From Turneriella parva DSM 21527 (GTDB lineage: Bacteria > Spirochaetota > Leptospiria > Turneriellales > Turneriellaceae), in NCBI RefSeq assembly GCF_000266885.1, contig NC_018020.1:1116001-1180000 (forward strand): a stretch of 64,000 nucleotides of DNA. The letters are read 5' to 3'. A model generated the notes under the pieces. That model ran no database searches. It saw only the letters and a list, made by a program, of their open reading frames with translations, and was not told the DNA's origin. Every line of letters begins with the position of its first letter. The stretch's first letter is position 1. Position numbers and translations under genes: made by a program. Shown piece by piece: positions 1 to 64,000 of this stretch.

Positions 1-1
1 C

Positions 2-82
2 ATTGCGCATTCACCGACTGCCGAGATAAACTTCAAGACGCACTGTGACGCCAACAATATCGCGTGGGGCGGAGGTTGGTAA
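2..82 (+). CDS. C-terminal tail of an unidentified protein (cut by window edge)
   Basis: An open frame runs in from the window edge and stops at TAA 80-82. It reads as a short tail ending in Gly-Gly-Gly-Trp, with one Cys and two Trp residues, which is plausible for the end of a secreted protein. There are only 26 residues, so no family can be named and the frame may be chance. It lies 86 bases upstream of the SpoIIE-type gene on the same strand. Confidence 0.25.
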   Translation: MAHSPTAEINFKTHCDANNIAWGGGW

Positions 83-168
83 ATGAAGTCCGTTTGGATA
101 CCCCTGTACCGCCGTTGAGAGCCGATACCGGTCTATTTTCGTAAGATCTACCTCAGGCAGGGGTACAT

Positions 169-2037
169 ATGATTACACTGAAAATACCGCGAATTGACGC
201 AGAGCACCGGCTGCATGTCGAATCAAGCCTTGTAGGCGAATGGTACGAAAACGTGCGTTTCGCGTCCGTTGGCTTACTGGGCGCATGGGTCGGATATTGT
301 CTGCTCATCGTAACAGACATGGGCATTGAGCGTTTCGAAATTCTGATGGCTACGCAGTGGACAATAGCGATTCTCACGCTGATTTTTCTGTTCTACGGGT
401 ACAGGTTCATTGGCAGTGATCGAAATCGACTCGCCTGTGGTGAACTGGCCGTTGCGCTGACATTACTCTCTGCTGGTATTGGTTTTTACAAGCAACTACC
501 GCTGATGCGAGATCCCGGTCTACAGACAATCGCGTTTGGCATCTGTATTGGTGTCTTAGGGGCCGGCGCCTTTGCCTTTGCGCCTTCGAAACGAAGCTTC
601 TTAATCTGCGCACTCTGTTGGGCGGGGCCGCTACAATATTATCTGGTTTTTGAATCTGAAAAGAACAGCTATAAACTGATGGGAGTTACGCAGGTTATCT
701 ATGTAGCAGTGCTCTACTTGATTGGGCGAATCGACTATATTCGACGCGTCCAATCGATATTGCGAGAATTAAATCTACAACAGAGCAACCAAACAATTTT
801 GAAGTTGAAAAATCAGCAAGACGGTGATTACTATCTCACTTCTTTGCTTCTACAGCCGTTGCTGCGCAATAAATCCCGAAAAAATGCAGCGATCACCATC
901 GAACTTCTACATCATCAGTTTAAGCAATTCGAGTTTCGGCGAAAGCAGAACGAGCTTGGTGGTGACGTTTCCAGCGCTCATACTTTGACGCTCAAAGGTG
1001 CCGAATGCTCGGTCTTTATCAATGCCGATGCGATGGGCAAATCGATGCAGGGTGCTGGCGGAGCATTGGTTCTCGGGGCCGTCTTCGAATCCATCGTTGA
1101 AAGAACCAAGGTCGTGTCTGAGTATTACAATATGTATCCCGAACGCTGGCTCAAGAGCGCTTTTATTGAATTGCACAAAATTTTTGAAAGTCTTGAAGGC
1201 ACTATGCTCGTATCGGCCATTCTGGGGGTCATAGACCATGAAGCCGGCATGCTTTATTTTATCAACGCTGAACATCCTCATGCAGTACTTTACCGAAATG
1301 CCGAAGCTACTTTTATTCCCACACCCCATGTCTTTCGCAAGCTCGGCACCCCCGCTGCAGCGCAGGATATAATGATATCCACTTTTAAGCTCGAAGCAGG
1401 TGATGTGATCTTTCTGGGCTCAGACGGAAGAGATGATATTTATATAAAGATGCCTGACGGAACAATGTCGGTAAACTCAGATGAAACCCTTTTTCTGCGC
1501 CACATTGAGCGCGCAAAGGGTGAGATCGGGGCCTGCTTTGCAGAAATTTCTGCAGCAGGTGAACTCAAAGACGATGTCTCTTTGATGCGAATCGGTTTTT
1601 CGGGGATTACACAAAGCTCGCCTGAATCACCGGCGCTGAAAAAGACGCTACAGCTTGCGAGAGCCGTGAATCGATTCATACATGAAGGAAACATCTCTGC
1701 CGCCAAAGACCTGTTAAACGAAATCGCAGATTTACAAGTTCGGGATAATAAAATGCTTCGGGTATTGATTCGCCTCGCTTTCAAGGTACGACATTATTCA
1801 CTCGCGGTTAAGTGGTCAGAAGAATTCTTGAAGTTTTGCGATGATATAGGCATCATCTATCTGGCTTCAGTTGCGCACAAAAGAGTTGAAAACTATTCTC
1901 TTTCGGCTGACCTATTCGAACGTATGCGTTTGCGAGGGGTTAGAGACTCGAAAATTAACTCTCATCTGTCTGAGGTATATGAAAAACTCGGCAAGCGAGA
2001 ACTCACAAGAAAACTCCAAGCAGGTAAAGAACAATGA
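169..2037 (+). CDS. Membrane-anchored SpoIIE-type PP2C serine phosphatase
   Basis: The protein has 622 residues. Residues about 30-190 form six hydrophobic segments. A short linker follows, then a PP2C/SpoIIE-like phosphatase domain at about 258-465, then a helical, TPR-like tail to the end. Metal-binding motifs are visible: NADAMGKSMQGAGG (the D-x-M-G-K/H element), LGSDGRDD and a late DDVSLM. Family members dephosphorylate serine on STAS-type anti-sigma antagonists in partner-switching pathways; here the membrane part would sense a signal and the tail may bind a partner. The start ATG at 169 is preceded by the purine-rich stretch aggcagggg. The stop overlaps the next gene by four bases (ATGA), so the two are translationally coupled. 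A STAS protein lies at 61.1 kb, but no link between the two is visible. Confidence 0.85.
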   Translation: MITLKIPRIDAEHRLHVESSLVGEWYENVRFASVGLLGAWVGYCLLIVTDMGIERFEILMATQWTIAILTLIFLFYGYRFIGSDRNRLACGELAVALTLLSAGIGFYKQLPLMRDPGLQTIAFGICIGVLGAGAFAFAPSKRSFLICALCWAGPLQYYLVFESEKNSYKLMGVTQVIYVAVLYLIGRIDYIRRVQSILRELNLQQSNQTILKLKNQQDGDYYLTSLLLQPLLRNKSRKNAAITIELLHHQFKQFEFRRKQNELGGDVSSAHTLTLKGAECSVFINADAMGKSMQGAGGALVLGAVFESIVERTKVVSEYYNMYPERWLKSAFIELHKIFESLEGTMLVSAILGVIDHEAGMLYFINAEHPHAVLYRNAEATFIPTPHVFRKLGTPAAAQDIMISTFKLEAGDVIFLGSDGRDDIYIKMPDGTMSVNSDETLFLRHIERAKGEIGACFAEISAAGELKDDVSLMRIGFSGITQSSPESPALKKTLQLARAVNRFIHEGNISAAKDLLNEIADLQVRDNKMLRVLIRLAFKVRHYSLAVKWSEEFLKFCDDIGIIYLASVAHKRVENYSLSADLFERMRLRGVRDSKINSHLSEVYEKLGKRELTRKLQAGKEQ

Positions 2038-3251
2038 TCGAAGATTTACGGACACATTTCTGGCTCTACCTGTCCATGCCGCTGGTGGCTGCACTTATCG
2101 GCTACGCGACAAAACTCATTGCGATTCGCATGATGTTTCAGCCTATCAAATTTTTTGGGATTCGGCCGTATTTAGGCTGGCAGGGAATCATACCCCGTCG
2201 AGCCGAAAAAATGGCATCCATTGCTGCGGATACGCTGCTGGCGCGACTGATATCGGCGCGCGAACTCTACCAAAAACTTGATCCGGGCGAAGTAATAGCA
2301 GCTGTCGAAGAGCCGCTCACTCATGACATAGAGTTGATTGCAAATGACATCATCGGCGAATTACAGCCCGGCATTTGGGAGGCCCTACCCGATCAGATAA
2401 AGAGGCAGTTGATTTTGAATATCCAAAACGAAGTGCCGCATGTCATCAAGGGTATTATGCGCGACATGGATCGCGATCTGGATAAGATTTTTGATACGAA
2501 GGCTATGATTGTTTCGACGATGACACGCGATCCAGCGCTACTGAACCGCATTTTCCAAAAAGTAGGCAAGCCAGAGTTTCGCTTTATCGCTCGCTCGGGC
2601 ATCTATTTTGGCTTCGCCATCGGCCTGATTCAGGCGGCCACCTGGATGCTCACGCATTCGCCGATTATCATGCCACTTTTCGGACTTTTTACAGGCTGGT
2701 TTACGGATTGGCTGGCACTGAAGATGATTTTCTACCCGAGGTTGCCGACGAAATACTTTGGTATTATCAACTGGCAGGGTCTCTTTATTAAACGCCGGCA
2801 ACAGGTAGCAGCCGAATATGGAGCGCTGGTTGCAGACGAAATCTTAACACCTAAGAATTTACTTGAAGCAATTTTAACCGGACCGCTGTCGAACCGGCTT
2901 ATCGAAATGATCATGAACCATGTAAAGTCTCTCATAGACAAGCAGGTCGGATTCGCCAAACCGCTGGTCGTGATTGCGGTTGGCGGTGAGAATTATCAGG
3001 CGGCTAAACATAAGGCGGGACAGCGCCTCATAGCAAGTTTGCCCGAAACACTCAAGAGCATTGAACATTATGTAGGCAACGCACTCGATATCAAGAATAC
3101 GATTGTTTCCAAAATGAAAGATTTGACCGAAACAGAGTTCGAGGGTGTCTTACGACCGGCTTTTCAGCAAGATGAATGGATTCTAATTACCGTCGGCGCC
3201 GTTTTGGGCTTTCTAGTCGGCGAATTTCAGGTTTTCATGATGACTCACTGA
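2034..3251 (+). CDS. DUF445 family membrane protein
   Basis: This 405-residue protein matches the DUF445 pattern. It has an N-terminal membrane helix (about 12-35), a short KLIAIRMMFQPIKFFG stretch characteristic of the family, a central pair of hydrophobic segments (about 190-230) that includes a second related LALKMIFYPRLPTKYFG stretch, and a C-terminal membrane helix. The two related stretches suggest an internal duplication, as is usual in this family. The biochemical function is unknown. It starts inside the stop of the SpoIIE-type phosphatase gene (ATGA overlap), so both are probably in one operon and may share a membrane-related role. A weak hairpin (ctcgcaag/cttgcaag, about 3264-3292) follows in the gap before the convergent DUF1554 gene. 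Confidence 0.8.
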   Translation: MIEDLRTHFWLYLSMPLVAALIGYATKLIAIRMMFQPIKFFGIRPYLGWQGIIPRRAEKMASIAADTLLARLISARELYQKLDPGEVIAAVEEPLTHDIELIANDIIGELQPGIWEALPDQIKRQLILNIQNEVPHVIKGIMRDMDRDLDKIFDTKAMIVSTMTRDPALLNRIFQKVGKPEFRFIARSGIYFGFAIGLIQAATWMLTHSPIIMPLFGLFTGWFTDWLALKMIFYPRLPTKYFGIINWQGLFIKRRQQVAAEYGALVADEILTPKNLLEAILTGPLSNRLIEMIMNHVKSLIDKQVGFAKPLVVIAVGGENYQAAKHKAGQRLIASLPETLKSIEHYVGNALDIKNTIVSKMKDLTETEFEGVLRPAFQQDEWILITVGAVLGFLVGEFQVFMMTH

Positions 3252-3319
3252 AGTGGTGGTTCTCGCAAGGCGGATATAGTCTTGCAAGAGCTGCGGGCAC
3301 GTTTGGCAAAACAGGTTCA

Positions 3320-4009
3320 CTAAGGAACTGCGAAACAATAGATGCGCTTGACTAAGTCGCATGGTCCACTGGCTTTATTGGTCCAGTCAAAATTGGTCAT
3401 GTTCGATTGCCCCGCAGCACCTTGAATGGCGTTTGTGTTCGCCTGCCAGTTCGAACAATTGAGCGTCAGTGCAGTACCTTGTTGCGCCGTACCTGTCCAG
3501 ACGTCATCTGTCCCGATTGGCGCTGTTGCGCCAGCCTCGGTCAGACGAATGGCATTCGAGAATGCCGGCGCTGCATTAAACAGATTGGCCATGTCAGATA
3601 CGATCGGTTGAAAATTCGTGTCATACCAGGTAAAATTTCCCGCGGGCGCACAGCTGTTGCCTGTTGTACCTAGAATGCGGCAGAGCATGGTGTTATCGGG
3701 CACGCCGGTTTCTGAAAGCCAGGCAACGAAACGACTGCCTGAATTCATACGTCTGCCAAATGCACGGGCTTTGCTATTGCAATAGCAATCAGCCCGCTGA
3801 ATGCCAATGCCTAAACAGCCCGATGCAGAAAGCGCCTCCATGTTACCAACCGTGACTGAATCTGAAACGAAAACAATCAAGCGATCTGTAAACTTTTCGG
3901 TGCCCGTTAGCCCCGGGTCTTCAAGCTGGCCCTTGAGATTGATATCCATACACCCCGTTTCACTTAGAATGAAACCGAAAAGCATAACCAAATGGCAGAT
4001 GTACCGCAC
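3320..4009 (-). CDS. DUF1554 lipoprotein (leptospiral type)
   Basis: The protein has 229 residues and probably starts at GTG 4009. The first 20 residues form a short signal peptide ending in LSETGC, a loose spirochaete-type lipobox with Cys20 as the lipidated residue. The rest has the Cys/Trp-rich DUF1554 pattern: CYCNSKAR, FVAWLSETG, TDDVWTGT, NCSNWQ and the terminal CDLVKRIYCFAVP. DUF1554 proteins are abundant in Leptospira, are surface-exposed or periplasmic, and are of unknown function. The gene is convergent with the DUF445 gene. The remnant of a second DUF1554 gene lies immediately upstream on the same strand (4073-4182), so this locus once held a tandem pair. Confidence 0.8.
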   Translation of the reverse strand: MRYICHLVMLFGFILSETGCMDINLKGQLEDPGLTGTEKFTDRLIVFVSDSVTVGNMEALSASGCLGIGIQRADCYCNSKARAFGRRMNSGSRFVAWLSETGVPDNTMLCRILGTTGNSCAPAGNFTWYDTNFQPIVSDMANLFNAAPAFSNAIRLTEAGATAPIGTDDVWTGTAQQGTALTLNCSNWQANTNAIQGAAGQSNMTNFDWTNKASGPCDLVKRIYCFAVP

Positions 4010-4072
4010 AGCCTACAGTACCTCGCTACACACGAGCGGTCAATGAGAAATATTCAGGCTAATGCCTACACC

Positions 4073-4182
4073 CTATGGTACCGCAATACAATAGATGCGC
4101 TTAAAAAGATCGCAACCAAAATCGGCTGAATTGGTCCAGGCCCCGCCGAAGCGTTCGCGGGCATGACGTTCGGCATGATTTC
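4073..4182 (-). pseudogene. 3' remnant of a second DUF1554 gene
   Basis: Reading the minus strand back from TAG at 4073-4075, codons 4076-4141 give AWTNSADFGCDLFKRIYCIA followed by VP. This closely parallels the end of the intact neighbour (FDWTNKASGPCDLVKRIYCF...). At DNA level, acaatagatgcgctt occurs in both copies (near 3332 and 4087). Upstream of 4141 the frame stays open but the residues (rich in Arg, His and Glu) no longer look like DUF1554, and the TauE-like gene begins on the other strand. The 5' part of this copy has therefore been lost or scrambled. I call it a decayed tandem duplicate. Confidence 0.7.
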
Positions 4183-4218
4183 TTGTGGTCAACCCAGACA
4201 CGCACTGAATTATTCGCC

Positions 4219-4590
4219 ATGCCTGTTAACACCCTCCTGATTCTGCTCGCGATCGGCCTCTCTGCCGGTGCGCTCGGTGGTATCTTTGGTATAGGCGGCG
4301 GATTAATCATGATACCCGGCATGGTGCTCTTGTTGGGTCTCGACCCACACACCGCCGTCGGCACGAGCCTCGCAGTCATGCTGCCACCCATCGGCATCGC
4401 AGCGACGATCAACTATTACCGTGCAGGCTCGGTAAATCTGAAGTATGGTGTCATCATCGCGCTGGCGTTTATCGTTGGCAGTTTTTTTTCGTCGAGGCTG
4501 GCGCTCGCTTTACCTGAGGTGACCATGCGGCGCATATTCGCGGTGTTCTTAGTCGCCATGGGCGTGCGTCTGTTTTTCGGTAAGGGTTGA
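4219..4590 (+). CDS. Half-size TauE/SafE (TSUP) family membrane protein
   Basis: From ATG 4219 the protein has 123 residues; an upstream in-frame TTG at 4183 would add 12 non-hydrophobic residues and is less likely. The sequence shows the TSUP repeat signature: GLSAGALGGIFGIGGGLIMI, then PHTAVGTSLAVML, then membrane helices ending at MGVRLFFGKG. Full TauE/SafE proteins have two such repeats and about 250 residues; this protein has one, so it would need to dimerise. Members export or import sulfite, sulfoacetate and other organosulfur anions, but the substrate cannot be told here. It lies between the DUF1554 remnant and the ThuA-like gene, with no obvious operon partner. Confidence 0.8.
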   Translation: MPVNTLLILLAIGLSAGALGGIFGIGGGLIMIPGMVLLLGLDPHTAVGTSLAVMLPPIGIAATINYYRAGSVNLKYGVIIALAFIVGSFFSSRLALALPEVTMRRIFAVFLVAMGVRLFFGKG

Positions 4591-4705
4591 GGTTTTAATA
4601 AACAAGCCGGGGTATGTGCCCGAAATAACTTTTCAGCGAGGTTTAGGGGCATGCGACTGGCGAAATTACTTTACACTCTGCACGACGCGGTTTTGACTCG
4701 AAACG

Positions 4706-6577
4706 ATGGGTTTTCAGCTACGACACAGCCACATGCTTCTTTTGTTGGTTCTGTCCGTAGCGGCTTTGGGCTGCCGTGGCAACAACGAGACCCTGAGCGA
4801 TTCTGCCGGGACCAACACTACAAGCACCGCGACGAGCCGAAAGGTGCTCTTCTTCGTCTCGTATGGCAACACCTATTATTCAGAATATAAGGTTGCATAC
4901 GAAGGCCTGCGGGCGGCGGGTTTCGAAGTCGACGTGCGCTCGGCGGCAACGGGCTCAGCAGAAAGTTATACAGCATCGGGCGATATCGAAGCCACAGCGA
5001 ACTCGCTCGCGGGTTCGAGTTATGCCGCATTTACCGCACAGTTTCAAAATTACTTTGGTTCGGCCTGGCAGTCTGGGTACAATGCAACGCCCGCGACGAT
5101 ACCCGTTAATGGACGCATACAAGATGTGACCGACATGTCGGGCTATGTCGCGCTTGTGTCGGCCGGTGGTACGGGGTCGCTCGACTACCGCGTCGACGGC
5201 ACTTACCCGACGCAGACCGGCCCCGGTGGCACCATTTCTGCGGCTGTGGTGCAGGCTGCAGCCGAAAAGTTGAACTCCCTCGCGCTGAATGCGCTCGAAA
5301 ACGGCAAGCCCATCTACTTTCAATGCCACGCCGCGAGTCTGCCTGTCTTCTTCAGAATACCCGGCACAAATGCCTCGGGAGCAGAAGCCCTCGGCATCAG
5401 CCTCTTGAAAAATCAAGAGGCAGCAGGCTACCCTGAGGCGCAGACGCAGACCGACTACACCACACTCAGCGTTACGCGCCGTGACCCGACGCTCAACAAA
5501 GTCGTCGTGTCGTCACCGAATACAGCGTTTACGCACAATGACAATGCGGATTTCAAAATCATCACGCAGGCCGATTGGTACCCGCAGTCTGTCGCGCATG
5601 GCACGCGCACGCTCATTAACATTCTCGATTCATACCCAACAAAGTCAGCCGCCGAAGCGAATCAGTCGGTGCTGATTCTTCACGGCGGCGCGCTCGACAC
5701 AGCAAACTGCGCGTTCGGCGATGCAGGCTTCGGCACAAACGACGTGCCCTGCAACTACACCAAAACAGTTTCTGAGCTACCGGCCGACTACACGCACGTC
5801 GCGGCAGTGCTGAACGCAGATTCTCCCAACGACAACTTCGCGTTTACCGTCACCAGCGTGAACCTGACTTCGACGGGCGGTGCATTTAACATCAACGACA
5901 AGAATTCAGTACTCACTTATTTAAACCAGTTCAAGGCGGTACTCTTCTTCAAACACTGGTCGAGTGGTGTCACAACTCAGGTACAAGACGCGATTGTAGA
6001 TTACGCCGACGGCGGCGGGGGTGTGCTCGGCCTGCACCACGCCATGTACAACGACACCAATTACGGCGGCAGCAACAACAAAAACATTCTGCGCGATTCT
6101 CTGTTTGGCGTCGTTTCTGAAGCCGCCGGCTGGAGCGCGAGCCTGCAGAACTTTAACCTGATCGCCACGAACCATGGGCATTTCGTCACCACGTACGGCA
6201 TTAGTTATTCGGCAGCGGCGATCGCAGCCCCGGGCAGCTGGCCCACAGGTTCCATCGTAAATGCATTCAACACGGCATTTTCGGGTTACCAGAATTTTGC
6301 GATTTACGACGAAATCTATAACAACATGCAGTTCATCGGCACGGCCACTTACGGCCGGGGGCAGAACCAGGTCAACCCGCTGTTCTCGAACAGCTACGCA
6401 GCCCAAACAGGGCAGATGCACACTTCGGGCTTCGTGAAGCTCTTCAACCCTTCGGGAGATTCGACCGTCGGGCGCGTCGCCTACTTTGCCCCGGGCGAAC
6501 GCCGCACGACCATCGACATCAACCACAGGTTCGGTCAGGTGATACGAAATGCTCTCGTTTGGGCGGCGAAACCTTAA
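4706..6577 (+). CDS. Lipoprotein with DJ-1/PfpI-like and ThuA-like domains
   Basis: The protein has 623 residues. The N-terminus is a signal peptide ending in SVAALGC, so it is probably a lipoprotein with Cys23 lipidated. Residues about 45-290 begin with KVLFFVSYGN and resemble the glutamine-amidotransferase-like (DJ-1/PfpI) fold, including YFQCHAASLPVFF in the position of the nucleophile elbow. Residues about 320-620 resemble ThuA-like domains, with LILHGGALD, AVLFFKHWSSG, GGGGVLGLHHAMYND and YFAPGERRTT. ThuA-like proteins are linked to sugar metabolism, but their chemistry is poorly known. The stop codon TAA (6575-6577) overlaps the stop of the convergent adenylate cyclase gene within TTAA. 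Confidence 0.6.
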   Translation: MGFQLRHSHMLLLLVLSVAALGCRGNNETLSDSAGTNTTSTATSRKVLFFVSYGNTYYSEYKVAYEGLRAAGFEVDVRSAATGSAESYTASGDIEATANSLAGSSYAAFTAQFQNYFGSAWQSGYNATPATIPVNGRIQDVTDMSGYVALVSAGGTGSLDYRVDGTYPTQTGPGGTISAAVVQAAAEKLNSLALNALENGKPIYFQCHAASLPVFFRIPGTNASGAEALGISLLKNQEAAGYPEAQTQTDYTTLSVTRRDPTLNKVVVSSPNTAFTHNDNADFKIITQADWYPQSVAHGTRTLINILDSYPTKSAAEANQSVLILHGGALDTANCAFGDAGFGTNDVPCNYTKTVSELPADYTHVAAVLNADSPNDNFAFTVTSVNLTSTGGAFNINDKNSVLTYLNQFKAVLFFKHWSSGVTTQVQDAIVDYADGGGGVLGLHHAMYNDTNYGGSNNKNILRDSLFGVVSEAAGWSASLQNFNLIATNHGHFVTTYGISYSAAAIAAPGSWPTGSIVNAFNTAFSGYQNFAIYDEIYNNMQFIGTATYGRGQNQVNPLFSNSYAAQTGQMHTSGFVKLFNPSGDSTVGRVAYFAPGERRTTIDINHRFGQVIRNALVWAAKP

Positions 6578-9500
6578 CGGCGGCGCGGTTCGATGCGTGC
6601 GCCGTGGCGAATCTTCTCGTAAATGTCGCGAAAGGTATCGTTCGGCGCTCCGTATTGGTTGAGATACTTCGGTTTCAGGCCATTCAAAAAGAACATATCG
6701 ATATCCCCCCGGTTCTTGATGTGTATACGGCCCCGGTGCTCGCAGTCAAAGAAATATTTCACGCGTTGATAGGTGTCGGCTGAAATATTGATGCGGCCAG
6801 CTTCGCCTGTCGATTCCATGCGGCTGGCGACATTGACTGCGTCGCCGAAAATGTCGTAAACGAACTTGTACTGGCCGACGACGCCAGCCATAACCGGCCC
6901 GGTATGTATACCCATACGCAGCTGCCATGCGGGCGCGCTGCTGTCACCCGACATGACGATGATCTGTTCGGTGATCTTGTGAATTTCCAGGGCTGCCAGA
7001 CAAACATCGAGGTAGTGCGTTGCGTTTTTTTCGGGCAGGCCACCCGCTGCCATGTATGAATCGCCGATGGTCTTGATTTTTTCGAGCCGGTACCGTCGCG
7101 TGATTGCATCGAACTGGTAAAAAATGCGGTTGAGCTGCTCGATCAGTTCAGCCGGCACCATCGACAACGCGGATTGCGTAAAGCCGACAAAATCGGTAAA
7201 GATGATGGTGACCGCGTCGTAAAACTGTGGCGTCACTTCACCGCGTTCTTTGAGCTGCTCGGCGACGCCGCGCGGCAAAATATTGAGCAACAATTCGTCG
7301 GATTTTTTCTTCTCCTGACTTATTTCTTTGAGCAGGCGGGCTGTCGACAGGGCACCCGCGATCTGGCCGGCGAACAGTTCAAGCGAGCGCAAATCTTTCG
7401 GGGGCAGATGCAGTTTTTTGCCGAAGTTCATGCCCATGAGCACGGCGATCACCTCGTTCTGCAGCACCAATGGTACGTGAACATAACCCTGCAGATTCAA
7501 CTTCTGTGCCAGTGTACGATCGAGTTCTGACATCTTTTCGCGATCGGTAAGCCTTCGCATGTATGTGGTGCGTTTACGCCGCCAGGTGTGGTAGAGCGAA
7601 CCTGTATCAGGTGCCAGTGGGGCGCTGAATGATTCCAGAAATTGAAGGGCATCTTGCGGCAGTTTCTCTTCGGCGTTGTGGCGTACATGGTAGATGCGGC
7701 TGGTCGCACTATCGCAAAAGGTCAGCCACAGTCCTTCGATGCCATAGCGTTGCTGTACATAGGCAAACATCAGGTCGATGATGCCATTCAGATTCACCGA
7801 TGCATAAACCGATCGCGAGACATCGGCGATTTCCCGCAGGTTCTTTTCGTTTTCTTCGAGTTGTTTCTTCTTCTCATCAAGCAGATGAAAGCTGTCGTCC
7901 ATCGCTGCGGCCACAGGGCGCACGAGAACGAATAGCAGCATGCTGAAGCCAAGTAAAAGGGACGCGCCGATCACCGAAAGGTGGTTCCAGATTTTAATAG
8001 TCTCGAGGCCGTCGGTCAGGGTTCTGGAATAGATAAATACAAGAAAACTGACGCCGATAAGGCTCAAAATCTGAAAACGGTTGGCGATTCGCGTCGCTTC
8101 GCCGCGTATCACGATGGCGCGAAAACGCAGAATCGCGAAGACTATCATGCCTGCCGGTATGAATTGTAATGCTCCCAAGGGGGGGAAAAACACTCCCTGC
8201 GTTCCCGGAACATTCGTCAACATGAACGCTGCCCCGAGCATCAGCGCGGCCACAATAATCACGATGCTACGGTCGGCCCGGCGCCGCGAATTGAACCAGC
8301 GCCACGATATCAGAGCGAGCGAATATGCACCCACGAGACTCAGCAGAGTTAGGCCGAAACTCGCGCCTGCGGTGCGAACGATGCCACCGTATTCGTAAAA
8401 ATCTGTGATAAAGAATGGAGTCAGGGTAAGCAGCGCAGCGATTAGCGAGACTATATCGATCAGACGGCTGCGCCAATCGGTTTCGAGATCAAGCAGCAGG
8501 TAGATAAACCGGTATTGCACAATCGGCGTGAAGGCAAAGATGAGATAGATGAGCTGCTCGAGCCGCAGGTTTATGAGTAACGGCAGCCGCAGGCTCTCGA
8601 CAGTCAGCAAGATCGTAAAAAAGCCCGTGAGCATCATCGACAGTGCACCCATCATATGCACCTTGCTCTGTGGGTTACTGCCGGCCAGGTAGATCGCCAG
8701 ACTGAAAACGATGAGCCCAGAAAGTACCGGCACAAAGGTGAAAGGGTTCGTGTAGACGGCAGAATTTGCCTTTGGCGGCAACGTCAGCATCAGCAGAATG
8801 CCGGTGCCGAGCAAGAATACCGAGATCAGAAATGCGATAAGATAATATAGAAGCCGCTTCTCGAAGAGCAGGCGGTTCAGGCTAAAGAAGTCTTTCTTGA
8901 AGACGCCGTACGCGATCAGCGCCATGGGCACGAACATGAAGTTCGCCCCCGGAAACAGCGGCACGCCGGTGAGGCTCGGCAAGTTCAGACCAATCGTGAG
9001 ACAAGTGAGATTGACGCCGATGCCGATTGGGTCGCGAAACAGGTTTTTGCCAGTGCGCCGAAAGACAATCATCGAGGGTATCACCACGAGAAAAAGCCCC
9101 AGCACTCCGCTAATGCCCCATGGAGTCAGATAGATCGACCCCACCGGGTAGCTGCCAAACCAGTAATGGTGCCACTGCCCGGTGAAGCCGCGTCCGGTGA
9201 TCAGCCCGAAGGTTCCCAGCGCAATCGTGAACCACAGAAACCACGTGGTCACGCGAATTGCCGTATACCGCCGCTCCATCAGGTGGTAGTTAAACCCCAT
9301 CGCACCGCCGGTCAGCAGCAGCGCAACGGGATAGACTATGCGGTGTAGCATTAGCAGCAGTTCAAGGTTCTGCACCAGCGCCCGCAGCGCGAGCACGAGC
9401 CCCAGCGCGCCCATGCCCAGAGACATGAGCGTAAAGTTCAGCATGAAGAAGTTGTGCCGGTCGCGCAGCCAGACATAAAAACCTGAAAAGGCGAAAAAGG

Positions 9501-9660
9501 TACAGAAGGCAAAACTGAACAGGCCGGGTAAGGCGACGGGCAGGTGATACCAGAAGTATTCCCATGCATCGGGTGTGGGATCTATCCCTGGAACAATGAG
9601 CCTGACGATTTCCAGAATTTTTCCCTGACCGATTTGCGGCGGCAGACCCTGAACGGACAT
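6574..9660 (-). CDS. Adenylate cyclase with about 16 membrane helices and a GAF domain
   Basis: The protein has 1028 residues. Residues about 30-590 hold roughly sixteen hydrophobic segments, enough for two 7TM-type sensor units. A coiled coil (about 590-625), a GAF-like domain (about 625-765), a short linker and a class III cyclase domain (about 820-1010) follow. Catalytic signatures are complete: metal Asp in IFTDFVGFTQ and TIGDSYMAAGG, adenine-specifying Lys in EKIKTIGD and Asp in YDIFGDAVN, and the transition-state Asn/Arg in VNVASR. It should therefore make cAMP, not cGMP. The membrane part presumably senses a hydrophobic or envelope signal. Its stop overlaps that of the convergent ThuA-like gene. 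It is one of three cyclases in the window, each with a different sensor. Confidence 0.9.
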   Translation of the reverse strand: MSVQGLPPQIGQGKILEIVRLIVPGIDPTPDAWEYFWYHLPVALPGLFSFAFCTFFAFSGFYVWLRDRHNFFMLNFTLMSLGMGALGLVLALRALVQNLELLLMLHRIVYPVALLLTGGAMGFNYHLMERRYTAIRVTTWFLWFTIALGTFGLITGRGFTGQWHHYWFGSYPVGSIYLTPWGISGVLGLFLVVIPSMIVFRRTGKNLFRDPIGIGVNLTCLTIGLNLPSLTGVPLFPGANFMFVPMALIAYGVFKKDFFSLNRLLFEKRLLYYLIAFLISVFLLGTGILLMLTLPPKANSAVYTNPFTFVPVLSGLIVFSLAIYLAGSNPQSKVHMMGALSMMLTGFFTILLTVESLRLPLLINLRLEQLIYLIFAFTPIVQYRFIYLLLDLETDWRSRLIDIVSLIAALLTLTPFFITDFYEYGGIVRTAGASFGLTLLSLVGAYSLALISWRWFNSRRRADRSIVIIVAALMLGAAFMLTNVPGTQGVFFPPLGALQFIPAGMIVFAILRFRAIVIRGEATRIANRFQILSLIGVSFLVFIYSRTLTDGLETIKIWNHLSVIGASLLLGFSMLLFVLVRPVAAAMDDSFHLLDEKKKQLEENEKNLREIADVSRSVYASVNLNGIIDLMFAYVQQRYGIEGLWLTFCDSATSRIYHVRHNAEEKLPQDALQFLESFSAPLAPDTGSLYHTWRRKRTTYMRRLTDREKMSELDRTLAQKLNLQGYVHVPLVLQNEVIAVLMGMNFGKKLHLPPKDLRSLELFAGQIAGALSTARLLKEISQEKKKSDELLLNILPRGVAEQLKERGEVTPQFYDAVTIIFTDFVGFTQSALSMVPAELIEQLNRIFYQFDAITRRYRLEKIKTIGDSYMAAGGLPEKNATHYLDVCLAALEIHKITEQIIVMSGDSSAPAWQLRMGIHTGPVMAGVVGQYKFVYDIFGDAVNVASRMESTGEAGRINISADTYQRVKYFFDCEHRGRIHIKNRGDIDMFFLNGLKPKYLNQYGAPNDTFRDIYEKIRHGARIEPRRR

Positions 9661-9694
9661 TCACCGACTGCGGCAAGCGAAAAGAGTACCCATA

Positions 9695-9727
9695 CCGCTA
9701 TGCGATGGCTACGCCATCGCATAGCGG
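9695..9727. repeat. Perfect hairpin, 15-bp arms and 3-base loop
   Basis: The arms 9695-9709 and 9713-9727 are exact reverse complements (ccgctatgcgatggc) around the loop tac. It lies between the cyclase start and the ParE toxin stop. It could end transcription of the toxin-antitoxin pair, but no T-tract follows on the minus strand. Two hairpins with the same geometry and different sequence lie inside hrpB. Confidence 0.85.
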
Positions 9728-9783
9728 CAGTCTATTCTGATTCGCCTCTGAGTCTATTCTCTATGTCGCTGCGGCGGGTCTGG

Positions 9784-10086
9784 TCAGCGATTATTCTTGA
9801 TTCGATCAGACCAATAACCTGGCTCGCGGTGCAAATGCATGACGGCGACGATCAGGATTAGATCGGCCTCTTCAGCGTATACCGCCGCGTACGGAAATTT
9901 CGTCAGTCGGCAACGTCTGGTTTCAAGCTCAAAGGGTTGCCAGGCATTCGGATACCTGACAATTCTCTCGAGGCAGGCCCTCAGGTCGAAGATAAAGTCC
10001 AAACCAAGTCCAGAACGCTGCCCCTCATAAAACCTAAAGGCTTCGTCCACCTCGAAAGTCGCTGGTTCAAGAAATTCTAACGCCAC
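9784..10086 (-). CDS. RelE/ParE-family toxin
   Basis: This 100-residue protein has the RelE/ParE plasmid-stabilisation toxin pattern: an N-terminal LEPATFEVDEAFRFYEGQ helix region, then GLGLDFIFDLRACLERIVRYP, then the beta strands CRLTKFPYAAVYAEEADLIL and a final HLHREPGYW. ParE members poison DNA gyrase and RelE members cleave mRNA at the ribosome; the sequence alone does not decide between them, although the R-x-P-x-Y-W ending is common in the ParE-like group. The GTG start (10084-10086) overlaps the TAG stop of the antitoxin gene by one base. This is the usual antitoxin-first order and implies translational coupling. Confidence 0.85.
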   Translation of the reverse strand: MALEFLEPATFEVDEAFRFYEGQRSGLGLDFIFDLRACLERIVRYPNAWQPFELETRRCRLTKFPYAAVYAEEADLILIVAVMHLHREPGYWSDRIKNNR

Positions 10087-10295
10087 TACGTATAACGAGC
10101 AAAGACCTGTTCAGCTGGGACGCTTCGTACCTTACCTGCACGGTAGGCTGCCAAGCGGTTGGTTGCCTCTTTTCGCCAAGCTTCATCGATCGCAGCGTCT
10201 GAGACATCCAGACTTTCTTGCAGAATCTCAATCACTTTCGCCCTCTCACTGGGCGCCAGGCGTAATACATCGGCAATTGCCTGCTCTGTCTGCAT
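10086..10295 (-). CDS. Addiction-module antitoxin (TIGR02574-like)
   Basis: This 69-residue protein has the pattern of the short addiction-module component family. It has a helical N-terminus with LRLAPSERAKVIEILQESL, an acidic connector (DVSDAAIDEAW) and the basic segment RKEATNRLAAYRAGKVRSVP with the conserved A-Y-R-x-G-x-x-x-S/A-V/I-P element, followed by a short tail. Members neutralise an adjacent ParE/RelE-like toxin and usually repress their own operon. The gene precedes the toxin gene and overlaps it by one base (TAGTG). Confidence 0.85.
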   Translation of the reverse strand: MQTEQAIADVLRLAPSERAKVIEILQESLDVSDAAIDEAWRKEATNRLAAYRAGKVRSVPAEQVFARYT

Positions 10296-10364
10296 GGTTC
10301 GATCTCTTTCGGTAGCTCGCGAACGTCAAGCTTGTTTCTGGCAATGAGGTCTCAACAACGAACA

Positions 10365-10424
10365 TCAAAAATGAGCCCTTTTCTTGACCAAAGCGGTGAT
10401 TGCTTTCCGGTCAGAAAAAGAGCC
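10365..10424 (-). terminator. Likely intrinsic terminator of the amidase operon
   Basis: On the minus strand an imperfect stem is formed by ggctctttttctgaccgg and its partner around 10373-10394, with a loop near gcaatcaccgc. It is followed by cattttt. It lies about 60 bases downstream of the amidase stop, the position expected for the end of the five-gene minus-strand run. The stem has several mismatches. A second small inverted repeat (gcctgc/gcaggc, 10435-10456) lies closer to the gene. Confidence 0.5.
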
Positions 10425-10487
10425 GCGTCTTGTCTGCCTGCGTAAAATTGAGCAGGCAAAAATACCGCGTCGCAATACCGCAGCCCG

Positions 10488-12620
10488 TTAAAACCGAAGC
10501 TGCTTATACTCCCCATTCAGCCAGCTTTCTACCTCATTTGTGTAGAACCTACCAAACCGCCGGTCTGACGGTCCGCCGAGCAAATTCGAGTGTAGCGCTC
10601 TCTCGCTGAAGTCGGTGACAAAGCGAAACGTCGGTATAAACGAAGTGTCGCGCCCCGCCGAGCGGTAGATTTGCCCCTGGTGTACGGTCGCGCGGCCACC
10701 GCGAATCGGTACAGGCCCGTAATCGAAGCCGATGAAGCGAGGAAACTTGCCGCCGAAGAGCAAGTGCTTTAGCACGAAGCGGTTGGTCTCACCCCACGGT
10801 CTGAAGGTGTGTGCCTTAATTTTATCCAACGCCTCTTTATATGCATGTTCGCGTGAAAGACCCTTAAACCAAACCGACTTCTTCGCCTGTAAAATGCGAT
10901 CAAAGTTCTGGTAGAAGTCGATAAAGATGCCCCCTTCGCGCCACATGAGGTCGGCCGCGTTGTCGTCACCTTGGCCAAAGACAATGCTGTAGAGTTCTCG
11001 GTACCATGCCTCAAAAACGCTCGCGCCGACGCTGTCTAAATCGTAATGGCAGTTCCAGTCAGCAAGAATCTGTTCGTGCTGTGCTTCACCCAAAAGTGGT
11101 CGCAAGATTTTGAGATACTCTTCTGCCTGAAGCGAATACGTGTCATAGTGTAGTTTCTGCACCGAAGCCACATTGTGGTTTTTCGCCGAACCGAGAACTT
11201 GAGAGATCCGCCTTGCGCGATAGTCACCCATCGGCATGTTGATCGGTTTCTGTTTGCCCCAGCTGTTGAGGTCGTTGTTCGCCGTCGTGATATAACCTTC
11301 TTTCGGGTTAAAGCGCCGCGGCAACTGCTCAGGTGGCACAAAGCCCTGCCAGTCGAAATTTTTCTTGAACGCGGGCACTGGCACAAAACCCTTCCAGCCG
11401 TTTCGGCGCTTCGGCATCAGGCCCGACATCTGGTAGCCGATATTGCCGGCGGCGTCGGCGAACACCCAGCTGAACGACACCTCGAGTTTGCCCGCAATCG
11501 CCATCGCCTCTTTAACGCTGGTCGCGAAAACTATCGCCATCGCCCCCTTGAGCGAAGCGGCGCCGGTTGCAGCGCCCGACCAGGCGGTATTGAGGATATA
11601 TTTCTCTGCTGCGCCACTCGCGTCACCTTCGAGAGTTCCCCTGTGGTTTTCATAGAAGACTGCCTCACCGGGCAGTTTCTTTTTTCGTTTAATGATCTCG
11701 CGCCGAATCGAAAACGCTTTCCACTTTTTGTCGTGGTCGAGGTATTTGCCGCCACGGCATTTCTCTATCCACGAGTCGACGGAATCCATGAACGTGTATG
11801 TCGCGCCCCAACCGACCGATTCGTTGCGGCCCACCATCATACCTGGAAGGCCCGGCACGCCTGCGCCGGCACCGCTGCGATTACCGCATTTCCAGGTGAA
11901 CTCATGCCAGACGTTGGGCAGGCGATTACCTTCAAGATGAGGATCATTAGAGAGAATCGCAGATTTTGACTGCGTGCGGCCGGGCGCAATCACCCAGTTA
12001 TTCGACGCCATCATGCGCGGCAGGCCAAGCTGCCATAAATATTCGGGCGGCACAAGCCTGTGTTCCAGTTGAACTTTCTTGATCAGTTCTAAATCCGCAT
12101 GCTGCAAAAGGCCGGGAAACAGCTCTTCAAGATGTTTCACGCTCGCGCCCGCCTGCACGAGTTCGACAAAAAGTTTTTCAACTTCGCCCTGCGACTGCGA
12201 TAGCGTGAGGTACCCCATCATGCGCGCGATCAGAATCGAATGCTCGGGCAGCCACGGCTCGAAACGATAGCCGACCAGCTTGAACTCCCACGGCGTCTTT
12301 TTCGTGAGCACGCTGTTGATACCGTCGCAATATGCGGCAAGCTGGGCCTGTTCGGCTGCGCTGAGCTTCAGAATCTCTGCGGCAAGGCCCTTCGTCCAGT
12401 TCATGCGGCGAAAGAACGTGTCTATACCGAGCATCATGTCGCTCGAGTCTAACAGCTCAGAGCCGCGGCCCTGCCCCAGAATGCGCATCAAGATCATCTG
12501 CACACTGCGCTCGGTGGCATGAACGACGCCAAGCTGGCGAAACAGGTCGCGCGCATCGGTGGCGTCTATGTGCGGTATGCCGTTGGTGTCGGTCGTAAAC
12601 GATGTTTTTCTGGTAGGCAT
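10488..12620 (-). CDS. Penicillin-amidase-like Ntn hydrolase (peptidase family S45)
   Basis: The protein has 710 residues. It begins like the alpha chain of penicillin or acyl-homoserine-lactone acylases (DTNGIPHIDATD, LGVVHATERSVQM). The autoprocessing site lies at Ser206 in MMASNNWVIAPGRT; family members cut before this Ser, which then becomes the N-terminal nucleophile. Later elements are SNDPHL, PGLPGMMVGRNESVGWGAT and TTANNDLN. The substrate could be an N-acylated amino acid, a lactam or a quorum signal. No signal peptide is visible, whereas most characterised members are periplasmic, so this one is probably cytoplasmic unless the start is wrong. It is the last gene of the run 18228-10488, 40 bases after the diguanylate cyclase gene. 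Confidence 0.85.
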   Translation of the reverse strand: MPTRKTSFTTDTNGIPHIDATDARDLFRQLGVVHATERSVQMILMRILGQGRGSELLDSSDMMLGIDTFFRRMNWTKGLAAEILKLSAAEQAQLAAYCDGINSVLTKKTPWEFKLVGYRFEPWLPEHSILIARMMGYLTLSQSQGEVEKLFVELVQAGASVKHLEELFPGLLQHADLELIKKVQLEHRLVPPEYLWQLGLPRMMASNNWVIAPGRTQSKSAILSNDPHLEGNRLPNVWHEFTWKCGNRSGAGAGVPGLPGMMVGRNESVGWGATYTFMDSVDSWIEKCRGGKYLDHDKKWKAFSIRREIIKRKKKLPGEAVFYENHRGTLEGDASGAAEKYILNTAWSGAATGAASLKGAMAIVFATSVKEAMAIAGKLEVSFSWVFADAAGNIGYQMSGLMPKRRNGWKGFVPVPAFKKNFDWQGFVPPEQLPRRFNPKEGYITTANNDLNSWGKQKPINMPMGDYRARRISQVLGSAKNHNVASVQKLHYDTYSLQAEEYLKILRPLLGEAQHEQILADWNCHYDLDSVGASVFEAWYRELYSIVFGQGDDNAADLMWREGGIFIDFYQNFDRILQAKKSVWFKGLSREHAYKEALDKIKAHTFRPWGETNRFVLKHLLFGGKFPRFIGFDYGPVPIRGGRATVHQGQIYRSAGRDTSFIPTFRFVTDFSERALHSNLLGGPSDRRFGRFYTNEVESWLNGEYKQLRF

Positions 12621-12660
12621 TGAGCAAAGGTGGTTTCACCATCACCCGGCGTAAAGGATT

Positions 12661-13854
12661 TCAAACGGCGACAACACGGTTGCGGCCCGCCGCCTTGGCG
12701 CCATACATCGCCGCATCGACTCGACGCAGCAGGTCATGCGTTGGCTCGCCTTGTCTTGCCTGCGTGACACCGAAGCTGGCGGTGATTTTTGCGGGTAAAC
12801 CGTCTGTTTGTGCCTCAAGCTTTTGCCTTAACCGCTCGGCAACACGCGCCGCATGCTGAAGATCTGCATGAGGCAGAATAATGACGAATTCTTCGCCGCC
12901 GACGCGACCGAGAAGGTCGGGAGCCCTGAGCTGCGAGCGCCAAAGCGCGACAGCCTGCTTGAGCGTCGCGTCACCGACACTATGGCCATAGGTGTCGTTG
13001 ACAATTTTGAAGTGGTCGAGATCTGCCATTACCACGCTGAGTGGCCGGTTTTCGCGCACGCAGCGCGCGCGTTCGCGTTCGAGACTCTGCGAAAAACTAC
13101 GGTTATTGAGCGCATTCGTCAGTGGGTCATGATCTGATAGTTCCCGGTATTCGTTTGCGAGCTTTTCTGCCACGCGCAGCGCGTCATGCTTTTCGTCGAG
13201 TAGCTTTTGCACAACGAGCATAATGAGGCCGATGTAACCGCCGGTAATGCACACAGGGCCGAAAAGAAAGACCATGAGATAAGTGACGCCGACGAACGGC
13301 TGCGAATCGTCGATGCCGATACCGGCGAAAGCAAGCGCCGCCCGCACTAAGTTGATGAGGCCATACAAGAACCACGAAACGCTCGCAAAGGTATAGATCG
13401 CCTTGATCGACCCTTTACCCCGCCAAAGAATGCTGGCAGCCAAAAATGCATAGTATGCAAATAGTGCCGAGTTGATGGCGACCCGCAGCGCGAAACTGTC
13501 TTTAATCCAGATCGCCCCGGCAACGGCCACGAGCGAAAGCCCGATGACGATGACATCGGCCTTCGGGGAATATTTGCGACCGTGAAAGTCGCGCATACCC
13601 GCTGAGACCAGCGCGAGCGAGACAGCATATGAAAGGTTCTGCAATAAGATGAAAGCCGGGTTAGGCCATTGCGTATGAACGACGAGAAACAAGAGCCCAG
13701 AAAGCGCCAGCAACGCCGAAATCGCCCACCACCGGGTCGCCCTTGTCTTGGTAGCCAGCCAGGTGACGAAGCTGCCGAACAGGTTCAGCAGCAACGTCAG
13801 CACGAAGAAGATGACTAAGGCTTGTTTCAGGCTCAGAAAATCTGGCGAATTCAC
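12661..13854 (-). CDS. Membrane diguanylate cyclase (GGEEF)
   Basis: The protein has 397 residues. Residues about 10-215 contain about eight hydrophobic segments. A short helical linker (LLDEKHDALRVAEKLANEYR) leads to a GGDEF domain at about 240-397 with DLDHFKIVNDTYGH and the active-site motif GGEEF. The inhibitory-site motif RAPD stands five residues before GGEEF, so product inhibition by c-di-GMP is expected. The enzyme should condense two GTP to c-di-GMP in response to a membrane signal. The start is GTG at 13854, overlapping the TGA of the GH97 gene by four bases (GTGA), so translation is coupled to it. Pairing with a glycosidase suggests that c-di-GMP is adjusted together with carbohydrate use; that is inference. 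Confidence 0.92.
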   Translation of the reverse strand: MNSPDFLSLKQALVIFFVLTLLLNLFGSFVTWLATKTRATRWWAISALLALSGLLFLVVHTQWPNPAFILLQNLSYAVSLALVSAGMRDFHGRKYSPKADVIVIGLSLVAVAGAIWIKDSFALRVAINSALFAYYAFLAASILWRGKGSIKAIYTFASVSWFLYGLINLVRAALAFAGIGIDDSQPFVGVTYLMVFLFGPVCITGGYIGLIMLVVQKLLDEKHDALRVAEKLANEYRELSDHDPLTNALNNRSFSQSLERERARCVRENRPLSVVMADLDHFKIVNDTYGHSVGDATLKQAVALWRSQLRAPDLLGRVGGEEFVIILPHADLQHAARVAERLRQKLEAQTDGLPAKITASFGVTQARQGEPTHDLLRRVDAAMYGAKAAGRNRVVAV

Positions 13855-15962
13855 CCAGGCACCCTCGTCAGCTTCAGCACAAACCCACCACGGGGCCTGA
13901 TGACCGTTTCAATGAACTGCGTACCGCCGGTATGCAGTTCAGTCTCGGTATAGCGCAGCGTATCGCCCGAACCATCTTCGCGAATCCATTCGGCGCGGTA
14001 TTTGCCATAGACGCCGAAGGTAAAGGGCTGGCGAATGTGTATATCACTCGTGGTCCCATTCACGCCGGCAACATACCACACACCCTCATGAACCCGGGCG
14101 ACAACGACGTGCGAATCGGTATTGCCCTCTAAGAGGAGCGTCTCTTGCCATGCGGCCGGAACCTCGCGCAAGAATGCCCCGACAAACGGGTATTCTCCCG
14201 TTAGCTTACGAAATCCTTTTTTTATATCGTCAGCATTGTCGGCGAAGTGCTGCACACCCGATTCGAAAATGACCGATAGTGCGAGCGAATGCGCGTACGT
14301 GATCTTTTGCTGTTTGTATGCCTGCTCAAACACGAGTGGCGTAAAGTCCATCGGGCCCATGACATTGCGCGTGAAGGCGTAGTACACACTGTCGTGCGCA
14401 TTCGGCCCGCGAAAAACCGGAAACTGGTACCACTCGGCGCCCTTCACCGCCTTCATCGTCATCAAATTCGGATACCGCCTCTGCCAGCCTTTCGGCATCG
14501 TGCTGCCATGAAAATTGACCATGAGTTGATGTTCGGCTGCATCGGCGAGCGTGTCGAGGTATTGCTGCAGCATCGACTGCTTATCGCTCTGCCAGAAGTC
14601 GATCTTCACGCCTTTGATGCCGAGTTTCTGCAGGCGCGCAAATTCGCGGCGGCGAACTTCGCGTTCGCTTAGGGCATCGCGCGGCTCTTCGGTCACGCTA
14701 TTGGTCGGCCCGCCTGAGTTGTACCAGAGCCAAAGGCCAACGTTGCGTTCGCGCGCATATGCCACGAGCTCTTTGATCACAGGTTCTGCGTTATTGTTGT
14801 TCCACTTATTCCAGTTGGCGTCGATCAGCGTGTACTGCCAGCCAAACTGCGACGCGGCATCAATGTATTCTTTTTGCCGTGCGGCATCACCGGTCGCAAC
14901 GTAGCTCAGCCAATCCCACGTGGCTTTGCCGGGTTTCACCCACGCAGGCAGTTTGCCGCCGAATTTTTTGTCGAGTGGTGCCGCGAGATCGGTGATCGCC
15001 GTGCTCTCGAAAATTGTCTTGAGGTCGCAGCAGAGCAGCGTGCGGTATGGCGTCTTGTAAGGCAGACTGCCCTGCGGCAGTGAATCCCCCACACCATTGC
15101 CTTCTTTCTCAGATGGCCATTCGAGCGTGTAGAGGTTGTGGCTCGGTTTTGCCGTGAGGTGCATCGCCGCGTGGTTCGCGTCGACACCTGCCTCGGTAAT
15201 GAGCAGCGCCTTTTTTTCAGGAGTCTCAAAAAGCGCAGGCATCGCCCAGCCATCGCTGCCAAAAATCACAAGCCCCGTAAAGCCCACGAGTAGCTGAAAT
15301 ATTTTTCGTATCGACGCTTTGCCGTCGTCGGTCTCGCCCGCCTTTACCTTTTCGTAAAAGTATTCATACGCTGGCGAAACCTTGCTCGCCTCTTGGTACT
15401 GCTGCATGACGCCTGCGCTCTTCGCCGGTAGACGAAAACCCGTCAGCTCCCGACGAATCGTGACTGTGCCGTTACCCGGCACGAGGTAGCGAAACGCCAC
15501 CGCATCTCGCTGCAACACAAACTCGAGCGTGAGCTTTTGCCCCAGCGGATTTTCAACAGCCAGCAGAAAACGCTCCGCCATTTTTTTGACATGCGACACC
15601 TTGCCGTGCGCCAGATCGTATTCGTGCGTGAAGGTGGATTTCTGAACGTCACGAATCTTCAGGTCTGAGACAAAACTTTGGCTGTCGGTTTCAAGACCTA
15701 ACGGCGACCAGTTCAGAACTGGCACCTGGTTGTGAACAAGCCTGTAATACAGGCCGCGATGGTCAGGGTAGAAATCAAGGTCGGAATGCAGGTTTGCTTC
15801 GACGAGTTCGACTGCTATCTTAGAGTGGTCTGAAACCAGTTCGCGTACAACCGACAAAGTATCTGATACTTTAACCGGGTCGGGCCGCGCGGTGGCACAA
15901 TGCGCCGTCGCAAGCGCCGTAAACATGACCAGCATATGGTAAACCCGCACGCACCAACTCAT
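13851..15962 (-). CDS. Glycoside hydrolase family 97, alpha-glycosidase
   Basis: The protein has 703 residues with a signal peptide of about 22-26 residues (LVMFTALATAHCATA), so it acts in the periplasm or outside. An N-terminal beta-sandwich (about 28-330) precedes the catalytic barrel with ATWDWLSYVATGD, GLWLWYNSGG and LGIKGVKIDFWQSD, and a C-terminal beta domain follows. Asp455 in GVKIDFW occupies the position I remember as the nucleophile of retaining GH97 alpha-galactosidases; inverting SusB-type members use a different arrangement. I therefore favour a retaining alpha-galactosidase-like enzyme, with moderate certainty. It overlaps the diguanylate cyclase gene downstream and follows the LamG lipoprotein gene by 39 bases. 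Confidence 0.85.
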   Translation of the reverse strand: MSWCVRVYHMLVMFTALATAHCATARPDPVKVSDTLSVVRELVSDHSKIAVELVEANLHSDLDFYPDHRGLYYRLVHNQVPVLNWSPLGLETDSQSFVSDLKIRDVQKSTFTHEYDLAHGKVSHVKKMAERFLLAVENPLGQKLTLEFVLQRDAVAFRYLVPGNGTVTIRRELTGFRLPAKSAGVMQQYQEASKVSPAYEYFYEKVKAGETDDGKASIRKIFQLLVGFTGLVIFGSDGWAMPALFETPEKKALLITEAGVDANHAAMHLTAKPSHNLYTLEWPSEKEGNGVGDSLPQGSLPYKTPYRTLLCCDLKTIFESTAITDLAAPLDKKFGGKLPAWVKPGKATWDWLSYVATGDAARQKEYIDAASQFGWQYTLIDANWNKWNNNNAEPVIKELVAYARERNVGLWLWYNSGGPTNSVTEEPRDALSEREVRRREFARLQKLGIKGVKIDFWQSDKQSMLQQYLDTLADAAEHQLMVNFHGSTMPKGWQRRYPNLMTMKAVKGAEWYQFPVFRGPNAHDSVYYAFTRNVMGPMDFTPLVFEQAYKQQKITYAHSLALSVIFESGVQHFADNADDIKKGFRKLTGEYPFVGAFLREVPAAWQETLLLEGNTDSHVVVARVHEGVWYVAGVNGTTSDIHIRQPFTFGVYGKYRAEWIREDGSGDTLRYTETELHTGGTQFIETVIRPRGGFVLKLTRVPG

Positions 15963-16001
15963 GAACCGCTCAGTGCAGAACCACCGCGGCGGTCAAGAGG
16001 T

Positions 16002-16727
16002 TCACTCGAGGGTGAGAAAGTTCTCTTTCACTTCGTCGGCCGATAGTTCGCGCCCATAACTGACGAGGTCGTCGATACAAGCATCTGCTGCTACGGCATT
16101 GAAGAACCGTAAAGGAAAAGCACTCGGTGCATAAGGCCCGGCGCTCGAAAAAACATTGGATAGGCTGCCGCCATACGAGCCAATGTAAAAGTTAGCCCGC
16201 CCGTTGCCATATGTGAATGCCAGATAATACCAAGTACCCGCCGTGACGTCATTGTACGCCGAAGAACCACCGCCGCCGCCACTGCCATAATGCATGCCAA
16301 TTCCCGGCGAATTTTGACGAAACCTAAAACCCTGATACAACGTTATCTCGCTACCATTCTGAAAAAGCGAACCACTCGCGGTCGTATTGAATTTCAGCCA
16401 GGCACTCACCGTACCGGGATTCGTGCGAAAGTTCGCTGAAGCAAAATTGATTTCGCTCGCGGTCACACACACCGCCTTGCCTGATTCCCCCGCACGATTT
16501 ATGCCAGCAGTATAGGTACCGGTCGCTGAACCATCGGCGCTGCCGATACGCGAAGACAAATTTCCATTTAGCGGATACCATTCATTGAGACCCGGGCGCA
16601 CGACACGGTAGTAAGTCGTCAGCGCTTCGTCATAGACACCCGTATTTCCGCAGTGAAGAACAGTGGCGAGCGTTAGCAGCGCGAATAGCTTCTTGAGGCG
16701 ATTGCGCATCAGTGTTGCTGGTCTCAT
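16002..16727 (-). CDS. LamG-like lectin-fold lipoprotein
   Basis: Starting at ATG 16727 the protein has 241 residues; ATG 16709 is an alternative. The signal peptide is basic (MRNRLKKLFALL) and ends in TLATVLHCG, a spirochaete-style lipobox. The mature part has the concanavalin A-like LamG/jelly-roll pattern: EWYPLNGNLSS, GTVSAWLKFNTT, TWYYLAFTYGNG, ACIDDLVSYGRELSADEV. Such domains bind glycans or proteins on the surface. The start lies one base after the stop of the preceding barrel-protein gene and the stop lies 39 bases before the GH97 gene. It may therefore hold or present the substrate of GH97. Confidence 0.75.
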   Translation of the reverse strand: MRPATLMRNRLKKLFALLTLATVLHCGNTGVYDEALTTYYRVVRPGLNEWYPLNGNLSSRIGSADGSATGTYTAGINRAGESGKAVCVTASEINFASANFRTNPGTVSAWLKFNTTASGSLFQNGSEITLYQGFRFRQNSPGIGMHYGSGGGGGSSAYNDVTAGTWYYLAFTYGNGRANFYIGSYGGSLSNVFSSAGPYAPSAFPLRFFNAVAADACIDDLVSYGRELSADEVKENFLTLE

Positions 16728-16728
16728 A

Positions 16729-18228
16729 TCAGAACCTATACCCCGCCCTAAGGCTTGTGTTGAGATAAGACATGTCGGTACCCGAATAGAAAATGCGGTG
16801 GTAGCTTGCGCCAACACCGACAAAGACACCGAGCAGAATATGCCAGCGCACCTCGGTCTGCGCGCTCACTGCTGCATTAACACCACTGAAGGTCAGGGGC
16901 GTATCGACGTATTTGAATTTCTCTAGATGGCTGTAGGCAGCGCCACCGAGAAGCAGCACCTGCACTTCGAGCGAACGGTAAAAAGGCATGGGTACAATGA
17001 GCGCAGGCCCAGCCAGCGCGGTGTAGTGTTGCAGGGTGAAATCCTCATCACCGGTTTTAAGATAGCTTTTCTGCCAAGAACCATGCAGCGAAGCAGCCGC
17101 GCCGAGTTGAAATGCCCACAGGTTCACCACACGATAGAGTGCTTGAATCTCGAGCCCCGGGGCTGCGCTCATCTTGTCGCTGCCGGTACCGATCGGCGCG
17201 AGCAGAAACATGCCGCCCGCAAGCGAGAAACGGTCGCGAATGCCGGGGTCTTTTTTGAGTGTCGTCTTCTGCAGATTGACGCCCATGCCGCTGGCCGTGA
17301 CGGCGGCGTCGATTGTGCCGGCTTTCTCGGCAGCGCTCGCGCTGACCGCATAGGTGACGGGTGGCTTGCTGTTACCTTCGACGACGGGCCTAAGGCTCAC
17401 CTTATTGTCGCTCACGAACACAATCATTGCGTTCTTTACCTTTTGCGCCTTCAGCCACTCTGAGATGGCACCGTCGTTGCGCGACTTCGCAAAACCTTCG
17501 ATCTGCTGCTGGTCGGCCGCTGGCGTCTTTTTAACGTTGAAGAATTCAAAGATCGTCAGAAATTCTGCGGGGTATTTTTTGCGGAGCTCTTTCTTTTGCA
17601 CCTCAAGCTCGCTTACGGCCGCCTTTTTCTGAGCGTCATTCGTCCAGGTTGGCACGAGCACAAGCAGCCTGACGCTCTGCTCTGTTTTGGCGACGACCTG
17701 CTGTTCGGTCAGGTCAAGGCTGAAGCGGTAGATGTGCTCGACGATCTTTTTGCTGATCGTGTCGATCGTACCAAAGACGTCGTTGTTGAGCTTGCTCTGC
17801 TGTACGACCGTACCAATCACACGCTTGCCCTTGTGGTGGTAGACCTCGGCCGTGAAGACCGCCATGCGGGTTTTCGCTTCGTAGTGAAAATTGCCAAAGA
17901 TGACGATGTCGAGACCTTGTTGCTCGGCAAACGCGTTCACATTCTGCGCATCGACCTCGCCGGCTGACAGCTTCGCTTTCTCCAGGTTTTTGCTAGCACC
18001 GGTCACCTCGGCGCGCTGAAACTCGAATTGGTCTTTCATCGAGCTGTTGATTGCATCGGGCAGTGATGTTTTCACCCAGCCATAGTTCTTCTGGCCCGTG
18101 TTGTCTTGAAATTCGAGAATTGCCACTCGGGCAAGTTCGCTCGGTTTTGCAGGTGGGGGTGTCTCAGCAAAGACAGGGGCGGCAGCCTGTACTGACACTA
18201 TTGCCATGCTAATGATGAGCAGTTTCAT
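16729..18228 (-). CDS. CsgG/FlgO-like N-domain fused to a C-terminal outer-membrane barrel
   Basis: I chose ATG 18228, which gives the signal peptide MKLLIISMAIVSVQAAA..FAE and 499 residues; a start at 18276 would put 16 extra residues before it. After cleavage, ARVAILEFQDNTGQKNYGWV and DIVIFGNFHYEAKTRMAVF resemble the CsgG/FlgO/TolB-like alpha-beta domain. A second alpha-beta region follows (about 200-330). Residues about 345-499 look like alternating beta strands ending in SLRAGYRF, a typical terminal outer-membrane strand. The function is unknown. It heads a five-gene run (barrel protein, LamG, GH97, diguanylate cyclase, amidase). Its N-domain resembles that of the gene at 28657, so the two are partial paralogues. 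Confidence 0.6.
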   Translation of the reverse strand: MKLLIISMAIVSVQAAAPVFAETPPPAKPSELARVAILEFQDNTGQKNYGWVKTSLPDAINSSMKDQFEFQRAEVTGASKNLEKAKLSAGEVDAQNVNAFAEQQGLDIVIFGNFHYEAKTRMAVFTAEVYHHKGKRVIGTVVQQSKLNNDVFGTIDTISKKIVEHIYRFSLDLTEQQVVAKTEQSVRLLVLVPTWTNDAQKKAAVSELEVQKKELRKKYPAEFLTIFEFFNVKKTPAADQQQIEGFAKSRNDGAISEWLKAQKVKNAMIVFVSDNKVSLRPVVEGNSKPPVTYAVSASAAEKAGTIDAAVTASGMGVNLQKTTLKKDPGIRDRFSLAGGMFLLAPIGTGSDKMSAAPGLEIQALYRVVNLWAFQLGAAASLHGSWQKSYLKTGDEDFTLQHYTALAGPALIVPMPFYRSLEVQVLLLGGAAYSHLEKFKYVDTPLTFSGVNAAVSAQTEVRWHILLGVFVGVGASYHRIFYSGTDMSYLNTSLRAGYRF

Positions 18229-18299
18229 GGTCGGTGCAGCAACCGCCGCTGCGCGCCATGCGCGGTCAAACAGCATTCAGAATTCGATTCCAGCGGTAG

Positions 18300-18410
18300 T
18301 AGGGTCGGGAAAAACTCCCGAAAAGGTAAAAAAAGCCAGTCGTTTGCCCGAAAAAACGATGCATAGAGAAGCCGAAACGGCTTGCTTTCCCCTTTTTCGG
18401 TTCTTGCTGT
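18300..18410. repeat. Dispersed hairpin element, copy 1 (GGAAAAACTCCCGAAAA family)
   Basis: This intergenic segment contains ggaaaaactcccgaaaa (about 18308-18324), then gtcgtttgc, an aagcc/ggctt pair, and ends in cctttttcggttc. The same blocks in the same order occur at 23692-23815. The ends form a long interrupted inverted repeat (cgaaaaggtaaaa against cctttttcgg). It lies between the divergent barrel-protein and GNAT genes, so it may affect both promoters. The rest of the gap 18229-18482 shows nothing else I recognise. Confidence 0.65.
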
Positions 18411-18482
18411 CTGCTCATGGATACCGCCTTGAGGAACCTGTAAGGGGTTGCAAGCTGAGCAGTGTTCTGAGACTGCGTCCCG

Positions 18483-19130
18483 ATGGCGAAGGCTAAGCCT
18501 CAGATCAGGTCACTTGAAGAAAATGCGCGGGCAGACGCGGCAAAGGTAATGGCGCGCGCGTTCGCTGAAGATCCTATCTATCACTATCTGCTGCCGAAAG
18601 AAAGGCATTACCACCGCCGACTCGTTTGGATGATGCAATTCATGCTGCGTATCTGCGAGCGGCAAGGTGTCACGCACCAAATTGGCAGCCCGCTGCAGGG
18701 TGTCGCTGCGTGGTTGAAACCCGGCGAGAAGATCTCATTTCTCGATGAAATCAGGGCAGGTGTTTTGACCGCGCCGCTGCATCTGGGTTTAACGTCTGCG
18801 TGGCGAAGCAATAACATTATGGCGGCTACGCGCAAGAACCGCACCCGACTCTCTTCGGGCAAAGACTATTGGTATCTCTGGCAGTTCGCGGTCGCACCCG
18901 AGAGCCGCGGCAAAGGCTTTGGCCGCGCTTTGCTTGAACCTGTGCTAAAAGAAGCAGATGAAACCGGCACAGATTGCTGGCTCGACAATTCGAATATCGT
19001 CAACCTGCCGATTTATGAGGCATTCGGATTCAAAAGCGTTGAAGAGTATAAAATTCTGCAGGGCAATACGTTGAAGACTATCTGGCACATGCGCCGCAGC
19101 CCGCAAAAATCGAAAAAGAGGAAACGATGA
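18483..19130 (+). CDS. GNAT-family N-acetyltransferase
   Basis: The protein has 215 residues. The GNAT acetyl-CoA-binding motif is clear: WQFAVAPESRGKGFGRALLE, with the R/Q-x-x-G-x-G/A pattern as RGKGFG. It is followed by the C-terminal WLDNSNIVNLPIYEAFGFK, typical of the family's last strands. The N-terminus (AAKVMARAFAEDPIYHYLLP) also fits uncharacterised GNAT proteins of this size. The substrate is unknown and no membrane segment is seen. The stop overlaps the ATG of the next adenylate cyclase gene (ATGA, 19127-19130), so the two are coupled; the acetyltransferase could respond to cAMP or act on a signalling partner, but that is inference. Confidence 0.85.
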   Translation: MAKAKPQIRSLEENARADAAKVMARAFAEDPIYHYLLPKERHYHRRLVWMMQFMLRICERQGVTHQIGSPLQGVAAWLKPGEKISFLDEIRAGVLTAPLHLGLTSAWRSNNIMAATRKNRTRLSSGKDYWYLWQFAVAPESRGKGFGRALLEPVLKEADETGTDCWLDNSNIVNLPIYEAFGFKSVEEYKILQGNTLKTIWHMRRSPQKSKKRKR

Positions 19131-21250
19131 AATTAAGCAATAAGTCTCTGATAGTCATTCTGTGCGTCGGGTCTCTGTTTGCCGACAACCCGCCAGAAAC
19201 ACAGCCACCCGCGCCGGTGCATGTCACTGCAGGCAAGATGATCGATATGAACAGCGGTTGGCAGTTCGAGGCAAGCGATTCAGCAAGTTACGCGAAACCC
19301 GACTTTGACGATCGAAAATGGAAAACGCTGCCGCTCGAACGCGAATGGCGCTTCTATGGTGTTGAATACGACGGCGTAGCGTGGTACCGCAAGAACTTCA
19401 CCGTTGCACCAGAACTTGCAGGTCAAAATATCGGCCTCGCATTGCCGGCACTCACCGCAGCGTACCAACTCTTTTTGAATGGTCAACTTATCGGCACAGT
19501 CGGCAAAATCGGTGGCACGGGCAAAGCAGAGCATGTGCGCGAAGATGTTCAGTACTTTGAGCTATCCGCAGCATTACTGGCCTCGCCACCCAAAACAAAC
19601 GTGCTCGCGCTACGAATCGCGAGTCTCGGCGGCATAGGCGGTGGTTTTGCCGGGCTGGATTTTTTTCTCGGCCCAAAAGAGATTATCTATGAGAGACATT
19701 TTGTGACGTTCGTGCTCTTTTCGCTCATGGCAGGGGCCTTTTTTGTTATCGGTCTCTATTACCTGATTCTCTATTTCGCCCGGCGCGATGCAGATGCAGC
19801 TCTATGGTTCGGCCTTTTGGCGATTTGTCAGGGTGCATTTACTCTGGGCATGAAGGCAATGGTCTATAAATTTTTCGACAACTATGTTGCGAACATGATC
19901 TTCATGCACACAACGGTGATTCTTTTCCCGACCCTACTCTTGCACTTCGGCCACAGTTTTTTTTCCATAAAGCGAGACTGGTTCTTGCGAACGATCGACA
20001 TCGCCTGCGGCCTCGGCGCACTGCTGTTTGGTGTTCACTTTCTTGTCCCAGGCATGGAAGGCTTCTATGTCATCTACCAGCTGCCGGCGCACGTCGTGCT
20101 GATTCTTGTCGCGATGATTCGCTTTATCTGGCTCAATTGGTCTGGCTACAAGAATGGCGTCGCTGCCTCTCGCGTTGTCGCAGCGGGGGGATTACTCTTT
20201 TTTCTGTGCGTGGCCGCCGAAGGGCTGTCTTACCTCGATTTTTTACCCATTATCAAGATGTCAGATATTGGCTTTCTTGTGCTGATATTTTCGATGGCAA
20301 TGGCGCTCGCGATACAACTATCGAAAGTATGGCATGAAAAAGAAGAAGCGCAGAGACAGGCATTCGAATCGCAGGCTTTGCTGACGCGGGCATATGCGCG
20401 CTTTGTACCGCTCGAATTCTTGCAGCAGCTCAACAAGCAATCAATCACCGAGGTGAGCCTCGGCGATCAGGTGCAGAAAGACATGGGTGTCATGTTCTCA
20501 GATATTCGCGACTTCACGACGCTTGCTGAAACGATGCAGCCCGACGACCTGTTTCGTTTCGTAAACTCATACCTGTTTAGACTCGCGCCCATTTTCTCGC
20601 AGCACCAGGGCTACATAGACAAATATATCGGCGATGCGATCATGGTGCTCTTTCATGGCAATATGGATGCAGCCGTCAAAGGCTGCATCGCGGTGCTCGA
20701 AGACATCGTCGAATACAACCGTGACAGAGCTAAAGCCGGTTACAAGCCGATCAGCATCGGCATCGGCCTCAATTACGGACGGCTAACCCTCGGCACCGTC
20801 GGTAACCCTGAGCGTATGGACGGCACCGTACTATCAGACGAAGTAAACCTCGCGAGCCGCATCGAGGGCCTCACAAAACTCTACAAAGTCGATATGATTG
20901 TAACCGACAAGGTGGTGGGGCAACTTAGCGACCCCTCAGCTTTTGACCTCAGGCAAATCGATCGCGTACGGGTTAAGGGTAAGCTCGCCCCGACGACGAT
21001 CTATGAGTGTTTCGCAACGGATAACATTGCCGTGCGCGAAAAGAAAAAAGCGATGCAAGGCCGCTGGGCGACTGCGCTGCAAGAATATTATGCGCGCCAG
21101 TTTAAATCGGCGCAGAGTCTTTTCGGTCAAATCGACGCAACTGTCGGCGGCGACAAGATAGCAAAGCTCTACGTTCGCCGCTGCCAAGAACTCGCGGTTG
21201 CCGAACTGGCTGCCGACTGGGATGGCACTCATTCACACAAATCAAAATAA
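19127..21250 (+). CDS. Adenylate cyclase with 7TMR-DISM-like sensor
   Basis: The protein has 707 residues. A signal peptide (about 1-20) is followed by a periplasmic galactose-binding-like domain (about 45-185, with GVAWYRKNFTV and YQLFLNGQLIG, as in GH2 sugar-binding folds). Seven membrane helices come next (about 200-400), then a class III cyclase domain (about 445-640). Metal Asp residues are in MFSDIRDFT and YIGDAIMVLF, the adenine-binding Lys is in YIDKYIGD, Thr is in GTVLSDEVN, and Asn/Arg are in VNLASR. All residues for cAMP synthesis are present. This is a 7TMR-DISM architecture in which a bound carbohydrate-like ligand would set cAMP. It is coupled to the GNAT gene (ATGA) and lies 6 bases before the PBP gene. 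Confidence 0.9.
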   Translation: MKLSNKSLIVILCVGSLFADNPPETQPPAPVHVTAGKMIDMNSGWQFEASDSASYAKPDFDDRKWKTLPLEREWRFYGVEYDGVAWYRKNFTVAPELAGQNIGLALPALTAAYQLFLNGQLIGTVGKIGGTGKAEHVREDVQYFELSAALLASPPKTNVLALRIASLGGIGGGFAGLDFFLGPKEIIYERHFVTFVLFSLMAGAFFVIGLYYLILYFARRDADAALWFGLLAICQGAFTLGMKAMVYKFFDNYVANMIFMHTTVILFPTLLLHFGHSFFSIKRDWFLRTIDIACGLGALLFGVHFLVPGMEGFYVIYQLPAHVVLILVAMIRFIWLNWSGYKNGVAASRVVAAGGLLFFLCVAAEGLSYLDFLPIIKMSDIGFLVLIFSMAMALAIQLSKVWHEKEEAQRQAFESQALLTRAYARFVPLEFLQQLNKQSITEVSLGDQVQKDMGVMFSDIRDFTTLAETMQPDDLFRFVNSYLFRLAPIFSQHQGYIDKYIGDAIMVLFHGNMDAAVKGCIAVLEDIVEYNRDRAKAGYKPISIGIGLNYGRLTLGTVGNPERMDGTVLSDEVNLASRIEGLTKLYKVDMIVTDKVVGQLSDPSAFDLRQIDRVRVKGKLAPTTIYECFATDNIAVREKKKAMQGRWATALQEYYARQFKSAQSLFGQIDATVGGDKIAKLYVRRCQELAVAELAADWDGTHSHKSK

Positions 21251-21256
21251 GCCTTT

Positions 21257-23689
21257 ATGGAAAGACTAAAAGCTTTTCTCAACTGGGCTCTCGCCAAAAA
21301 ATGGAAGATAATCATAGCCGCGGCCGCAATCGCGCTCGTCGGCTCAACGGCGCTGCTGGTCGGCTCCTATGTTTCGTGGAGCCAACGCAAGGCGATGGCC
21401 CTGCAGGTTTTGGGCTCGATTGAAGCCGAACTGAAGGGCGAGCTCACAGAACGCGATAAAACCCCATTGCAGATTTTCGACCGCAATGGCACACTGATTG
21501 GCGAAATGAAACGCGCGGGGCAGCGCGAGATTCGCGCCGACAACCTCAAGCAGCACGAGGCTATCGTCTGGGCGCTATTGGCATCTGAAGACCGCAATTT
21601 CTACCACCACGGCGGAGTACAATTCAAATCGATCGCCCGTGCGCTGTTCGCTTCGCTGCGTTCGGGCGACGTTCAGGGCGGCAGCACGATCACGCAGCAG
21701 CTCGCGAAGCTTATTCTGAGCGAGGTCGAAACCGCCGAACAGGGAAAGTCGCAGAACGACACGACGAAAATTCGCAAACGCAGCATCTTCAATAAATTGT
21801 CGGAGTTCTATTGCACATGGTTTCTCGAAAGTAAATATGACAAACCCACGATTCTGGCAATCTACCTGAACAAAGTCTATTTGGGCATGCTCAGCGTCGG
21901 CTTCGAAGATGCGAGCTGGCGCTATTTTGGCAGGGCTGCGCGCAACCTGAGCCTCGCCGAAGCGGCGATGCTGGTCGGCATTGTGCCCGCCCCGTCGGTC
22001 TATAACCCTGCGGCTTCAATGCAACGGGCTTTGGCCCGGCAAAAGCTTGTGCTCAAGCTGATGGCTGAACACCCGTATGTTGTACAGCAGTCAAGGCGAG
22101 TCGATGTCGAGCGCATGCTGCGCGAGTTTCGCGAAGAGCATTCAGTACTGGAAAAATCCGCGGGAGAAAAAATTCTCTATTCGTCGAAAATTGGTAAGTA
22201 CTATTATGCACGCAACTTCAAACTCAACCGCGCGCCCGATTTCTTGAATGAGGTCGAAAAGTTTCTGCACCGTAACTACACGACCGACGACCTGAAAACC
22301 CGCGTGCTGCGCGTCGACACAACGCTCGATGTGCGCACGCAAGAGCCAGCCGCGCAGCTGCTGGGCAATCGGGTGGCCGAGATTCGCAAAACGCTGCAGA
22401 AAGAAAAGCAGCAACTACTGGCAAAGAACAACAAAGCCGGCGCTGAAACGGTACAACTGATCGAAGACGGCATCAACGGCAGTTATGTCGGGCTCAACCC
22501 TGAGAACGGCTACATCGAAAGTCTGGTCGGAGGTTATGAATACAAGAGTTCGTCGCCGATAAACCGGGCATTTTCAATCTACCGGCAACCCGGCTCAACG
22601 ATCAAGGCGCTGGTCTACGCCCTGGCGATGCAAGAAAAGATTATTAACCCATCAACGATCGTCGAAGACAAGGCCATCAAGATCGGCGGGTATTCGCCGA
22701 AGAACTGGTACAAAGGTTACAAGGGCAAAGTGACTGCCCGCCAGGCATTCGCGCTGTCAATGAACACGATTCCGGTAACGCTGCTGCAAGAGATCGGCAT
22801 GAGCAAGTTCACCGACACGATGGCGCGCGCAGCCGGCCTTACCGAGGCAGAAATGGCGCAGCGCGTCGGCGATCGCAAAAATCTTGCCATGGCTCTGGGT
22901 GCGATTGAACTTTCGCCGATTGAACTCGCGCGCATCTATGCGACGATCGCTTCGGGCGGTTATGCAGTTGAACCCGTGATGATTTTGAAAGTCACAGATT
23001 TCGACGGCAATGCGATTTACACCGCTGACCAAACTAAGCCGCGCGAGCGCCTGCTCGACCCGGTAGCCTGCGCCATGGTGCTGAACCTGATGCAGGCCGT
23101 AATTTCGAGCGAGGGCACGATGCCCATAACGGCAAAAGAAGTGAGCGGCATCGCAGGCGGCAAGACCGGCACGGTGCAATCTCCCTCTGCGGCAAAAGCG
23201 AAGTGGAACAACCGCTCAGGCATTCGCGACACATGGTTTGTCGGCGCTCTGCCGCAACAAATCAGCGTCATCTGGGTCGGGCATGAACGGGGTGCGCCGT
23301 TCGCGGGTTCGGGCAGCGGCACCGCAGGCGCAGTGTGGAAAGACTTCTCAAAACAATATGTGCAGCTGCACCCCGAGAACCGGCAATTTCTGCCACCGCT
23401 TGAATCGGGTTTTGTAAAACTCGACATCTGTGGTGAGCTCGGGCTCATCTTGAAACCCGAATACCCGTGTAAGTTTCCTGTTGCCGGTCAGGTGTATTTT
23501 GCAGAAAATGAAACTGAACTTGCAGAGCGCACGAGCGCATACATCGCCTCTCTGCCGCCCGAAACGACCGTGGTGGGCACGCGCACAGATGCCACGGCGC
23601 CAGTTGCGCCACCGAAGGCAGAACTCGGGGGCATCGGCGCCGTTGAGCTTGACGAGAACCCGGTCGAAGTTCCCGATTTATATAACTAG
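21257..23689 (+). CDS. Class A penicillin-binding protein (PBP1A/1B family)
   Basis: The protein has 810 residues, near the family's usual length. An N-terminal membrane anchor (about 17-38) precedes the GT51 glycosyltransferase domain (about 75-250), with catalytic Glu111 in SEDRNFYHHGG and the GGSTITQQLAK motif. The transpeptidase domain (about 400-700) has S447-x-x-K (QPGSTIK), S501-M-N and K636-T-G-T. It polymerises and cross-links peptidoglycan in the periplasm. The C-terminus is an extended tail rich in Pro and Glu. Only 6 bases separate it from the cyclase gene, so it is the third gene of the GNAT-cyclase-PBP operon. A long hairpin element begins directly at its stop codon. Confidence 0.93.
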   Translation: MERLKAFLNWALAKKWKIIIAAAAIALVGSTALLVGSYVSWSQRKAMALQVLGSIEAELKGELTERDKTPLQIFDRNGTLIGEMKRAGQREIRADNLKQHEAIVWALLASEDRNFYHHGGVQFKSIARALFASLRSGDVQGGSTITQQLAKLILSEVETAEQGKSQNDTTKIRKRSIFNKLSEFYCTWFLESKYDKPTILAIYLNKVYLGMLSVGFEDASWRYFGRAARNLSLAEAAMLVGIVPAPSVYNPAASMQRALARQKLVLKLMAEHPYVVQQSRRVDVERMLREFREEHSVLEKSAGEKILYSSKIGKYYYARNFKLNRAPDFLNEVEKFLHRNYTTDDLKTRVLRVDTTLDVRTQEPAAQLLGNRVAEIRKTLQKEKQQLLAKNNKAGAETVQLIEDGINGSYVGLNPENGYIESLVGGYEYKSSSPINRAFSIYRQPGSTIKALVYALAMQEKIINPSTIVEDKAIKIGGYSPKNWYKGYKGKVTARQAFALSMNTIPVTLLQEIGMSKFTDTMARAAGLTEAEMAQRVGDRKNLAMALGAIELSPIELARIYATIASGGYAVEPVMILKVTDFDGNAIYTADQTKPRERLLDPVACAMVLNLMQAVISSEGTMPITAKEVSGIAGGKTGTVQSPSAAKAKWNNRSGIRDTWFVGALPQQISVIWVGHERGAPFAGSGSGTAGAVWKDFSKQYVQLHPENRQFLPPLESGFVKLDICGELGLILKPEYPCKFPVAGQVYFAENETELAERTSAYIASLPPETTVVGTRTDATAPVAPPKAELGGIGAVELDENPVEVPDLYN

Positions 23690-23822
23690 CAGGCTCCGGA
23701 AAAACTCCCGAAAAAGCGAAAAGCCTCGTCGTTTGCAAGAGCAAACGACTGCTAAAGCGCGTCGTCGCTTGCAAGCAAGCGACTTTGCTGCTTTTCGCTT
23801 TTTCGGTTCCGGGAGCCTGCTA
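23687..23822. repeat. Dispersed hairpin element, copy 2
   Basis: The arms tagcaggctccgg (23687-23699) and ccgggagcctgcta (23809-23822) enclose a second nested inverted repeat (cccgaaaaagcgaaaag against cttttcgctttttcgg). Inside are two smaller hairpins, gtcgtttgc/gcaaacgac and gtcgcttgc/gcaagcgac. The block ggaaaaactcccgaaaa is shared with 18308-18324, and the outer arms alone recur joined at 43426-43446. It starts on the PBP stop codon and can fold into a long rod, so it may also end PBP transcription. Confidence 0.75.
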
Positions 23823-23922
23823 ACAGTTTCCTTTTTTGGGAAACGGGTAGCCGCATTCAGTAATCGGGAATACTCTGGCCGGCAACGTAGAGTGCGAATT
23901 CGCTTGACGGTCCGTTATATAC

Positions 23923-23936
23923 ATACCGTTCGGTAT
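23923..23936. promoter_or_regulatory. TetR-type operator (ATACCGTTCGGTAT)
   Basis: A 14-bp inverted repeat with two central bases lies 36 bases upstream of the acyltransferase-like gene. A second small palindrome, acggtccgt (23907-23915), adjoins it. The ACCG-n2-CGGT pattern is common for TetR-family operators, and the second gene of this pair encodes a TetR regulator, so autoregulation is likely. A possible -35 (TTGACG, 23904-23909) is seen, but no convincing -10 at the right spacing. Confidence 0.6.
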
Positions 23937-23971
23937 AAAGTGAATCCAAATTAGCCAACCGCGGAGGTTTT

Positions 23972-24667
23972 ATGACGACAGGACTTTCAGGCAAAACATC
24001 AGAAAGATTAGAAAGCTTTGGCGAGCTTGAGCTTTGGTTGCTCGGTCAAGATGCAATTGAAGAGTTCAATCGCCATGTCTACACGGTTTATAACGAAGCT
24101 TTCGGCCCGGTACCCATGGAAGAGATAGCTCCGGCTGCATATGAAAACTTTTCGCGGGCGCGGGTTTGCGGTGTGAGGCACGCCTCTGGCAAACTCGTCG
24201 GTACCTGGGGGCTTATCGTGCGTGAACTCGGCGGCCATGAGGCGCCGCTGCCCACCGAAAAGGCGTACGGACTCGATCTGAGAAAGACAGTACAAGACCT
24301 CGGCGCGAGCGAAGTAACGCATGTCTTCAACGGCTGGCGCACGGCTATCAACAAAGAAGCACTGGTGGAGTTCAAGATCGATCGCACGCAATCGATTTTT
24401 ATTTTTGACCTGCTGCTGCGCGGGTTAACGCAAGACTTTGCGGGAAACGAAAATGCTTTTTTAGGCATCGCCGACATGGAGATGCTGGTCTATAAATACC
24501 ATCGCCGCATCGGTATACCATGGCAACAGATCGGCGAAGCAATTCACTTCTGGAACCGTGACCGTTACCCGTTCGCCTTCAAGCTTGGTGAATACCGAGA
24601 CTACATGCGCGCACACCATGCTGAACGGGCGGCGTTCTTGTTTGACAAAGACCGCGGCGCTGCCTGA
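23972..24667 (+). CDS. GNAT-like putative acyltransferase of unknown substrate
   Basis: The protein has 231 residues. ATG 23972 is preceded by a good ribosome-binding site (gcggagg). Parts resemble the N-acyl amino acid synthase/PEP-CTERM-associated GNAT folds: VYTVYNEAFGPVP, RVCGVRHASGKLVGTWGLIV, then ADMEMLVYKYHRRIGIPWQQ. The canonical R-x-x-G-x-G acetyl-CoA loop is not obvious, so the family call is tentative. No membrane segment is present. It is followed after 14 bases by a TetR-family regulator gene and preceded by a TetR-type operator, so the two form a small self-regulated unit. The substrate may be the regulator's ligand or a relative of it. Confidence 0.5.
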   Translation: MTTGLSGKTSERLESFGELELWLLGQDAIEEFNRHVYTVYNEAFGPVPMEEIAPAAYENFSRARVCGVRHASGKLVGTWGLIVRELGGHEAPLPTEKAYGLDLRKTVQDLGASEVTHVFNGWRTAINKEALVEFKIDRTQSIFIFDLLLRGLTQDFAGNENAFLGIADMEMLVYKYHRRIGIPWQQIGEAIHFWNRDRYPFAFKLGEYRDYMRAHHAERAAFLFDKDRGAA

Positions 24668-24681
24668 ATAACTTTGTCCGC

Positions 24682-25269
24682 ATGAAAGCGACTGCTCCAT
24701 CACCGACACGGCAAATTATTCTTGAGAAAGCCGGTGCGCTCTTCTACCGACACGGCTTTAACAACACCGGTATGGATGAAATCACCCGCGTGGTCGGCGT
24801 CAAGAAACCAGCGCTGTATTACCATTTTGAATCGAAAAATGCGCTCGGCAATGCCTACATTGAATATCGTGCCCACATGCTCTTCGAAATGCTCGACAGT
24901 CTGCTGGCCCGTGCCGGCTCATTGGATAAATACCTGTCGAGCTGGGCGACTGCGCTGATAATGCTGGCGCGGCGCGGTGAGTTTTACGGGTGCCCTTTTA
25001 CCGCATTTGCGAGCGAGCTTGCGGGAGACGAACGTCCGTATTTTGAGGTAACGCTTGGTCAGGTAGAGGCTCAGTGGCTCAGAGTGCAAGAAATGGCCTA
25101 CCAGAAATTTTATCCTCAGGGCCGGTACGCCGCCGAAGTTGCACGAAAAATTCTGATTGTTCACACAGGCTGCGTGATGCTTTACCGCGCCTCGCGCGAC
25201 GAGAAATATCTAAGGCAACTCAAAGCTGAGTTTGCAGCGGTTGCCAAATCGGCGGCGGAAAAGCGCTAA
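24682..25269 (+). CDS. TetR/AcrR-family transcriptional regulator
   Basis: The protein has 195 residues, the usual length. The N-terminal helix-turn-helix is clear: RQIILEKAGALFYRHGFNNT, GMDEITRVVGVKKPALYYHF and ESKNAL match the family signature. The rest is a helical ligand-binding domain with two Cys residues near YGCPFTAFASEL. It probably represses its own operon through the inverted repeat at 23923-23936 and is released by a small, perhaps lipophilic ligand. Its stop codon TAA (25267-25269) overlaps the TAG of the convergent receiver-like gene in CTAA. Confidence 0.9.
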   Translation: MKATAPSPTRQIILEKAGALFYRHGFNNTGMDEITRVVGVKKPALYYHFESKNALGNAYIEYRAHMLFEMLDSLLARAGSLDKYLSSWATALIMLARRGEFYGCPFTAFASELAGDERPYFEVTLGQVEAQWLRVQEMAYQKFYPQGRYAAEVARKILIVHTGCVMLYRASRDEKYLRQLKAEFAAVAKSAAEKR

Positions 25270-26606
25270 CGACGCTCGAATATACTTTCGAGATGCAGCG
25301 CAATCTCATGCTGATCAAATGGCCGCTCGACATAACGATTGAAGCCTGCAAGCAATGCGTCAGGCTCGAGTGCGCAGCCGGCATCGGCGCAGGCGACAAG
25401 AATCGCCCCGCTGCCGTTTTCGCGAATGATGCGCGCCACTTCAAGCCCTGACATATCGCTGAGATCGAGCCCAATAAACACGACATCGTAGTGCAGACTC
25501 AGACTCGCATGCAGACCATCTTTGCCGCTTTCTGCGGTATCGGCCCGGCACTCACTGTGCGGCGTGAGGTGCTCTGAAAGCACGCGTCGGCTAACGGAAT
25601 TGCTGTCGATGATTAAAAAGCGGGCTGGTCGGGTATGATCGATGACGCGAATTGTCTGCCTTGGCTGCTGCAATACCTGCCCGGCATAACGTTCGGCAGC
25701 GAGCGATTGACGCTTGAGTTCAAGCCCAATCTGGCGCAGCCGGCTCTGCAGCGTTGCCCGGTTCTGGTTCTTGTCACCCAAAAGCTCGATCACGGCAAAA
25801 AGTTCTGCGTAGGCCGCCTGCAGTTTTTCGGCTGAAGCCGAAGGTGGTGTGCCAAGTGGCAACTGTTGAGACTTCACGGCAAATGCGCGCTGGCCGAGCG
25901 AAGCGTAAAATGATCGGAACAGTATAAATCCGTATATATTGAGCGCGACCAGCATCGCAATTACAGCCGCCGCTCCCGCGTAGAAACCCGTCTGGTTTTG
26001 GGCGTTACTGATGTGCACCGCGAGAACCATGAGCGCCACGGCCGCGTACGCGACGCTAAACAAAATGAGGATTGTCGAGCGTTCTAAAAACAGATGCCGT
26101 TCTTTGAGAATTTTGCGCTTGCAGTACTGAACCACCATCGCTGTGCCAAAAAGCGCAGCGATGGCAAATGAGGCAATTTTCACGCCGTGCAGAATTGCGG
26201 TGAGATTGCTGATGATGTTCGCGGTCATCAGGCGCAAAATATCACCCGTGCCTGCGAGTAGCCAGGCAGAGAAGATCAATAGGGCAACTTCGTGCCCTGA
26301 AATGGAACGGCTGAGAAGTCGTGTACGTATCAAAACGTACAAAATAGGGACGGCGAACCCGCCGAGGCGCAACAACTGCAGTGCGAGCCTGCGCTCAGTT
26401 TCGGCCAACACCCGGGTTGCGGCATCAAATACATGAATGCCAATCTGCAAATAAACAATAAAGAATACAATATTCAGCAAAAGAGGGGCGACCAGATACG
26501 TCACCGCGCGGTGCATTCGGGTGGGCATGAATGTCGCGTGCATACGGCTGGCCGAAATGCTATTCTGCGCCAGCAATGCGAGCTTTTTTACCGAAACCGC
26601 AGTCAA
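25266..26606 (-). CDS. Membrane protein with a degenerate (phosphorylation-dead) receiver domain
   Basis: The protein has up to 446 residues from TTG 26606; ATG codons at 26543, 26528 and 26516 are alternatives, none with a clear ribosome-binding site. Six or seven hydrophobic segments (about 33-250) are followed by a helical linker (about 260-320) and a receiver-like domain (about 325-445). The key residues are changed. The acidic pair reads LIIDSNS, the phospho-acceptor position reads FIGLDLSDMSG (Gly where Asp is needed), Thr is replaced by Cys in LVACAD, and Lys is Arg in VERPF. It should therefore be a pseudo-receiver used for protein binding. It is convergent with the TetR gene, and the SpoU gene lies 21 bases upstream on the same strand. 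Confidence 0.75.
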   Translation of the reverse strand: MTAVSVKKLALLAQNSISASRMHATFMPTRMHRAVTYLVAPLLLNIVFFIVYLQIGIHVFDAATRVLAETERRLALQLLRLGGFAVPILYVLIRTRLLSRSISGHEVALLIFSAWLLAGTGDILRLMTANIISNLTAILHGVKIASFAIAALFGTAMVVQYCKRKILKERHLFLERSTILILFSVAYAAVALMVLAVHISNAQNQTGFYAGAAAVIAMLVALNIYGFILFRSFYASLGQRAFAVKSQQLPLGTPPSASAEKLQAAYAELFAVIELLGDKNQNRATLQSRLRQIGLELKRQSLAAERYAGQVLQQPRQTIRVIDHTRPARFLIIDSNSVSRRVLSEHLTPHSECRADTAESGKDGLHASLSLHYDVVFIGLDLSDMSGLEVARIIRENGSGAILVACADAGCALEPDALLAGFNRYVERPFDQHEIALHLESIFERR

Positions 26607-26627
26607 ATCACAATCGGCTGAGAAGCT

Positions 26628-27446
26628 TCATTCGCGTTGCCTTACCGCTTCGTACAGAAATACGGCTGCCGCCGCTGCGACATTCAGCGAATTCATGTGC
26701 GAGGGCATGGGTATTTCAACGATCTCGTCACACGCAGAAATCACCGCGTCGCTGAGGCCCGGCCCTTCTGCACCAAAAACAAAACAGACGTCGCCGCAGA
26801 GATCTACCGCTGACAGCTTCTTTGCATCGGGGCTCAGATCGGTCGCCAGACACCGTACACCGTGGGCGCGCAACCGGCTTATGGTCGCGAGCAGGTTCTC
26901 GCTGCGCACAATCGGCATTTCGAATATGCTACCCATAGAGCCTGAGACTGAACGTCTCTGAAACGGGCTGACGCAGGTTTCACCAACAATAAGAAAATGC
27001 GCGCCAAACGCGGCACAGCTGCGCACAATCGCACCGAGGTTCTCGGCGCTCGCAATACCCTCAACGGCGGCGACAAGCAGCGGCCGAGAAGAGCTCGCGA
27101 GCAGGGTGTCGATATTCGGTTGCGCAAGAATTTTGCCAACGGCGAGTGCGCCTTGGTGCACGTGGTAGCCAGTGATTTTCTCCAGGAGCACTTTGTCGCC
27201 GATGTACACGATAATTTCATCTTCGACGCGGCTGCGCAGCGCTGATTCTATTGCTGCAAACCATTCTTTCGTGAGCAGCACAGAAATGACCCCGAAGCGG
27301 CTTGCGAGAAGCCGTTGAACAACTTTCGCATTGGTGGCGACGAAGATGCCCGCCTGCTCGTGCTCATCGACCTGGCGCAGGGTGCGGTAGGGTTCGAGTT
27401 CAGGTGTGTCGAATGATTCGATAGAACTGATGAGCAGCTTCGCCAT
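26628..27446 (-). CDS. SpoU/TrmH-family RNA 2'-O-methyltransferase
   Basis: The protein has 272 residues. It has an N-terminal substrate-binding L30-like region and a C-terminal SPOUT knot with the three family motifs: VEGIASAENLGAIVRSCAAF (with the Asn and Arg of motif 1), CFVFGAEGPGL (motif 2) and IPMPSHMNSLNVAAAAAVFL (motif 3, SLN). It should methylate a ribose 2'-OH of rRNA or tRNA with S-adenosylmethionine. The length fits the RlmB/TrmH/TsnR group, and the exact target cannot be named. It is probably cotranscribed with the downstream pseudo-receiver gene and is divergent from the thioesterase gene. Confidence 0.88.
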   Translation of the reverse strand: MAKLLISSIESFDTPELEPYRTLRQVDEHEQAGIFVATNAKVVQRLLASRFGVISVLLTKEWFAAIESALRSRVEDEIIVYIGDKVLLEKITGYHVHQGALAVGKILAQPNIDTLLASSSRPLLVAAVEGIASAENLGAIVRSCAAFGAHFLIVGETCVSPFQRRSVSGSMGSIFEMPIVRSENLLATISRLRAHGVRCLATDLSPDAKKLSAVDLCGDVCFVFGAEGPGLSDAVISACDEIVEIPMPSHMNSLNVAAAAAVFLYEAVRQRE

Positions 27447-27532
27447 GTTTCTTGCTGAGAGACCAGCTCTGGCTCATACCGTCAACGGGCTTCACCAGGT
27501 TTACACCCCTGTAACGTTCGCTACATTGCCAC

Positions 27533-28171
27533 GTGAGCGCAGCGATTGAAATTCCCAGACACTGGAGTTCGACCTTTCTCTCGAACAAGACACTCTCAGA
27601 AGTGCGGATGTATTTGCGTCACGATAAATCTTTCGTCACGGAGTTTAATCCTCACCCCGGGGCCGAAGGCCCAAAAGCCCACGCACACGGCGGATTTCTC
27701 GCGAGCATTCTCGACGAAACCATGGGCAGCGCGTGCTGGTACAATGGCCTGCCGGTGCTCGCGGCGAATCTTTCGGTGAAGTACCGGCGCTCGGTGCCGC
27801 TCGCGGGCCACTACCTCTGCGAGGCAAAGATCGACCGGCTCGAAACGCGGCGCGCGATGGTGAATGCGCGCATCTACAAAGACGATACGGTCTACTGCGA
27901 AGCGACGGGCGTTTTCGTGCGCGTGCCGATTGAGCTCTTGAAACAACAACCCGACATGGCGCGCATGGTCGAGGTGGTCGAATCGATTAAGTCGGGGCAA
28001 AGTATCGAAGAACTCATTGAACTCGATCGGGCGCGGCGCGCGGGAAAGCAGGTTGCGACAGAAGCTGCACCCGCAGGCGATGATTGGCAGGCACTGGCAG
28101 AGCGCGGGCAGAAACTGGCTGGCGACATTCTATCGCTGGCCGGTGATGTGGTCGGTCGCTGGTTGAGATGA
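27533..28171 (+). CDS. PaaI-type hotdog-fold thioesterase
   Basis: The protein has 212 residues from GTG 27533. The hotdog-fold signature is present: AHGGFLASILDETMGSACWY (the H-G-G-x-x-x-x-x-x-D element with the catalytic Asp/Glu helix), then LAANLSVKYRRSVPLAGHYL and EATGVFVRV. Family members hydrolyse acyl-CoA thioesters. The C-terminal 70 residues form an extra helical tail not needed for the fold (ESIKSGQSIEELIEL to the end). It stands alone on its strand, followed by a repeat-rich gap of about 485 bases. Confidence 0.8.
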   Translation: MSAAIEIPRHWSSTFLSNKTLSEVRMYLRHDKSFVTEFNPHPGAEGPKAHAHGGFLASILDETMGSACWYNGLPVLAANLSVKYRRSVPLAGHYLCEAKIDRLETRRAMVNARIYKDDTVYCEATGVFVRVPIELLKQQPDMARMVEVVESIKSGQSIEELIELDRARRAGKQVATEAAPAGDDWQALAERGQKLAGDILSLAGDVVGRWLR

Positions 28172-28177
28172 GCATTC

Positions 28178-28241
28178 TCTCTGCTTGCCCCCGCATTACT
28201 TGCCCTGAGCGGAGCCGAAGGGATTCGGGGGCAAGCAGAGA
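28178..28241. repeat. Hairpin with 16-bp perfect arms around a REP-like core
   Basis: The arms tctctgcttgcccccg (28178-28193) and its exact complement (28226-28241) enclose a 32-base loop. The loop contains ccctgagcggagccgaaggg, a REP-like motif I remember as scattered in many bacterial genomes. It begins 7 bases after the thioesterase stop, so it could end that transcript. The ttgcccccg arm also occurs in the palindrome at 38032-38067. Confidence 0.75.
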
Positions 28242-28528
28242 ACCCCTTTCCATTTTACGCACCCTCTCAAAGCCCGACCCTGCGGGCCTCGACAGGATTC
28301 GTGGGAGACCTATACCGTGGTGTGGGTGCGGGGTTGCTGACCGAAGGGGCTAGATCTGCAAGCGTGTCATTTGACAATTTGCCGTTTGCGGGGGCGCTCG
28401 TGAATGGAAACCAATGGCGCCTCTAGTCATGGCGCATGCGCTTCGGCCGCGGGGCGAACATAGCCTAACAGAATTCTGTCATCGTCATGGATAAATTTCC
28501 CGATACGAAAACGTGCAAGTACAATAGT

Positions 28529-28550
28529 AGATAGGATTTTAATCCTATCT
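28529..28550. repeat. Palindrome agataggatt-tt-aatcctatct
   Basis: The 10-bp arms are perfect with a two-base loop, and ttt follows on the plus strand. The role is unclear: a short terminator, an operator for the next gene or an inserted repeat would all fit. Confidence 0.6.
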
Positions 28551-28656
28551 TTGCAAATTCTGGTTGATGCCACCGGCGCTGTGCCTTGACCTGCCCGTAG
28601 GGAGGGCAACGTGCTGCCACGCACGGTATGTCCCTCGATTATTGATAGTGATAAAG

Positions 28657-29733
28657 ATGCTTTGGTTCTGCAAAAAGAAGGCGGACTTTACCGTGCGCAC
28701 AACCGGCGCTGTCATCTTGATCTATACCGTTTGGGCGGGAAATATCAACGCCATTGGGGTTAAACCCAAATCGATTGGCAAAACCAAACCGATAACGATC
28801 GTCGCACCCAAGAAACTATTGTTTTTGCCGTTCTACAACGAGGCAGCAAACAAGAACTTTGCGTGGCTCGAGACCACGATCGGCCACTCGCTTCACGAAT
28901 CTGCAAAAAAGAAATACAACTATGAAAAGATCGACGACAGCGACTTCAGCGTCTACTTCATCAACAAGGGTTACGCGGCGAGTGATCTCTACAACTTTGA
29001 AAAGATCGCAAAAATCGCGCACGACCTCGGCGTCGACGGTGTCATCTACGGAACCTTCAAACCCGACGCAGGCAAAGCAAATGTTGTCGTGACGGGAAAA
29101 ATCCTCTCGGTTATCGATCGCGAAATTATCGCTGAAAAAACCATTACCATGCCGGTGTCTGCCGAGATGTTTGAATCGGTCGAAGAAGTATCGCAGGCGC
29201 TCGGCGAAAATATCAAGAACCTGTTTTATCCGTCTGACAAAGGGGCGCTCACGCGCGCGGCAGTGCTGCCCGGCTGGGGGCACACTTATAAACAACGCAA
29301 GACCTGGGGTTATATCTGGGGTGGGTTTTTCTGGACAGCGGCGAGCTTTACCGCCATTTCAACCGTGCAATATGTTCGCTACACTATCTTGTACAAGAAC
29401 TATGAGCCCGAACATTTCAGGTCAGCATCAGGTGGTGTAGGATTTCAAGACCAGACTGCGGCACAGGCGCAGTTTGACAGTTACGGCTCTTCTATCAAAA
29501 CCTGGGGACTGATGACAGTGATCGGACTCGCCAGCGTGACGGCAATCTATCTGGGTAATTTGTTTCACGCATACTTTATCAATCCCGACGTTGTTGCAAA
29601 TTCGGGTCTCAGCGCCACGAACAGCGGAGCTCAGTTGCGCATTCAAATAATGCCGGAAGCCGACCTGAATCGAGTCGCAACGGGCCTCAATGCTCCGCTC
29701 AGGGGGGAAGTCTCACTTGTTTGGAGATTCTAA
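28657..29733 (+). CDS. Secreted/membrane protein with CsgG/FlgO-like N-domain and DUF5683
   Basis: I prefer ATG 28657, which gives 358 residues and a signal-peptide-like start (basic segment, then AVILIYTVWAGNINA); an ATG at 28564 would add 31 residues before it. Residues about 45-200 (KLLFLPFYNEAANKNFAWLE, GVDGVIYGTFKPDAGKAN) resemble the N-domain of the barrel protein at 16729. The segment GALTRAAVLPGWGHTYKQRK, followed by two hydrophobic stretches (YIWGGFFWTAASF and TWGLMTVIGLASVTAIYLGN), is the DUF5683 pattern. It probably sits in the envelope and its function is unknown. The lipoprotein gene follows after about 50 bases, with a 32-bp palindrome between them. Confidence 0.6.
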   Translation: MLWFCKKKADFTVRTTGAVILIYTVWAGNINAIGVKPKSIGKTKPITIVAPKKLLFLPFYNEAANKNFAWLETTIGHSLHESAKKKYNYEKIDDSDFSVYFINKGYAASDLYNFEKIAKIAHDLGVDGVIYGTFKPDAGKANVVVTGKILSVIDREIIAEKTITMPVSAEMFESVEEVSQALGENIKNLFYPSDKGALTRAAVLPGWGHTYKQRKTWGYIWGGFFWTAASFTAISTVQYVRYTILYKNYEPEHFRSASGGVGFQDQTAAQAQFDSYGSSIKTWGLMTVIGLASVTAIYLGNLFHAYFINPDVVANSGLSATNSGAQLRIQIMPEADLNRVATGLNAPLRGEVSLVWRF

Positions 29734-29740
29734 GGAAATC

Positions 29741-29772
29741 TCGCAGCCATGGGCTTAAGCCCATGGCTGCGA
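29741..29772. repeat. 32-bp perfect palindrome, copy 1 (GGGCTTAAGCCC core)
   Basis: All 32 bases are self-complementary around CTTAAG. It lies just before the ribosome-binding site (gaggaaaat) of the following lipoprotein gene. A homologous 32-bp palindrome with compensating base changes is centred exactly 93 bases downstream, inside the signal-peptide codons. Confidence 0.9.
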
Positions 29773-29784
29773 ACCGAGGAAAAT

Positions 29785-31110
29785 ATGAAGAAGACACGAA
29801 CCAACAATAGAATTCGCATTGCAATTTTGCTCACGGTAGCCACGGGTTTAAACCCGTGGCTACCGGTGTTCATACAATGTGCATATAATCCGAATGATAA
29901 TTGCCTCAACCCGGCTTCTTCATGCTTTGTACCCGACAAAGAGCCGCCGACAATTGCAAACTCAAGCCCAGCAAATGGTGCGACGATTCGTTCGGCGTCT
30001 GATCTCGTTACCATTACGTTTTCTGAGCCGGTAAAAAATGCGACCGTGACATCAAACTACGTATTCAGCGGCGTTGGTGGTTCGGGGCTTGCAGCTGCCT
30101 CCGTAAACAAAATCAACGATCGCGAATACCGACTTACGGTTACTGGCGTACTCGGCCAGGGGGCGGTTGCACTATCAATTAATCAGATTACCGATTGGGC
30201 AGGAAACCCGTATACCGGCGCACTCAATTTTACTGCCAGCCAAGATCTAAACTGGACGCAGACAGATTCTCTAACCTCGCGGCTTTGGACAAACCTCGCC
30301 TTCGGCAATAACCGGTTTGTGCTGGTTTCTTCGGGTACGAACTTCAATAAATTCTCAATTGATAACGGGCACACCTGGGCAGACGCGACAAACCCAAATG
30401 GTTCCTGGAACAATATAATCTATGGCGGTGGATTGTTTGTTGCCACCGCTGGTTCAGGAACTGATCGTATAATGACTTCGCCCGACGGTATTACCTGGAC
30501 TGTAAGAACGCAACCCGAAGCCAACAGTTGGAGTTCTGTTGCCTATGGGAACGGATTGTACGTGGGCGTCAGCTCCTCTGGAACCAATCGAGTCATGACT
30601 TCAAGCGACGGCGTAACCTGGATCAGTCAACCCGTGACAATTGACATCGGGTGGGCCGTTATAGCCTATGGAAACGGTAGTTTTGTGGCGTTAGGTTCGT
30701 CTGGCGGGGCCGCCGAAAGGGCCATGAAATCCACCGATGGTATCAACTGGACTTACCACACGCTGCCCGAAAACAACGCCTGGCGCAAAATCGTTTATGC
30801 TGAAGGATTGTTCGTAGCTATTTCTAATGCTGGTACGACCAGAGTCATCACTTCACCCGATGGGGAAAACTGGACAGGCAGAACGGTTCCGAATCAATCA
30901 TGGTACAATCTGAGTTACGGGGACGGTTTGTTTGTTGCGATAGCGCTCTCAACAAATCTCACCATGCGTTCGACGAACGGCATCGACTGGACATTAAACA
31001 CTGCTCTATTGCCCGGTAGTGGTTCGTGGAATAGTGTGGCTTTTGGCAATGGCACTTTCGTGACCTGCATGCAGAGCTCAGTCACCTGTGCCTGGGCGAG
31101 TTGGCCTTAA
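29785..31110 (+). CDS. Lipoprotein with Big_5-like Ig domain and beta-propeller-like repeats
   Basis: ATG 29785, preceded by cgaggaaaat, gives 441 residues. The signal peptide MKKTRTNNRIRIAILLTVAT continues through GLNPWLPVFIQC to the probable lipidated Cys32. An SbsA/Big_5-like Ig domain (about 45-150) starts at DKEPPTIANSSPANGATI. About six repeats of roughly 45 residues follow, each with a G-N-G/G-G-G-L-F-V-A element, T/S-S-P/S-D-G-x-x-W-T, and spacing typical of six- or seven-bladed propellers. It is probably surface-exposed or periplasmic. The hydrophobic core of the signal peptide is partly encoded by an inserted palindrome (29834-29865). Confidence 0.75.
   Translation: MKKTRTNNRIRIAILLTVATGLNPWLPVFIQCAYNPNDNCLNPASSCFVPDKEPPTIANSSPANGATIRSASDLVTITFSEPVKNATVTSNYVFSGVGGSGLAAASVNKINDREYRLTVTGVLGQGAVALSINQITDWAGNPYTGALNFTASQDLNWTQTDSLTSRLWTNLAFGNNRFVLVSSGTNFNKFSIDNGHTWADATNPNGSWNNIIYGGGLFVATAGSGTDRIMTSPDGITWTVRTQPEANSWSSVAYGNGLYVGVSSSGTNRVMTSSDGVTWISQPVTIDIGWAVIAYGNGSFVALGSSGGAAERAMKSTDGINWTYHTLPENNAWRKIVYAEGLFVAISNAGTTRVITSPDGENWTGRTVPNQSWYNLSYGDGLFVAIALSTNLTMRSTNGIDWTLNTALLPGSGSWNSVAFGNGTFVTCMQSSVTCAWASWP
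29834..29865. repeat. 32-bp perfect palindrome, copy 2 (GGGTTTAAACCC core), inside a signal peptide
   Basis: It is self-complementary over all 32 bases and homologous to copy 1; the differences between copies are paired, so symmetry is kept. In frame it encodes T-V-A-T-G-L-N-P-W-L-P, the end of the hydrophobic segment of the lipoprotein signal peptide. Confidence 0.9.
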
Positions 31111-31231
31111 AGAAGTGTCAACCAACTCAATGTTAAAAGCCGTACAAACACTTCACCCGCGCCAAAAAGCAATTCCAGTTCACCACCTTGCTTTCCATTT
31201 TACGTCCCCTCTCCAAGCACCACGATGACCC

Positions 31232-33085
31232 GTGCCGGCGCCGGGTCTACCCTTCGATAACGCGCCTGCGATAGCCCCCAACGCGACTGCCGAAGAGCTG
31301 CTGCATTCGGTCTTCGGCTACTCAGCATTTCGCCTCGATCAGAAGCGCATCATCGAAAGCGTGCTCGCGAAACAAGACACGCTGGTGATTATGCCGACGG
31401 GCGGCGGTAAGTCGCTCTGCTACCAGATACCCGCACTGATGTTCGAGGGTCTGACGATTGTGGTTTCACCATTAATTTCGCTGATGCAAGACCAGGTCTC
31501 GCAGCTGAGTGAGCTCGGGGTGCGCGCAGTGTGCCTCAACAGCTCGCTCGACTTGATGGAATATGAAGAGAACGCCTCGGCCGTTCGCTCGGGAAAGGTC
31601 AAGATGCTCTACCTCGCCCCAGAGACGCTGTTTCTGCCGCGCACGCAGGCGCTCTTGAAGGGAATACGCGTTGACTGCCTCACGATCGACGAGGCGCACT
31701 GCATCTCTGACTGGGGCCATGATTTCAGGCCCGAATACCGCAAGCTTGTCGAAGTGCGCGAGAAGTTCGCCGATGCGGTGACGATTGCGCTGACCGCCAC
31801 GGCGACACACCAGGTGCGCGCTGATATTAAGCGCCAGCTGCTGATACCCGACTCACACGAATTTGTTTCGAGCTTCAACCGCGAAAATCTGATTCTGAAT
31901 GTTATACCCAAAAGTTCACCCGACTCGCAGGTGCTGCAGATTCTGCGCGACCACCCGAACGAATCGGGCATCATTTACTGTTTTTCGAAAGCGCAGGTCG
32001 ACGAGCTCGCCACCATGCTCACCTCACGCGGTTTTTCAGTAAAACCTTACCACGCTGGGCTTGCCGATACGATGCGCGCCAAGAACCAGCAGCTATTCAT
32101 TCGTGACGACGTGCAGATCATTGTCGCGACGATTGCGTTCGGCATGGGCATCAACAAACCCAACGTGCGTTTTGTCATTCACTACGACCTGCCGAAAAAT
32201 ATCGAGAGCTATTATCAAGAGATTGGGCGCGCTGGCCGCGATGGTCTCAAGGCCGATTGTTTTTTGCTCTATTCGCACAGCGACAGCCAGAAGATCAAAT
32301 TCTTCATTTCGCAGAAAGAAGAGGCGGAGAAGCGCACGGCCTTGGCGCAGTTGGCCAACCTCGTTGCTTATGCGGAGTCAGATGCGTGTCGGCGCTATAC
32401 GCTGCTTGAATATTTCGGCGAGCAGGCACAAGACCGGTGCGGTGCCTGCGATATCTGCCTGAATCCCCCCAAAGACAAAATCGACCTCACCGTGCCGGCG
32501 CAGAAGTTTATGTCTTGCGTGAAACGTTCGGGCGAGCGCTTCGGCTCGGGGTATATCGTCGACATTCTGCGCGGCGCGAAGAACCAGAAGGTGATCTCGA
32601 ATGGCCATGAATCGCTTTCAACGTTCGGTATCGGTCGCGAACTCTCGAAGCCGGCTTGGCAAAATCTGGGCCGGCAGCTCGTGCAGCAGGGGCTGCTCAA
32701 ACAAGACCCTGAGTATGGCAGTCTCACGCTGACGGCGCAGGCGATACCGGTGCTCAAGGGTGAAGCGCAGTTTTGGGGTAAGATTGTATCAGACACCCCA
32801 CCCCGCCTACGGCCCCCCTCCCCTTCAAAAGGGGAGGGGCCGGGGGAGGGGACATCAGAACTCTTTGAAATCCTACGCAAGAAGCGCAAAGAGCTTGCTG
32901 ACGAACACAACCTCGCGCCCTACATGATTTTTTCGGACAAGAGTTTGGTAGACATGTGCGCACAACTGCCGCAGAACCGGGAGGCATTTTTAGAAGTGCA
33001 TGGGGTCGGCGAAGTTAAGTGGCTGCGCTATGGTGAGCAGTTCTTGTATCTGATAAAAGAATACGCGGCAGACTCTCTCAATTAA
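31232..33085 (+). CDS. recQ: ATP-dependent DNA helicase RecQ
   Basis: The protein has 617 residues from GTG 31232. It has the helicase motifs PTGGGKSLCYQIPAL (Walker A), TIDEAHCISDWGHDFRPEY (DEAH), ALTATAT, and YYQEIGRAGRDG. The RecQ zinc site follows, with Cys in ACRRYTLLEYFGE and CGACDIC, then a winged-helix region (about 425-515) and an HRDC domain (about 545-615). It unwinds DNA 3'-5' in recombination and repair. Between the winged helix and HRDC, residues about 521-541 (PPRLRPPSPSKGEGPGEG) come from a GC-rich inverted repeat inserted in frame. HPP follows after 2 bases, so they are probably cotranscribed. Confidence 0.95.
   Translation: MPAPGLPFDNAPAIAPNATAEELLHSVFGYSAFRLDQKRIIESVLAKQDTLVIMPTGGGKSLCYQIPALMFEGLTIVVSPLISLMQDQVSQLSELGVRAVCLNSSLDLMEYEENASAVRSGKVKMLYLAPETLFLPRTQALLKGIRVDCLTIDEAHCISDWGHDFRPEYRKLVEVREKFADAVTIALTATATHQVRADIKRQLLIPDSHEFVSSFNRENLILNVIPKSSPDSQVLQILRDHPNESGIIYCFSKAQVDELATMLTSRGFSVKPYHAGLADTMRAKNQQLFIRDDVQIIVATIAFGMGINKPNVRFVIHYDLPKNIESYYQEIGRAGRDGLKADCFLLYSHSDSQKIKFFISQKEEAEKRTALAQLANLVAYAESDACRRYTLLEYFGEQAQDRCGACDICLNPPKDKIDLTVPAQKFMSCVKRSGERFGSGYIVDILRGAKNQKVISNGHESLSTFGIGRELSKPAWQNLGRQLVQQGLLKQDPEYGSLTLTAQAIPVLKGEAQFWGKIVSDTPPRLRPPSPSKGEGPGEGTSELFEILRKKRKELADEHNLAPYMIFSDKSLVDMCAQLPQNREAFLEVHGVGEVKWLRYGEQFLYLIKEYAADSLN
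32797..32852. repeat. GC-rich inverted repeat inserted in recQ
   Basis: The core ggcccccctccccttcaaaa and its complementary side ggggaggggcc form a hairpin with a caa-centred loop (about 32811-32842). The flanks continue as caccccgccta and gggggagggg. Similar 'cccctccccttcaaaggggagg' units are familiar dispersed repeats in bacteria. It adds about 20 Pro/Gly/Ser-rich codons to the linker before the HRDC domain without breaking the frame. Confidence 0.75.
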
Positions 33086-33087
33086 AG

Positions 33088-33654
33088 ATGAAAAAGATCA
33101 GCAACCAGGCCACCAGAGCGCGCAAGAATGTTCAACAGAGAATCACCAATATTCCGGAGAAGATGCGGGCTCCTTTACGAGTGAACAGGGAACCGCCATC
33201 GGTCAGGTTCGCCGTCTGGAGCTTTACCAGCGGGGCACTGTCTATTTGGTCCATTCTCTTAGTGACACAGTGGTATGGCGACACTCTGTTGATCGGCTCT
33301 TTCGGGGCTTCTGCCGTTTTGCTCTTTGCCGCACCTTCAGCCGAGCTATCGCAGCCGCGCAATCTCATCGGGGGTCATCTGATTTCAGCCGTGATCGCTG
33401 TATTGCTTGTGAAGCTATGCGGCCCGAATTTTCTCGCTATTGGGCTAGCGGTCGGGCTTGCGATCGCGGCGATGTATCTGACACACACGCTTCACCCACC
33501 CGGTGGCGCAACCGCGCTCATCGGCGTTATGGGTTCTGCCGGTTTCGATTTCGTGCTTGTGCCCGTGCTGCTCGGCACAGTTATTCTCTTGCTCAATGCA
33601 ATGCTGGTAAACAACCTCGTGCATCACCGCAAGTACCCGCGGGTTTGGTTCTAG
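33088..33654 (+). CDS. HPP-family membrane protein
   Basis: This 188-residue protein has four to five hydrophobic segments (about 45-180). The family-defining motif is THTLHPPGGATALIGV, and SFGASAVLLFAAPSAELSQP matches the preceding conserved element. HPP proteins are integral membrane proteins; some plant and cyanobacterial members transport nitrite, but the function of most bacterial ones is unknown. The N-terminal 40 residues are basic and probably cytoplasmic. It starts 2 bases after the recQ stop. Confidence 0.88.
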   Translation: MKKISNQATRARKNVQQRITNIPEKMRAPLRVNREPPSVRFAVWSFTSGALSIWSILLVTQWYGDTLLIGSFGASAVLLFAAPSAELSQPRNLIGGHLISAVIAVLLVKLCGPNFLAIGLAVGLAIAAMYLTHTLHPPGGATALIGVMGSAGFDFVLVPVLLGTVILLLNAMLVNNLVHHRKYPRVWF

Positions 33655-33690
33655 CCAATACGGGTCGGCTGGCTAGACTGCGTCGCCCCT

Positions 33691-34089
33691 TTACCCCTCT
33701 TGCGCGTTCGTCAGTTTCTTGACATTCAGCTCGGCGATAATCAGGCGATCGAGCACAATCTTCAGCAGGTCGAACAGAAACTCGGGGTCTGACTTCGCCA
33801 GCTGCATGAAGATCGATTTGTCGAGCCGCGCGATTTTTGCCGTCGGGCTGGTGACGATTGCAGACGCCGTTCTCGGAATATTCTTCAGCAGAGCCAACTC
33901 GCCGAAAAATTTACCCGGTGTGATTGTGTTCACTTTGAGCTGCGTGTTCTTGTTGGTGATAAATATCGAAACTTCGCCTTCGATAACGAAGTACATGTTG
34001 CCGTCGCCCTCTTGATCTTCTTTGAAAATGACGTTACCCATGGTAACCGTGCGGCTGGCGAGCTGGTGCAGGTATTTTGAAAGATCCAC
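33691..34089 (-). CDS. Single-domain cyclic nucleotide-binding protein
   Basis: I prefer GTG 34089, giving 132 residues and starting just before the domain; GTG 34146 would add 19 unrelated residues. The chain is a CRP-type cyclic nucleotide-binding domain: FKEDQEGDGNMYFVIEGEVS, then the phosphate-binding cassette KFFGELALLKNIPRTASA. The Glu and Arg that hold the ribose and phosphate are both present, so it should bind cAMP or cGMP. No helix-turn-helix or enzyme domain follows, so it would act by binding a partner. It is the only visible cAMP receiver for the three cyclases in the window. It is divergent from the EEP-family gene. Confidence 0.85.
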   Translation of the reverse strand: MDLSKYLHQLASRTVTMGNVIFKEDQEGDGNMYFVIEGEVSIFITNKNTQLKVNTITPGKFFGELALLKNIPRTASAIVTSPTAKIARLDKSIFMQLAKSDPEFLFDLLKIVLDRLIIAELNVKKLTNAQEG

Positions 34090-34184
34090 GGCGCAAAACC
34101 CCGATGTAAATCGGCAACCGTCAATAAATTTTCGGTTACACCCCACCCTACCTTCGGCCCCTGCCCCACGCTGCGAAGTGAGCC

Positions 34185-34895
34185 GTGCAGATTACCGTAC
34201 TGACATACAACATTCACAAAGCGATCGGCACCGACCGCAAATTTGACCCTGAGCGTATTGCGCAGATCTGTGAGGCCGAAAAGGCAGACATTGTTGCCTT
34301 GCAAGAGGTCGACAGCGGTGTGCCGCGCAGCCGCCACCTCAACCTGGCAGCTGTGCTCGGCGAGCGCCTCGGCTTTCACCACCGCCTCGGCGCCAACGTG
34401 AGACTAAAAGTCGGTGTTTATGGCAATGCAACGTTGTCGCGCTGGCCATTCGTCTCAGGGCACAACCTCGACCTGACGTGGGGCATTAAAAAAAAGCGAG
34501 GATGTCTCTGCGATACGATTCAGACCCCAGCTGGCGACCTGCTCGTCATGAATTTTCACCTGGGTTTGTCGCGCATCGAACGGCACTTTCAACTGAAAAA
34601 GGTATTAAAGTCAGACCTGCTGCAAACGCACTCAGAGCTGCCGATAGTCATGCTCGGCGACAGCAACGAACGCACGCGCTACCTCGACCTGTTTCTTGAA
34701 TCTGCCGGTTTTGCCAACGCGGCAGGCGACCTGAAACGTAAGCTCAAGACCTGGCCTTCGTTCGCACCAATCTGGAACCTCGACAAAGTTTTCTATAACA
34801 ACAAGTGTGAATTGGTCGAATACCAGGTAGTGAAGAACAAACTCACCCGCGTTGCTTCAGACCATTTGCCAGTGAAGGTTGTACTAAGAGTGTGA
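34185..34895 (+). CDS. Endonuclease/exonuclease/phosphatase (EEP) family protein
   Basis: The protein has 236 residues from GTG 34185. The fold motifs are in order: TYNIHKAIG with the metal-site Asn, VALQEVDSG with the metal Glu, FHLGLS, VMLGDSNE (Asp and Asn of the active site) and VASDHLPV with the final Asp-His pair. No signal peptide is visible, so it should be cytoplasmic. Members cleave phosphodiesters in DNA, RNA or phospholipids; short bacterial proteins of this type are mostly uncharacterised. It is convergent with the endonuclease I gene, with 4 bases between the stops. Confidence 0.88.
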   Translation: MQITVLTYNIHKAIGTDRKFDPERIAQICEAEKADIVALQEVDSGVPRSRHLNLAAVLGERLGFHHRLGANVRLKVGVYGNATLSRWPFVSGHNLDLTWGIKKKRGCLCDTIQTPAGDLLVMNFHLGLSRIERHFQLKKVLKSDLLQTHSELPIVMLGDSNERTRYLDLFLESAGFANAAGDLKRKLKTWPSFAPIWNLDKVFYNNKCELVEYQVVKNKLTRVASDHLPVKVVLRV

Positions 34896-34899
34896 TTGC

Positions 34900-35643
34900 T
34901 CAATACAACCCCGCAGCTGCACAGGGCTGCTTAACAAACTCGTTGGCATTACCCTGAACATGCTCGATCTTCGCAGCACGTCTGCACTCCACCGCGTCGA
35001 CCGGGTCTGCTTTGTCCCATGCCTCGAAAAGTTTCTGCGCCTTATTGCCAATAATACCCCGACCGGGATACGCAGCGTTCATGTAAAAATAGACCCGGGC
35101 TATATCACCGCGAATTTCGGGGCGTGGTTCGGTTACCCGATCTTCGACTTCAAAATCACAGGCGCCATAATTGCGCGCCTCACCCTCAATAATACCAAAA
35201 CGATAGTTGCGGCGGTCTGCGTTCAGTTCACCAATTTCGGGTACGAGGTTATAGAGATCAGCTTCCATAAGGCGGTAGGTGGCACTCGCTTTGCCGGCGC
35301 ACCGGCGCCCCTTGTAACGTGTGCCATTGGTGCGCACGCAATCTGCATGGCCGTCGCGCCATTCGGCAAAACTTTTGCCAAAGTTTTCTGCAGGCACGAT
35401 ATGCTCGATTTCGGTGCGGTTGGCGCGCGCGTTGTCGTTCAGCGGCACATAACCGCAGCTCGCACGATCGATGCCTTCAGCTGAGAAAGCGCAATTGCAG
35501 TAGAAGGTGCGGTTTTCTGGAGCAGCAATCTGGTAAACAAGCTGCTTTGCTTTTCTGAAATTTGCGATCGATATATTTCCATCGGGCCAAATGCACGTGA
35601 CCAGAAAACCGAGAGTGGCAGCGCGAAGCCAACGAATGTGCAC
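34900..35643 (-). CDS. Secreted endonuclease I (EndA/NucM family)
   Basis: The protein has 247 residues with an N-terminal signal peptide (about 1-26, ATLGFLVTCIWPDG). The endonuclease I signature is present: CGYVPLNDNARANRTEIEHI with IEHIVPAE as the beta-beta-alpha-metal His site, then LMEADLYNLVPEIGELN, then GDIARVYFYM. Eight or more Cys residues fit a periplasmic protein with disulfides. Members degrade double-stranded DNA or RNA in the periplasm or outside, for nutrient use or defence against incoming DNA. The barrel-protein gene lies 9 bases upstream on the same strand, so they are probably cotranscribed. Confidence 0.88.
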   Translation of the reverse strand: MHIRWLRAATLGFLVTCIWPDGNISIANFRKAKQLVYQIAAPENRTFYCNCAFSAEGIDRASCGYVPLNDNARANRTEIEHIVPAENFGKSFAEWRDGHADCVRTNGTRYKGRRCAGKASATYRLMEADLYNLVPEIGELNADRRNYRFGIIEGEARNYGACDFEVEDRVTEPRPEIRGDIARVYFYMNAAYPGRGIIGNKAQKLFEAWDKADPVDAVECRRAAKIEHVQGNANEFVKQPCAAAGLY

Positions 35644-35652
35644 GCCTTCTCG

Positions 35653-36312
35653 CTAAAAAGAAAGTCGCGCCCCGGCGCTCAGAAGATAGCCGGCATAACT
35701 CGTGTCTGACGCGCCGGGTGAGCTGACGGGCTGGTTCACGCCGTTCACAGCATAACTGCGAGTTACCAATGCCGAACCAGGTGAAGCGGTGAATCCCCCC
35801 TGAAAATAGAGAGCGAAATCTGCGGCGAAAGGTATCTGAAAACCGACAAGTGCGTTGTAAAAAATGCCGCCCGCAGTAGAGCTCGCGATATAGGTGCCAC
35901 TGCCTGTCGTGCCCGTGTCTTTAAAACTGATCGTGTCTTTGCCGATCGTCAGGCGAACATAGGGCATAATCACCTGTAGCACTTCGAGCTGAACCTTTGC
36001 ATCGAGGCCGAAGCGGGCAATCGTCATCTCGTCTTTGGTCTCGCCGGGCGCCGGGTCGCTGGTACTCTGTGCCGCATAACCGAGCGACGGCCCAAAGCCG
36101 ATAAGCAGGGTCTGCGGAATGCCGAATGTGAGATGCGCATAGCCTGTGAAAAGGGGCCCGGCAAACGCAGTCGTTTGGGTCGTTGCCAGAGAGGGGTACG
36201 TGCGCGCAGTCAGGCGCGGATTGAAATAGCTCGCGTCGGCCCCGAATTCGAGACCTGCAGAAGCGGCGGTGGTGGTCACAACTATAACCGCGAGAACGCG
36301 CAAGAGTTTCAT
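35653..36312 (-). CDS. Small outer-membrane beta-barrel protein
   Basis: ATG 36312 gives 219 residues with a clean signal peptide (MKLLRVLAVIVVTTTAASA); ATG 36327 would add five. The mature part is made of alternating strands with aromatic girdle residues (LEFGADASYF, HLTFGIPQTLLIGFGPSLGY, FALYFQGGFTASPG) and ends in LLSAGARLSF, a typical barrel C-terminus with terminal Phe. About eight strands are likely. The function is unknown. It precedes the secreted nuclease gene by 9 bases. Confidence 0.7.
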   Translation of the reverse strand: MKLLRVLAVIVVTTTAASAGLEFGADASYFNPRLTARTYPSLATTQTTAFAGPLFTGYAHLTFGIPQTLLIGFGPSLGYAAQSTSDPAPGETKDEMTIARFGLDAKVQLEVLQVIMPYVRLTIGKDTISFKDTGTTGSGTYIASSTAGGIFYNALVGFQIPFAADFALYFQGGFTASPGSALVTRSYAVNGVNQPVSSPGASDTSYAGYLLSAGARLSF

Positions 36313-36391
36313 GTAAGCGCGCTGCACCGCCGTGACGTTATGTAAAGCAGCTTCATTGCAAAGCGAAAAATTGCTTACGCTTTCACCCGCG

Positions 36392-38051
36392 ATGCAAGAC
36401 CTGCAAAATCAAAACTAAATGGTGGCAAGAGGCGGTAATCTACCAGATTTATCCGCGGAGTTTTAAAGATACGAATGGCGACGGTGTAGGCGATCTGCCC
36501 GGCATACGGGAAAAGATCGGTTACCTGAGCGAGCTCGGCGTCAATGCAGTCTGGCTGTCGCCGATCAACACCTCACCGATGCTCGATTTTGGCTATGACA
36601 TCTCTGACTACAGGGGAATTGACCCTCTGTTCGGCAGCATGGCCGACTTTGACGCGCTGCTCGCAGAACTGCACAGCAACAATATCAAACTGCTTCTCGA
36701 CCTTGTGGTCAACCATACATCCTCATTGCACCCATGGTTTGTCGAAGCGCGTTCGTCGCGTGAAAGTGCGAAGCGCGATTGGTATATCTGGCGAGAGGGT
36801 GTAAAAGACAAACCACCACATGCCGCAAGAGAGGGCCTCCATGCCCGCGGCAAAGTTCGTGGCCTCGTGCCACCAAACAATTGGCAGAGCGTCTTTGGCG
36901 GCCCGGCGTGGACATGGGATGACGCGACGGGCGCCTGGTATCTGCATTCGTTTCTCGCCGAGCAGCCCGATCTGAACTGGCGCAACCCAGAAGTTAAAGA
37001 AGCCGTTTTCGCCGACATCGAATTTTGGCTTAAGAAAGGTGTGGATGGATTTCGTTTAGACGTTGTGAACCTCTATTTCAAAGACGCGCAGTTTCGCGAC
37101 AACCCTTTGCGGCTGTGGGGCTGGCGTTACCCTCGCCCATACGAATTTCAGCGGCACGTGCATGACATGTCGCAGCCCGAAATGCATCCGCTTCTGAAAG
37201 ACCTGCGGCAGCTGCTCGACAGGTATAATGCAACTTCGGTGGGTGAGGTGCTCGTCGATTTTACCGGAGACCCCGAGCTTGCGGCGAGTTATCTTGGCGA
37301 TGGCGACGAGTTGCACATGACCTTCGATTTCACGCTGCTGTACCAGAAATGGAATGTTGCCGACATCGCCAAAACGCTGCGCAACTGGTACGCTGCGTGC
37401 GGCGATAACTGGCCGACGCTGGTCTTGGGCAACCACGACCAAGACAGAGCGTACTCGCGCCATGCAAAGGGCAAAGAGAGCGATGCACGCGCAAAGATTC
37501 TCGCCGCGCTTCTGTTAACGGCCAAGGGAACACCCTATTTATACTATGGCGACGAGATTGGCATGAAGAACGGCAAAATCGCGCGCCATGAACTGCGCGA
37601 CCCGGTGGGCATTCGTTTCTGGCCGCTGACAGTCAGCCGCGACCCGGCGCGCACCCCCATGCTCTGGAATTCTGCAGCCGGTGCGGGGTTCAGCGAAAGC
37701 CAGCCCTGGCTGCCGCTCAACGACGATCATGCCGACAGAAATCTTGAGGCACAACAAGTAGATAACGGATCTATATGGCATTGGCACAGGCAGTTGCTGG
37801 CCTTACGCAAGCAGCATGCAGCCCTGCGGCGTGGCGACTGGAGCGAGATTTATGGCGGAAAAGACGTATTGGCATTTCGGCGCACTGACGAACGCGAAAC
37901 CATCGATGTTTTCCTGAATTTTTCAGATCGTGCGAGCGTGATTGCGCCGCGCACGGGCGAAATCTTGCTGTCGAGTCACGGGCGAACGACGATGACGAAT
38001 GAACTGGCGCCTTATGAAGCCATTATGATTTCCCTGTTGCCCCCGAATTAA
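36392..38051 (+). CDS. GH13 alpha-glucosidase-type enzyme; start codon out of frame
   Basis: The GH13 reading frame is intact from codon 36420 (WWQEAVIYQIYPRSF, the usual first strand) to TAA 38049-38051. Catalytic signatures are VVNHTSSLH, GFRLDVVNL (nucleophile Asp), TSVGEVLVD (acid Glu) and VLGNHDQDR. However, no ATG, GTG or TTG exists in this frame between the stop at 36333 and ATG 36579, which lies beyond the first strand and helix. The natural start appears to be ATG 36392 (MQDLQNQN), which hits TAA at 36416-36418 in the other frame; one missing or extra base would join them. Either this is a recent frameshift, a sequence error, or an unusual start. It would hydrolyse alpha-1,4/1,6-glucosides or transfer glucose. 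The barrel-protein gene is divergent. Confidence 0.8.
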
Positions 38052-38067
38052 TTCGGGGGCAACAGGG
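38032..38067. terminator. 36-bp perfect palindrome over the shared 3' ends of two convergent genes
   Basis: All 36 bases are self-complementary around TTAA (38048-38051). The plus-strand stop TAA (38049-38051) and the minus-strand stop TAA (38050-38048) both come from this centre. The codons before them are the same palindrome read from both sides, so both proteins end in LLPPN. It probably serves as a bidirectional terminator, although no T-run follows on either strand. Confidence 0.85.
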
Positions 38068-40117
38068 TATTATCGCCAGCCCTGAATTCAATCACAAACC
38101 TCGTAAACTTACCTGGCTCAGACTCAACCTCAATCGTCGCACCCATTTGGCGGCAGCTTTCGGCGACGATGCTCATACCAATGCCCCGGCCCGCCAGTTC
38201 TGAAACGCCTTCGTGCGTAGAAACCTCGCTCTCAAAAATGAGCATCAGCCGCTGATCCGCGTCCATTGACTCGAATTGCGCCGACGTCAGTCGCCCTGTT
38301 TCGATAAGGCGCTCACCCAACCTCTCGGTATGGATGCCGCGGCCGTCGTCTTCGATGATCACAAAGATTTTCCCGTCTTGCTGGTGACTGATAAGCTGTA
38401 CTCGCCCCACTTCAGGTTTACCCGCGGCAAGCCTCGTCTCTGGAGCTTCGATGCCATGAACAGCCGAGTTGCGCACGAGCTGAACGAGCATGTCTTTCAC
38501 ATTCTTGCGCAATTGAGGCGCAATCAGGCCAGAGCGAAACCCGTCAAAAACCAGCAACGCCTTCTTATGCTGCGAGGCTGCTGCTTTTTCAAGCGCTGCC
38601 GCAACAGAACGCACAGTCAGATCAGCAGATTTCTGCTGGCCGAAAGCCTTCTGAAATACCTCAATTTTTTCAAGCCATGCCCGCAGTTCATTCGCCAGAT
38701 TCTCGAGTTCAGAAACGGGAGCGGCGAGAGATACAACATGCCCTGCCAAAATCTCATCTTTGTTGAGCACGCTCTCAATAATGCTCTCTGTCTGGTGCGC
38801 CAGCTCAGTAAGAGCCTGAAAATTCAGCAGCGAAGAATTCCCTTTGATTGAATGCACGATTCGGTAGATGTCGAGCAGCATCGCCCGGCGATCTGGCACC
38901 GCCCCTGCGGCATGACGTTCGAGTGTCTGACTCACTTCGAGCAGGTCTTGGCGCAGGTCGGCGAGAAACTCGCTGAGCGTTGCGGGTTCAGATTGCAAGA
39001 TCGCCAGCAGCATCTCAATGTGGCGCCGGTTCTGCGCTTCGGTTCGTTCGAGCTTTTGCTGCAGAGCGATTTCGTGCGAGATATCGCTGACGGTAACGAG
39101 CAGGTGATCGACACGGTTATTTGCATCATTCATGACCCTGCCGAACCGAAATCGCAGAAACTTCTGCTTTTCACCACCCGAAAACAAACCCTTGATCTGT
39201 GATAACGGGTTGAGCCCCAATAATACGTTCTGTTTGCGCTGCGGCTCGAACATCAGCTCGAGAAAGAGTTTCGTCTTATCGATTGTCGCAGAATCGAAAA
39301 ACTGCGAGAGTATCTCGAGAAAATTCTTACTCCTCAACTCGGTTTGCTCAAGAATGACGCCGAGGGCCTCTGAATGACTACCGCCGATAATGAAACGGTC
39401 GCCGCTGCGGTAGAGCAAGAAAAGCCCCTCTTCGACGGCCCGCAAAATCTGGTCGGTTTCAGCTTTCGCGAGTGCGAGCTCGGCGGTGCGTTCGATGACG
39501 CGCTCTTCGAGTGAATTTCGCTCGGCAGCAAGTTCAGCATAGGCGCGTGCATTTTCAAGACAAACCCCGACCATTGCGGTAAATGCACTCAAGAGCTCTT
39601 CGTCTTCGTGCGTGAAGCTATGTTCATCGAGCTTGTTTAAAACCTGAATAGCGCCGATAATCTTGCCGTCTTGATTATGCACCGGCATACAAAGAATCGA
39701 CCGGGTGCGATAACCTGTCTTCAGGTCATTGTCGCGGTTGAAGCGCGCGTCGCTGTACGCATCGGTGATATTCACGGTTTCACCCGAATCGGCGACGAAG
39801 CCGATAATGCCTGCGCCACGCGGCAGTCGAATTTCGTTGCCGTCGAGGGTTACCGATGCGTAAATTTCATTGCGTGCCTCGTCGATCATGAAGATCGATG
39901 CTTTGTCGGCACTCATGACGATGCGCGCTTTGCTCAGAATTTCACCCAGCAGCTTCTTAAGCTCCATCGCGCCCATGAGTGAGCGCGAGACCTGCATGAT
40001 CAGCGTGAGCTTGTTCAGCCGGTGCACCAGGCCTTTCACATCGGCAGCCCGCACGTAGCGCCTGTCACCCAGGTTCTGCACCAGATCGCTGAAGTTAAGC
40101 TCGCTGCTTTGCGCCAT
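38048..40117 (-). CDS. GAF-PAS-Hpt histidine kinase with CheA-like ATPase domain
   Basis: The protein has 689 residues without membrane segments. In order: an N-terminal helix, a GAF domain (about 50-195, with ASIFMIDEARNEIYASV and SILCMPVHNQDGKIIGAIQV), a coiled coil, a PAS-like domain (about 225-350), an Hpt-like helical domain with IYRIVHSIKGNSSLLNF (phospho-His), and an ATPase domain whose N-box VQLVRNSAVHGIEAPETR is CheA-like, ending with ELAGRGIGMSIV. It should autophosphorylate the Hpt histidine and pass phosphate to a receiver. No receiver is attached; stand-alone receivers lie at 47.7, 50.3 and 58.1 kb. The Cache-domain cyclase gene lies 12 bases upstream, so they share an operon. 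Confidence 0.88.
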   Translation of the reverse strand: MAQSSELNFSDLVQNLGDRRYVRAADVKGLVHRLNKLTLIMQVSRSLMGAMELKKLLGEILSKARIVMSADKASIFMIDEARNEIYASVTLDGNEIRLPRGAGIIGFVADSGETVNITDAYSDARFNRDNDLKTGYRTRSILCMPVHNQDGKIIGAIQVLNKLDEHSFTHEDEELLSAFTAMVGVCLENARAYAELAAERNSLEERVIERTAELALAKAETDQILRAVEEGLFLLYRSGDRFIIGGSHSEALGVILEQTELRSKNFLEILSQFFDSATIDKTKLFLELMFEPQRKQNVLLGLNPLSQIKGLFSGGEKQKFLRFRFGRVMNDANNRVDHLLVTVSDISHEIALQQKLERTEAQNRRHIEMLLAILQSEPATLSEFLADLRQDLLEVSQTLERHAAGAVPDRRAMLLDIYRIVHSIKGNSSLLNFQALTELAHQTESIIESVLNKDEILAGHVVSLAAPVSELENLANELRAWLEKIEVFQKAFGQQKSADLTVRSVAAALEKAAASQHKKALLVFDGFRSGLIAPQLRKNVKDMLVQLVRNSAVHGIEAPETRLAAGKPEVGRVQLISHQQDGKIFVIIEDDGRGIHTERLGERLIETGRLTSAQFESMDADQRLMLIFESEVSTHEGVSELAGRGIGMSIVAESCRQMGATIEVESEPGKFTRFVIEFRAGDNTLLPPN

Positions 40118-40129
40118 GGTTTTGGGGTG

Positions 40130-42280
40130 TCACTTTACCGTGAGCGCGTTGACGGGGCTCCATGCCGACTTGTCGGGAAGCGCCTCGTAGTCGGCTATGC
40201 GCTGCAGAATGAGCTTTGCCGAAAAATCTTGCTCGTGCAGTTCAAGAATCTTTGCAAACGCCTGCTTTGCCGCAGCCATGTCTTTCGCCATAAATGAGGA
40301 TATACCCAGTTCTGAAAGCCGTTCGAGTTCAAGGTCTTCTGCTGTGGCTTCATCACGCCGGCGCAGCAGCTCATAGATTCGCACCCCGTGCTTCTTGCCC
40401 TTAACCACCACGACATCAAGCGCGCGCCCGATAATCTGGTCTTTGACCAGGTCGTATGTTAGCTCACTCGCAATAATCGATGTATTATACAGTTTGTTGA
40501 TACCCTCGAGACGCGATGACAGGTTCACGGTATCACCCATGACCGTATAGTTCATGCGCTCAGTCGTGCCTATATTGCCCACCAGCACCGGGCCTGTCGC
40601 AATGCCAAACCGCGTGCGCAGTTGTTTGGCCCAGTGCCCATGCTCGGGCGATGCGGCAAGCTCGCGCAGGGCTTTGATACAACTCAGCGCAGCCAAACAG
40701 GCTTCAACTGCGTGCTGCGAGTCAGCTGCAGGGGCACCCCAGAATGCCATGATGCCATCGCCGATAAACTTGTCGATCGTACCCCGGTGCTTCATGATCG
40801 CCCGGGTCATAATTTCAAAATATTTGCCGAGCTTCTGCACGAGCTCGTCGGGTTCGAGCTGTTCGGCAAAAGTCGTGAAGCCCGCAATGTCTGTGAAGAG
40901 CACCGTGAGCACTTCGGTCGAACCTTCAAGCCGGGCCTCTTTACCGCTCTTGAGTAAGTCGCGCACGAGGTCTTTCGGCACATAACTTGCGAACGACCTT
41001 AATCCCCCTTTCATGTTTTGCAGATGCTGTTCCATTGCGCTGATTTCGGCAAAAAGACTCTGGTTCACCTTATTGCTGTCGATTTCAAGCCGACCGACCT
41101 TTTCCATGTCGAGCGAGATCGAGCGCAGCGGCGTTGAAATGAGGCGGGTGAAGACGACGGCAAGCATGAGCGAAAGCAGAATCGCAGCGACAGAAATTGC
41201 GTAAGCGCGCTTATAATTTTCTTTTACTTCGATAATACCCCTGAAATCTTGCTCGGGGGCGATGATGCCGATGATCCAGTGCAGGCCCTCGTCGATCTGA
41301 AAGCGCGAATAGGTCGCGAGAAAATTTTCGCCGTTGATGTCGAGGTCGAAATTGTACTGTGTGCGGTCTTTGAAATGCACTTTGCCGTCTTTGCCTTTCG
41401 TCGCATCGAGCTCCGCAAAAAATGCCTTGATGTTTGCGTCTGAAACATCTGCGACCTTCAGAATCTGCCCTTCGCCGCGCTGGCCTGTTTTCGTCACGAC
41501 CTTCATTGTCGGGTGACCGAGAATTTCGCCCTCTTCGGTGAAAATGAACACGACGCCGCGCTCGCTGACCTTTGCTTTGGCGACGATTTCAGAGAGGCTA
41601 TTTAAGTCGAAGTCTATCGAAAACACACCCTTGAGTCTGCCGCCCGCGCCATAGACAGGTTTGGCGCAGGTAATGCCCGGCACACCCTGCTCAAAAAAGA
41701 TGTAGGGCGGCGTCCACACGCGATGCCTGCTTTTTTTCGCGAGTTCGTAGAACGGGCGCGTGCGCGGGTCGTAACCTGCGTTGCCATCAAACTTATAGAA
41801 TTTTTGAAATCCACGTTCGTCGAGATCGTATTCATAGCTGAGCGTGCGCCCGCCCGCAAGCCAGCTGATGTTGGTACGCAGCAGCTTGCCATCGGGTTCG
41901 GGCCGGTTCGCGCCGATAAACGTACCGTATTCGTCGCCGAAACTCACCCAGCTGTAATCATTGTGCGAGCGCAATAGCTCGGCGTAGAAGCCCGCCTGCC
42001 GGCTGCGGTCGGCTTCGAGCAACCCCTTGCGATAAAGATTCGCCAAAGTTTCGATATCGGGTATCGCCTCGCGAATGACATTGCGCGTTTCATTGACGCT
42101 CTGGTTCGTCGCCTCCCGAAAGAGCGCCCAACCGAAGTCTTCCATCGTGCGGCGGGTATTGCTTAGAGTAAAAAAAACAATAAGGCCACCCGTTGTCACG
42201 ACGAGCGCGGGTATCGCCACAAGCAGGCTCAGCTTAAACTTTTTGCGCGCAAGCGCAGGTATGCCAGGCTGCTCAGACAT
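40130..42280 (-). CDS. Adenylate cyclase with dCache sensor and HAMP-like linker
   Basis: The protein has 716 residues. A membrane helix (about 17-38) is followed by a periplasmic double-Cache domain (about 45-345, with DYSWVSFGDEYGTFIGANRP, YDPRTRPFYELA and GVFSIDFDLNSL), a second helix (about 355-378), a HAMP-like linker (TRLISTPLRSI) and a class III cyclase domain (about 460-640). Catalytic residues are complete: LFTDIAGFT, TIDKFIGDGIMAFWG (metal Asp, adenine Lys), YTVMGDTVNLSSR. A helical tail of about 60 residues follows. Cache domains bind small ligands such as amino acids or organic acids. The start overlaps the DUF2442 gene by 8 bases. Downstream is the CheA-like kinase, a likely signalling partner. 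Confidence 0.92.
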   Translation of the reverse strand: MSEQPGIPALARKKFKLSLLVAIPALVVTTGGLIVFFTLSNTRRTMEDFGWALFREATNQSVNETRNVIREAIPDIETLANLYRKGLLEADRSRQAGFYAELLRSHNDYSWVSFGDEYGTFIGANRPEPDGKLLRTNISWLAGGRTLSYEYDLDERGFQKFYKFDGNAGYDPRTRPFYELAKKSRHRVWTPPYIFFEQGVPGITCAKPVYGAGGRLKGVFSIDFDLNSLSEIVAKAKVSERGVVFIFTEEGEILGHPTMKVVTKTGQRGEGQILKVADVSDANIKAFFAELDATKGKDGKVHFKDRTQYNFDLDINGENFLATYSRFQIDEGLHWIIGIIAPEQDFRGIIEVKENYKRAYAISVAAILLSLMLAVVFTRLISTPLRSISLDMEKVGRLEIDSNKVNQSLFAEISAMEQHLQNMKGGLRSFASYVPKDLVRDLLKSGKEARLEGSTEVLTVLFTDIAGFTTFAEQLEPDELVQKLGKYFEIMTRAIMKHRGTIDKFIGDGIMAFWGAPAADSQHAVEACLAALSCIKALRELAASPEHGHWAKQLRTRFGIATGPVLVGNIGTTERMNYTVMGDTVNLSSRLEGINKLYNTSIIASELTYDLVKDQIIGRALDVVVVKGKKHGVRIYELLRRRDEATAEDLELERLSELGISSFMAKDMAAAKQAFAKILELHEQDFSAKLILQRIADYEALPDKSAWSPVNALTVK

Positions 42281-42527
42281 CTAATGGCCGGCTTTGTTCA
42301 TAAAGTATCGCCGGGTTTATGTCTTGCCCCGAGAGCCAGGCCACGGTGCCGGCTACATCGTCGATATGAATATGCCGAAACGCGATCGGGTCATTTAATT
42401 GCTGGTAAGGTCTTTGAGCCAGCATGCCTGACATTTCAAACTCTCTGCATTCGCCATTGGAAAAAAAGACATGCAATTTATATCCTTCGCGGGGGAAAAC
42501 CTTCACAACTCGAGGCAGGTCTTTCAT
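42273..42527 (-). CDS. DUF2442 protein
   Basis: This 84-residue protein has the DUF2442 pattern: RVVKVFPREGYKLHVFFSNG, ECREFEMSGML, then FRHIHIDDVAGTVAWLSGQD and INPAILYEQSRP. It is a small beta-rich protein of unknown function, often next to a DUF4160 gene as here; such pairs are sometimes predicted as toxin-antitoxin-like modules. It overlaps the upstream DUF4160 gene by four bases (ATGA) and the downstream cyclase gene by 8 bases. Confidence 0.85.
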   Translation of the reverse strand: MKDLPRVVKVFPREGYKLHVFFSNGECREFEMSGMLAQRPYQQLNDPIAFRHIHIDDVAGTVAWLSGQDINPAILYEQSRPLDV

Positions 42528-42784
42528 TCGAGACCTTTAATATTCAAAAATTCTTTTTCTGTTTGTGCGCGCAGCCAATTTTCGTTTAGCTCTGGCAGAT
42601 GTTCTTCACGCCACTCGTTCACGAGACGCAGAACTCGCGGCGGCAATTTGCCCGCCAGAAGTTCGCCGGTTTCGATCACAACTTCACCGGCATAGTCGTT
42701 ATAAATGGCATGAAAGTGCGCAGGCGCATGATCACGCCAATACATATAGATTGAGATGCCGAGAAAATAAGACACACGAGGCAC
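42524..42784 (-). CDS. DUF4160 protein
   Basis: The family match begins at VPRVSYFLGISIYMYWRDHA, so I place the start at GTG 42784 (86 residues); a start at 42871 would add 29 residues unlike the family. The core HAPAHFHAIYNDYAGEVVIE and KLPPRVLRLVNEWREEH are typical DUF4160. The function is unknown. Translation is coupled to the DUF2442 gene by an ATGA overlap. No clear ribosome-binding site precedes GTG 42784, so the start is uncertain. Confidence 0.8.
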   Translation of the reverse strand: MPRVSYFLGISIYMYWRDHAPAHFHAIYNDYAGEVVIETGELLAGKLPPRVLRLVNEWREEHLPELNENWLRAQTEKEFLNIKGLE

Positions 42785-42927
42785 GTCAGAAGATCGAAGA
42801 TTCACGCGATTCGTCAACCAGATTCTACACACGGCCGATGGCCCGTACGAAGCAATAGCCCAAACATACAATTGACGCCCGACAGAAACCGTGCAAGACT
42901 GGCCGAAACCAACAATAAGGAGATACC

Positions 42928-43410
42928 ATGAAGAAGATTGCGATTCTTTTTTCTTGGGCCTTGGCGGGTGTTATCACCGCGCAAGATGCCGCCCTGACTG
43001 AAAAAGATGTTCCCAAAAAAGTTGTGGCTGCGCGAAACAAGAAAGCGAAGGCGCTCAAGAATAAGAAAACAACCTGGAGCAAGAATGCCGCCGGCGAGTT
43101 TGTTGCAGAGCTCAAAATCGGCGGCAATGCTGCTGAAGAGACGCCACCCGACCAGACCCTCACGGCCCGGTTCAAAGAAGATGGCACCTGGATAGAGACT
43201 GAAAATGTACTCTCACCCTATGGCGAAAAGGTGAAGAAGAAACTCGTACCGAAGAATATTCAGAAGGCGTGTGCGAAAATGGCAGATGGCGGGCCGTTCA
43301 TGCCTGGTGGCGTCACGATCAAAGAATCACCCAGCGGCATGACAGTTGAAGCATCGTGTGGTGACCGTGTGACGTTTGACAAGAAAGCCAAAGTAGTTAA
43401 GAAAGAGTAA
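42928..43410 (+). CDS. Small secreted PepSY-like protein
   Basis: The protein has 160 residues. ATG 42928 has a strong ribosome-binding site (aaggagat). A signal peptide (MKKIAILFSWALAGVITAQ) is followed by a Lys-rich region and segments such as TWSKNAAGEFVAELKIGG and LTARFKEDGTWIETE. These resemble the PepSY-like/putative beta-lactamase-inhibitor-like periplasmic family, in which paired strands and a following helix are typical. The second half (CAKMADGGPFMPGG, VEASCGDRVTF) has two Cys residues that could pair. The function is unknown. It is convergent with the hydroxylase gene. Confidence 0.55.
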   Translation: MKKIAILFSWALAGVITAQDAALTEKDVPKKVVAARNKKAKALKNKKTTWSKNAAGEFVAELKIGGNAAEETPPDQTLTARFKEDGTWIETENVLSPYGEKVKKKLVPKNIQKACAKMADGGPFMPGGVTIKESPSGMTVEASCGDRVTFDKKAKVVKKE

Positions 43411-43425
43411 TTGTTTTAAATTGCC

Positions 43426-43446
43426 AGCAGGCTCCGGGAGCCTGCT
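43426..43446. terminator. Compact hairpin between convergent genes; solo arms of the dispersed element
   Basis: The arms agcaggctcc and ggagcctgct are perfect around one base. They equal the outer arms of the element at 23687-23822 joined directly. The hairpin lies 15 bases after the PepSY-like gene and runs into the stop codon of the hydroxylase gene (43445-43447), so it could terminate both. Confidence 0.7.
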
Positions 43447-44302
43447 ATCTTCGCCGCTTGAGCCACGGCCAGACCAACTGCCCGGCAACACTGTCTGGAA
43501 AAAGCGGCTCACCCGAAATGCCGATTTCAGCCGGCTGTTCAGCCGGGTCATGCGCCGTGCCGAACAGCCAATCCCACAGACTTAAGGTGATGGCAAAATT
43601 AACGCCGTAGCCGCGCGGGTTTTGTTTCGCGTGGTGCCAGAGATGCAACTCAGACGTATTAAACAGGTACTTGAGAAATCCCCATGGTAATTTCAGGTTG
43701 GCGTGATTGAGATGGCCGATGCTCAGCGACACAACATAGATCAGAAAGACATCGATGAGGTTGCTGCCGATCAGCAGAAAGATTGAATATTCGGGAACGC
43801 GATAGATGATATTTTCCGCCCAATGGTAGCGCAGGTGCACGGGATAACTCATCGTCTCGGCGCTGTGGTGAACCTCATGAATTTTCCACAGTGCGGGCAC
43901 GATGTGAAGCACACGGTGGATGTTCCACTGCAAGAAGTCTCTGATGAGAAACAGGGTGGCCAGCTGTACAAACGCAGGCAATGCCGTGAGGGAGATCGAT
44001 CCTCGCAATTTTTGCACGAGGCCCAAACTCTCAACATGCGAAGCGAAGAACGCGCTCAGCGTCGCATAGCCCAAAAGCGGAAAAAGAAACATGTTGAAGA
44101 ACATGTAGAAGATGTCGAGGCCGAGCTCGCGGCGAAGCACCGGCTGTTCACGGCGCCAGGGGCGCACGAGTTCGGCGACGTGCACGAGCAGCGAGACGGT
44201 CACGAGCAGCCAGAAGAAGTTGCCCCAGCCGGGGGTAATGACTGATCGCCAGAAGTTGGCCCAGCCGGTGAGAAAGTGGTGTGCGATACTATGGATTTCC
44301 AT
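43445..44302 (-). CDS. Sterol desaturase/fatty acid hydroxylase family membrane protein
   Basis: I place the start at ATG 44302, which has gagagg five bases upstream, giving 285 residues; ATG 44317 would add five. Several hydrophobic segments surround the di-iron histidine clusters HRVLH, HEVHH and HLWHH, with further His in HLRYHWAEN and IGHLNHANLK. It should be an integral di-iron oxygenase that hydroxylates or desaturates a lipid; the closest characterised relatives act on sterols, carotenoids or ether lipids. A cluster of CCATAGCTATGG-like palindromes lies upstream of the start and probably controls it. Confidence 0.88.
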   Translation of the reverse strand: MEIHSIAHHFLTGWANFWRSVITPGWGNFFWLLVTVSLLVHVAELVRPWRREQPVLRRELGLDIFYMFFNMFLFPLLGYATLSAFFASHVESLGLVQKLRGSISLTALPAFVQLATLFLIRDFLQWNIHRVLHIVPALWKIHEVHHSAETMSYPVHLRYHWAENIIYRVPEYSIFLLIGSNLIDVFLIYVVSLSIGHLNHANLKLPWGFLKYLFNTSELHLWHHAKQNPRGYGVNFAITLSLWDWLFGTAHDPAEQPAEIGISGEPLFPDSVAGQLVWPWLKRRR

Positions 44303-44342
44303 TGCCCTCTCTGTCATGGTTCAGCTGGCTCGTGTAATGAAT

Positions 44343-44500
44343 TCCATAGCTGTTGGCTTCGACTCCCCTGTATATGTGATGTGACATAATACCATAGCTA
44401 TGGATTTTCGCAGCCAATCGATCTCTCGATGCCGCGTCCACCAGCTCTGTTTTTCCATAGCTACTTGCACCTGCACATAGCTATGGAATTCCATAGCTAT
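44343..44500. promoter_or_regulatory. Cluster of five CCATAGCTATGG-like half or whole sites
   Basis: Copies or half-copies lie at 44344-44351, 44392-44403 (full 12-bp palindrome), 44455-44463, 44476-44486 and 44491-44500. The last two form a 24-bp perfect palindrome with GGAATTCC in the centre (44477-44500), adjoining the rhodanese stop. They lie upstream of the hydroxylase gene and downstream of the rhodanese operon. They look like operator sites; a terminator role for the last one is also possible. Confidence 0.55.
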
Positions 44501-44866
44501 TCACCCCAACGACATCAAGTTCATATGGTTAATACCGTTCTCCACGTTGGTGAACCCGGCAGATACCAGCACTCGCTGCGCCGAGCTAGAACGCATACCC
44601 GAAGCGCAATAGACAATCACCGGCTGCTCTTTGCTGCCAAGCGTCGCGATCTTTGCTGGCAACTGGTCAACCGGAATGTTGATCGCCCCTGAATAGTGGC
44701 CACCCGCAAACTCACCCGGGCTGCGCACGTCGATCACCTTTGCGCCCTGCTTTAACATTTCTTTTAACTTCACTTTGTTTCCTCCCATTTTGAATTTTTT
44801 ATAGAGATAGTAGATGGTAATTGCGCCGGCTCCAATGAGTAACAGTGTTTGTTGGTCTTGTGTCAT
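44501..44866 (-). CDS. Membrane-anchored rhodanese
   Basis: The protein has 121 residues. One N-terminal hydrophobic segment (about 8-22, LLLIGAGAITIYYLY) anchors it, and the rhodanese domain follows with VIDVRSPGEFAGGHYSGAIN and the active-site loop around Cys87 (VYCASGMRSS). It transfers sulfane sulfur through a Cys persulfide. It is the last gene of the operon csoR-like, DUF6132, CoA-disulfide reductase, rhodanese, 21 bases after the reductase gene. Its domain closely resembles the lipoprotein rhodanese at 47338, so the two are paralogues placed in different compartments or orientations. Confidence 0.9.
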   Translation of the reverse strand: MTQDQQTLLLIGAGAITIYYLYKKFKMGGNKVKLKEMLKQGAKVIDVRSPGEFAGGHYSGAINIPVDQLPAKIATLGSKEQPVIVYCASGMRSSSAQRVLVSAGFTNVENGINHMNLMSLG

Positions 44867-44887
44867 GTTATTCTCCTTAATATTGCC

Positions 44888-46540
44888 TTAATCCCACCTG
44901 CCTTGTTGCGCCGCAACGCCAAGCCAGCCGCCCGTGATGTTGTAGACATCTTTGAAGCCAGACTGCTTCAGAATGCGCTGCGCGACGTAGCTGCGCTGGC
45001 CCGACTGGCAAAGCAACGCGAGCGGTTTATCTTTCGCAATCTGCGCGAGGTTATCGCGCAGGCTATCGACGGGTATCTGGTATTCGCTTTGCAGGGGAAA
45101 CGACTTGGTTTCGCCCGGGCTGCGCACATCGAGCACCGCGTACTCGCTGCGCTTCTCGGCAAGCTGCGCCGCAGTAATCACGGGGGATAACCCAGCGTGA
45201 TGGTTCATTGCCTGAAACGCCGCCATGTTCACGGGGTCGTTGGCCGAAGAGTATGGCGGCGCGTACGCTAGATCAAGGCTCGCGAGATCATAGATCGTGA
45301 GCCAACCCACAATCGCGGTCGCAATGACGTCGATACGCTTTTCTGTACCTTCAGGGCCAAAAGCCTGCGCGCCCAACACGCGACCATCGGCGGGTGAGAA
45401 AATGATTTTGAGCGCCATGCGTTCTGCGTTCGGGTAATAGCCCGCATGGTTATTGCCGTGAATCATCACAGCCTGCGCGGTGATGTTGGCGGCTTTGGCT
45501 GCCTTTTCGGTGAGACCGGTCGATGCGAGCGTCTTGTCGAAGATTTTGATTACCGATGAACCTATTGCGCCACGGTAACGGCAGCGGTTGCCCATGAGTG
45601 CATTTTCTGCGGCAAGGCGGCCCTGGCGGTTCGCGGGGCCCGCCAAGGGCACCCGGGTCGCGCTGTGCGTGATGCGGTTGGTGATTTCTGCCATGTCGCC
45701 CACAACATAGATGTCTTCGTCAGAGCTTTGCATAAAGTCATTTACGACCACGCCGCCGGTCTTACCGATTTCTAGGCCGATCTGTTTTGCAAGGCTTGTC
45801 TCGGGCTTCACGCCTGCCGCAAACACGATGAAATCTGCCGTGAGCTTTGAACCATCAGAGAGCGTCAGCTCTTTGTTCGGTGCCACCGATTTAATCGTCG
45901 TCTGCGTCAGCACCCTGATGCCGTGGGTTTCGAGCTCGCGTTTCGCGAGGTTTGAAAACTCTGGGTCAAGGTTGGGCATCACGCCAGGCGCAAATTCGAC
46001 CAGTGTCACTTCGAAATTCTTGTGCTTCAGCGCCTCGGCAACTTCGATGCCGATGAAGCCGCCACCGACGACGGCGACGTGTTTGTGTTCTGCCTTCGCC
46101 ATCTGTTCGATGATCGCATCCATGTCTTCGACCCAGCGCAGCGAGAAGTGTGGTATATTCTCAACGCCTTCGACTGCAGGTTTCATGGGGTCACCACCCT
46201 GCGACAGTATCAGTTTGTCGTAGAGTATCTCATGCGTTTGGCCGCCCTGCGTGTAGGTGACAGTCTTTTTCACACGGTCGACATGCGTCACCTTCGTGCT
46301 GACGAGGGCTTTAACGCGATAGCGGTTCCAGAGGTCTTGCGGTGTGCGCAAGAGCAGCGTCTCTCGCTTCGGAATATCGCCACCGATGTGGTATGGCAGG
46401 CCGCAGTTCGCGAAAGAAATGTAGCCACTGCCTTCGATGAGGGTGATTTCTGCATTCTCGTCGAGTCTGCGCGCGCGGCCCGCCGCGGTAGCACCCCCAG
46501 CGACGCCGCCGACGATTACGATTTTTTTGTTTTGTGTCAT
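44888..46540 (-). CDS. CoA-disulfide reductase/NADH oxidase-like flavoprotein with C-terminal rhodanese
   Basis: ATG 46540, preceded by ggag, gives 550 residues; an in-frame start at 46648 would overlap DUF6132 and is unlikely. Residues 6-16 (KIVIVGGVAGG) bind FAD, and Cys46 in SFANCGLPYHIGGD is the single-Cys active site of CoA-disulfide reductases. The second nucleotide site is VAVVGGGFIGIEVAEAL. A dimerisation domain follows, and the C-terminal rhodanese domain (about 450-545) has Cys in LLCQSGQRSY. Fusion enzymes of this type reduce CoA persulfide or polysulfide with NAD(P)H and release sulfide. This is the central enzyme of the sulfur cluster; DUF6132 lies 2 bases upstream. Confidence 0.93.
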   Translation of the reverse strand: MTQNKKIVIVGGVAGGATAAGRARRLDENAEITLIEGSGYISFANCGLPYHIGGDIPKRETLLLRTPQDLWNRYRVKALVSTKVTHVDRVKKTVTYTQGGQTHEILYDKLILSQGGDPMKPAVEGVENIPHFSLRWVEDMDAIIEQMAKAEHKHVAVVGGGFIGIEVAEALKHKNFEVTLVEFAPGVMPNLDPEFSNLAKRELETHGIRVLTQTTIKSVAPNKELTLSDGSKLTADFIVFAAGVKPETSLAKQIGLEIGKTGGVVVNDFMQSSDEDIYVVGDMAEITNRITHSATRVPLAGPANRQGRLAAENALMGNRCRYRGAIGSSVIKIFDKTLASTGLTEKAAKAANITAQAVMIHGNNHAGYYPNAERMALKIIFSPADGRVLGAQAFGPEGTEKRIDVIATAIVGWLTIYDLASLDLAYAPPYSSANDPVNMAAFQAMNHHAGLSPVITAAQLAEKRSEYAVLDVRSPGETKSFPLQSEYQIPVDSLRDNLAQIAKDKPLALLCQSGQRSYVAQRILKQSGFKDVYNITGGWLGVAAQQGRWD

Positions 46541-46542
46541 TT

Positions 46543-46725
46543 TTATCTCCACCCTAACATTGCGCCCATCACGGCGCCGTAAATGATTGAAGGCACGGGG
46601 CGCGAAGTGATCGCACAGGCACCTCGTGTGCCGCCACCTGTCGAACAACCGATAAGGCGATAGTAGAGGTAACCCACTACGGCCCCACTGGCAATATATG
46701 AAATCAGTCTGATCGGGTCTGTCAT
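46543..46725 (-). CDS. DUF6132 small membrane protein
   Basis: This 60-residue protein has two hydrophobic segments (about 8-24 and 45-58) flanking a Cys-containing loop GCSTGGGTRGACAITSRP, the DUF6132 pattern. The two conserved Cys could carry persulfide or bind metal. It is found with rhodanese and redox genes in many bacteria. Here it lies between the CsoR-like repressor (19 bases) and the CoA-disulfide reductase (2 bases). The precise role is unknown. Confidence 0.8.
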   Translation of the reverse strand: MTDPIRLISYIASGAVVGYLYYRLIGCSTGGGTRGACAITSRPVPSIIYGAVMGAMLGWR

Positions 46726-46744
46726 TTTTGAAATCCTTCTTTAA

Positions 46745-47020
46745 TTACATTGTGAATGTCGCGCGAATGACCGACTGCAGATTTTTTTCAATCTCTGCCG
46801 CGGGCTTCTTCTGTCGCATGCATTCGCTTAAGTGTATCTCTAGATATGCCTCTGCGACTTTCCAGAGCGCGTTGTTTGCGGCTTTAATCTGCTGAATATC
46901 AGCCACACAATCTGAGCCGCCGGCGACGACGCGCTTCTGCAGGCTCTGCAATTGGCCAATCACACGGTTCAGGCGGTGGCCGAGTTTTTCACGCGACTCT
47001 GCATCTGCTGCATATCCCAT
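46745..47020 (-). CDS. CsoR/CstR-family repressor
   Basis: ATG 47020 gives 91 residues, the usual length; the frame stays open upstream to TTG 47056. The all-helical family pattern is clear: HRLNRVIGQLQSLQKRVV, then DCVADIQQIKAANNALWKVA, then EIHLSEC. The sensor residues are Cys38, His63 and Cys67. C-H-C is the copper-type CsoR set, whereas persulfide-type CstR normally uses only the two Cys. The operon (rhodaneses, CoA-disulfide reductase) speaks for sulfur sensing. The ATG lies inside an inverted repeat (47017-47031), so the protein probably represses itself and the divergent operon. Confidence 0.88.
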   Translation of the reverse strand: MGYAADAESREKLGHRLNRVIGQLQSLQKRVVAGGSDCVADIQQIKAANNALWKVAEAYLEIHLSECMRQKKPAAEIEKNLQSVIRATFTM

Positions 47021-47031
47021 ACTGGGTATGG
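47017..47031. promoter_or_regulatory. Operator-like inverted repeat CCATAC-TGG-GTATGG
   Basis: The six-base arms are perfect around three bases. With the flanks it reads ATATCCCATACTGGGTAT, resembling the A/T-flanked, G/C-tract operators known for CsoR and CstR. It overlaps the start codon of the repressor gene and lies upstream of the promoter of the divergent operon, so one bound repressor tetramer could cover both. Confidence 0.6.
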
Positions 47032-47039
47032 TATAATAT

Positions 47040-47068
47040 TTGACAGGGGGTGGCAACTTTTTTATATT
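47040..47068 (+). promoter_or_regulatory. Sigma70-type promoter of the DUF2892-rhodanese operon
   Basis: The -35 box TTGACA (47040-47045) and the -10 box TATATT (47063-47068) are 17 bases apart. Transcription would start near 47075, at the first base of a strong hairpin, about 50 bases before the DUF2892 ATG. The repressor operator lies nine bases upstream of the -35. Confidence 0.7.
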
Positions 47069-47073
47069 GTTTA

Positions 47074-47103
47074 CATCGGGCCGGGCAACGCCCCGGCCCG
47101 ATG
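47074..47103 (+). promoter_or_regulatory. Strong 5'-UTR hairpin (12-bp stem)
   Basis: The arms catcgggccggg and cccggcccgatg are perfect with a six-base loop. It starts where transcription should begin and ends 12 bases before the ribosome-binding site (aaggagct). A 5'-terminal stem of this strength normally protects mRNA from decay. No T-run follows, so termination is unlikely. Confidence 0.7.
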
Positions 47104-47123
47104 ATTCTCTTTAAGGAGCTATA

Positions 47124-47330
47124 ATGAAAAAGAATATGGGAAATGCAGATCGTATCATTCGCCTGGTGGCGGCCGTCGCAATAGGTGTGCTCTATGGGCT
47201 CAACCTGATTTCAGGCACTGTAGCCCTCGTGCTCGGCGTGGTTGCAGTCGCTTTTTTCGCGACTAGCCTCATTGGCTGGTGCCCGATGTATCTGCCATTC
47301 GGTCTTTCAACGTGCAAGGCAGCAAAGTGA
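47124..47330 (+). CDS. DUF2892 (YgaP-like) inner-membrane protein
   Basis: This 68-residue protein has a perfect ribosome-binding site (aaggagct). It begins MKKNMGNADRIIRLVAAVAI, the DUF2892 signature, followed by two hydrophobic segments and the conserved GWCPMYLPFGLSTCK end with two Cys. In E. coli YgaP this membrane unit is fused to a rhodanese; here a separate rhodanese gene follows after 7 bases, so the two probably form a split YgaP. It may export or relay sulfur species such as thiocyanate or persulfide. Confidence 0.9.
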   Translation: MKKNMGNADRIIRLVAAVAIGVLYGLNLISGTVALVLGVVAVAFFATSLIGWCPMYLPFGLSTCKAAK

Positions 47331-47337
47331 GGAGTTC

Positions 47338-47700
47338 ATGAAGAAACTCATTCTACTCGCCGTAGTCGCAGCTGCTTCCGTTTCTTGCAATAAAGAAGTA
47401 GGCACCCCTGCGGCGACAATAGCACCAGCGGCGCAGTCACGGGTGAAAGAGCTGTTAGATGGCAAAGCGCTCGTTGTCGATGTGCGCACACCCGGTGAGT
47501 TTGCCAACGGACACCACCCGCGTGCAGTGAACATACCGGTCGACCAGGTCGAATCACGCCTGAAAGAATTTGGTGCCAAGTCGCAGCCGATCGTGGTCTA
47601 TTGCGCATCGGGTGTGCGCAGCAGCCGCGCGAAGCAGGCACTCGAATCTGCAGGCTATTCTTCGGTGATTAACGCCGGCGGGTTTAAAGATTTGCCATAG
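47338..47700 (+). CDS. Lipoprotein rhodanese
   Basis: ATG 47338 (ribosome-binding site gtgagg) gives 120 residues. The signal peptide MKKLILLAVVAAASVSC ends in a lipobox with Cys17. The rhodanese domain follows, with VVDVRTPGEFANGHHPRAVN and the active-site Cys89 in VYCASGVRSS. It should act in the periplasm as a sulfurtransferase, handling sulfide-derived persulfide or thiosulfate. It forms an operon with DUF2892 and is a paralogue of the membrane-anchored rhodanese at 44501 on the opposite side of the cluster. Confidence 0.9.
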   Translation: MKKLILLAVVAAASVSCNKEVGTPAATIAPAAQSRVKELLDGKALVVDVRTPGEFANGHHPRAVNIPVDQVESRLKEFGAKSQPIVVYCASGVRSSRAKQALESAGYSSVINAGGFKDLP

Positions 47701-47705
47701 CGCAC

Positions 47706-47740
47706 GAAACCCCGGCCGCGCCTTAGGCTGTCGGGGTTTC
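47706..47740. terminator. Bidirectional hairpin between convergent genes
   Basis: The arms gaaaccccg (47706-47714) and cggggtttc (47732-47740) are perfect. It lies 6 bases after the lipoprotein rhodanese stop and 5 bases before the end of the convergent receiver gene, with an A-flank/T-flank on either side. It is a good candidate to stop transcription from both sides. Confidence 0.7.
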
Positions 47741-47744
47741 TATC

Positions 47745-48110
47745 TTATGCCAAGGCGCGTTCGACCAGCACGTTTAGCTCGGCGGCTGAAAATGGTTTCG
47801 CCAGAAAAAATTGATTTCCGAATAATTCATTCTGCGCTTTTTGTTCGGCTTTGCTGATCAGACCCGAGAGAAAAATTACGGGTATCGATCGGTCGTTCAG
47901 CTCTTCCCATAAATTACTGATGAAAGTCGGGCCATCCATGTTGGGCATCATGATATCGGCAATGATAAGCTGCGGCTTCTTTTCAAGCGCCTTCTTCAAA
48001 GCAATTTGACCGTCTGCCGCAATCACGATTTCGTGATTTTTGGGCCTAAGGCACAGTTCGAGCATCTGCGTAATTTTGGCATCATCGTCGACGATCAGTA
48101 TACGAGCCAT
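47745..48110 (-). CDS. Stand-alone CheY-like response regulator
   Basis: The protein has 121 residues, a single receiver domain. All functional residues are present: ILIVDDDAK (acidic pair), LIIADIMMPNMDG (phospho-Asp), IFLSG (Ser/Thr switch) and FLAKPFS (Lys). There is no output domain, so it must act by binding a partner or as a phosphate carrier. It is divergent from the histidine kinase gene at 48250, a likely phosphodonor, as is the CheA-like kinase at 38 kb. Confidence 0.92.
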   Translation of the reverse strand: MARILIVDDDAKITQMLELCLRPKNHEIVIAADGQIALKKALEKKPQLIIADIMMPNMDGPTFISNLWEELNDRSIPVIFLSGLISKAEQKAQNELFGNQFFLAKPFSAAELNVLVERALA

Positions 48111-48179
48111 CGCACACGCTCAATCAGCGGCGTCAGGCAGGCAAGACAAATAATCCGGGAGAAAGGGCGATTAACCTCA

Positions 48180-48234
48180 TATACCCTAAAAGGTATAGGC
48201 GAAAATTAAGAAATCCCATTTACAATGCAATGGG
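48180..48234. promoter_or_regulatory. Two inverted repeats in the divergent receiver/kinase promoter region
   Basis: TATACC-ctaaaa-GGTATA (48180-48197) and CCCATT-tacaatgc-AATGGG (48215-48234) are perfect short inverted repeats upstream of the kinase gene at 48250. They could be operators for a shared regulator, or an attenuating structure in the leader. No clear -35/-10 pair was assigned. Confidence 0.4.
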
Positions 48235-48249
48235 TCACCGACAGGTGTT

Positions 48250-50280
48250 ATGGTGCAGCAAAGCGAACTGTCTGAGCCGGGTTACCGTTCAACTCTCGAC
48301 AACCTGCTCGAGGGCTGTCAGATTCTCGACTTCGATTGGAAGTACCTGTACCTCAACGCCGCGGCCGCACGGCACAACCGGCGACCCAACAGTGACCTGC
48401 TCGGTCGCAAGATGGCCGATTGTTGGCCAGGAATAGATCAAACAGATCTTTACCGCAAGATTGATCTCGCCCTGCAGCAACGTGAAGCATTTCATCAAGA
48501 ACTCGACTTTCATTTTCAAGATGGGTCAGTGGGATGGTTCGAAGTTCGGGCGTCTCCGATTCCCGAAGGCGTCTTCTTGCTCTCGATCGATATTACAGAA
48601 CGCATCAGGCAGACAAACGAAGCCCATCGGCTAAAGCGCCTCTACTCGGCCCTTAGCCAGGTTAATCAGGCGATTGTGAGAATCGACAACCGCCAGGCTC
48701 TCTTCGATAAAGTGTGTGAAACTTTCGTCAACGATGCGGGCCTAAAGATGGCATGGATCGGCTGGCCTGATGCGAAAAATGAACGCATCGTGCCAGCCGC
48801 CGTTTTTGGCGATCAGAATGGCTATCTCGATGCCATTGAAATCCGCACCGACAATTCGCCGCAGGGTTCTGTGCCCGTCAGCAGCGCGTTTAAACAGGCT
48901 CAACCCCAGGTCTGCAATGACATGCTCGCCGAACCATCGCTCATGATCTGGCGCGAGAAAATTCTCGAGAACGGCTTCAGATCGAAGGCGGCGTTTCCCA
49001 TTGAGGCGGGCGGTTCGATTGGCGTGCTCGTTGCATATGCCGGTGAGAAAGACTTTTTCAGGGACAAAGAAATTGCGCTGATGAGCGAGGCTGCGACAGA
49101 CGTAGCATTTGCGCTACAGAATTTTTCACTGGAAGAAGAACGCAAAGCGCTGGCAAACGCTGCTTCACGCGAAAACAGATTTGCCCGCGCAATGATGGAA
49201 AGTATGCCGGGAATCATCTATTTTTACCGCAAATCTGGTCAGTTTCTGCGTTGGAACAAGAACTTCGAACTGATATCTGGCTACAGCCATGCTGAAATCG
49301 CGATGATGCACCCTTTGGATTTCTTTGACGACGCAGACAAAGACCTGATGGCGTCGCGAATCGCTGAGGTTTTTGAACATGGCGAGTCTGCGGTTGAGGC
49401 ACCGTTCAGAACCAAGAGCGGCAAGAAGCTGCCATACTATTTTACCGGCCAACTTATCGAATTTGAAGGTGAACAGTGCCTCATTGGCACAGGGGTCGAT
49501 ATTGCCTTGCTCAAGAACGCCCAGAATGAGATTCTGCGCCTGAATACCGAACTTGAACAGCGCGTAACTGAACGCACTGCAGAACTTGCGGCAGCCAACC
49601 GAGAGCTTGAGGCATTTAGCTATTCAGTCTCGCACGATCTGCGCTCTCCATTAAGGGCTATCAATGGCTTTGCCGAAATTGTTCTGAATAAATTTGGAGA
49701 ACTATTGCCAAAAGACGGCTACGACTATCTGCGCCGTATTCGCAACGCAGGCCATCGCATGGGCGAACTGATCGATGACTTACTCACTTTTTCAAGATTA
49801 AGCCGTGAGAGCCTGAGCCACGATCGGATAAATATGGGGAAACTGGCACAATCAGCGATCGATGAAATTGCGCCCCTAACGCAGGGTCGGTCGGTCAACA
49901 TACAATTGAAAAGCATATCTGAGGGTTATGGCGACGCCAAACTACTACGGCAAGTCTGGCTAAATCTTATCGGCAACGCCGTAAAATATACACGCAATTG
50001 CGAACATGCAAGTATCATCATTGGCAGCGAAGAGCACAATGGTGCCACTGCCTACTTCATAAAAGACAACGGAGTCGGCTTCAACATGGCATATGCGAGC
50101 AAGTTGTTCGGCGTTTTTCAGCGATTGCACCGGGATGATGAATTCGAAGGTACCGGTGTCGGGCTGGCGATTGTGCAGCGGGTAATTCACCGTCACGGTG
50201 GAAAAGTTTGGGCCGAGGCAGAAGAAGGCAAGGGTGCAATATTCTGGTTTACATTAGGCCGAACGGAGGAGAGAAAGTAA
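48250..50280 (+). CDS. PAS-GAF-PAS histidine kinase (phytochrome-type HisKA)
   Basis: The protein has 676 residues with no membrane segments. In order: PAS (about 15-115, LDNLLEGCQILDFDWKYLYL), GAF (about 135-300), PAS (about 310-425, IYFYRKSGQFLRWNKNFELI), coiled coil, HisKA with FSYSVSHDLRSPLRAINGFA (phospho-His), and HATPase with GNAVKYTRN, DNGVGFNM and FEGTGVGLAIVQRVI. The H-box SVSHDLRSPLR is the kind seen in phytochrome-like kinases. The next gene, 1 base later, encodes an Rcp1-like receiver, which is the expected partner. A cytoplasmic redox or metabolite signal is likely. Confidence 0.92.
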   Translation: MVQQSELSEPGYRSTLDNLLEGCQILDFDWKYLYLNAAAARHNRRPNSDLLGRKMADCWPGIDQTDLYRKIDLALQQREAFHQELDFHFQDGSVGWFEVRASPIPEGVFLLSIDITERIRQTNEAHRLKRLYSALSQVNQAIVRIDNRQALFDKVCETFVNDAGLKMAWIGWPDAKNERIVPAAVFGDQNGYLDAIEIRTDNSPQGSVPVSSAFKQAQPQVCNDMLAEPSLMIWREKILENGFRSKAAFPIEAGGSIGVLVAYAGEKDFFRDKEIALMSEAATDVAFALQNFSLEEERKALANAASRENRFARAMMESMPGIIYFYRKSGQFLRWNKNFELISGYSHAEIAMMHPLDFFDDADKDLMASRIAEVFEHGESAVEAPFRTKSGKKLPYYFTGQLIEFEGEQCLIGTGVDIALLKNAQNEILRLNTELEQRVTERTAELAAANRELEAFSYSVSHDLRSPLRAINGFAEIVLNKFGELLPKDGYDYLRRIRNAGHRMGELIDDLLTFSRLSRESLSHDRINMGKLAQSAIDEIAPLTQGRSVNIQLKSISEGYGDAKLLRQVWLNLIGNAVKYTRNCEHASIIIGSEEHNGATAYFIKDNGVGFNMAYASKLFGVFQRLHRDDEFEGTGVGLAIVQRVIHRHGGKVWAEAEEGKGAIFWFTLGRTEERK

Positions 50281-50281
50281 C

Positions 50282-50716
50282 ATGGACGAAGTGGAAATTC
50301 TTCTCGTCGAAGACAATGCAGACGACCTCGAAATGGCGCTGTTTGCGTTTCGCGAAGCGAATATCGCGAATAGAATTCAGGTAGCACGCGACGGGCAAGA
50401 GGCGCTCGACTTTATCTTCGGAGATAGCGCGACCGGCGGGGCACGAAACGGACATTACCCCAAAGTAATTCTGCTCGATCTGAAATTGCCCAAAGTTGAT
50501 GGCTTTGAAGTTTTAAGGCGTCTCAAAGCAACTGAGGCGACAAAAACCATACCAGTCGTAATCCTCACTTCTTCGAAAGAGCACCGAGACATGATCGAGA
50601 GCTACAACCTCGGCGTGAATAGCTATATAGTCAAACCGGTCAATTTTGAAAATTTTGCCAATGTCATAAAAGAACTGGGCTTTTATTGGCTTGTTCTGAA
50701 TCAACGGGTACAATAG
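50282..50716 (+). CDS. Rcp1-like stand-alone response regulator
   Basis: The protein has 144 residues, a single receiver of the phytochrome-partner type: ILLVEDNADDLEMALFAF, then KVILLDLKLPKVDGFEVLRR (phospho-Asp), VILTSSKEHRDM and YIVKPVNFENFANVIKELGF. The extended C-terminal helix and the D-x-E-M-x-L start are typical of Rcp1 relatives. No output domain is present. It lies 1 base after its probable kinase gene and 4 bases before the next hybrid kinase gene, so phosphate could pass from the first kinase to the second system. Confidence 0.92.
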   Translation: MDEVEILLVEDNADDLEMALFAFREANIANRIQVARDGQEALDFIFGDSATGGARNGHYPKVILLDLKLPKVDGFEVLRRLKATEATKTIPVVILTSSKEHRDMIESYNLGVNSYIVKPVNFENFANVIKELGFYWLVLNQRVQ

Positions 50717-50720
50717 CGCC

Positions 50721-52640
50721 ATGAATGAGCTGCGCATCATTATAGTTGAAGACAGCGAAAATGACGCAGAGCTTTTGCTCTCTCGTCTGCGTGAAGCAGA
50801 CTACCTTCCCTCAGGCCCGCGCGTTGAGACTGAAGCAGATTTCCTCGAAGCCCTGCGTACTGTACCCGACATTATCTTCTCAGACTATTCGATGCCTCAT
50901 TTTTCAGGCATGCGTGCTCTCGAAATTGCAAAATCCGTTGCACCCGATATCCCGTTTATACTCGTTTCTGGTACCGTCGGCGAAGAAATCGCGGTGCAGT
51001 CGATGCTGCTCGGTGCCACAGACTATCTGCTGAAAGACAGTACACTTCGCCTTGCGAGCGCAGTGAAGCGCGCACTCGACGAGAAGCGCCTTCGCTATGA
51101 ACAGGCAAAGGCACTTGAAAGCCTGCGCCATAGTGAAGAGCGCTTTCGCGAAGTTGTCGAGAATATTCGCGAGGTTTTTTGGGTCAGCAACGACGAAAAG
51201 ACAAAGATTCACTATATCAGCCCGGGCTATGAACGCACATGGGGATTACCCTGCGACACGATTTACGAAAGCCCATTGAGTTGGCTTGACCTAGTTCATC
51301 CCGATGATCGTGACCGCATACGCGAGCGAGCCCAGACTAAACAGGTGCTCGGGCAATATGATGAGGTTTACCGCATTATTAAACCCGATGGCTCACTGCG
51401 CTGGATTCATGACCGGGCTTTTCCGATTACCGACGCTGACGGCAAAGTGCGCCGCATTGTGGGTATCGCAGAAGATATTTCTGAACAGAAGAAACTGGAA
51501 AACCAGCTGCGGCAGGCGCAAAAGATGGAAGCGATCGGTCAGCTCGCGGGAGGCGTCGCCCACGATTTTAATAACATTCTGCAGGCAATGATGATGCAGA
51601 TCGATCTGGCTCTGCACCGCGTCGCGCAAGACGGCACCAGACAATTGCTGCTGGGGCTGCAGCAATCGGCCGAGCGTGCCAGCCATTTGACACGCCAGTT
51701 GCTTGCTTTCGGGCGAAAAAATGAGATGCAGGTGCGAAAAATTGACCTCAACGAAAGCATCAAGAATGTCATGCAAATGCTTGAGCGTGTCGTCGGTGAA
51801 CAGATAGAGATCGTGAAGCAATTGCACGAGAAACCTCTCGTTGTTGTGGCTGACACCGGAATGATTGATCAGATTCTCATGAATCTGGTCGTTAATGCAC
51901 GCGATGCAATGCCCGAAGGCGGCCGGCTCGAAATTTCAACCGGTACCGAACTGCACACCGAGACACCGATAGCAGTTTCCCCCGAAATCGCGCCAGGTTG
52001 GTACGCGCGCATTTCAGTGACAGATACAGGCTCAGGTATTCTACCCGACCACATGCCGCGGCTTTTCGAACCTTTCTTTACCACCAAGGGCGTCGGTCAC
52101 GGCACCGGCCTTGGCCTGCCGGTGATTTTTGGCATTGTGCAGCAGCACAGCGGCGGTATCAGGGTTGAATCGACTCCCGGTAACGGTGCAAGATTCGACG
52201 TGCTTCTGCCTTTGGCGCAGCCCACCGCTGAAAATGCCCCTATTGTCCAGAAGGTCAACGCGCTGCCGGGCAACGGCACTGTGCTCATTGTCGAAGATGA
52301 AACTGAAGTTCGCAGATTATCGCAAATGCTGCTCGAACGCAGCGGTTACCGTGTATTCACGGCAGGCAACGGAGCCGAAGCACTCGATATCTTCAAGCGC
52401 GAATCGGAGCGAATAGACGTACTCTTCACCGATCTGGTCATGCCAGGCGGTCTGAACGGCCGGCAGCTAGCTGAAGTCATTCAACAAGAATCGCCCAGAA
52501 TCAAAGTAATACTCGCGACCGGGTATAACCCCGAGACGGCCGGCCAAGACGTACCCCTGAAAAGCGGCCAAGTGCTCTTGCGAAAACCGTTTAAATCGAA
52601 CGAACTGCTCGAAGCCCTGCGCAATGCAACTAAAATTTAG
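50721..52640 (+). CDS. REC-PAS-histidine kinase-REC hybrid
   Basis: The protein has 639 residues. An N-terminal receiver (about 1-120, IIIVEDSENDAELLL, IIFSDYSMPHFSGM) is followed by a PAS_3 domain (about 140-255, VFWVSNDEKTKIHYISPGYE), a HisKA with LAGGVAHDFNNILQAM (phospho-His in the AHDFNN box), a HATPase with VVNARDAMPEGG and GHGTGLGLPV, and a C-terminal receiver (about 515-635, VLIVEDETEVRRLSQ, DVLFTDLVMPGGLNG). It receives phosphate at the front and can pass it intramolecularly at the end. Its stop overlaps the stop region of the convergent 1442-residue kinase gene by 11 bases (ctaaaatttag). Confidence 0.92.
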   Translation: MNELRIIIVEDSENDAELLLSRLREADYLPSGPRVETEADFLEALRTVPDIIFSDYSMPHFSGMRALEIAKSVAPDIPFILVSGTVGEEIAVQSMLLGATDYLLKDSTLRLASAVKRALDEKRLRYEQAKALESLRHSEERFREVVENIREVFWVSNDEKTKIHYISPGYERTWGLPCDTIYESPLSWLDLVHPDDRDRIRERAQTKQVLGQYDEVYRIIKPDGSLRWIHDRAFPITDADGKVRRIVGIAEDISEQKKLENQLRQAQKMEAIGQLAGGVAHDFNNILQAMMMQIDLALHRVAQDGTRQLLLGLQQSAERASHLTRQLLAFGRKNEMQVRKIDLNESIKNVMQMLERVVGEQIEIVKQLHEKPLVVVADTGMIDQILMNLVVNARDAMPEGGRLEISTGTELHTETPIAVSPEIAPGWYARISVTDTGSGILPDHMPRLFEPFFTTKGVGHGTGLGLPVIFGIVQQHSGGIRVESTPGNGARFDVLLPLAQPTAENAPIVQKVNALPGNGTVLIVEDETEVRRLSQMLLERSGYRVFTAGNGAEALDIFKRESERIDVLFTDLVMPGGLNGRQLAEVIQQESPRIKVILATGYNPETAGQDVPLKSGQVLLRKPFKSNELLEALRNATKI

Positions 52641-55600
52641 GGGTATGGCTGCAGGCTCTTTGTAGAACTTTCAGCAATCTTTCAGTTGTGAAAGGCTTTT
52701 GCAAAAAATCAACCACTCCCAATTCGCTCAGCTTCGTCAGGGTGGCTTCGTTGGCGACACCGCTCGAGATAATCACGGGCAGCTGCGCGTCCATTCTACG
52801 AATGATCTGAATAAACGATGAGCCATCCAACGCGGGCATCATCATATCGCTGAGTATAACCCTGATCTCACTGCGGCGTTCGGCATATTTGACGAGTCCG
52901 TCGGCCCCGTCGGTGGCAGTGCACACCCGGTAGCCAAATTCTTCAAGCATCTGCTGCGTGATCTTGCGAATAGGCTCTTCATCATCGACCACAAGAATCA
53001 ATTCGCCGTTACCACGAATCATACCCTGTTCGCTCGTTGCTGAAACCTGAGGCTCCGCAGCCTTCTTGCCTACGGGCAAATAGACTTTGAATATAGACCC
53101 TTTGCCCGCAATACTTTCAACCTGAATAAATCCATTGTGATTCTGAATAATTTTCAACGAAGTTGAAAGACCAAGGCCGGTGCCACGCCCCACGTCTTTG
53201 GTCGTATAGAAAGGGTCAAAGATGTGTTCCAATACCGAATCGGGCATGCCGACACCCGTGTCGGCCACCTCGATGAGAACATAGGTTGCGGGTGTTGCTC
53301 CAGGCACCATGGCAGCAAAATGCTCATCGACATCGACGAGCTGGGTCGCAATTATCAGGCGCCCGCCCGTGGGCATCGCATCGCGAGCGTTGACGCAAAG
53401 GTTGAGCAACACCTGATGCAGCTGCGTGCTATCTGCCTCGATTTTTGCTGCTCTCGAATCCAGATCGACAGTTAGCTCGATATTCTTCGGAAAAGTGTCG
53501 CGCACGATTTTTTCGATGCCTGCGAGCAACGGTTCAATATTCGTTGTAGTTTTTTCTCCGTCGTTGCCTCGCGCAAATGACAGAATCTGCGACACCATAT
53601 CGGCGCCTCGCTGCGAGCTGACCTGAATGGTGTCGAGCAGCTCGAGACTATCTTTGTCATGAAGGTTACCCCGCATTATTTCAGACGCCAGCAGAATAGG
53701 AGTCAGAATATTATTCAAGTCATGCGCTATGCCCCCGGCCAACGTGCCGATGCTCTCAAGTCGCTGCGCCCTCAGCAAATGCCTTTCAAACGTTCGCCGC
53801 TCAGTGACGTCACCGTTTATCGCCAGCACACTTTGCGGTACGCCTCTGGCGTCTCGCACAAGAGTCCAGCGCCCTTCTACGATCAAGACCCTTCCATCGC
53901 GGGTTCGCTGCTCAATATCGCCGTTCCATTCGCCGTTCTTTATCATTTCGGCAATGGCGGCGTCGTATGCTGCATAATCTGAATACAATAACTCGCGAAT
54001 GGATTTGCCGAGCACTTCGTGCTCTGCCCATCCATACATTTTCTCGGCACCTTTATTCCAGTAGCGAATACGGTGGTCGAGGTCGCGCACGATAATCGCA
54101 TCACTGGCCTTATCGAGAAGCGAAGCCTGTTCGCGCAGGCGTTGATCGGCCAGTTTGCGCTCTGATATATCATGCGATACGCCGATGATGTGATCAAGCC
54201 GGCCTGCTTCATCAAAAATAGGATATGAAAAATCACGTATCCAGCGAACTGCGTCATCTGGCCGCAATATGCGATACTCGATATCGACTGCTTTGCCTGC
54301 ACGCCGGTCAGCCAGGCTCGTTTCGACAAGGCTGCGCTCATCGGGGTGCACAGCGTCGAGATAAGACAGTGGATTCGCCAACAGGTCTTCGCACCTTCGA
54401 CCCCAAACCTTTTCATACGCAGGACTAATGTACGTGATGTACCCGTTCTCAGGGTTCAGCACATAGAAGATTTCTTGAATGTTCTCAGCGAGTTCGCGAA
54501 ATCTTGCTTCACTGGCGACGAGCTTCTGGCGGGCTGCCACTTCTGCCCCCGTATCCCGAAAGTAAACGGCAAGTCCCTGGTCAGACGGAAACGCGCGCAC
54601 CTCGACCCACATACGAAGTGGTTCATAAAAACTTTCGAATGCAACGGATTCGCCCGAACGCATGGCATATTTATATTGATAGCCAAAATCAGCATCTTCG
54701 ACGCCGGGAAAGCTCTGCCAGACATTCTTGCCCAACAAATCTGAACGTCTGCGCTGCAGCAACTTTTCAGCCTGCAGGTTTAGATATGAAAAGTTCCAAT
54801 TACGGTCAATGAGCATGAATGCATCGGTAATGCTCTCGAGGGTAGAAATCAGCCGCTCGCCGAGTCGGCGTTTCTCTGCCGCCGCGAGATGCTTGTCGGT
54901 TATATCCTGGCACGTACCAACTGCCTTCACAGGTTGACCTTCAGTATCGCGAAATACCTCCCACGTCTCTTCGACAAATTTCTCTCTGCCGTCGGGCGTG
55001 AGAATGCGATGTGAAATCTTTTGCGCTCCATTGGAGCCGAAAGAATCACGAAACGCATTATCCACGACGTCTCTGTCATCGGGGTGAACGAATTCGAGAA
55101 AGCTCGTGTGCGTCGGCTGGTAGGTGAGCGGATCAATACCGAAGATGCTATAGGTTTCTTCTGACCATTCGACCCTGAGGGTTTGCAAGTTGGTTTCCCA
55201 GCTGCCGATTTTGGCGACAGACTGCGCATGCACCAGTCGGGCCCTTTCGCGCATCAGCGAAAATGACAGCTCATGCAAGTCTGTCATATCACGCACAAAA
55301 ACGGAAAGACCGTTTTCAGAAGGATATATACGAATTTCGTACCAGGCTTTGAGGGGGGCATAAAAATCTTCGAATATTTCAATTTTGCCCGTTTCCATCG
55401 CGCGTCGCAACGCAACCGCAAAACTCGTTTCGGCAAGACCTGTGAATTCATCCCAAATACTTTTACCGATAATGAGATTACGGTCTTTTTGAAACATGCG
55501 TTCATACTGCGCATTGCAATAAACAAACTCAAAGTTCTTGTTAAGTTCGTGATAGCCATCGGTAAGATTTTCGAGCAGGCTATAGAGTCGGTCGTGAACG

Positions 55601-56958
55601 CTCACCAACGTGGCTTGGGTCTGGTGCCGCTCAGTCACATCGCGGGCGATGCCAGCGACACGCTGAACGTCGCCTTGTTTATTACGAATCGGAAAGGTAC
55701 GGTCGTGAATCCATCTTACAGTGCCGTCGGGCCGCAGAATACGATATTCGATTTCAAAGCTGGTATTGATTTTCGGTGATAAGAAATCGGTCATCACCCT
55801 CAGCTTGTCGTCGGGATGAATGCTGTCTAACCATACCTTGCGGGTACTCAATATGCTTTCAACCGGGCGGGCCCAAACCTTTTCGAATGCAGAATTCACA
55901 TAAATGATCTTATCAGAAGCACTGTCGAGCAGCCAAAAAACCTCGTCGATGTGCTCGGCCAATTGACGAAATCGCTGCTCGCTTTCTTTGTACTGGCGGT
56001 CTGCCAGAGCGCTCGCAGCATCGCGGGCGATATTTTCAAAAGTAAAAGATAGATTTTTGGCGACCAACATTAGCAAATCAACTTCGTCGTAGCCGAAATA
56101 ATCTTTGACTCTTGCGCCAAGAACAAGCGCCAGATGGCATTTTTGTTCGACGGCAATCGGTATAGCCACCGTCGACTTGCACTGTTTCCGCATGGCGATT
56201 TCGCGCCAGGGTTTCATGCGTACATCTGAGGCAATATCGTTGCTGACTTCAGGCCTGCCTGTCTTTATTGCAATAGCTATCGGCCCTTTGCTGTGTTCAC
56301 CTTTCGAAGCAGCGAGGTTGATCGCCGCCAATTCTGAAAGCGAAACACCAGATGCGACGAGTGCCGCGAAATGGTCGGTCTCAGCGCTATGGCGAACAAT
56401 GTAGGCAAGACACAGATCACCCTCTTGTACAAGCAGGTCGCACACGCGCTGCATGAGGTTGACACGGTCGGCATTCAGAAATATCGTTTCATTGGCCCTA
56501 ACGAGTATACTATAAAGACGATTGATGCGCCTCAGATTGACTTCAGCATCTTTACCGTCTGAAACCGGCTCGAACGTCGCAATATAGTAAATGGGTTTGC
56601 CTTTCTGGTCACGGCAAAGGTTCGCCGTGAGTCTCGCCAAGAAAACCGAGCCGTCTTTTCGTCGAAAGCGCTTTTCATTTCGGTAGATATCCTGCCCGCT
56701 TGCGACCATTGCCTCGAATGCGGGCAGGTTTACGTGGCGATTCACCGAAGCTGTCAGATAAGAAAAGTTCAACTTCTGAATTTCTTTCGCCGTAAAGCCC
56801 GACAGTTCGAGAAATTTCTGATTTGCGTCGATGAATTTGCCTTGAATATCTGTCGTTGCGATCGCAACAGGCGCCAGCTCGAACGCCCTGGTGACGATTT
56901 TCTTGGGTGCCTTTTTTGCCGAAGGCCCATTACGCTTTCGGGTACTCTTTTTATTCAT
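52630..56958 (-). CDS. Seven-PAS, GAF hybrid histidine kinase
   Basis: From ATG 56958 (MNKKSTRKRNGPSAKK) the protein has 1442 residues; the open frame continues to 57009 inside the IS30 element's end. In order: PAS (about 25-145), GAF (about 150-330), then six PAS domains up to about 1080, HisKA with LAGGIAHDLNNILTPI (phospho-His), HATPase with CVNARDAMPTGG and GRGTGLGLSTSL, and a C-terminal receiver with VVDDEEPIRKITQ and VILSDMMMPALDG. The PAS pair starting RFRQLAEHIDEVFW recurs later as RFRELAENIQEIFY, so blocks were duplicated. No membrane segments are seen. The IS30 element sits 30-40 bases upstream of the start and may have replaced its promoter. Confidence 0.9.
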   Translation of the reverse strand: MNKKSTRKRNGPSAKKAPKKIVTRAFELAPVAIATTDIQGKFIDANQKFLELSGFTAKEIQKLNFSYLTASVNRHVNLPAFEAMVASGQDIYRNEKRFRRKDGSVFLARLTANLCRDQKGKPIYYIATFEPVSDGKDAEVNLRRINRLYSILVRANETIFLNADRVNLMQRVCDLLVQEGDLCLAYIVRHSAETDHFAALVASGVSLSELAAINLAASKGEHSKGPIAIAIKTGRPEVSNDIASDVRMKPWREIAMRKQCKSTVAIPIAVEQKCHLALVLGARVKDYFGYDEVDLLMLVAKNLSFTFENIARDAASALADRQYKESEQRFRQLAEHIDEVFWLLDSASDKIIYVNSAFEKVWARPVESILSTRKVWLDSIHPDDKLRVMTDFLSPKINTSFEIEYRILRPDGTVRWIHDRTFPIRNKQGDVQRVAGIARDVTERHQTQATLVSVHDRLYSLLENLTDGYHELNKNFEFVYCNAQYERMFQKDRNLIIGKSIWDEFTGLAETSFAVALRRAMETGKIEIFEDFYAPLKAWYEIRIYPSENGLSVFVRDMTDLHELSFSLMRERARLVHAQSVAKIGSWETNLQTLRVEWSEETYSIFGIDPLTYQPTHTSFLEFVHPDDRDVVDNAFRDSFGSNGAQKISHRILTPDGREKFVEETWEVFRDTEGQPVKAVGTCQDITDKHLAAAEKRRLGERLISTLESITDAFMLIDRNWNFSYLNLQAEKLLQRRRSDLLGKNVWQSFPGVEDADFGYQYKYAMRSGESVAFESFYEPLRMWVEVRAFPSDQGLAVYFRDTGAEVAARQKLVASEARFRELAENIQEIFYVLNPENGYITYISPAYEKVWGRRCEDLLANPLSYLDAVHPDERSLVETSLADRRAGKAVDIEYRILRPDDAVRWIRDFSYPIFDEAGRLDHIIGVSHDISERKLADQRLREQASLLDKASDAIIVRDLDHRIRYWNKGAEKMYGWAEHEVLGKSIRELLYSDYAAYDAAIAEMIKNGEWNGDIEQRTRDGRVLIVEGRWTLVRDARGVPQSVLAINGDVTERRTFERHLLRAQRLESIGTLAGGIAHDLNNILTPILLASEIMRGNLHDKDSLELLDTIQVSSQRGADMVSQILSFARGNDGEKTTTNIEPLLAGIEKIVRDTFPKNIELTVDLDSRAAKIEADSTQLHQVLLNLCVNARDAMPTGGRLIIATQLVDVDEHFAAMVPGATPATYVLIEVADTGVGMPDSVLEHIFDPFYTTKDVGRGTGLGLSTSLKIIQNHNGFIQVESIAGKGSIFKVYLPVGKKAAEPQVSATSEQGMIRGNGELILVVDDEEPIRKITQQMLEEFGYRVCTATDGADGLVKYAERRSEIRVILSDMMMPALDGSSFIQIIRRMDAQLPVIISSGVANEATLTKLSELGVVDFLQKPFTTERLLKVLQRACSHTPKF

Positions 56959-56990
56959 CGGCAGTCGCACGAAGACCCGACCCAGCCGAA

Positions 56991-58077
56991 CGGTCAACTT
57001 ACATTCCAAAACGAAGTGCGATAGGGCTGCGAAAGTAGACCTCGGCCGGGGTTCGGTAATTCAGCCGCTTGCGTGGTCGGTTATTTAGTAATTTAAGCGC
57101 TGCGTCAACCTGTTCCTGGTCGATGCGCCGAAAATCTGTGCCTTTGGGAAAAGACTCGCGCAGCAGGCCGTTCGTGTTTTCGTTCGTACCTCTCTGCCAT
57201 GGCGAGCCGGGGTCACAAAAGTAGATGCCGCAGTTCAGCACTTGCTGCAGGTCGCGGTAGCCACTCATCTCGGTGCCCCGATCGTAAATGATACCCCGCA
57301 GCCGTTCGTTATCGATGTCGGCGAATAGGTCGCGCGCTGCAGCGTTAAACTGTGTCACCAATTTGCGCTCCAGTTTCGCCGCGAGCAAGTAACGCGAATG
57401 CCTTTCGACGAAAGTTGCAATCTGCCCGGTGCCCATTTTACCCTCGACCAAATCGCCCTCCCAGTAGCCGGGTTTGCGTCGCGTCAAAGCTTCGGCTGGC
57501 AGGTCGTGAATGCGAAAAAACCCTTTGTTTTCAGCCTCAATCCTCACTTTGCGCTTGTATGGTTTGCCTTTGCGGCGCAGGCACAGGCGATAAAAATTCG
57601 ATGTGCCGGATTTCTTGCGCACATGATTGTAAATCGTCTGCATGCAGACACCGTCGAAACGTTCTAGGCGCATGCGGCCTGCGATCTGTTCTGGTGACAG
57701 CGTCGACTTGAGCGATGCTCCGATCTCTGACCAAAGCTCTGGTGTAACCTTCGCGGCGTTGGTATTAGTCTGGCGCTTTCGCGCCTCGTCTCTGGCGCAC
57801 CGCGCGCTGTAATGTCGTGGCATTGAATTACGCCGAATCTCTCGAAAAATAGTGCTCGGGTGTCGCTTAAGATTTCTGGCGATTTGGCTGGCCTTGAGGC
57901 CCTCAGCAAGGCTTTCTTCTATACGCAGTCTTTCATCATTTGATAGTTGAACGTAGGGTCGCATCCGGGGGCTCCGTGGTCGTTTTTCGCAAATCAACCT
58001 CGAAACCCGGGAGCGGCCTTACATTACTTTATCCCTTTCGCACTTCGTTTTGGAATCTGCCCAACAAAAATTGACCG
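56991..58077 (-). mobile_element. IS30-family insertion sequence
   Basis: Inverted repeats of 24 bases, attccaaaacgaagtgcgat plus aggg (57003-57026) and its complement at 58033-58056 with one mismatch, flank the transposase gene. Farther out, CGGTCAA (56991-56997) and TTGACCG (58071-58077) also match, so the true tips may be there, giving about 1.09 kb, a normal size. I could not find a clear target duplication; IS30 elements usually make 2-3 bp. It lies between two divergently oriented signalling genes and looks intact. Confidence 0.8.
56999..57964 (-). CDS. IS30-family transposase
   Basis: ATG 57964 (preceded by ggag) gives 321 residues; an upstream TTG at 57997 would add eleven. The N-terminal helix-turn-helix is typical: VQLSNDERLRIEESLAEGLK, SQIARNLKRHPSTIFREIRR. 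The DDE catalytic residues are in YWEGDLVEGK, IIYDRGTEMSG and GTNENTNGLLRESFPKG, and the R-P-R-K-R-L-N-Y-R-T-P ending is the family hallmark. It catalyses copy-out/paste-in transposition of its own element. The frame is complete, so the element may still be active. Confidence 0.95.
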   Translation of the reverse strand: MRPYVQLSNDERLRIEESLAEGLKASQIARNLKRHPSTIFREIRRNSMPRHYSARCARDEARKRQTNTNAAKVTPELWSEIGASLKSTLSPEQIAGRMRLERFDGVCMQTIYNHVRKKSGTSNFYRLCLRRKGKPYKRKVRIEAENKGFFRIHDLPAEALTRRKPGYWEGDLVEGKMGTGQIATFVERHSRYLLAAKLERKLVTQFNAAARDLFADIDNERLRGIIYDRGTEMSGYRDLQQVLNCGIYFCDPGSPWQRGTNENTNGLLRESFPKGTDFRRIDQEQVDAALKLLNNRPRKRLNYRTPAEVYFRSPIALRFGM

Positions 58078-58086
58078 GACCGTAAA

Positions 58087-58743
58087 ATGAGTTGCCAGAA
58101 CCTTCGCCAATTGCCGCTAGTCAGTATGTTTCACAACGCTCCGTTCTCAGGTATGAAGCTGATGGTTGTCGACGACGAATACAGCATTCGCTCGCTCGTT
58201 ATGCGCATGGCTGAGGTATGGGGTTATATCGTTCAAGATTGTTCGAGCGCCGAAAGCGCTCTGATACACCTCGAACGTGACCGTTTCAATATCATACTCA
58301 CCGATATACACATGGCAAAAATGGACGGGGTTGCCTTTGCCGAGCAGGTACGCAAGAAAATGCCATCAATAGCTATTGCCATGATGACCGGCTACGCTTC
58401 GCCAAAAACGGCCAAAAAGTCGCAAGACCTTGGGGCGATCTACTACCTCAAGAAGCCGTTTACAAACGAAGAACTGAGCCAGACGCTAAAGATCGCTGCG
58501 CATTGGAACATCAGCATGCTGCTAGACCGGGCAGCCCGAAAATACCTGAAGCTCAAGCAGGGTCATGAACGCGATACGCAGGCACGCATCACGTCGATAA
58601 AGTCAGAAATCAAGAGCCAATTGCGCTCTCCGGGTACTGCAGTCGCGCTCAGAGAATTTGTTTATGCGACAAATGTTGAGAAAAACCAACTCTACGCACA
58701 CCTGAACGGAAAATTTTCGATTGATTCTGTGAAGTCATTCTGA
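58087..58743 (+). CDS. Response regulator with helical C-terminal tail
   Basis: The start is uncertain: ATG 58087 (218 residues) lies only 10 bases after the IS30 end, ATG 58153 starts directly at the domain (MKLMVVDDEYSIRSL). The receiver is intact: MVVDDEYS, IILTDIHMAKMDG (phospho-Asp), MMTGYA, YYLKKPFTNEE. A helical, Lys-rich region (about 145-218: RAARKYLKLKQGHERDTQAR...) follows, with no DNA-binding motif I recognise. It may bind a partner. The next gene on the same strand is a hybrid kinase 97 bases later, a possible partner. Confidence 0.8.
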   Translation: MSCQNLRQLPLVSMFHNAPFSGMKLMVVDDEYSIRSLVMRMAEVWGYIVQDCSSAESALIHLERDRFNIILTDIHMAKMDGVAFAEQVRKKMPSIAIAMMTGYASPKTAKKSQDLGAIYYLKKPFTNEELSQTLKIAAHWNISMLLDRAARKYLKLKQGHERDTQARITSIKSEIKSQLRSPGTAVALREFVYATNVEKNQLYAHLNGKFSIDSVKSF

Positions 58744-58840
58744 GAGTTTCTGCAAAGCCAGACTGTCAGCAGGCCTTCGCTCTTTGGCGATAGTTTCGTT
58801 TACAGGCTATCGGGTCTAGGTCAGTATCGGCTTCAAACCG

Positions 58841-61009
58841 ATGCAGACAAACATTACCCACCGAATTAACCACGCCGTGGCAAACGCCGCTGACGCCACC
58901 AAAGCGCAGGCGGTGATGCGGTTTTGTACCTACATGACGGTCGTCTATGCGCTCGTCTTTGGCGCTGCGGCTTCTTACCTGGGCAGCAATGTGCTTTATA
59001 TTATCTCTGCAGTCACTCTGGCAGCGGGCTTCGGCTATGAGTGGGGCGTGCGCTTCGTCAGGGCAGGCCGCCTCAGTGCGGGCGTGGTCATCTTTAATTC
59101 TTCTATACTCGTCACCCTCTGGATCATCGTATACGTGTTGCCAGAACAATCGACAACATGCGTCATCGCGAGCTTTATTCCATTTGCATTTGCGTTACAC
59201 TTCACCTCAGGCAACGTGCCGCGCGTTTTTGCAGCCCTCGCGATTTTAACCGGGGTCAATGCGCTGATAGTTCGCAATCTAGGCTGGCATTCAGGATTTC
59301 CCCCACACATCATGGCATGGCTCGACGTTGCAGGCGGCTTCGTGGCCCTGCTGGCGCTCGCGATCTTATTCTTGCGCATTCGTGATACCTTTGAACTGCG
59401 CTCGCTGATGCTGCTGAATGCAGAGAGTGAATCGGCAAATCTGCGCATCGACAAAGAAGTCGCAGAACGTGAAGCCAGAGTGAAGTCTGAATTTCTGGCG
59501 AGCATGTCGCATGAAATTCGCACTCCTATGAATGCGATAATTGGTATGACGAGCCTCATTCTCGATTCGCCGCTCAATAGCGAACAGCGAGAGTTCGTCG
59601 GCATTTTGCGTGGCTCGAGCGAACACCTGCTGCACCTCATCAATGACATTCTCGATTTTGCCAAGATCGAAGCCGGCCGCATGGAGATTGAGCGCTACCC
59701 GTTTTCGCTGCGCAACTGCGTCGAAGAGGCGCTCGACATGGTTTCTGGCAAAGCCGACCAGAAGGGTCTCGATCTGAGTTATGCCTACGGCGACGATACG
59801 CCTGAAAACTTCTTCGGCGATGCCGGTCGCGTTCGCCAGATTCTGGTAAACCTGCTTTCGAATGCCGTGAAGTTTACGGTATCGGGTGAAGTTGCGGTTA
59901 CCGTTGCATCTGAGCTCATTAAAGACAAGCGGTACCGTCTCATCATCGACGTGCGCGACACTGGACCCGGCATCGCGAAAGAGGTCGAATCGCGGCTATT
60001 TGTCCCGTTCAGCCAGGCTGATGCGTCGATCACACGCCTGCACGATGGAACGGGCCTCGGTCTTGTGATCAGTCGCCGCTTGGCGCAGGCGATGTGGGGC
60101 AACGTGACGTTCGAATCAACACCGGGCGTGGGCACGACGTTTCGTGTAACGATCGAAGCCGAAGCAGCGCAGCTACCAATACCCTACCACCTGAACGACT
60201 CGAAAGAACTGCAGGGTCTGTCTGCCTTGGCGGTCGACGATAACCCAACAAACCTGCGCATCGTCGAAAGTTATGTGCGCAAATGGGGCATGCGCTGTGT
60301 CAGCGAACTGCGACCGAAAGACGCTCTGGCGCGCGTGCGCAACGCCGAAAAGTTTGATGTCTACCTGCTCGACCTACGCATGCCCGAAATGGACGGTGTC
60401 GAACTCTCACGAGAGCTGCGCGAGTTGGGCGTCGCCGCGCCGCTCGTGCTCATCAGCTCGACAACTTTCGAAAGATCACCCGACGGCGCGTTCGACAGCA
60501 TTTTAACCAAACCGCTAAAACCAGCCAGGTTATACTCAGTATTGCGCGACCTCTTTCAAAAACCCAAACAATCGGCGTCAGATTTGCCTGCAATCTTTGA
60601 TGCCGATCTCGCAAAGAACATACCGCTGAGGGTGCTCGTTGTCGAAGATAATCCGGTAAACCAGATGGTAATTCAGGCGATGCTTGCCAAGTTCGGCTAC
60701 GGTTGCGATTTTGCGGGCGACGGCGTCGAGGCGATTGAATGCATAAAAAGGCAAGACTACGACCTGGTATTCATGGATATTCGTATGCCGCGCCTCGACG
60801 GGCTCTCGGCAACGCGTGCGATCATGGGCCTTGATTCTGCGAGAGAAACCTATATAGTCGGACTCACTGCGAGCGCCACTACCGAAGACCGGCGCGAGTG
60901 TGAGGCGGCGGGCATGGCAGGTTACCTCACAAAACCGATTACTCCAGAGAAGCTGCTCTTAACGCTCAAAACAGCAGCCGCGCGCAAAGAGGCAGATAGT
61001 CTTCTGTAA
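58841..61009 (+). CDS. Membrane hybrid histidine kinase with two receivers
   Basis: The protein has 722 residues. Five or six membrane helices (about 28-185) have little periplasmic sequence, which suggests sensing in the membrane. HisKA follows with [20 protein letters not shown] (phospho-His) and then HATPase with LLSNAVKFT and [14 protein letters not shown]. Two receivers come last: the first ([36 protein letters not shown]) and the second ([36 protein letters not shown]). Both keep all key residues. No Hpt domain is attached; the CheA-like kinase at 38 kb holds an Hpt. The STAS gene follows after 136 bases. Confidence 0.93.
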
Positions 61010-61145
61010 AGGGTGAAGATTACAACTGAACGTCAGCAGGCCACCTTCTGCCATCGGGGTCGACAGCCTGTCTCAAATCGCCAGAGTTTCCTCAGGCCGT
61101 GGGCAAAAATGCCCGCTGCCGGCCATTTCTGACCGACAATAGAAC

Positions 61146-61487
61146 ATGCAGATCAACCGACATACCGATCAGGCCCTAACGGTATTGCAACCCGTGGGCG
61201 ACATGGGCCTCTATAACCTCGGCGAACTGCGCGCGATGCTGTTGCAGCTGCGTGAATCGGGTCAGACAAAAGTCATCATCGACATGGGCAGGGTGCCGGG
61301 TATTGATTCTATCACCATCGGCTTCTTGCTGCAAGAGACAACGCTGTTCTCTGAAGCGGGCGGCGCACTCAGGCTCGCCAAAATCTCTGCCAGTGTGCGC
61401 AAGTCGCTGAATATCACCGAAACTCTTTCTCAAATGAGCGTTTACGATAGCGTCGATGCTGCGAAAGCCAGTTTCAAGAGTTCCTGA
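61146..61487 (+). CDS. STAS-domain protein (anti-sigma factor antagonist type)
   Basis: The protein has 113 residues, a single STAS domain: VLQPVGDMGLYNLGELRAML, TKVIIDMGRVPGIDSITIGF, ALRLAKISASVRKSLNITET. The usual phospho-acceptor Ser/Thr sits in the loop after the I-D-M-x-x-V strand, here DSITIG. Members bind a kinase/anti-sigma factor when unphosphorylated and are reset by a SpoIIE-type phosphatase; one such phosphatase opens this window, but 59 kb away. No anti-sigma kinase is visible nearby. The hrpB gene starts 12 bases later, so the two are probably cotranscribed. Confidence 0.88.
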   Translation: MQINRHTDQALTVLQPVGDMGLYNLGELRAMLLQLRESGQTKVIIDMGRVPGIDSITIGFLLQETTLFSEAGGALRLAKISASVRKSLNITETLSQMSVYDSVDAAKASFKSS

Positions 61488-61499
61488 ATTTCTTCTGCC

Positions 61500-63995
61500 G
61501 TGGCCGCACTACCTGTCGCCAGTGCCCTCCCCGGCCTGAAAGCCGCACTTAACTCTTCACCGGCAGCGATTCTCACCGCCGACACCGGCTCGGGCAAAAC
61601 CACCTGGCTGCCGCTGCAGCTCTTGCATGAACCCTGGCTCACAGGCAAAAAGATCATCATGCTCGAACCACGCCGCGTGGCCGCGCGTGCTGCTGCCTCG
61701 CGCCTCGCGCACCACCTCGGTGAAAAAACCGGCAAGACGGTGGGCTATTCGGTGCGCTTCGACAGCCAGGTCAGCGCAGCGACCCGGCTCGAGGTGGTCA
61801 CCGAAGGTATTCTCGCGCGGCGTATTGTGAACGACCCTGAACTCGAGGGTGTGGGCCTCGTGATCTTCGACGAGTTTCACGAGCGCCATGTCGAAACCGA
61901 TCTCGCGCTCGCGCTCACGCTCGAGAGCCAGAAGGTTTTTCGCGATGATCTCAGAATTCTCGTGATGTCCGCCACGATCGACACCACGGCGATTGCCGGT
62001 TTTTTGGGCAAAGCTTTCGGCAGTGAAGAAAATCCTACCCACATACCGATTGTGGCATCGGCCGGCACCAACTACCCGGTCGAAGTGAAGTACCACAACG
62101 AGCAGCTCGATTCGGGTAACAGGGCAATGGCGCATGCGTGTGCGCGCAAAGCAATCGAAGTGCATGCAAAGCATGAGGGGGATTTTCTTCTCTTCTTGCC
62201 GGGTACTGCCGAAATATTTGCGGCCACCGAATTCATCGAAGACCGTAGCCTGAAAAATACCGTTGTCCTGCCCCTTTATGGCGAACTCACAGCGCAAGAA
62301 CAAGACCGGGTGCTCGAGCCGCCAAAGCCGAACGAACGCCGCATCATCGTCGCAACCCCGATTGCCGAATCGAGCCTGACATTAGAGGGATTAACCGTCG
62401 TCATCGACAGCGGCCTCGTCAGGCAGCCGGCTCTCGACCCTGGCACGGGTCTGTCTTATCTCGAGACAGTACCCATCACGCAAGACTCTGCCGTGCAGCG
62501 CGCCGGCCGTGCGGGCCGTCTCGGGCCCGGCACCTGCTACCGCATGTACACCGAAGCCGACTTTCGCCGCCGCCCCAAAACGCGCGCACCTGAAATTCTG
62601 CGCACCGACCTCGCCGAAGCCAGCCTGCGCACACTCGCTTTTGGTTCGCCGCTGAAGTCACTTATGCTGCCCGACATGCCATCGACCGCGATGCTCGCGC
62701 AGGCGGAGCGTCTGCTCAGCGACCTCGGCCTCATCGACAGAGCAGGCAAACTCACCACACTCGGCAAAAGCGCCTCTGCACTGCCTCTACATCCCCGCCT
62801 CGCCACGATGCTCGCCGCCTCACCTTCTGAAGATACAGCTCTCCTGGCAGCGATGCTCTCTGAACGCGATGCGATGCGTGTTACCGGGGCGATGGCGACC
62901 GATCTCGAAATTCGTTTTCAATCGCTGCAAAGGTTCATCGAAACCGGCGAGGTACCTGCGGGGGCAGATCGAAGGGGATTGGAAGCAATCGCGCGGGTTT
63001 TTAAGCAATTGCGACACTCTGGCCCTTGGGGCCAGAGTGTCGCAAATGCACTACTTTTTGCATACCCTGATCGCGTCGCTATGCGACGCGATCAGGGATC
63101 ATTTCTCATGCGCAACGGTCGTGGTGTTTACACAGAAAAGGGAGACTGGCTCGCCGAATCGGAGTTCATCGTTGCGGTCGATGTTAGCGGTGCGGAAAAA
63201 AATGCGAAGCTGCGCCTGGGACTTTCTGTTTCACGCGAGCAGGTCATGGAGCATTTTGCAGCTGCGATCGAAAAGCGTAACGAAATACGTGAAGTTGCGG
63301 GCAAGCCGCGCGCGTATGAGCAGGCCTGCCTCGGGGCGATTGTGCTTGTCGAAAAAGAGACAGCGCTGCCCGAGGGATTTGCCGAAAAGCTCGTTTTGCA
63401 GAAATTACGCGAAGGTGACTTCTGGGGCTTTCTGGGTGACGAGTCACGCTCACTCATTGCGCGCATTGAACTCATGCGCTCCTTTGGAGCTGATTTGCCT
63501 GAAAGCTCGCCCGAGCTCTTGCAGGGCACGCTCGACCTATGGTTGGCACCGTTTATTGCAGGTGCCCGGACGCTCGCCGATGTGAGCGATAACAAGATAG
63601 CCGAAGCACTGCTGGCGCGCTTAAGCTACCAACAACAAAAGTTGCTCGAAGATAACTTACCGGCCAGGCTGGTCGTGCCCAGCGGTTCGGCGCACCGCAT
63701 TCGCTACGAAGACGGCAAGGCAATCGTCGCCGTGCGCATTCAGGAAGTTTTTGGTCTCGCGACACAGCCGATGCTGGCAGGCGGAAAATTAGCGGTTACG
63801 TTCGAGTTACTCTCGCCAGGTCGGCAGCCGATTGCAGTCACAAAAAACCTGCCAGAACTTTGGAAATCCACCTATGCCGACATACGCAAAGAGATGCGTG
63901 GCCAGTACCCCAAACACTTCTGGCCCGAAGACCCGCTGTCGATGCAGGGCACGACGGGTACGAAGAAGGCGTTTGATCGGAAGAATTCTCTATGA
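61500..63995 (+). CDS. hrpB: ATP-dependent RNA helicase HrpB
   Basis: The protein has 831 residues from GTG 61500. DEAH-box helicase motifs are in order: ADTGSGKTTW (Walker A), MLEPRRVAARAAASRLA, FDEFHERH (the DExH box), MSATIDT, IIVATPIAESSLTLEGL and QRAGRAGRLGPG. The HrpB C-terminal domain ends in PKHFWPEDPL. It unwinds RNA or RNA-protein complexes; its cellular substrate is not known. Two perfect hairpins (63009-63045, 63065-63097) lie within the coding sequence, the second over the conserved YPDRVAMRRDQGSFLMRNGRG region, without disturbing the frame. Confidence 0.95.
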   Translation: MAALPVASALPGLKAALNSSPAAILTADTGSGKTTWLPLQLLHEPWLTGKKIIMLEPRRVAARAAASRLAHHLGEKTGKTVGYSVRFDSQVSAATRLEVVTEGILARRIVNDPELEGVGLVIFDEFHERHVETDLALALTLESQKVFRDDLRILVMSATIDTTAIAGFLGKAFGSEENPTHIPIVASAGTNYPVEVKYHNEQLDSGNRAMAHACARKAIEVHAKHEGDFLLFLPGTAEIFAATEFIEDRSLKNTVVLPLYGELTAQEQDRVLEPPKPNERRIIVATPIAESSLTLEGLTVVIDSGLVRQPALDPGTGLSYLETVPITQDSAVQRAGRAGRLGPGTCYRMYTEADFRRRPKTRAPEILRTDLAEASLRTLAFGSPLKSLMLPDMPSTAMLAQAERLLSDLGLIDRAGKLTTLGKSASALPLHPRLATMLAASPSEDTALLAAMLSERDAMRVTGAMATDLEIRFQSLQRFIETGEVPAGADRRGLEAIARVFKQLRHSGPWGQSVANALLFAYPDRVAMRRDQGSFLMRNGRGVYTEKGDWLAESEFIVAVDVSGAEKNAKLRLGLSVSREQVMEHFAAAIEKRNEIREVAGKPRAYEQACLGAIVLVEKETALPEGFAEKLVLQKLREGDFWGFLGDESRSLIARIELMRSFGADLPESSPELLQGTLDLWLAPFIAGARTLADVSDNKIAEALLARLSYQQQKLLEDNLPARLVVPSGSAHRIRYEDGKAIVAVRIQEVFGLATQPMLAGGKLAVTFELLSPGRQPIAVTKNLPELWKSTYADIRKEMRGQYPKHFWPEDPLSMQGTTGTKKAFDRKNSL
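63009..63045. repeat. Perfect hairpin inside hrpB, 17-bp arms, 3-base loop
   Basis: The arms ttgcgacactctggccc (63009-63025) and its exact complement (63029-63045) enclose ttg. It encodes residues near FKQLRHSGPWGQSVANALLF. Confidence 0.9.
63065..63097. repeat. Second perfect hairpin inside hrpB, 15-bp arms, 3-base loop
   Basis: The arms ccctgatcgcgtcgc (63065-63079) and its exact complement (63083-63097) enclose tat. It encodes the conserved segment PDRVAMRRDQG, so the palindrome formed without adding or losing codons. Confidence 0.9.
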
Positions 63996-64000
63996 TTGCA
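63992..64000 (+). CDS. Possible start of the next gene (cut by window edge)
   Basis: ATG 63992 overlaps the hrpB stop TGA by four bases (ATGA), an arrangement seen repeatedly in this window. Only three codons are visible, so the product is unknown. Confidence 0.3.

Follow-up and report, generated by a model that had tools for sequence, protein, structure and literature searches.

In the cst-like operon of E. faecalis, the repressor CstR controls RhdA, RhdB and CoAPR (PMC9405070). In other words, a CsoR-family repressor governs stand-alone rhodaneses together with a CoA-persulfide reductase-rhodanese fusion, as it would in the locus described here. In S. coelicolor the response of ScCsoR to sulfane sulfur needs both of its cysteines (PMC7533328); rhodanese and sulfite-transporter genes are neighbours of ScCsoR, in a setting that represents an oxidative route with a persulfide dioxygenase. 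TTHA1953 of T. thermophilus (PMC10318464) is a further case of CsoR-family control of sulfur genes, but it acts on distant sox genes.

Gene content of the Turneriella parva locus

The free-living spirochaete Turneriella parva DSM 21527 carries a sulfur gene cluster at positions 44501-47700 of the window, that is, of the 64,000-nt stretch of DNA that was analysed. Four genes on the minus strand and two divergent genes on the plus strand flank an operator at 47013-47035:

44501..44866, minus: membrane-anchored rhodanese with active-site Cys87 (PF00581, 65.5 bits; orthologues)
44888..46540, minus: CoA-disulfide/CoA-persulfide reductase with rhodanese domain, Cys46 and Cys511 (TIGR03385, 438 bits, plus rhodanese domain)
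46543..46725, minus: DUF6132 small membrane protein with two Cys (orthologue above the DUF6132 cut-off)
46745..47020, minus: CsoR-family repressor of 91 aa with Cys38, His63 and Cys67 (PF02583, 56.8 bits; cut-off 22.8)
47124..47330, plus: DUF2892/YgaP-like TM protein (PF11127, current name YgaP-like_TM, 76.6 bits)
47338..47700, plus: lipoprotein rhodanese with predicted lipidated Cys17 and active-site Cys89 (PF00581, 63.3 bits)

Gene calls and profile matches recovered all six genes of a preliminary description of this DNA, in the same positions and orientations. One label needs qualification: the T. parva DUF6132-type protein, which contains a small insertion, falls below the family cut-off (9.2 bits), whereas the L036/L067 orthologue exceeds it (26.3 bits, cut-off 23.2). 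Its position next to the repressor gene is conserved within the genus.

The domain order and the two catalytic cysteines of the fusion protein fit the CoA-disulfide/CoA-persulfide reductase-rhodanese type, with a TIGR03385 score that lies under the equivalog cut-off of 579. Its closest solved structures are 3icr and 8a56, a CoA-persulfide reductase that bears the same name as the CstR-controlled enzyme of E. faecalis (PMC9405070), and the catalytic residues C42 and C508 of the latter correspond to C46 and C511 of T. parva. Compared with E. faecalis, the T. parva locus has additional genes for the DUF6132 protein, the DUF2892 protein and the lipoprotein rhodanese, its layout is divergent, it belongs to a double-membrane bacterium, and its repressor comes from another clade and has His63. 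The persulfide dioxygenase route sets the ScCsoR setting apart; a search of the T. parva genome for such an enzyme with one query gave weak matches only (37 bits).

A Lys-rich stretch past the TM segment of the membrane rhodanese suggests that its domain is cytoplasmic. For the plus-strand rhodanese, conservation of an N-terminal Cys and signal in four orthologues supports the lipoprotein assignment. The sequences are consistent with the earlier assignment of rhodaneses to cytoplasm, membrane and periplasm; the transmembrane relay that was also proposed there is speculation. In YgaP, a rhodanese and the DUF2892 TM domain are fused in one protein, whereas in T. parva they are encoded by two adjacent genes. 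The cluster probably detoxifies reactive sulfur.

Operators and promoters

The single operator that had been described between the two gene sets was confirmed, and a second site was found downstream of the lipoprotein rhodanese gene:

47013-47022/47026-47035: main operator TATCCCATACTGGGTATGGTATA, a 10-bp inverted repeat (9/10 matching) that overlaps the repressor gene's -10 element and ATG and directly adjoins the -35 element of the divergent promoter
47028..47056, minus: predicted repressor promoter, TTGCCA-17-TACCAT
47040..47068, plus: predicted divergent promoter, TTGACA-17-TATATT, 11/12
47074..47103, plus: G+C-rich hairpin with a perfect 12-bp stem, located where the DUF2892 mRNA is predicted to have its 5' end
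47745..48110, minus: single-domain response regulator (PF00072, 71.4 bits), possible further target
48180..48197: second operator TATACCCTAAAAGGTATA, the genome's sole exact match to TATACCN6GGTATA (control 0)
48250..50280, plus: PAS-GAF-PAS histidine kinase, possible further target

The main operator deviates from the genus operator consensus at two positions and is the sole such site in the 4.41-Mb genome; in six of the seven genomes of the genus it is restricted to this repressor. The predicted promoter implies a leaderless repressor mRNA that would start at the ATG (47020). The hairpin is a possible mRNA stabiliser, and an Rfam scan near the locus found no RNA family. The second operator, which lay outside the coordinates of the preliminary description and was missed there, lies within the divergent promoter of the response regulator and kinase genes.

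In type, the operator matches the ATACCn6GGTAT of the sulfane-sulfur sensor ScCsoR (PMC7533328). TTHA1953 also has repeated TAC/GTA half-sites in its operator, with a spacing that is off by one base (PMC10318464). However, ATACCn6GGTAT also occurs upstream of 10 of 17 copper-clade genes. The effector can therefore not be read from the operator, which was dropped as evidence for sulfur. A genome-wide pattern scan did not find the main operator at copA-copZ of T. parva.

The repressor belongs to a separate lineage

Counted from the ATG at 47020, the residue numbers of the preliminary description are right. In the alignment, the M. tuberculosis CsoR counterparts of Cys38, His63 and Cys67 are Cys36, His61 and Cys65. 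An AlphaFold2 model (pLDDT 82) has helices at residues 4-33, 38-69 and 74-89, the three-helix fold of the CsoR/RcnR (DUF156) family, and the top 20 PDB matches in a structure search were all CsoR-family proteins, yet with E values of at least 0.016. No NCBIfam model naming the repressor was found. Those for RicR, FrmR and RcnR match it far under their cut-offs, and a CstR query hits the same three, so family labels do not decide the matter.

In a phylogenetic tree whose reference rows were PDB alignments and annotated records (TTHA1953 was not among them), the repressor fell into a separate clade of 40 sequences with support of 100/98, apart from copper CsoR and from CstR. It belongs to a distinct, unnamed lineage of the CsoR family and is not a canonical copper CsoR. 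Clustering with copper CsoR, which together with a response to copper only had been named as refuting a sulfur role, was not seen. In AU tests neither a grouping of this clade with CstR (p 0.31) nor one with copper CsoR (p 0.27) was rejected, and the deeper branching order is unresolved.

It might be thought that the repressor is simply a diverged CstR that has retained or regained a His. Staphylococcal CstR (L171) and SpCstR (7mq1) share with it the fold, the two Cys at the CsoR positions, an Asp ahead of the first Cys and sulfur neighbours such as CoA-persulfide reductase and rhodaneses. The acidic residue is common to CstR-type sensors, but DmeR has one too, as does CsoRGz (6ahx), a protein described as sensing copper. 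On the other hand, the best tree places the repressor outside the clade of CstR and ScCsoR-type proteins (95/92), and in all 40 members of its own clade the stretch ahead of the first Cys is 1-10 residues longer than in CstR-type references. These never have His at the His63 position: it is Asn in all five CstR-group references, and Gly in plasmid-borne actinobacterial homologues from the ScCsoR setting. A true CstR is therefore very improbable. The wording "CstR with a relic His" is not supported either, as His is the common state of the clade and not a leftover in a single protein; a sister relation to CstR is left possible by the AU test.

Sulfur or copper

Both cysteines are invariant in the clade (40/40), whereas the His63 column reads H28/Y10/S2, with six changes on the tree. 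Two orthologues from the same genus have Tyr at this position, and one of them (L067/L036) keeps the operator and the whole repressor-DUF6132-CoADR/Rhd-rhodanese operon. This loss of His in close relatives with the same cluster makes sulfur sensing much the better reading.

The neighbourhoods of the clade point the same way. Sulfur genes lie within 3 kb at 23 of 42 clade loci and at one of 35 loci of the copper group with Tyr-Cys (Fisher p 3e-7, ignoring phylogeny), and CopA at none of the 42 and at 13 of the 35 (p 8e-6, with the same proviso). The distant members L079, L081, L085, L086 and L091 adjoin rhodanese-TauE-persulfide dioxygenase sets, and members from SAR116 adjoin SoxY/SoxW-like genes. 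No sulfur gene was found near 19 of the 42 loci or near the T. parva paralogue. A tblastn search of plasmids with the L081 repressor gave no match.

Could the protein sense both metal and sulfur, as had been suggested? Cys38-His63-Cys67 would then bind Cu(I), the same cysteines would react with sulfane sulfur, and either signal would derepress. The ligand set and the operator class are indeed those of copper CsoR (2hh7, 4m1p), and His is kept in 28 of the 40 members. Moreover, sulfur neighbours are less frequent for members without His (3/12, against 20/30 with it; p 0.02, uncorrected), so His may matter for the sulfur role. But copper CsoR has a Tyr ahead of the first Cys, a conserved Glu81 and CopA neighbours. 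The equivalent of the second-shell Tyr35 is Asp37 in T. parva and is Tyr in none of the 40 members, the Glu81-equivalent column is variable, CopA lies near none of the clade loci, and the main operator is absent from T. parva copA-copZ. Together with the Tyr orthologues, this makes dual sensing improbable and copper co-sensing by the repressor unlikely.

Another explanation would be a general thiol-redox repressor that responds to disulfide stress and controls sulfur genes by chance. TTHA1953 partly behaves like this in vitro: its DNA binding was weakened by the lack of reductant and by Cu(II) or H2O2, whereas NaHS had no such effect (PMC10318464). NaHS, however, is not sulfane sulfur, so that test is not decisive. 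The enzymes of the cluster act on persulfides and neither operon contains peroxide-stress genes, and a general redox role is likewise improbable.

We consider it highly probable, from the invariant cysteines, the clade-wide neighbourhoods and the encoded enzymes, that the repressor responds to sulfane sulfur and controls a cst-like detoxification cluster; the sulfur role proposed in the preliminary description is supported to that extent.

A model for regulation

The reduced repressor would bind the palindrome at 47013-47035, and probably also 48180-48197, silencing the operon that encodes it as well as the divergent one for DUF2892 and the lipoprotein rhodanese. Sulfane sulfur, in the form of persulfides or polysulfides, would react with Cys38 and Cys67. 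Most likely this would either leave a persulfide or join subunits through a di- to tetrasulfide link, and the repressor would leave the DNA. With NAD(P)H as reductant, the induced CoADR-rhodanese may then convert the sulfane sulfur of CoA persulfide or polysulfide to H2S. The membrane and lipoprotein rhodaneses would handle sulfane sulfur, each on its own side of the inner membrane. His63 would not be required as a ligand and may tune the reactivity of Cys67.

More tentatively, the clade may have evolved separately as one more line of sulfane-sulfur sensors within the CsoR family, in which His tunes Cys67 and may allow metal input and which, in T. parva, links sulfur stress to a two-component pair; we regard this wider proposal as doubtful.

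Implications

If the sulfur role is true, a copper sensor cannot be recognised from a Cys-His-Cys set alone among proteins of the CsoR family. Automatic labels such as "metal-sensitive repressor" would then often be misleading, since the clade carries this set, often in a sulfur setting. The clade, which occurs in Leptospirae, Sericytochromatia, SAR116 Alphaproteobacteria and candidate phyla, is unstudied, and its natural His and Tyr variants beside the same operon make the metal or sulfur role of this position directly testable. The Leptospirae would gain a candidate regulator of reactive sulfur.

Organisation of the cluster

Between positions 44501 and 47700 the gene order was as given in the preliminary description, with two divergent groups around an operator at 47013-47035:

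46745-47020, minus strand: CsoR-family repressor
46543-46725, minus strand: DUF6132 protein (name safe only via its orthologue)
44888-46540, minus strand: CoADR-rhodanese fusion, catalytic Cys46 and Cys511 both intact
44501-44866, minus strand: membrane rhodanese, CASG(M/V)RS loop intact
47124-47330, plus strand: DUF2892 protein
47338-47700, plus strand: lipoprotein rhodanese, CASG(M/V)RS loop intact

The short intergenic spacing on each strand (2-21 bases from the repressor to the membrane rhodanese, 7 bases between the DUF2892 and lipoprotein rhodanese genes) indicates two operons. The closest solved structures to the reductase fusion were 3icr and the CoA-persulfide reductase 8a56. The Enterococcus faecalis enzyme yields CoA and H2S from CoA persulfide, and CstR controls it along with two rhodaneses (PMC9405070); the T. 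parva locus follows the same logic. Since one query of the T. parva genome (4,409,302 bases, two contigs) found no clear persulfide dioxygenase, the sulfur route of the cluster is probably reductive. The proposed location of the rhodaneses in different compartments fits the lipoprotein Cys and the topology of the membrane rhodanese, in which positive residues follow the TM segment, but the same evidence lends no support to the relay across the membrane that had been suggested with it.

A separate clade within the CsoR family

Relatives of the repressor were drawn from 40 related sequences, the species genome collection and 296 genomes from the phylum. A maximum-likelihood tree built on 87 sequences placed the T. 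parva protein in a clade that a single branch (support 100/98) sets apart from copper CsoR, the CstR/ScCsoR types, FrmR/DmeR and InrS. It had been considered that the repressor might be a CstR retaining a relic His; this position apart from CstR leaves that reading unsupported, with the qualification that the alignment comprised only 93 columns, the deep branching order was weakly supported and AU tests rejected neither a grouping with CstR (p 0.31) nor one with copper CsoR (p 0.27). Scores in the 296 genomes separated cleanly (clade at least 85 bits, other family members listed at most 60 bits). Among the spirochaetes searched the clade was restricted to the class of T. parva, and in the species genome collection it also occurred in Sericytochromatia, SAR116 and several candidate phyla.

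Both Cys positions were invariant (40/40), and in the segment ahead of the first Cys all 40 members had 1 to 10 more residues than any of the CsoR and CstR references. The residue preceding this Cys was acidic in 38/40 members but Tyr in 28/28 copper CsoR proteins, a figure that is partly by construction because L115 (E-C) and L129 (D-C) had been excluded from the copper group beforehand. As DmeR and CsoRGz also carry Asp here, the acidic residue excludes the canonical copper CsoR type but does not set the clade apart from all metal sensors. In three further CsoR-family proteins from spirochaetes of the class (L059-L061) both Cys were kept, with Glu or Gln at the His position.

Operators and promoters

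The operator consensus of the genus, TATACCATACCnGGTATGGTATA, is a perfect palindrome in the relative L068, and two copies of ATACCn6GGTAT overlap within it. In T. parva and in five other genomes of the genus it had a single match each when up to 3 mismatches were allowed, always at this repressor, while reversed-pattern controls gave zero matches; the seventh genus genome had a weaker form. The ATACCn6GGTAT pattern itself (up to 1 mismatch) was found upstream of 25/37 clade genes, against about 2 expected, and also upstream of 10/17 copper-clade genes. It is shared by ScCsoR, a sulfane-sulfur sensor (PMC7533328). Its presence in both groups marks it as a family operator that is uninformative on the effector.

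At the main site the palindrome overlaps the predicted -10 (TACCAT) of the repressor gene and extends into its ATG. The predicted transcript start coincides with the ATG, so the repressor mRNA may be leaderless. The other end stops 4 bases short of the -35 predicted for the divergent promoter (TTGACA-17-TATATT). A perfect 12-bp G+C-rich hairpin (47074-47103; segment -28.4 kcal/mol) is located at the predicted start of the divergent mRNA. In two orthologues other, weaker hairpins lie close to this position, so that a protective 5' stem is possible.

The only exact genomic match to TATACCN6GGTATA lay at 48180-48197; chance would give about 0.26 for the twelve fixed bases, and the control gave 0. 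The site falls in the promoter region from which a receiver-domain protein (response regulator) and a PAS-GAF-PAS kinase are divergently expressed. Five exact ATACCn6GGTAT sites were inspected, and none of the other four lay clearly between divergent genes. The site is likely a second target of the repressor. A parallel is YrkD of Bacillus licheniformis, whose controlled cluster includes the two-component genes nreBC (PMC9918477). The arrangement was absent from the closest relative, L064, which has STAS and helicase genes at that place.

The interval 44339-44502, which separates the membrane rhodanese from a gene for a fatty-acid hydroxylase, held several CCATAGCTATGG-like copies, 4/8 of the matches in the window; the exact 12-mer occurred only twice in the genome. 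These are possibly binding sites of another regulator.

Sulfur or copper

The preliminary description had noted the copper-type residue set, and Cys38, His63 and Cys67 do align with Cys36, His61 and Cys65 of Mycobacterium tuberculosis CsoR. Copper sensing, though chemically conceivable, has no positive support other than this aligned His. Across the clade the third position was His in 28, Tyr in 10 and Ser in 2 members, with six changes on the tree. A genus orthologue with Tyr (L067/L036) has the repressor, DUF6132, CoADR-rhodanese and membrane rhodanese genes in the same order as T. parva and an operator at the start codon; another (L066/L035) keeps the adjoining rhodanese. His is thus not required for whatever role the repressor has in these orthologues, and no other single argument against a copper site is as strong. 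Across the clade, sulfur neighbours were nevertheless rarer beside non-His members (3/12 vs 20/30; p 0.02, uncorrected for kinship), so that His may still help.

A rhodanese, persulfide dioxygenase, TauE, DUF2892, CoADR or SoxY/W-like gene lay within 3 kb in 23/42 clade loci and CopA in none, compared with 1/35 and 13/35, respectively, in the Tyr-Cys group; these counts include near-copies, and they derive from several sulfur-gene queries taken from clade loci and one CopA query from a copper locus. In five remote members (L079, L081, L085, L086, L091) the repressor stands divergent to a rhodanese-TauE-persulfide dioxygenase set, a layout resembling the reference actinobacterial and staphylococcal loci. 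Near the T. parva paralogue (C1:2034408) no sulfur gene was seen.

Several further loci deserve mention. In SAR116 (L094, L096-L100) the repressor is divergent from SoxW- and SoxY-like genes, with operator-type sites close to them. In Leptospiraceae (L040/L073, L042/L078) a ClC chloride channel gene adjoins the repressor, opposite a rhodanese-DUF2892 pair. In three phyla, sulfur-linked repressors of the CsoR family have DUF302 genes close by (L084/L045, L172, L175, L181). In the MAG locus L038/L069 the CoADR gene is split between two frames of 105 and 417 aa, through either a frameshift or an error of assembly. Near-identical repressor loci from one cave study (L092, L095) come from MAGs labelled Turneriella parva and Caldithrix, at least one label probably being wrong.

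T. parva has two CsoR-family proteins, both without the Tyr-Cys signature, and beside its copA-copZ genes (C1:646022) there was neither a CsoR-family gene nor an operator. Together with the Tyr in operon-keeping orthologues and the lack of CopA near the clade, this leaves the suggestion of a dual metal and sulfur sensor unsupported. The sulfur role proposed for the cluster and its repressor is well supported, and the locus is a cst-like cluster controlled by a distinct, unnamed clade of the CsoR family.
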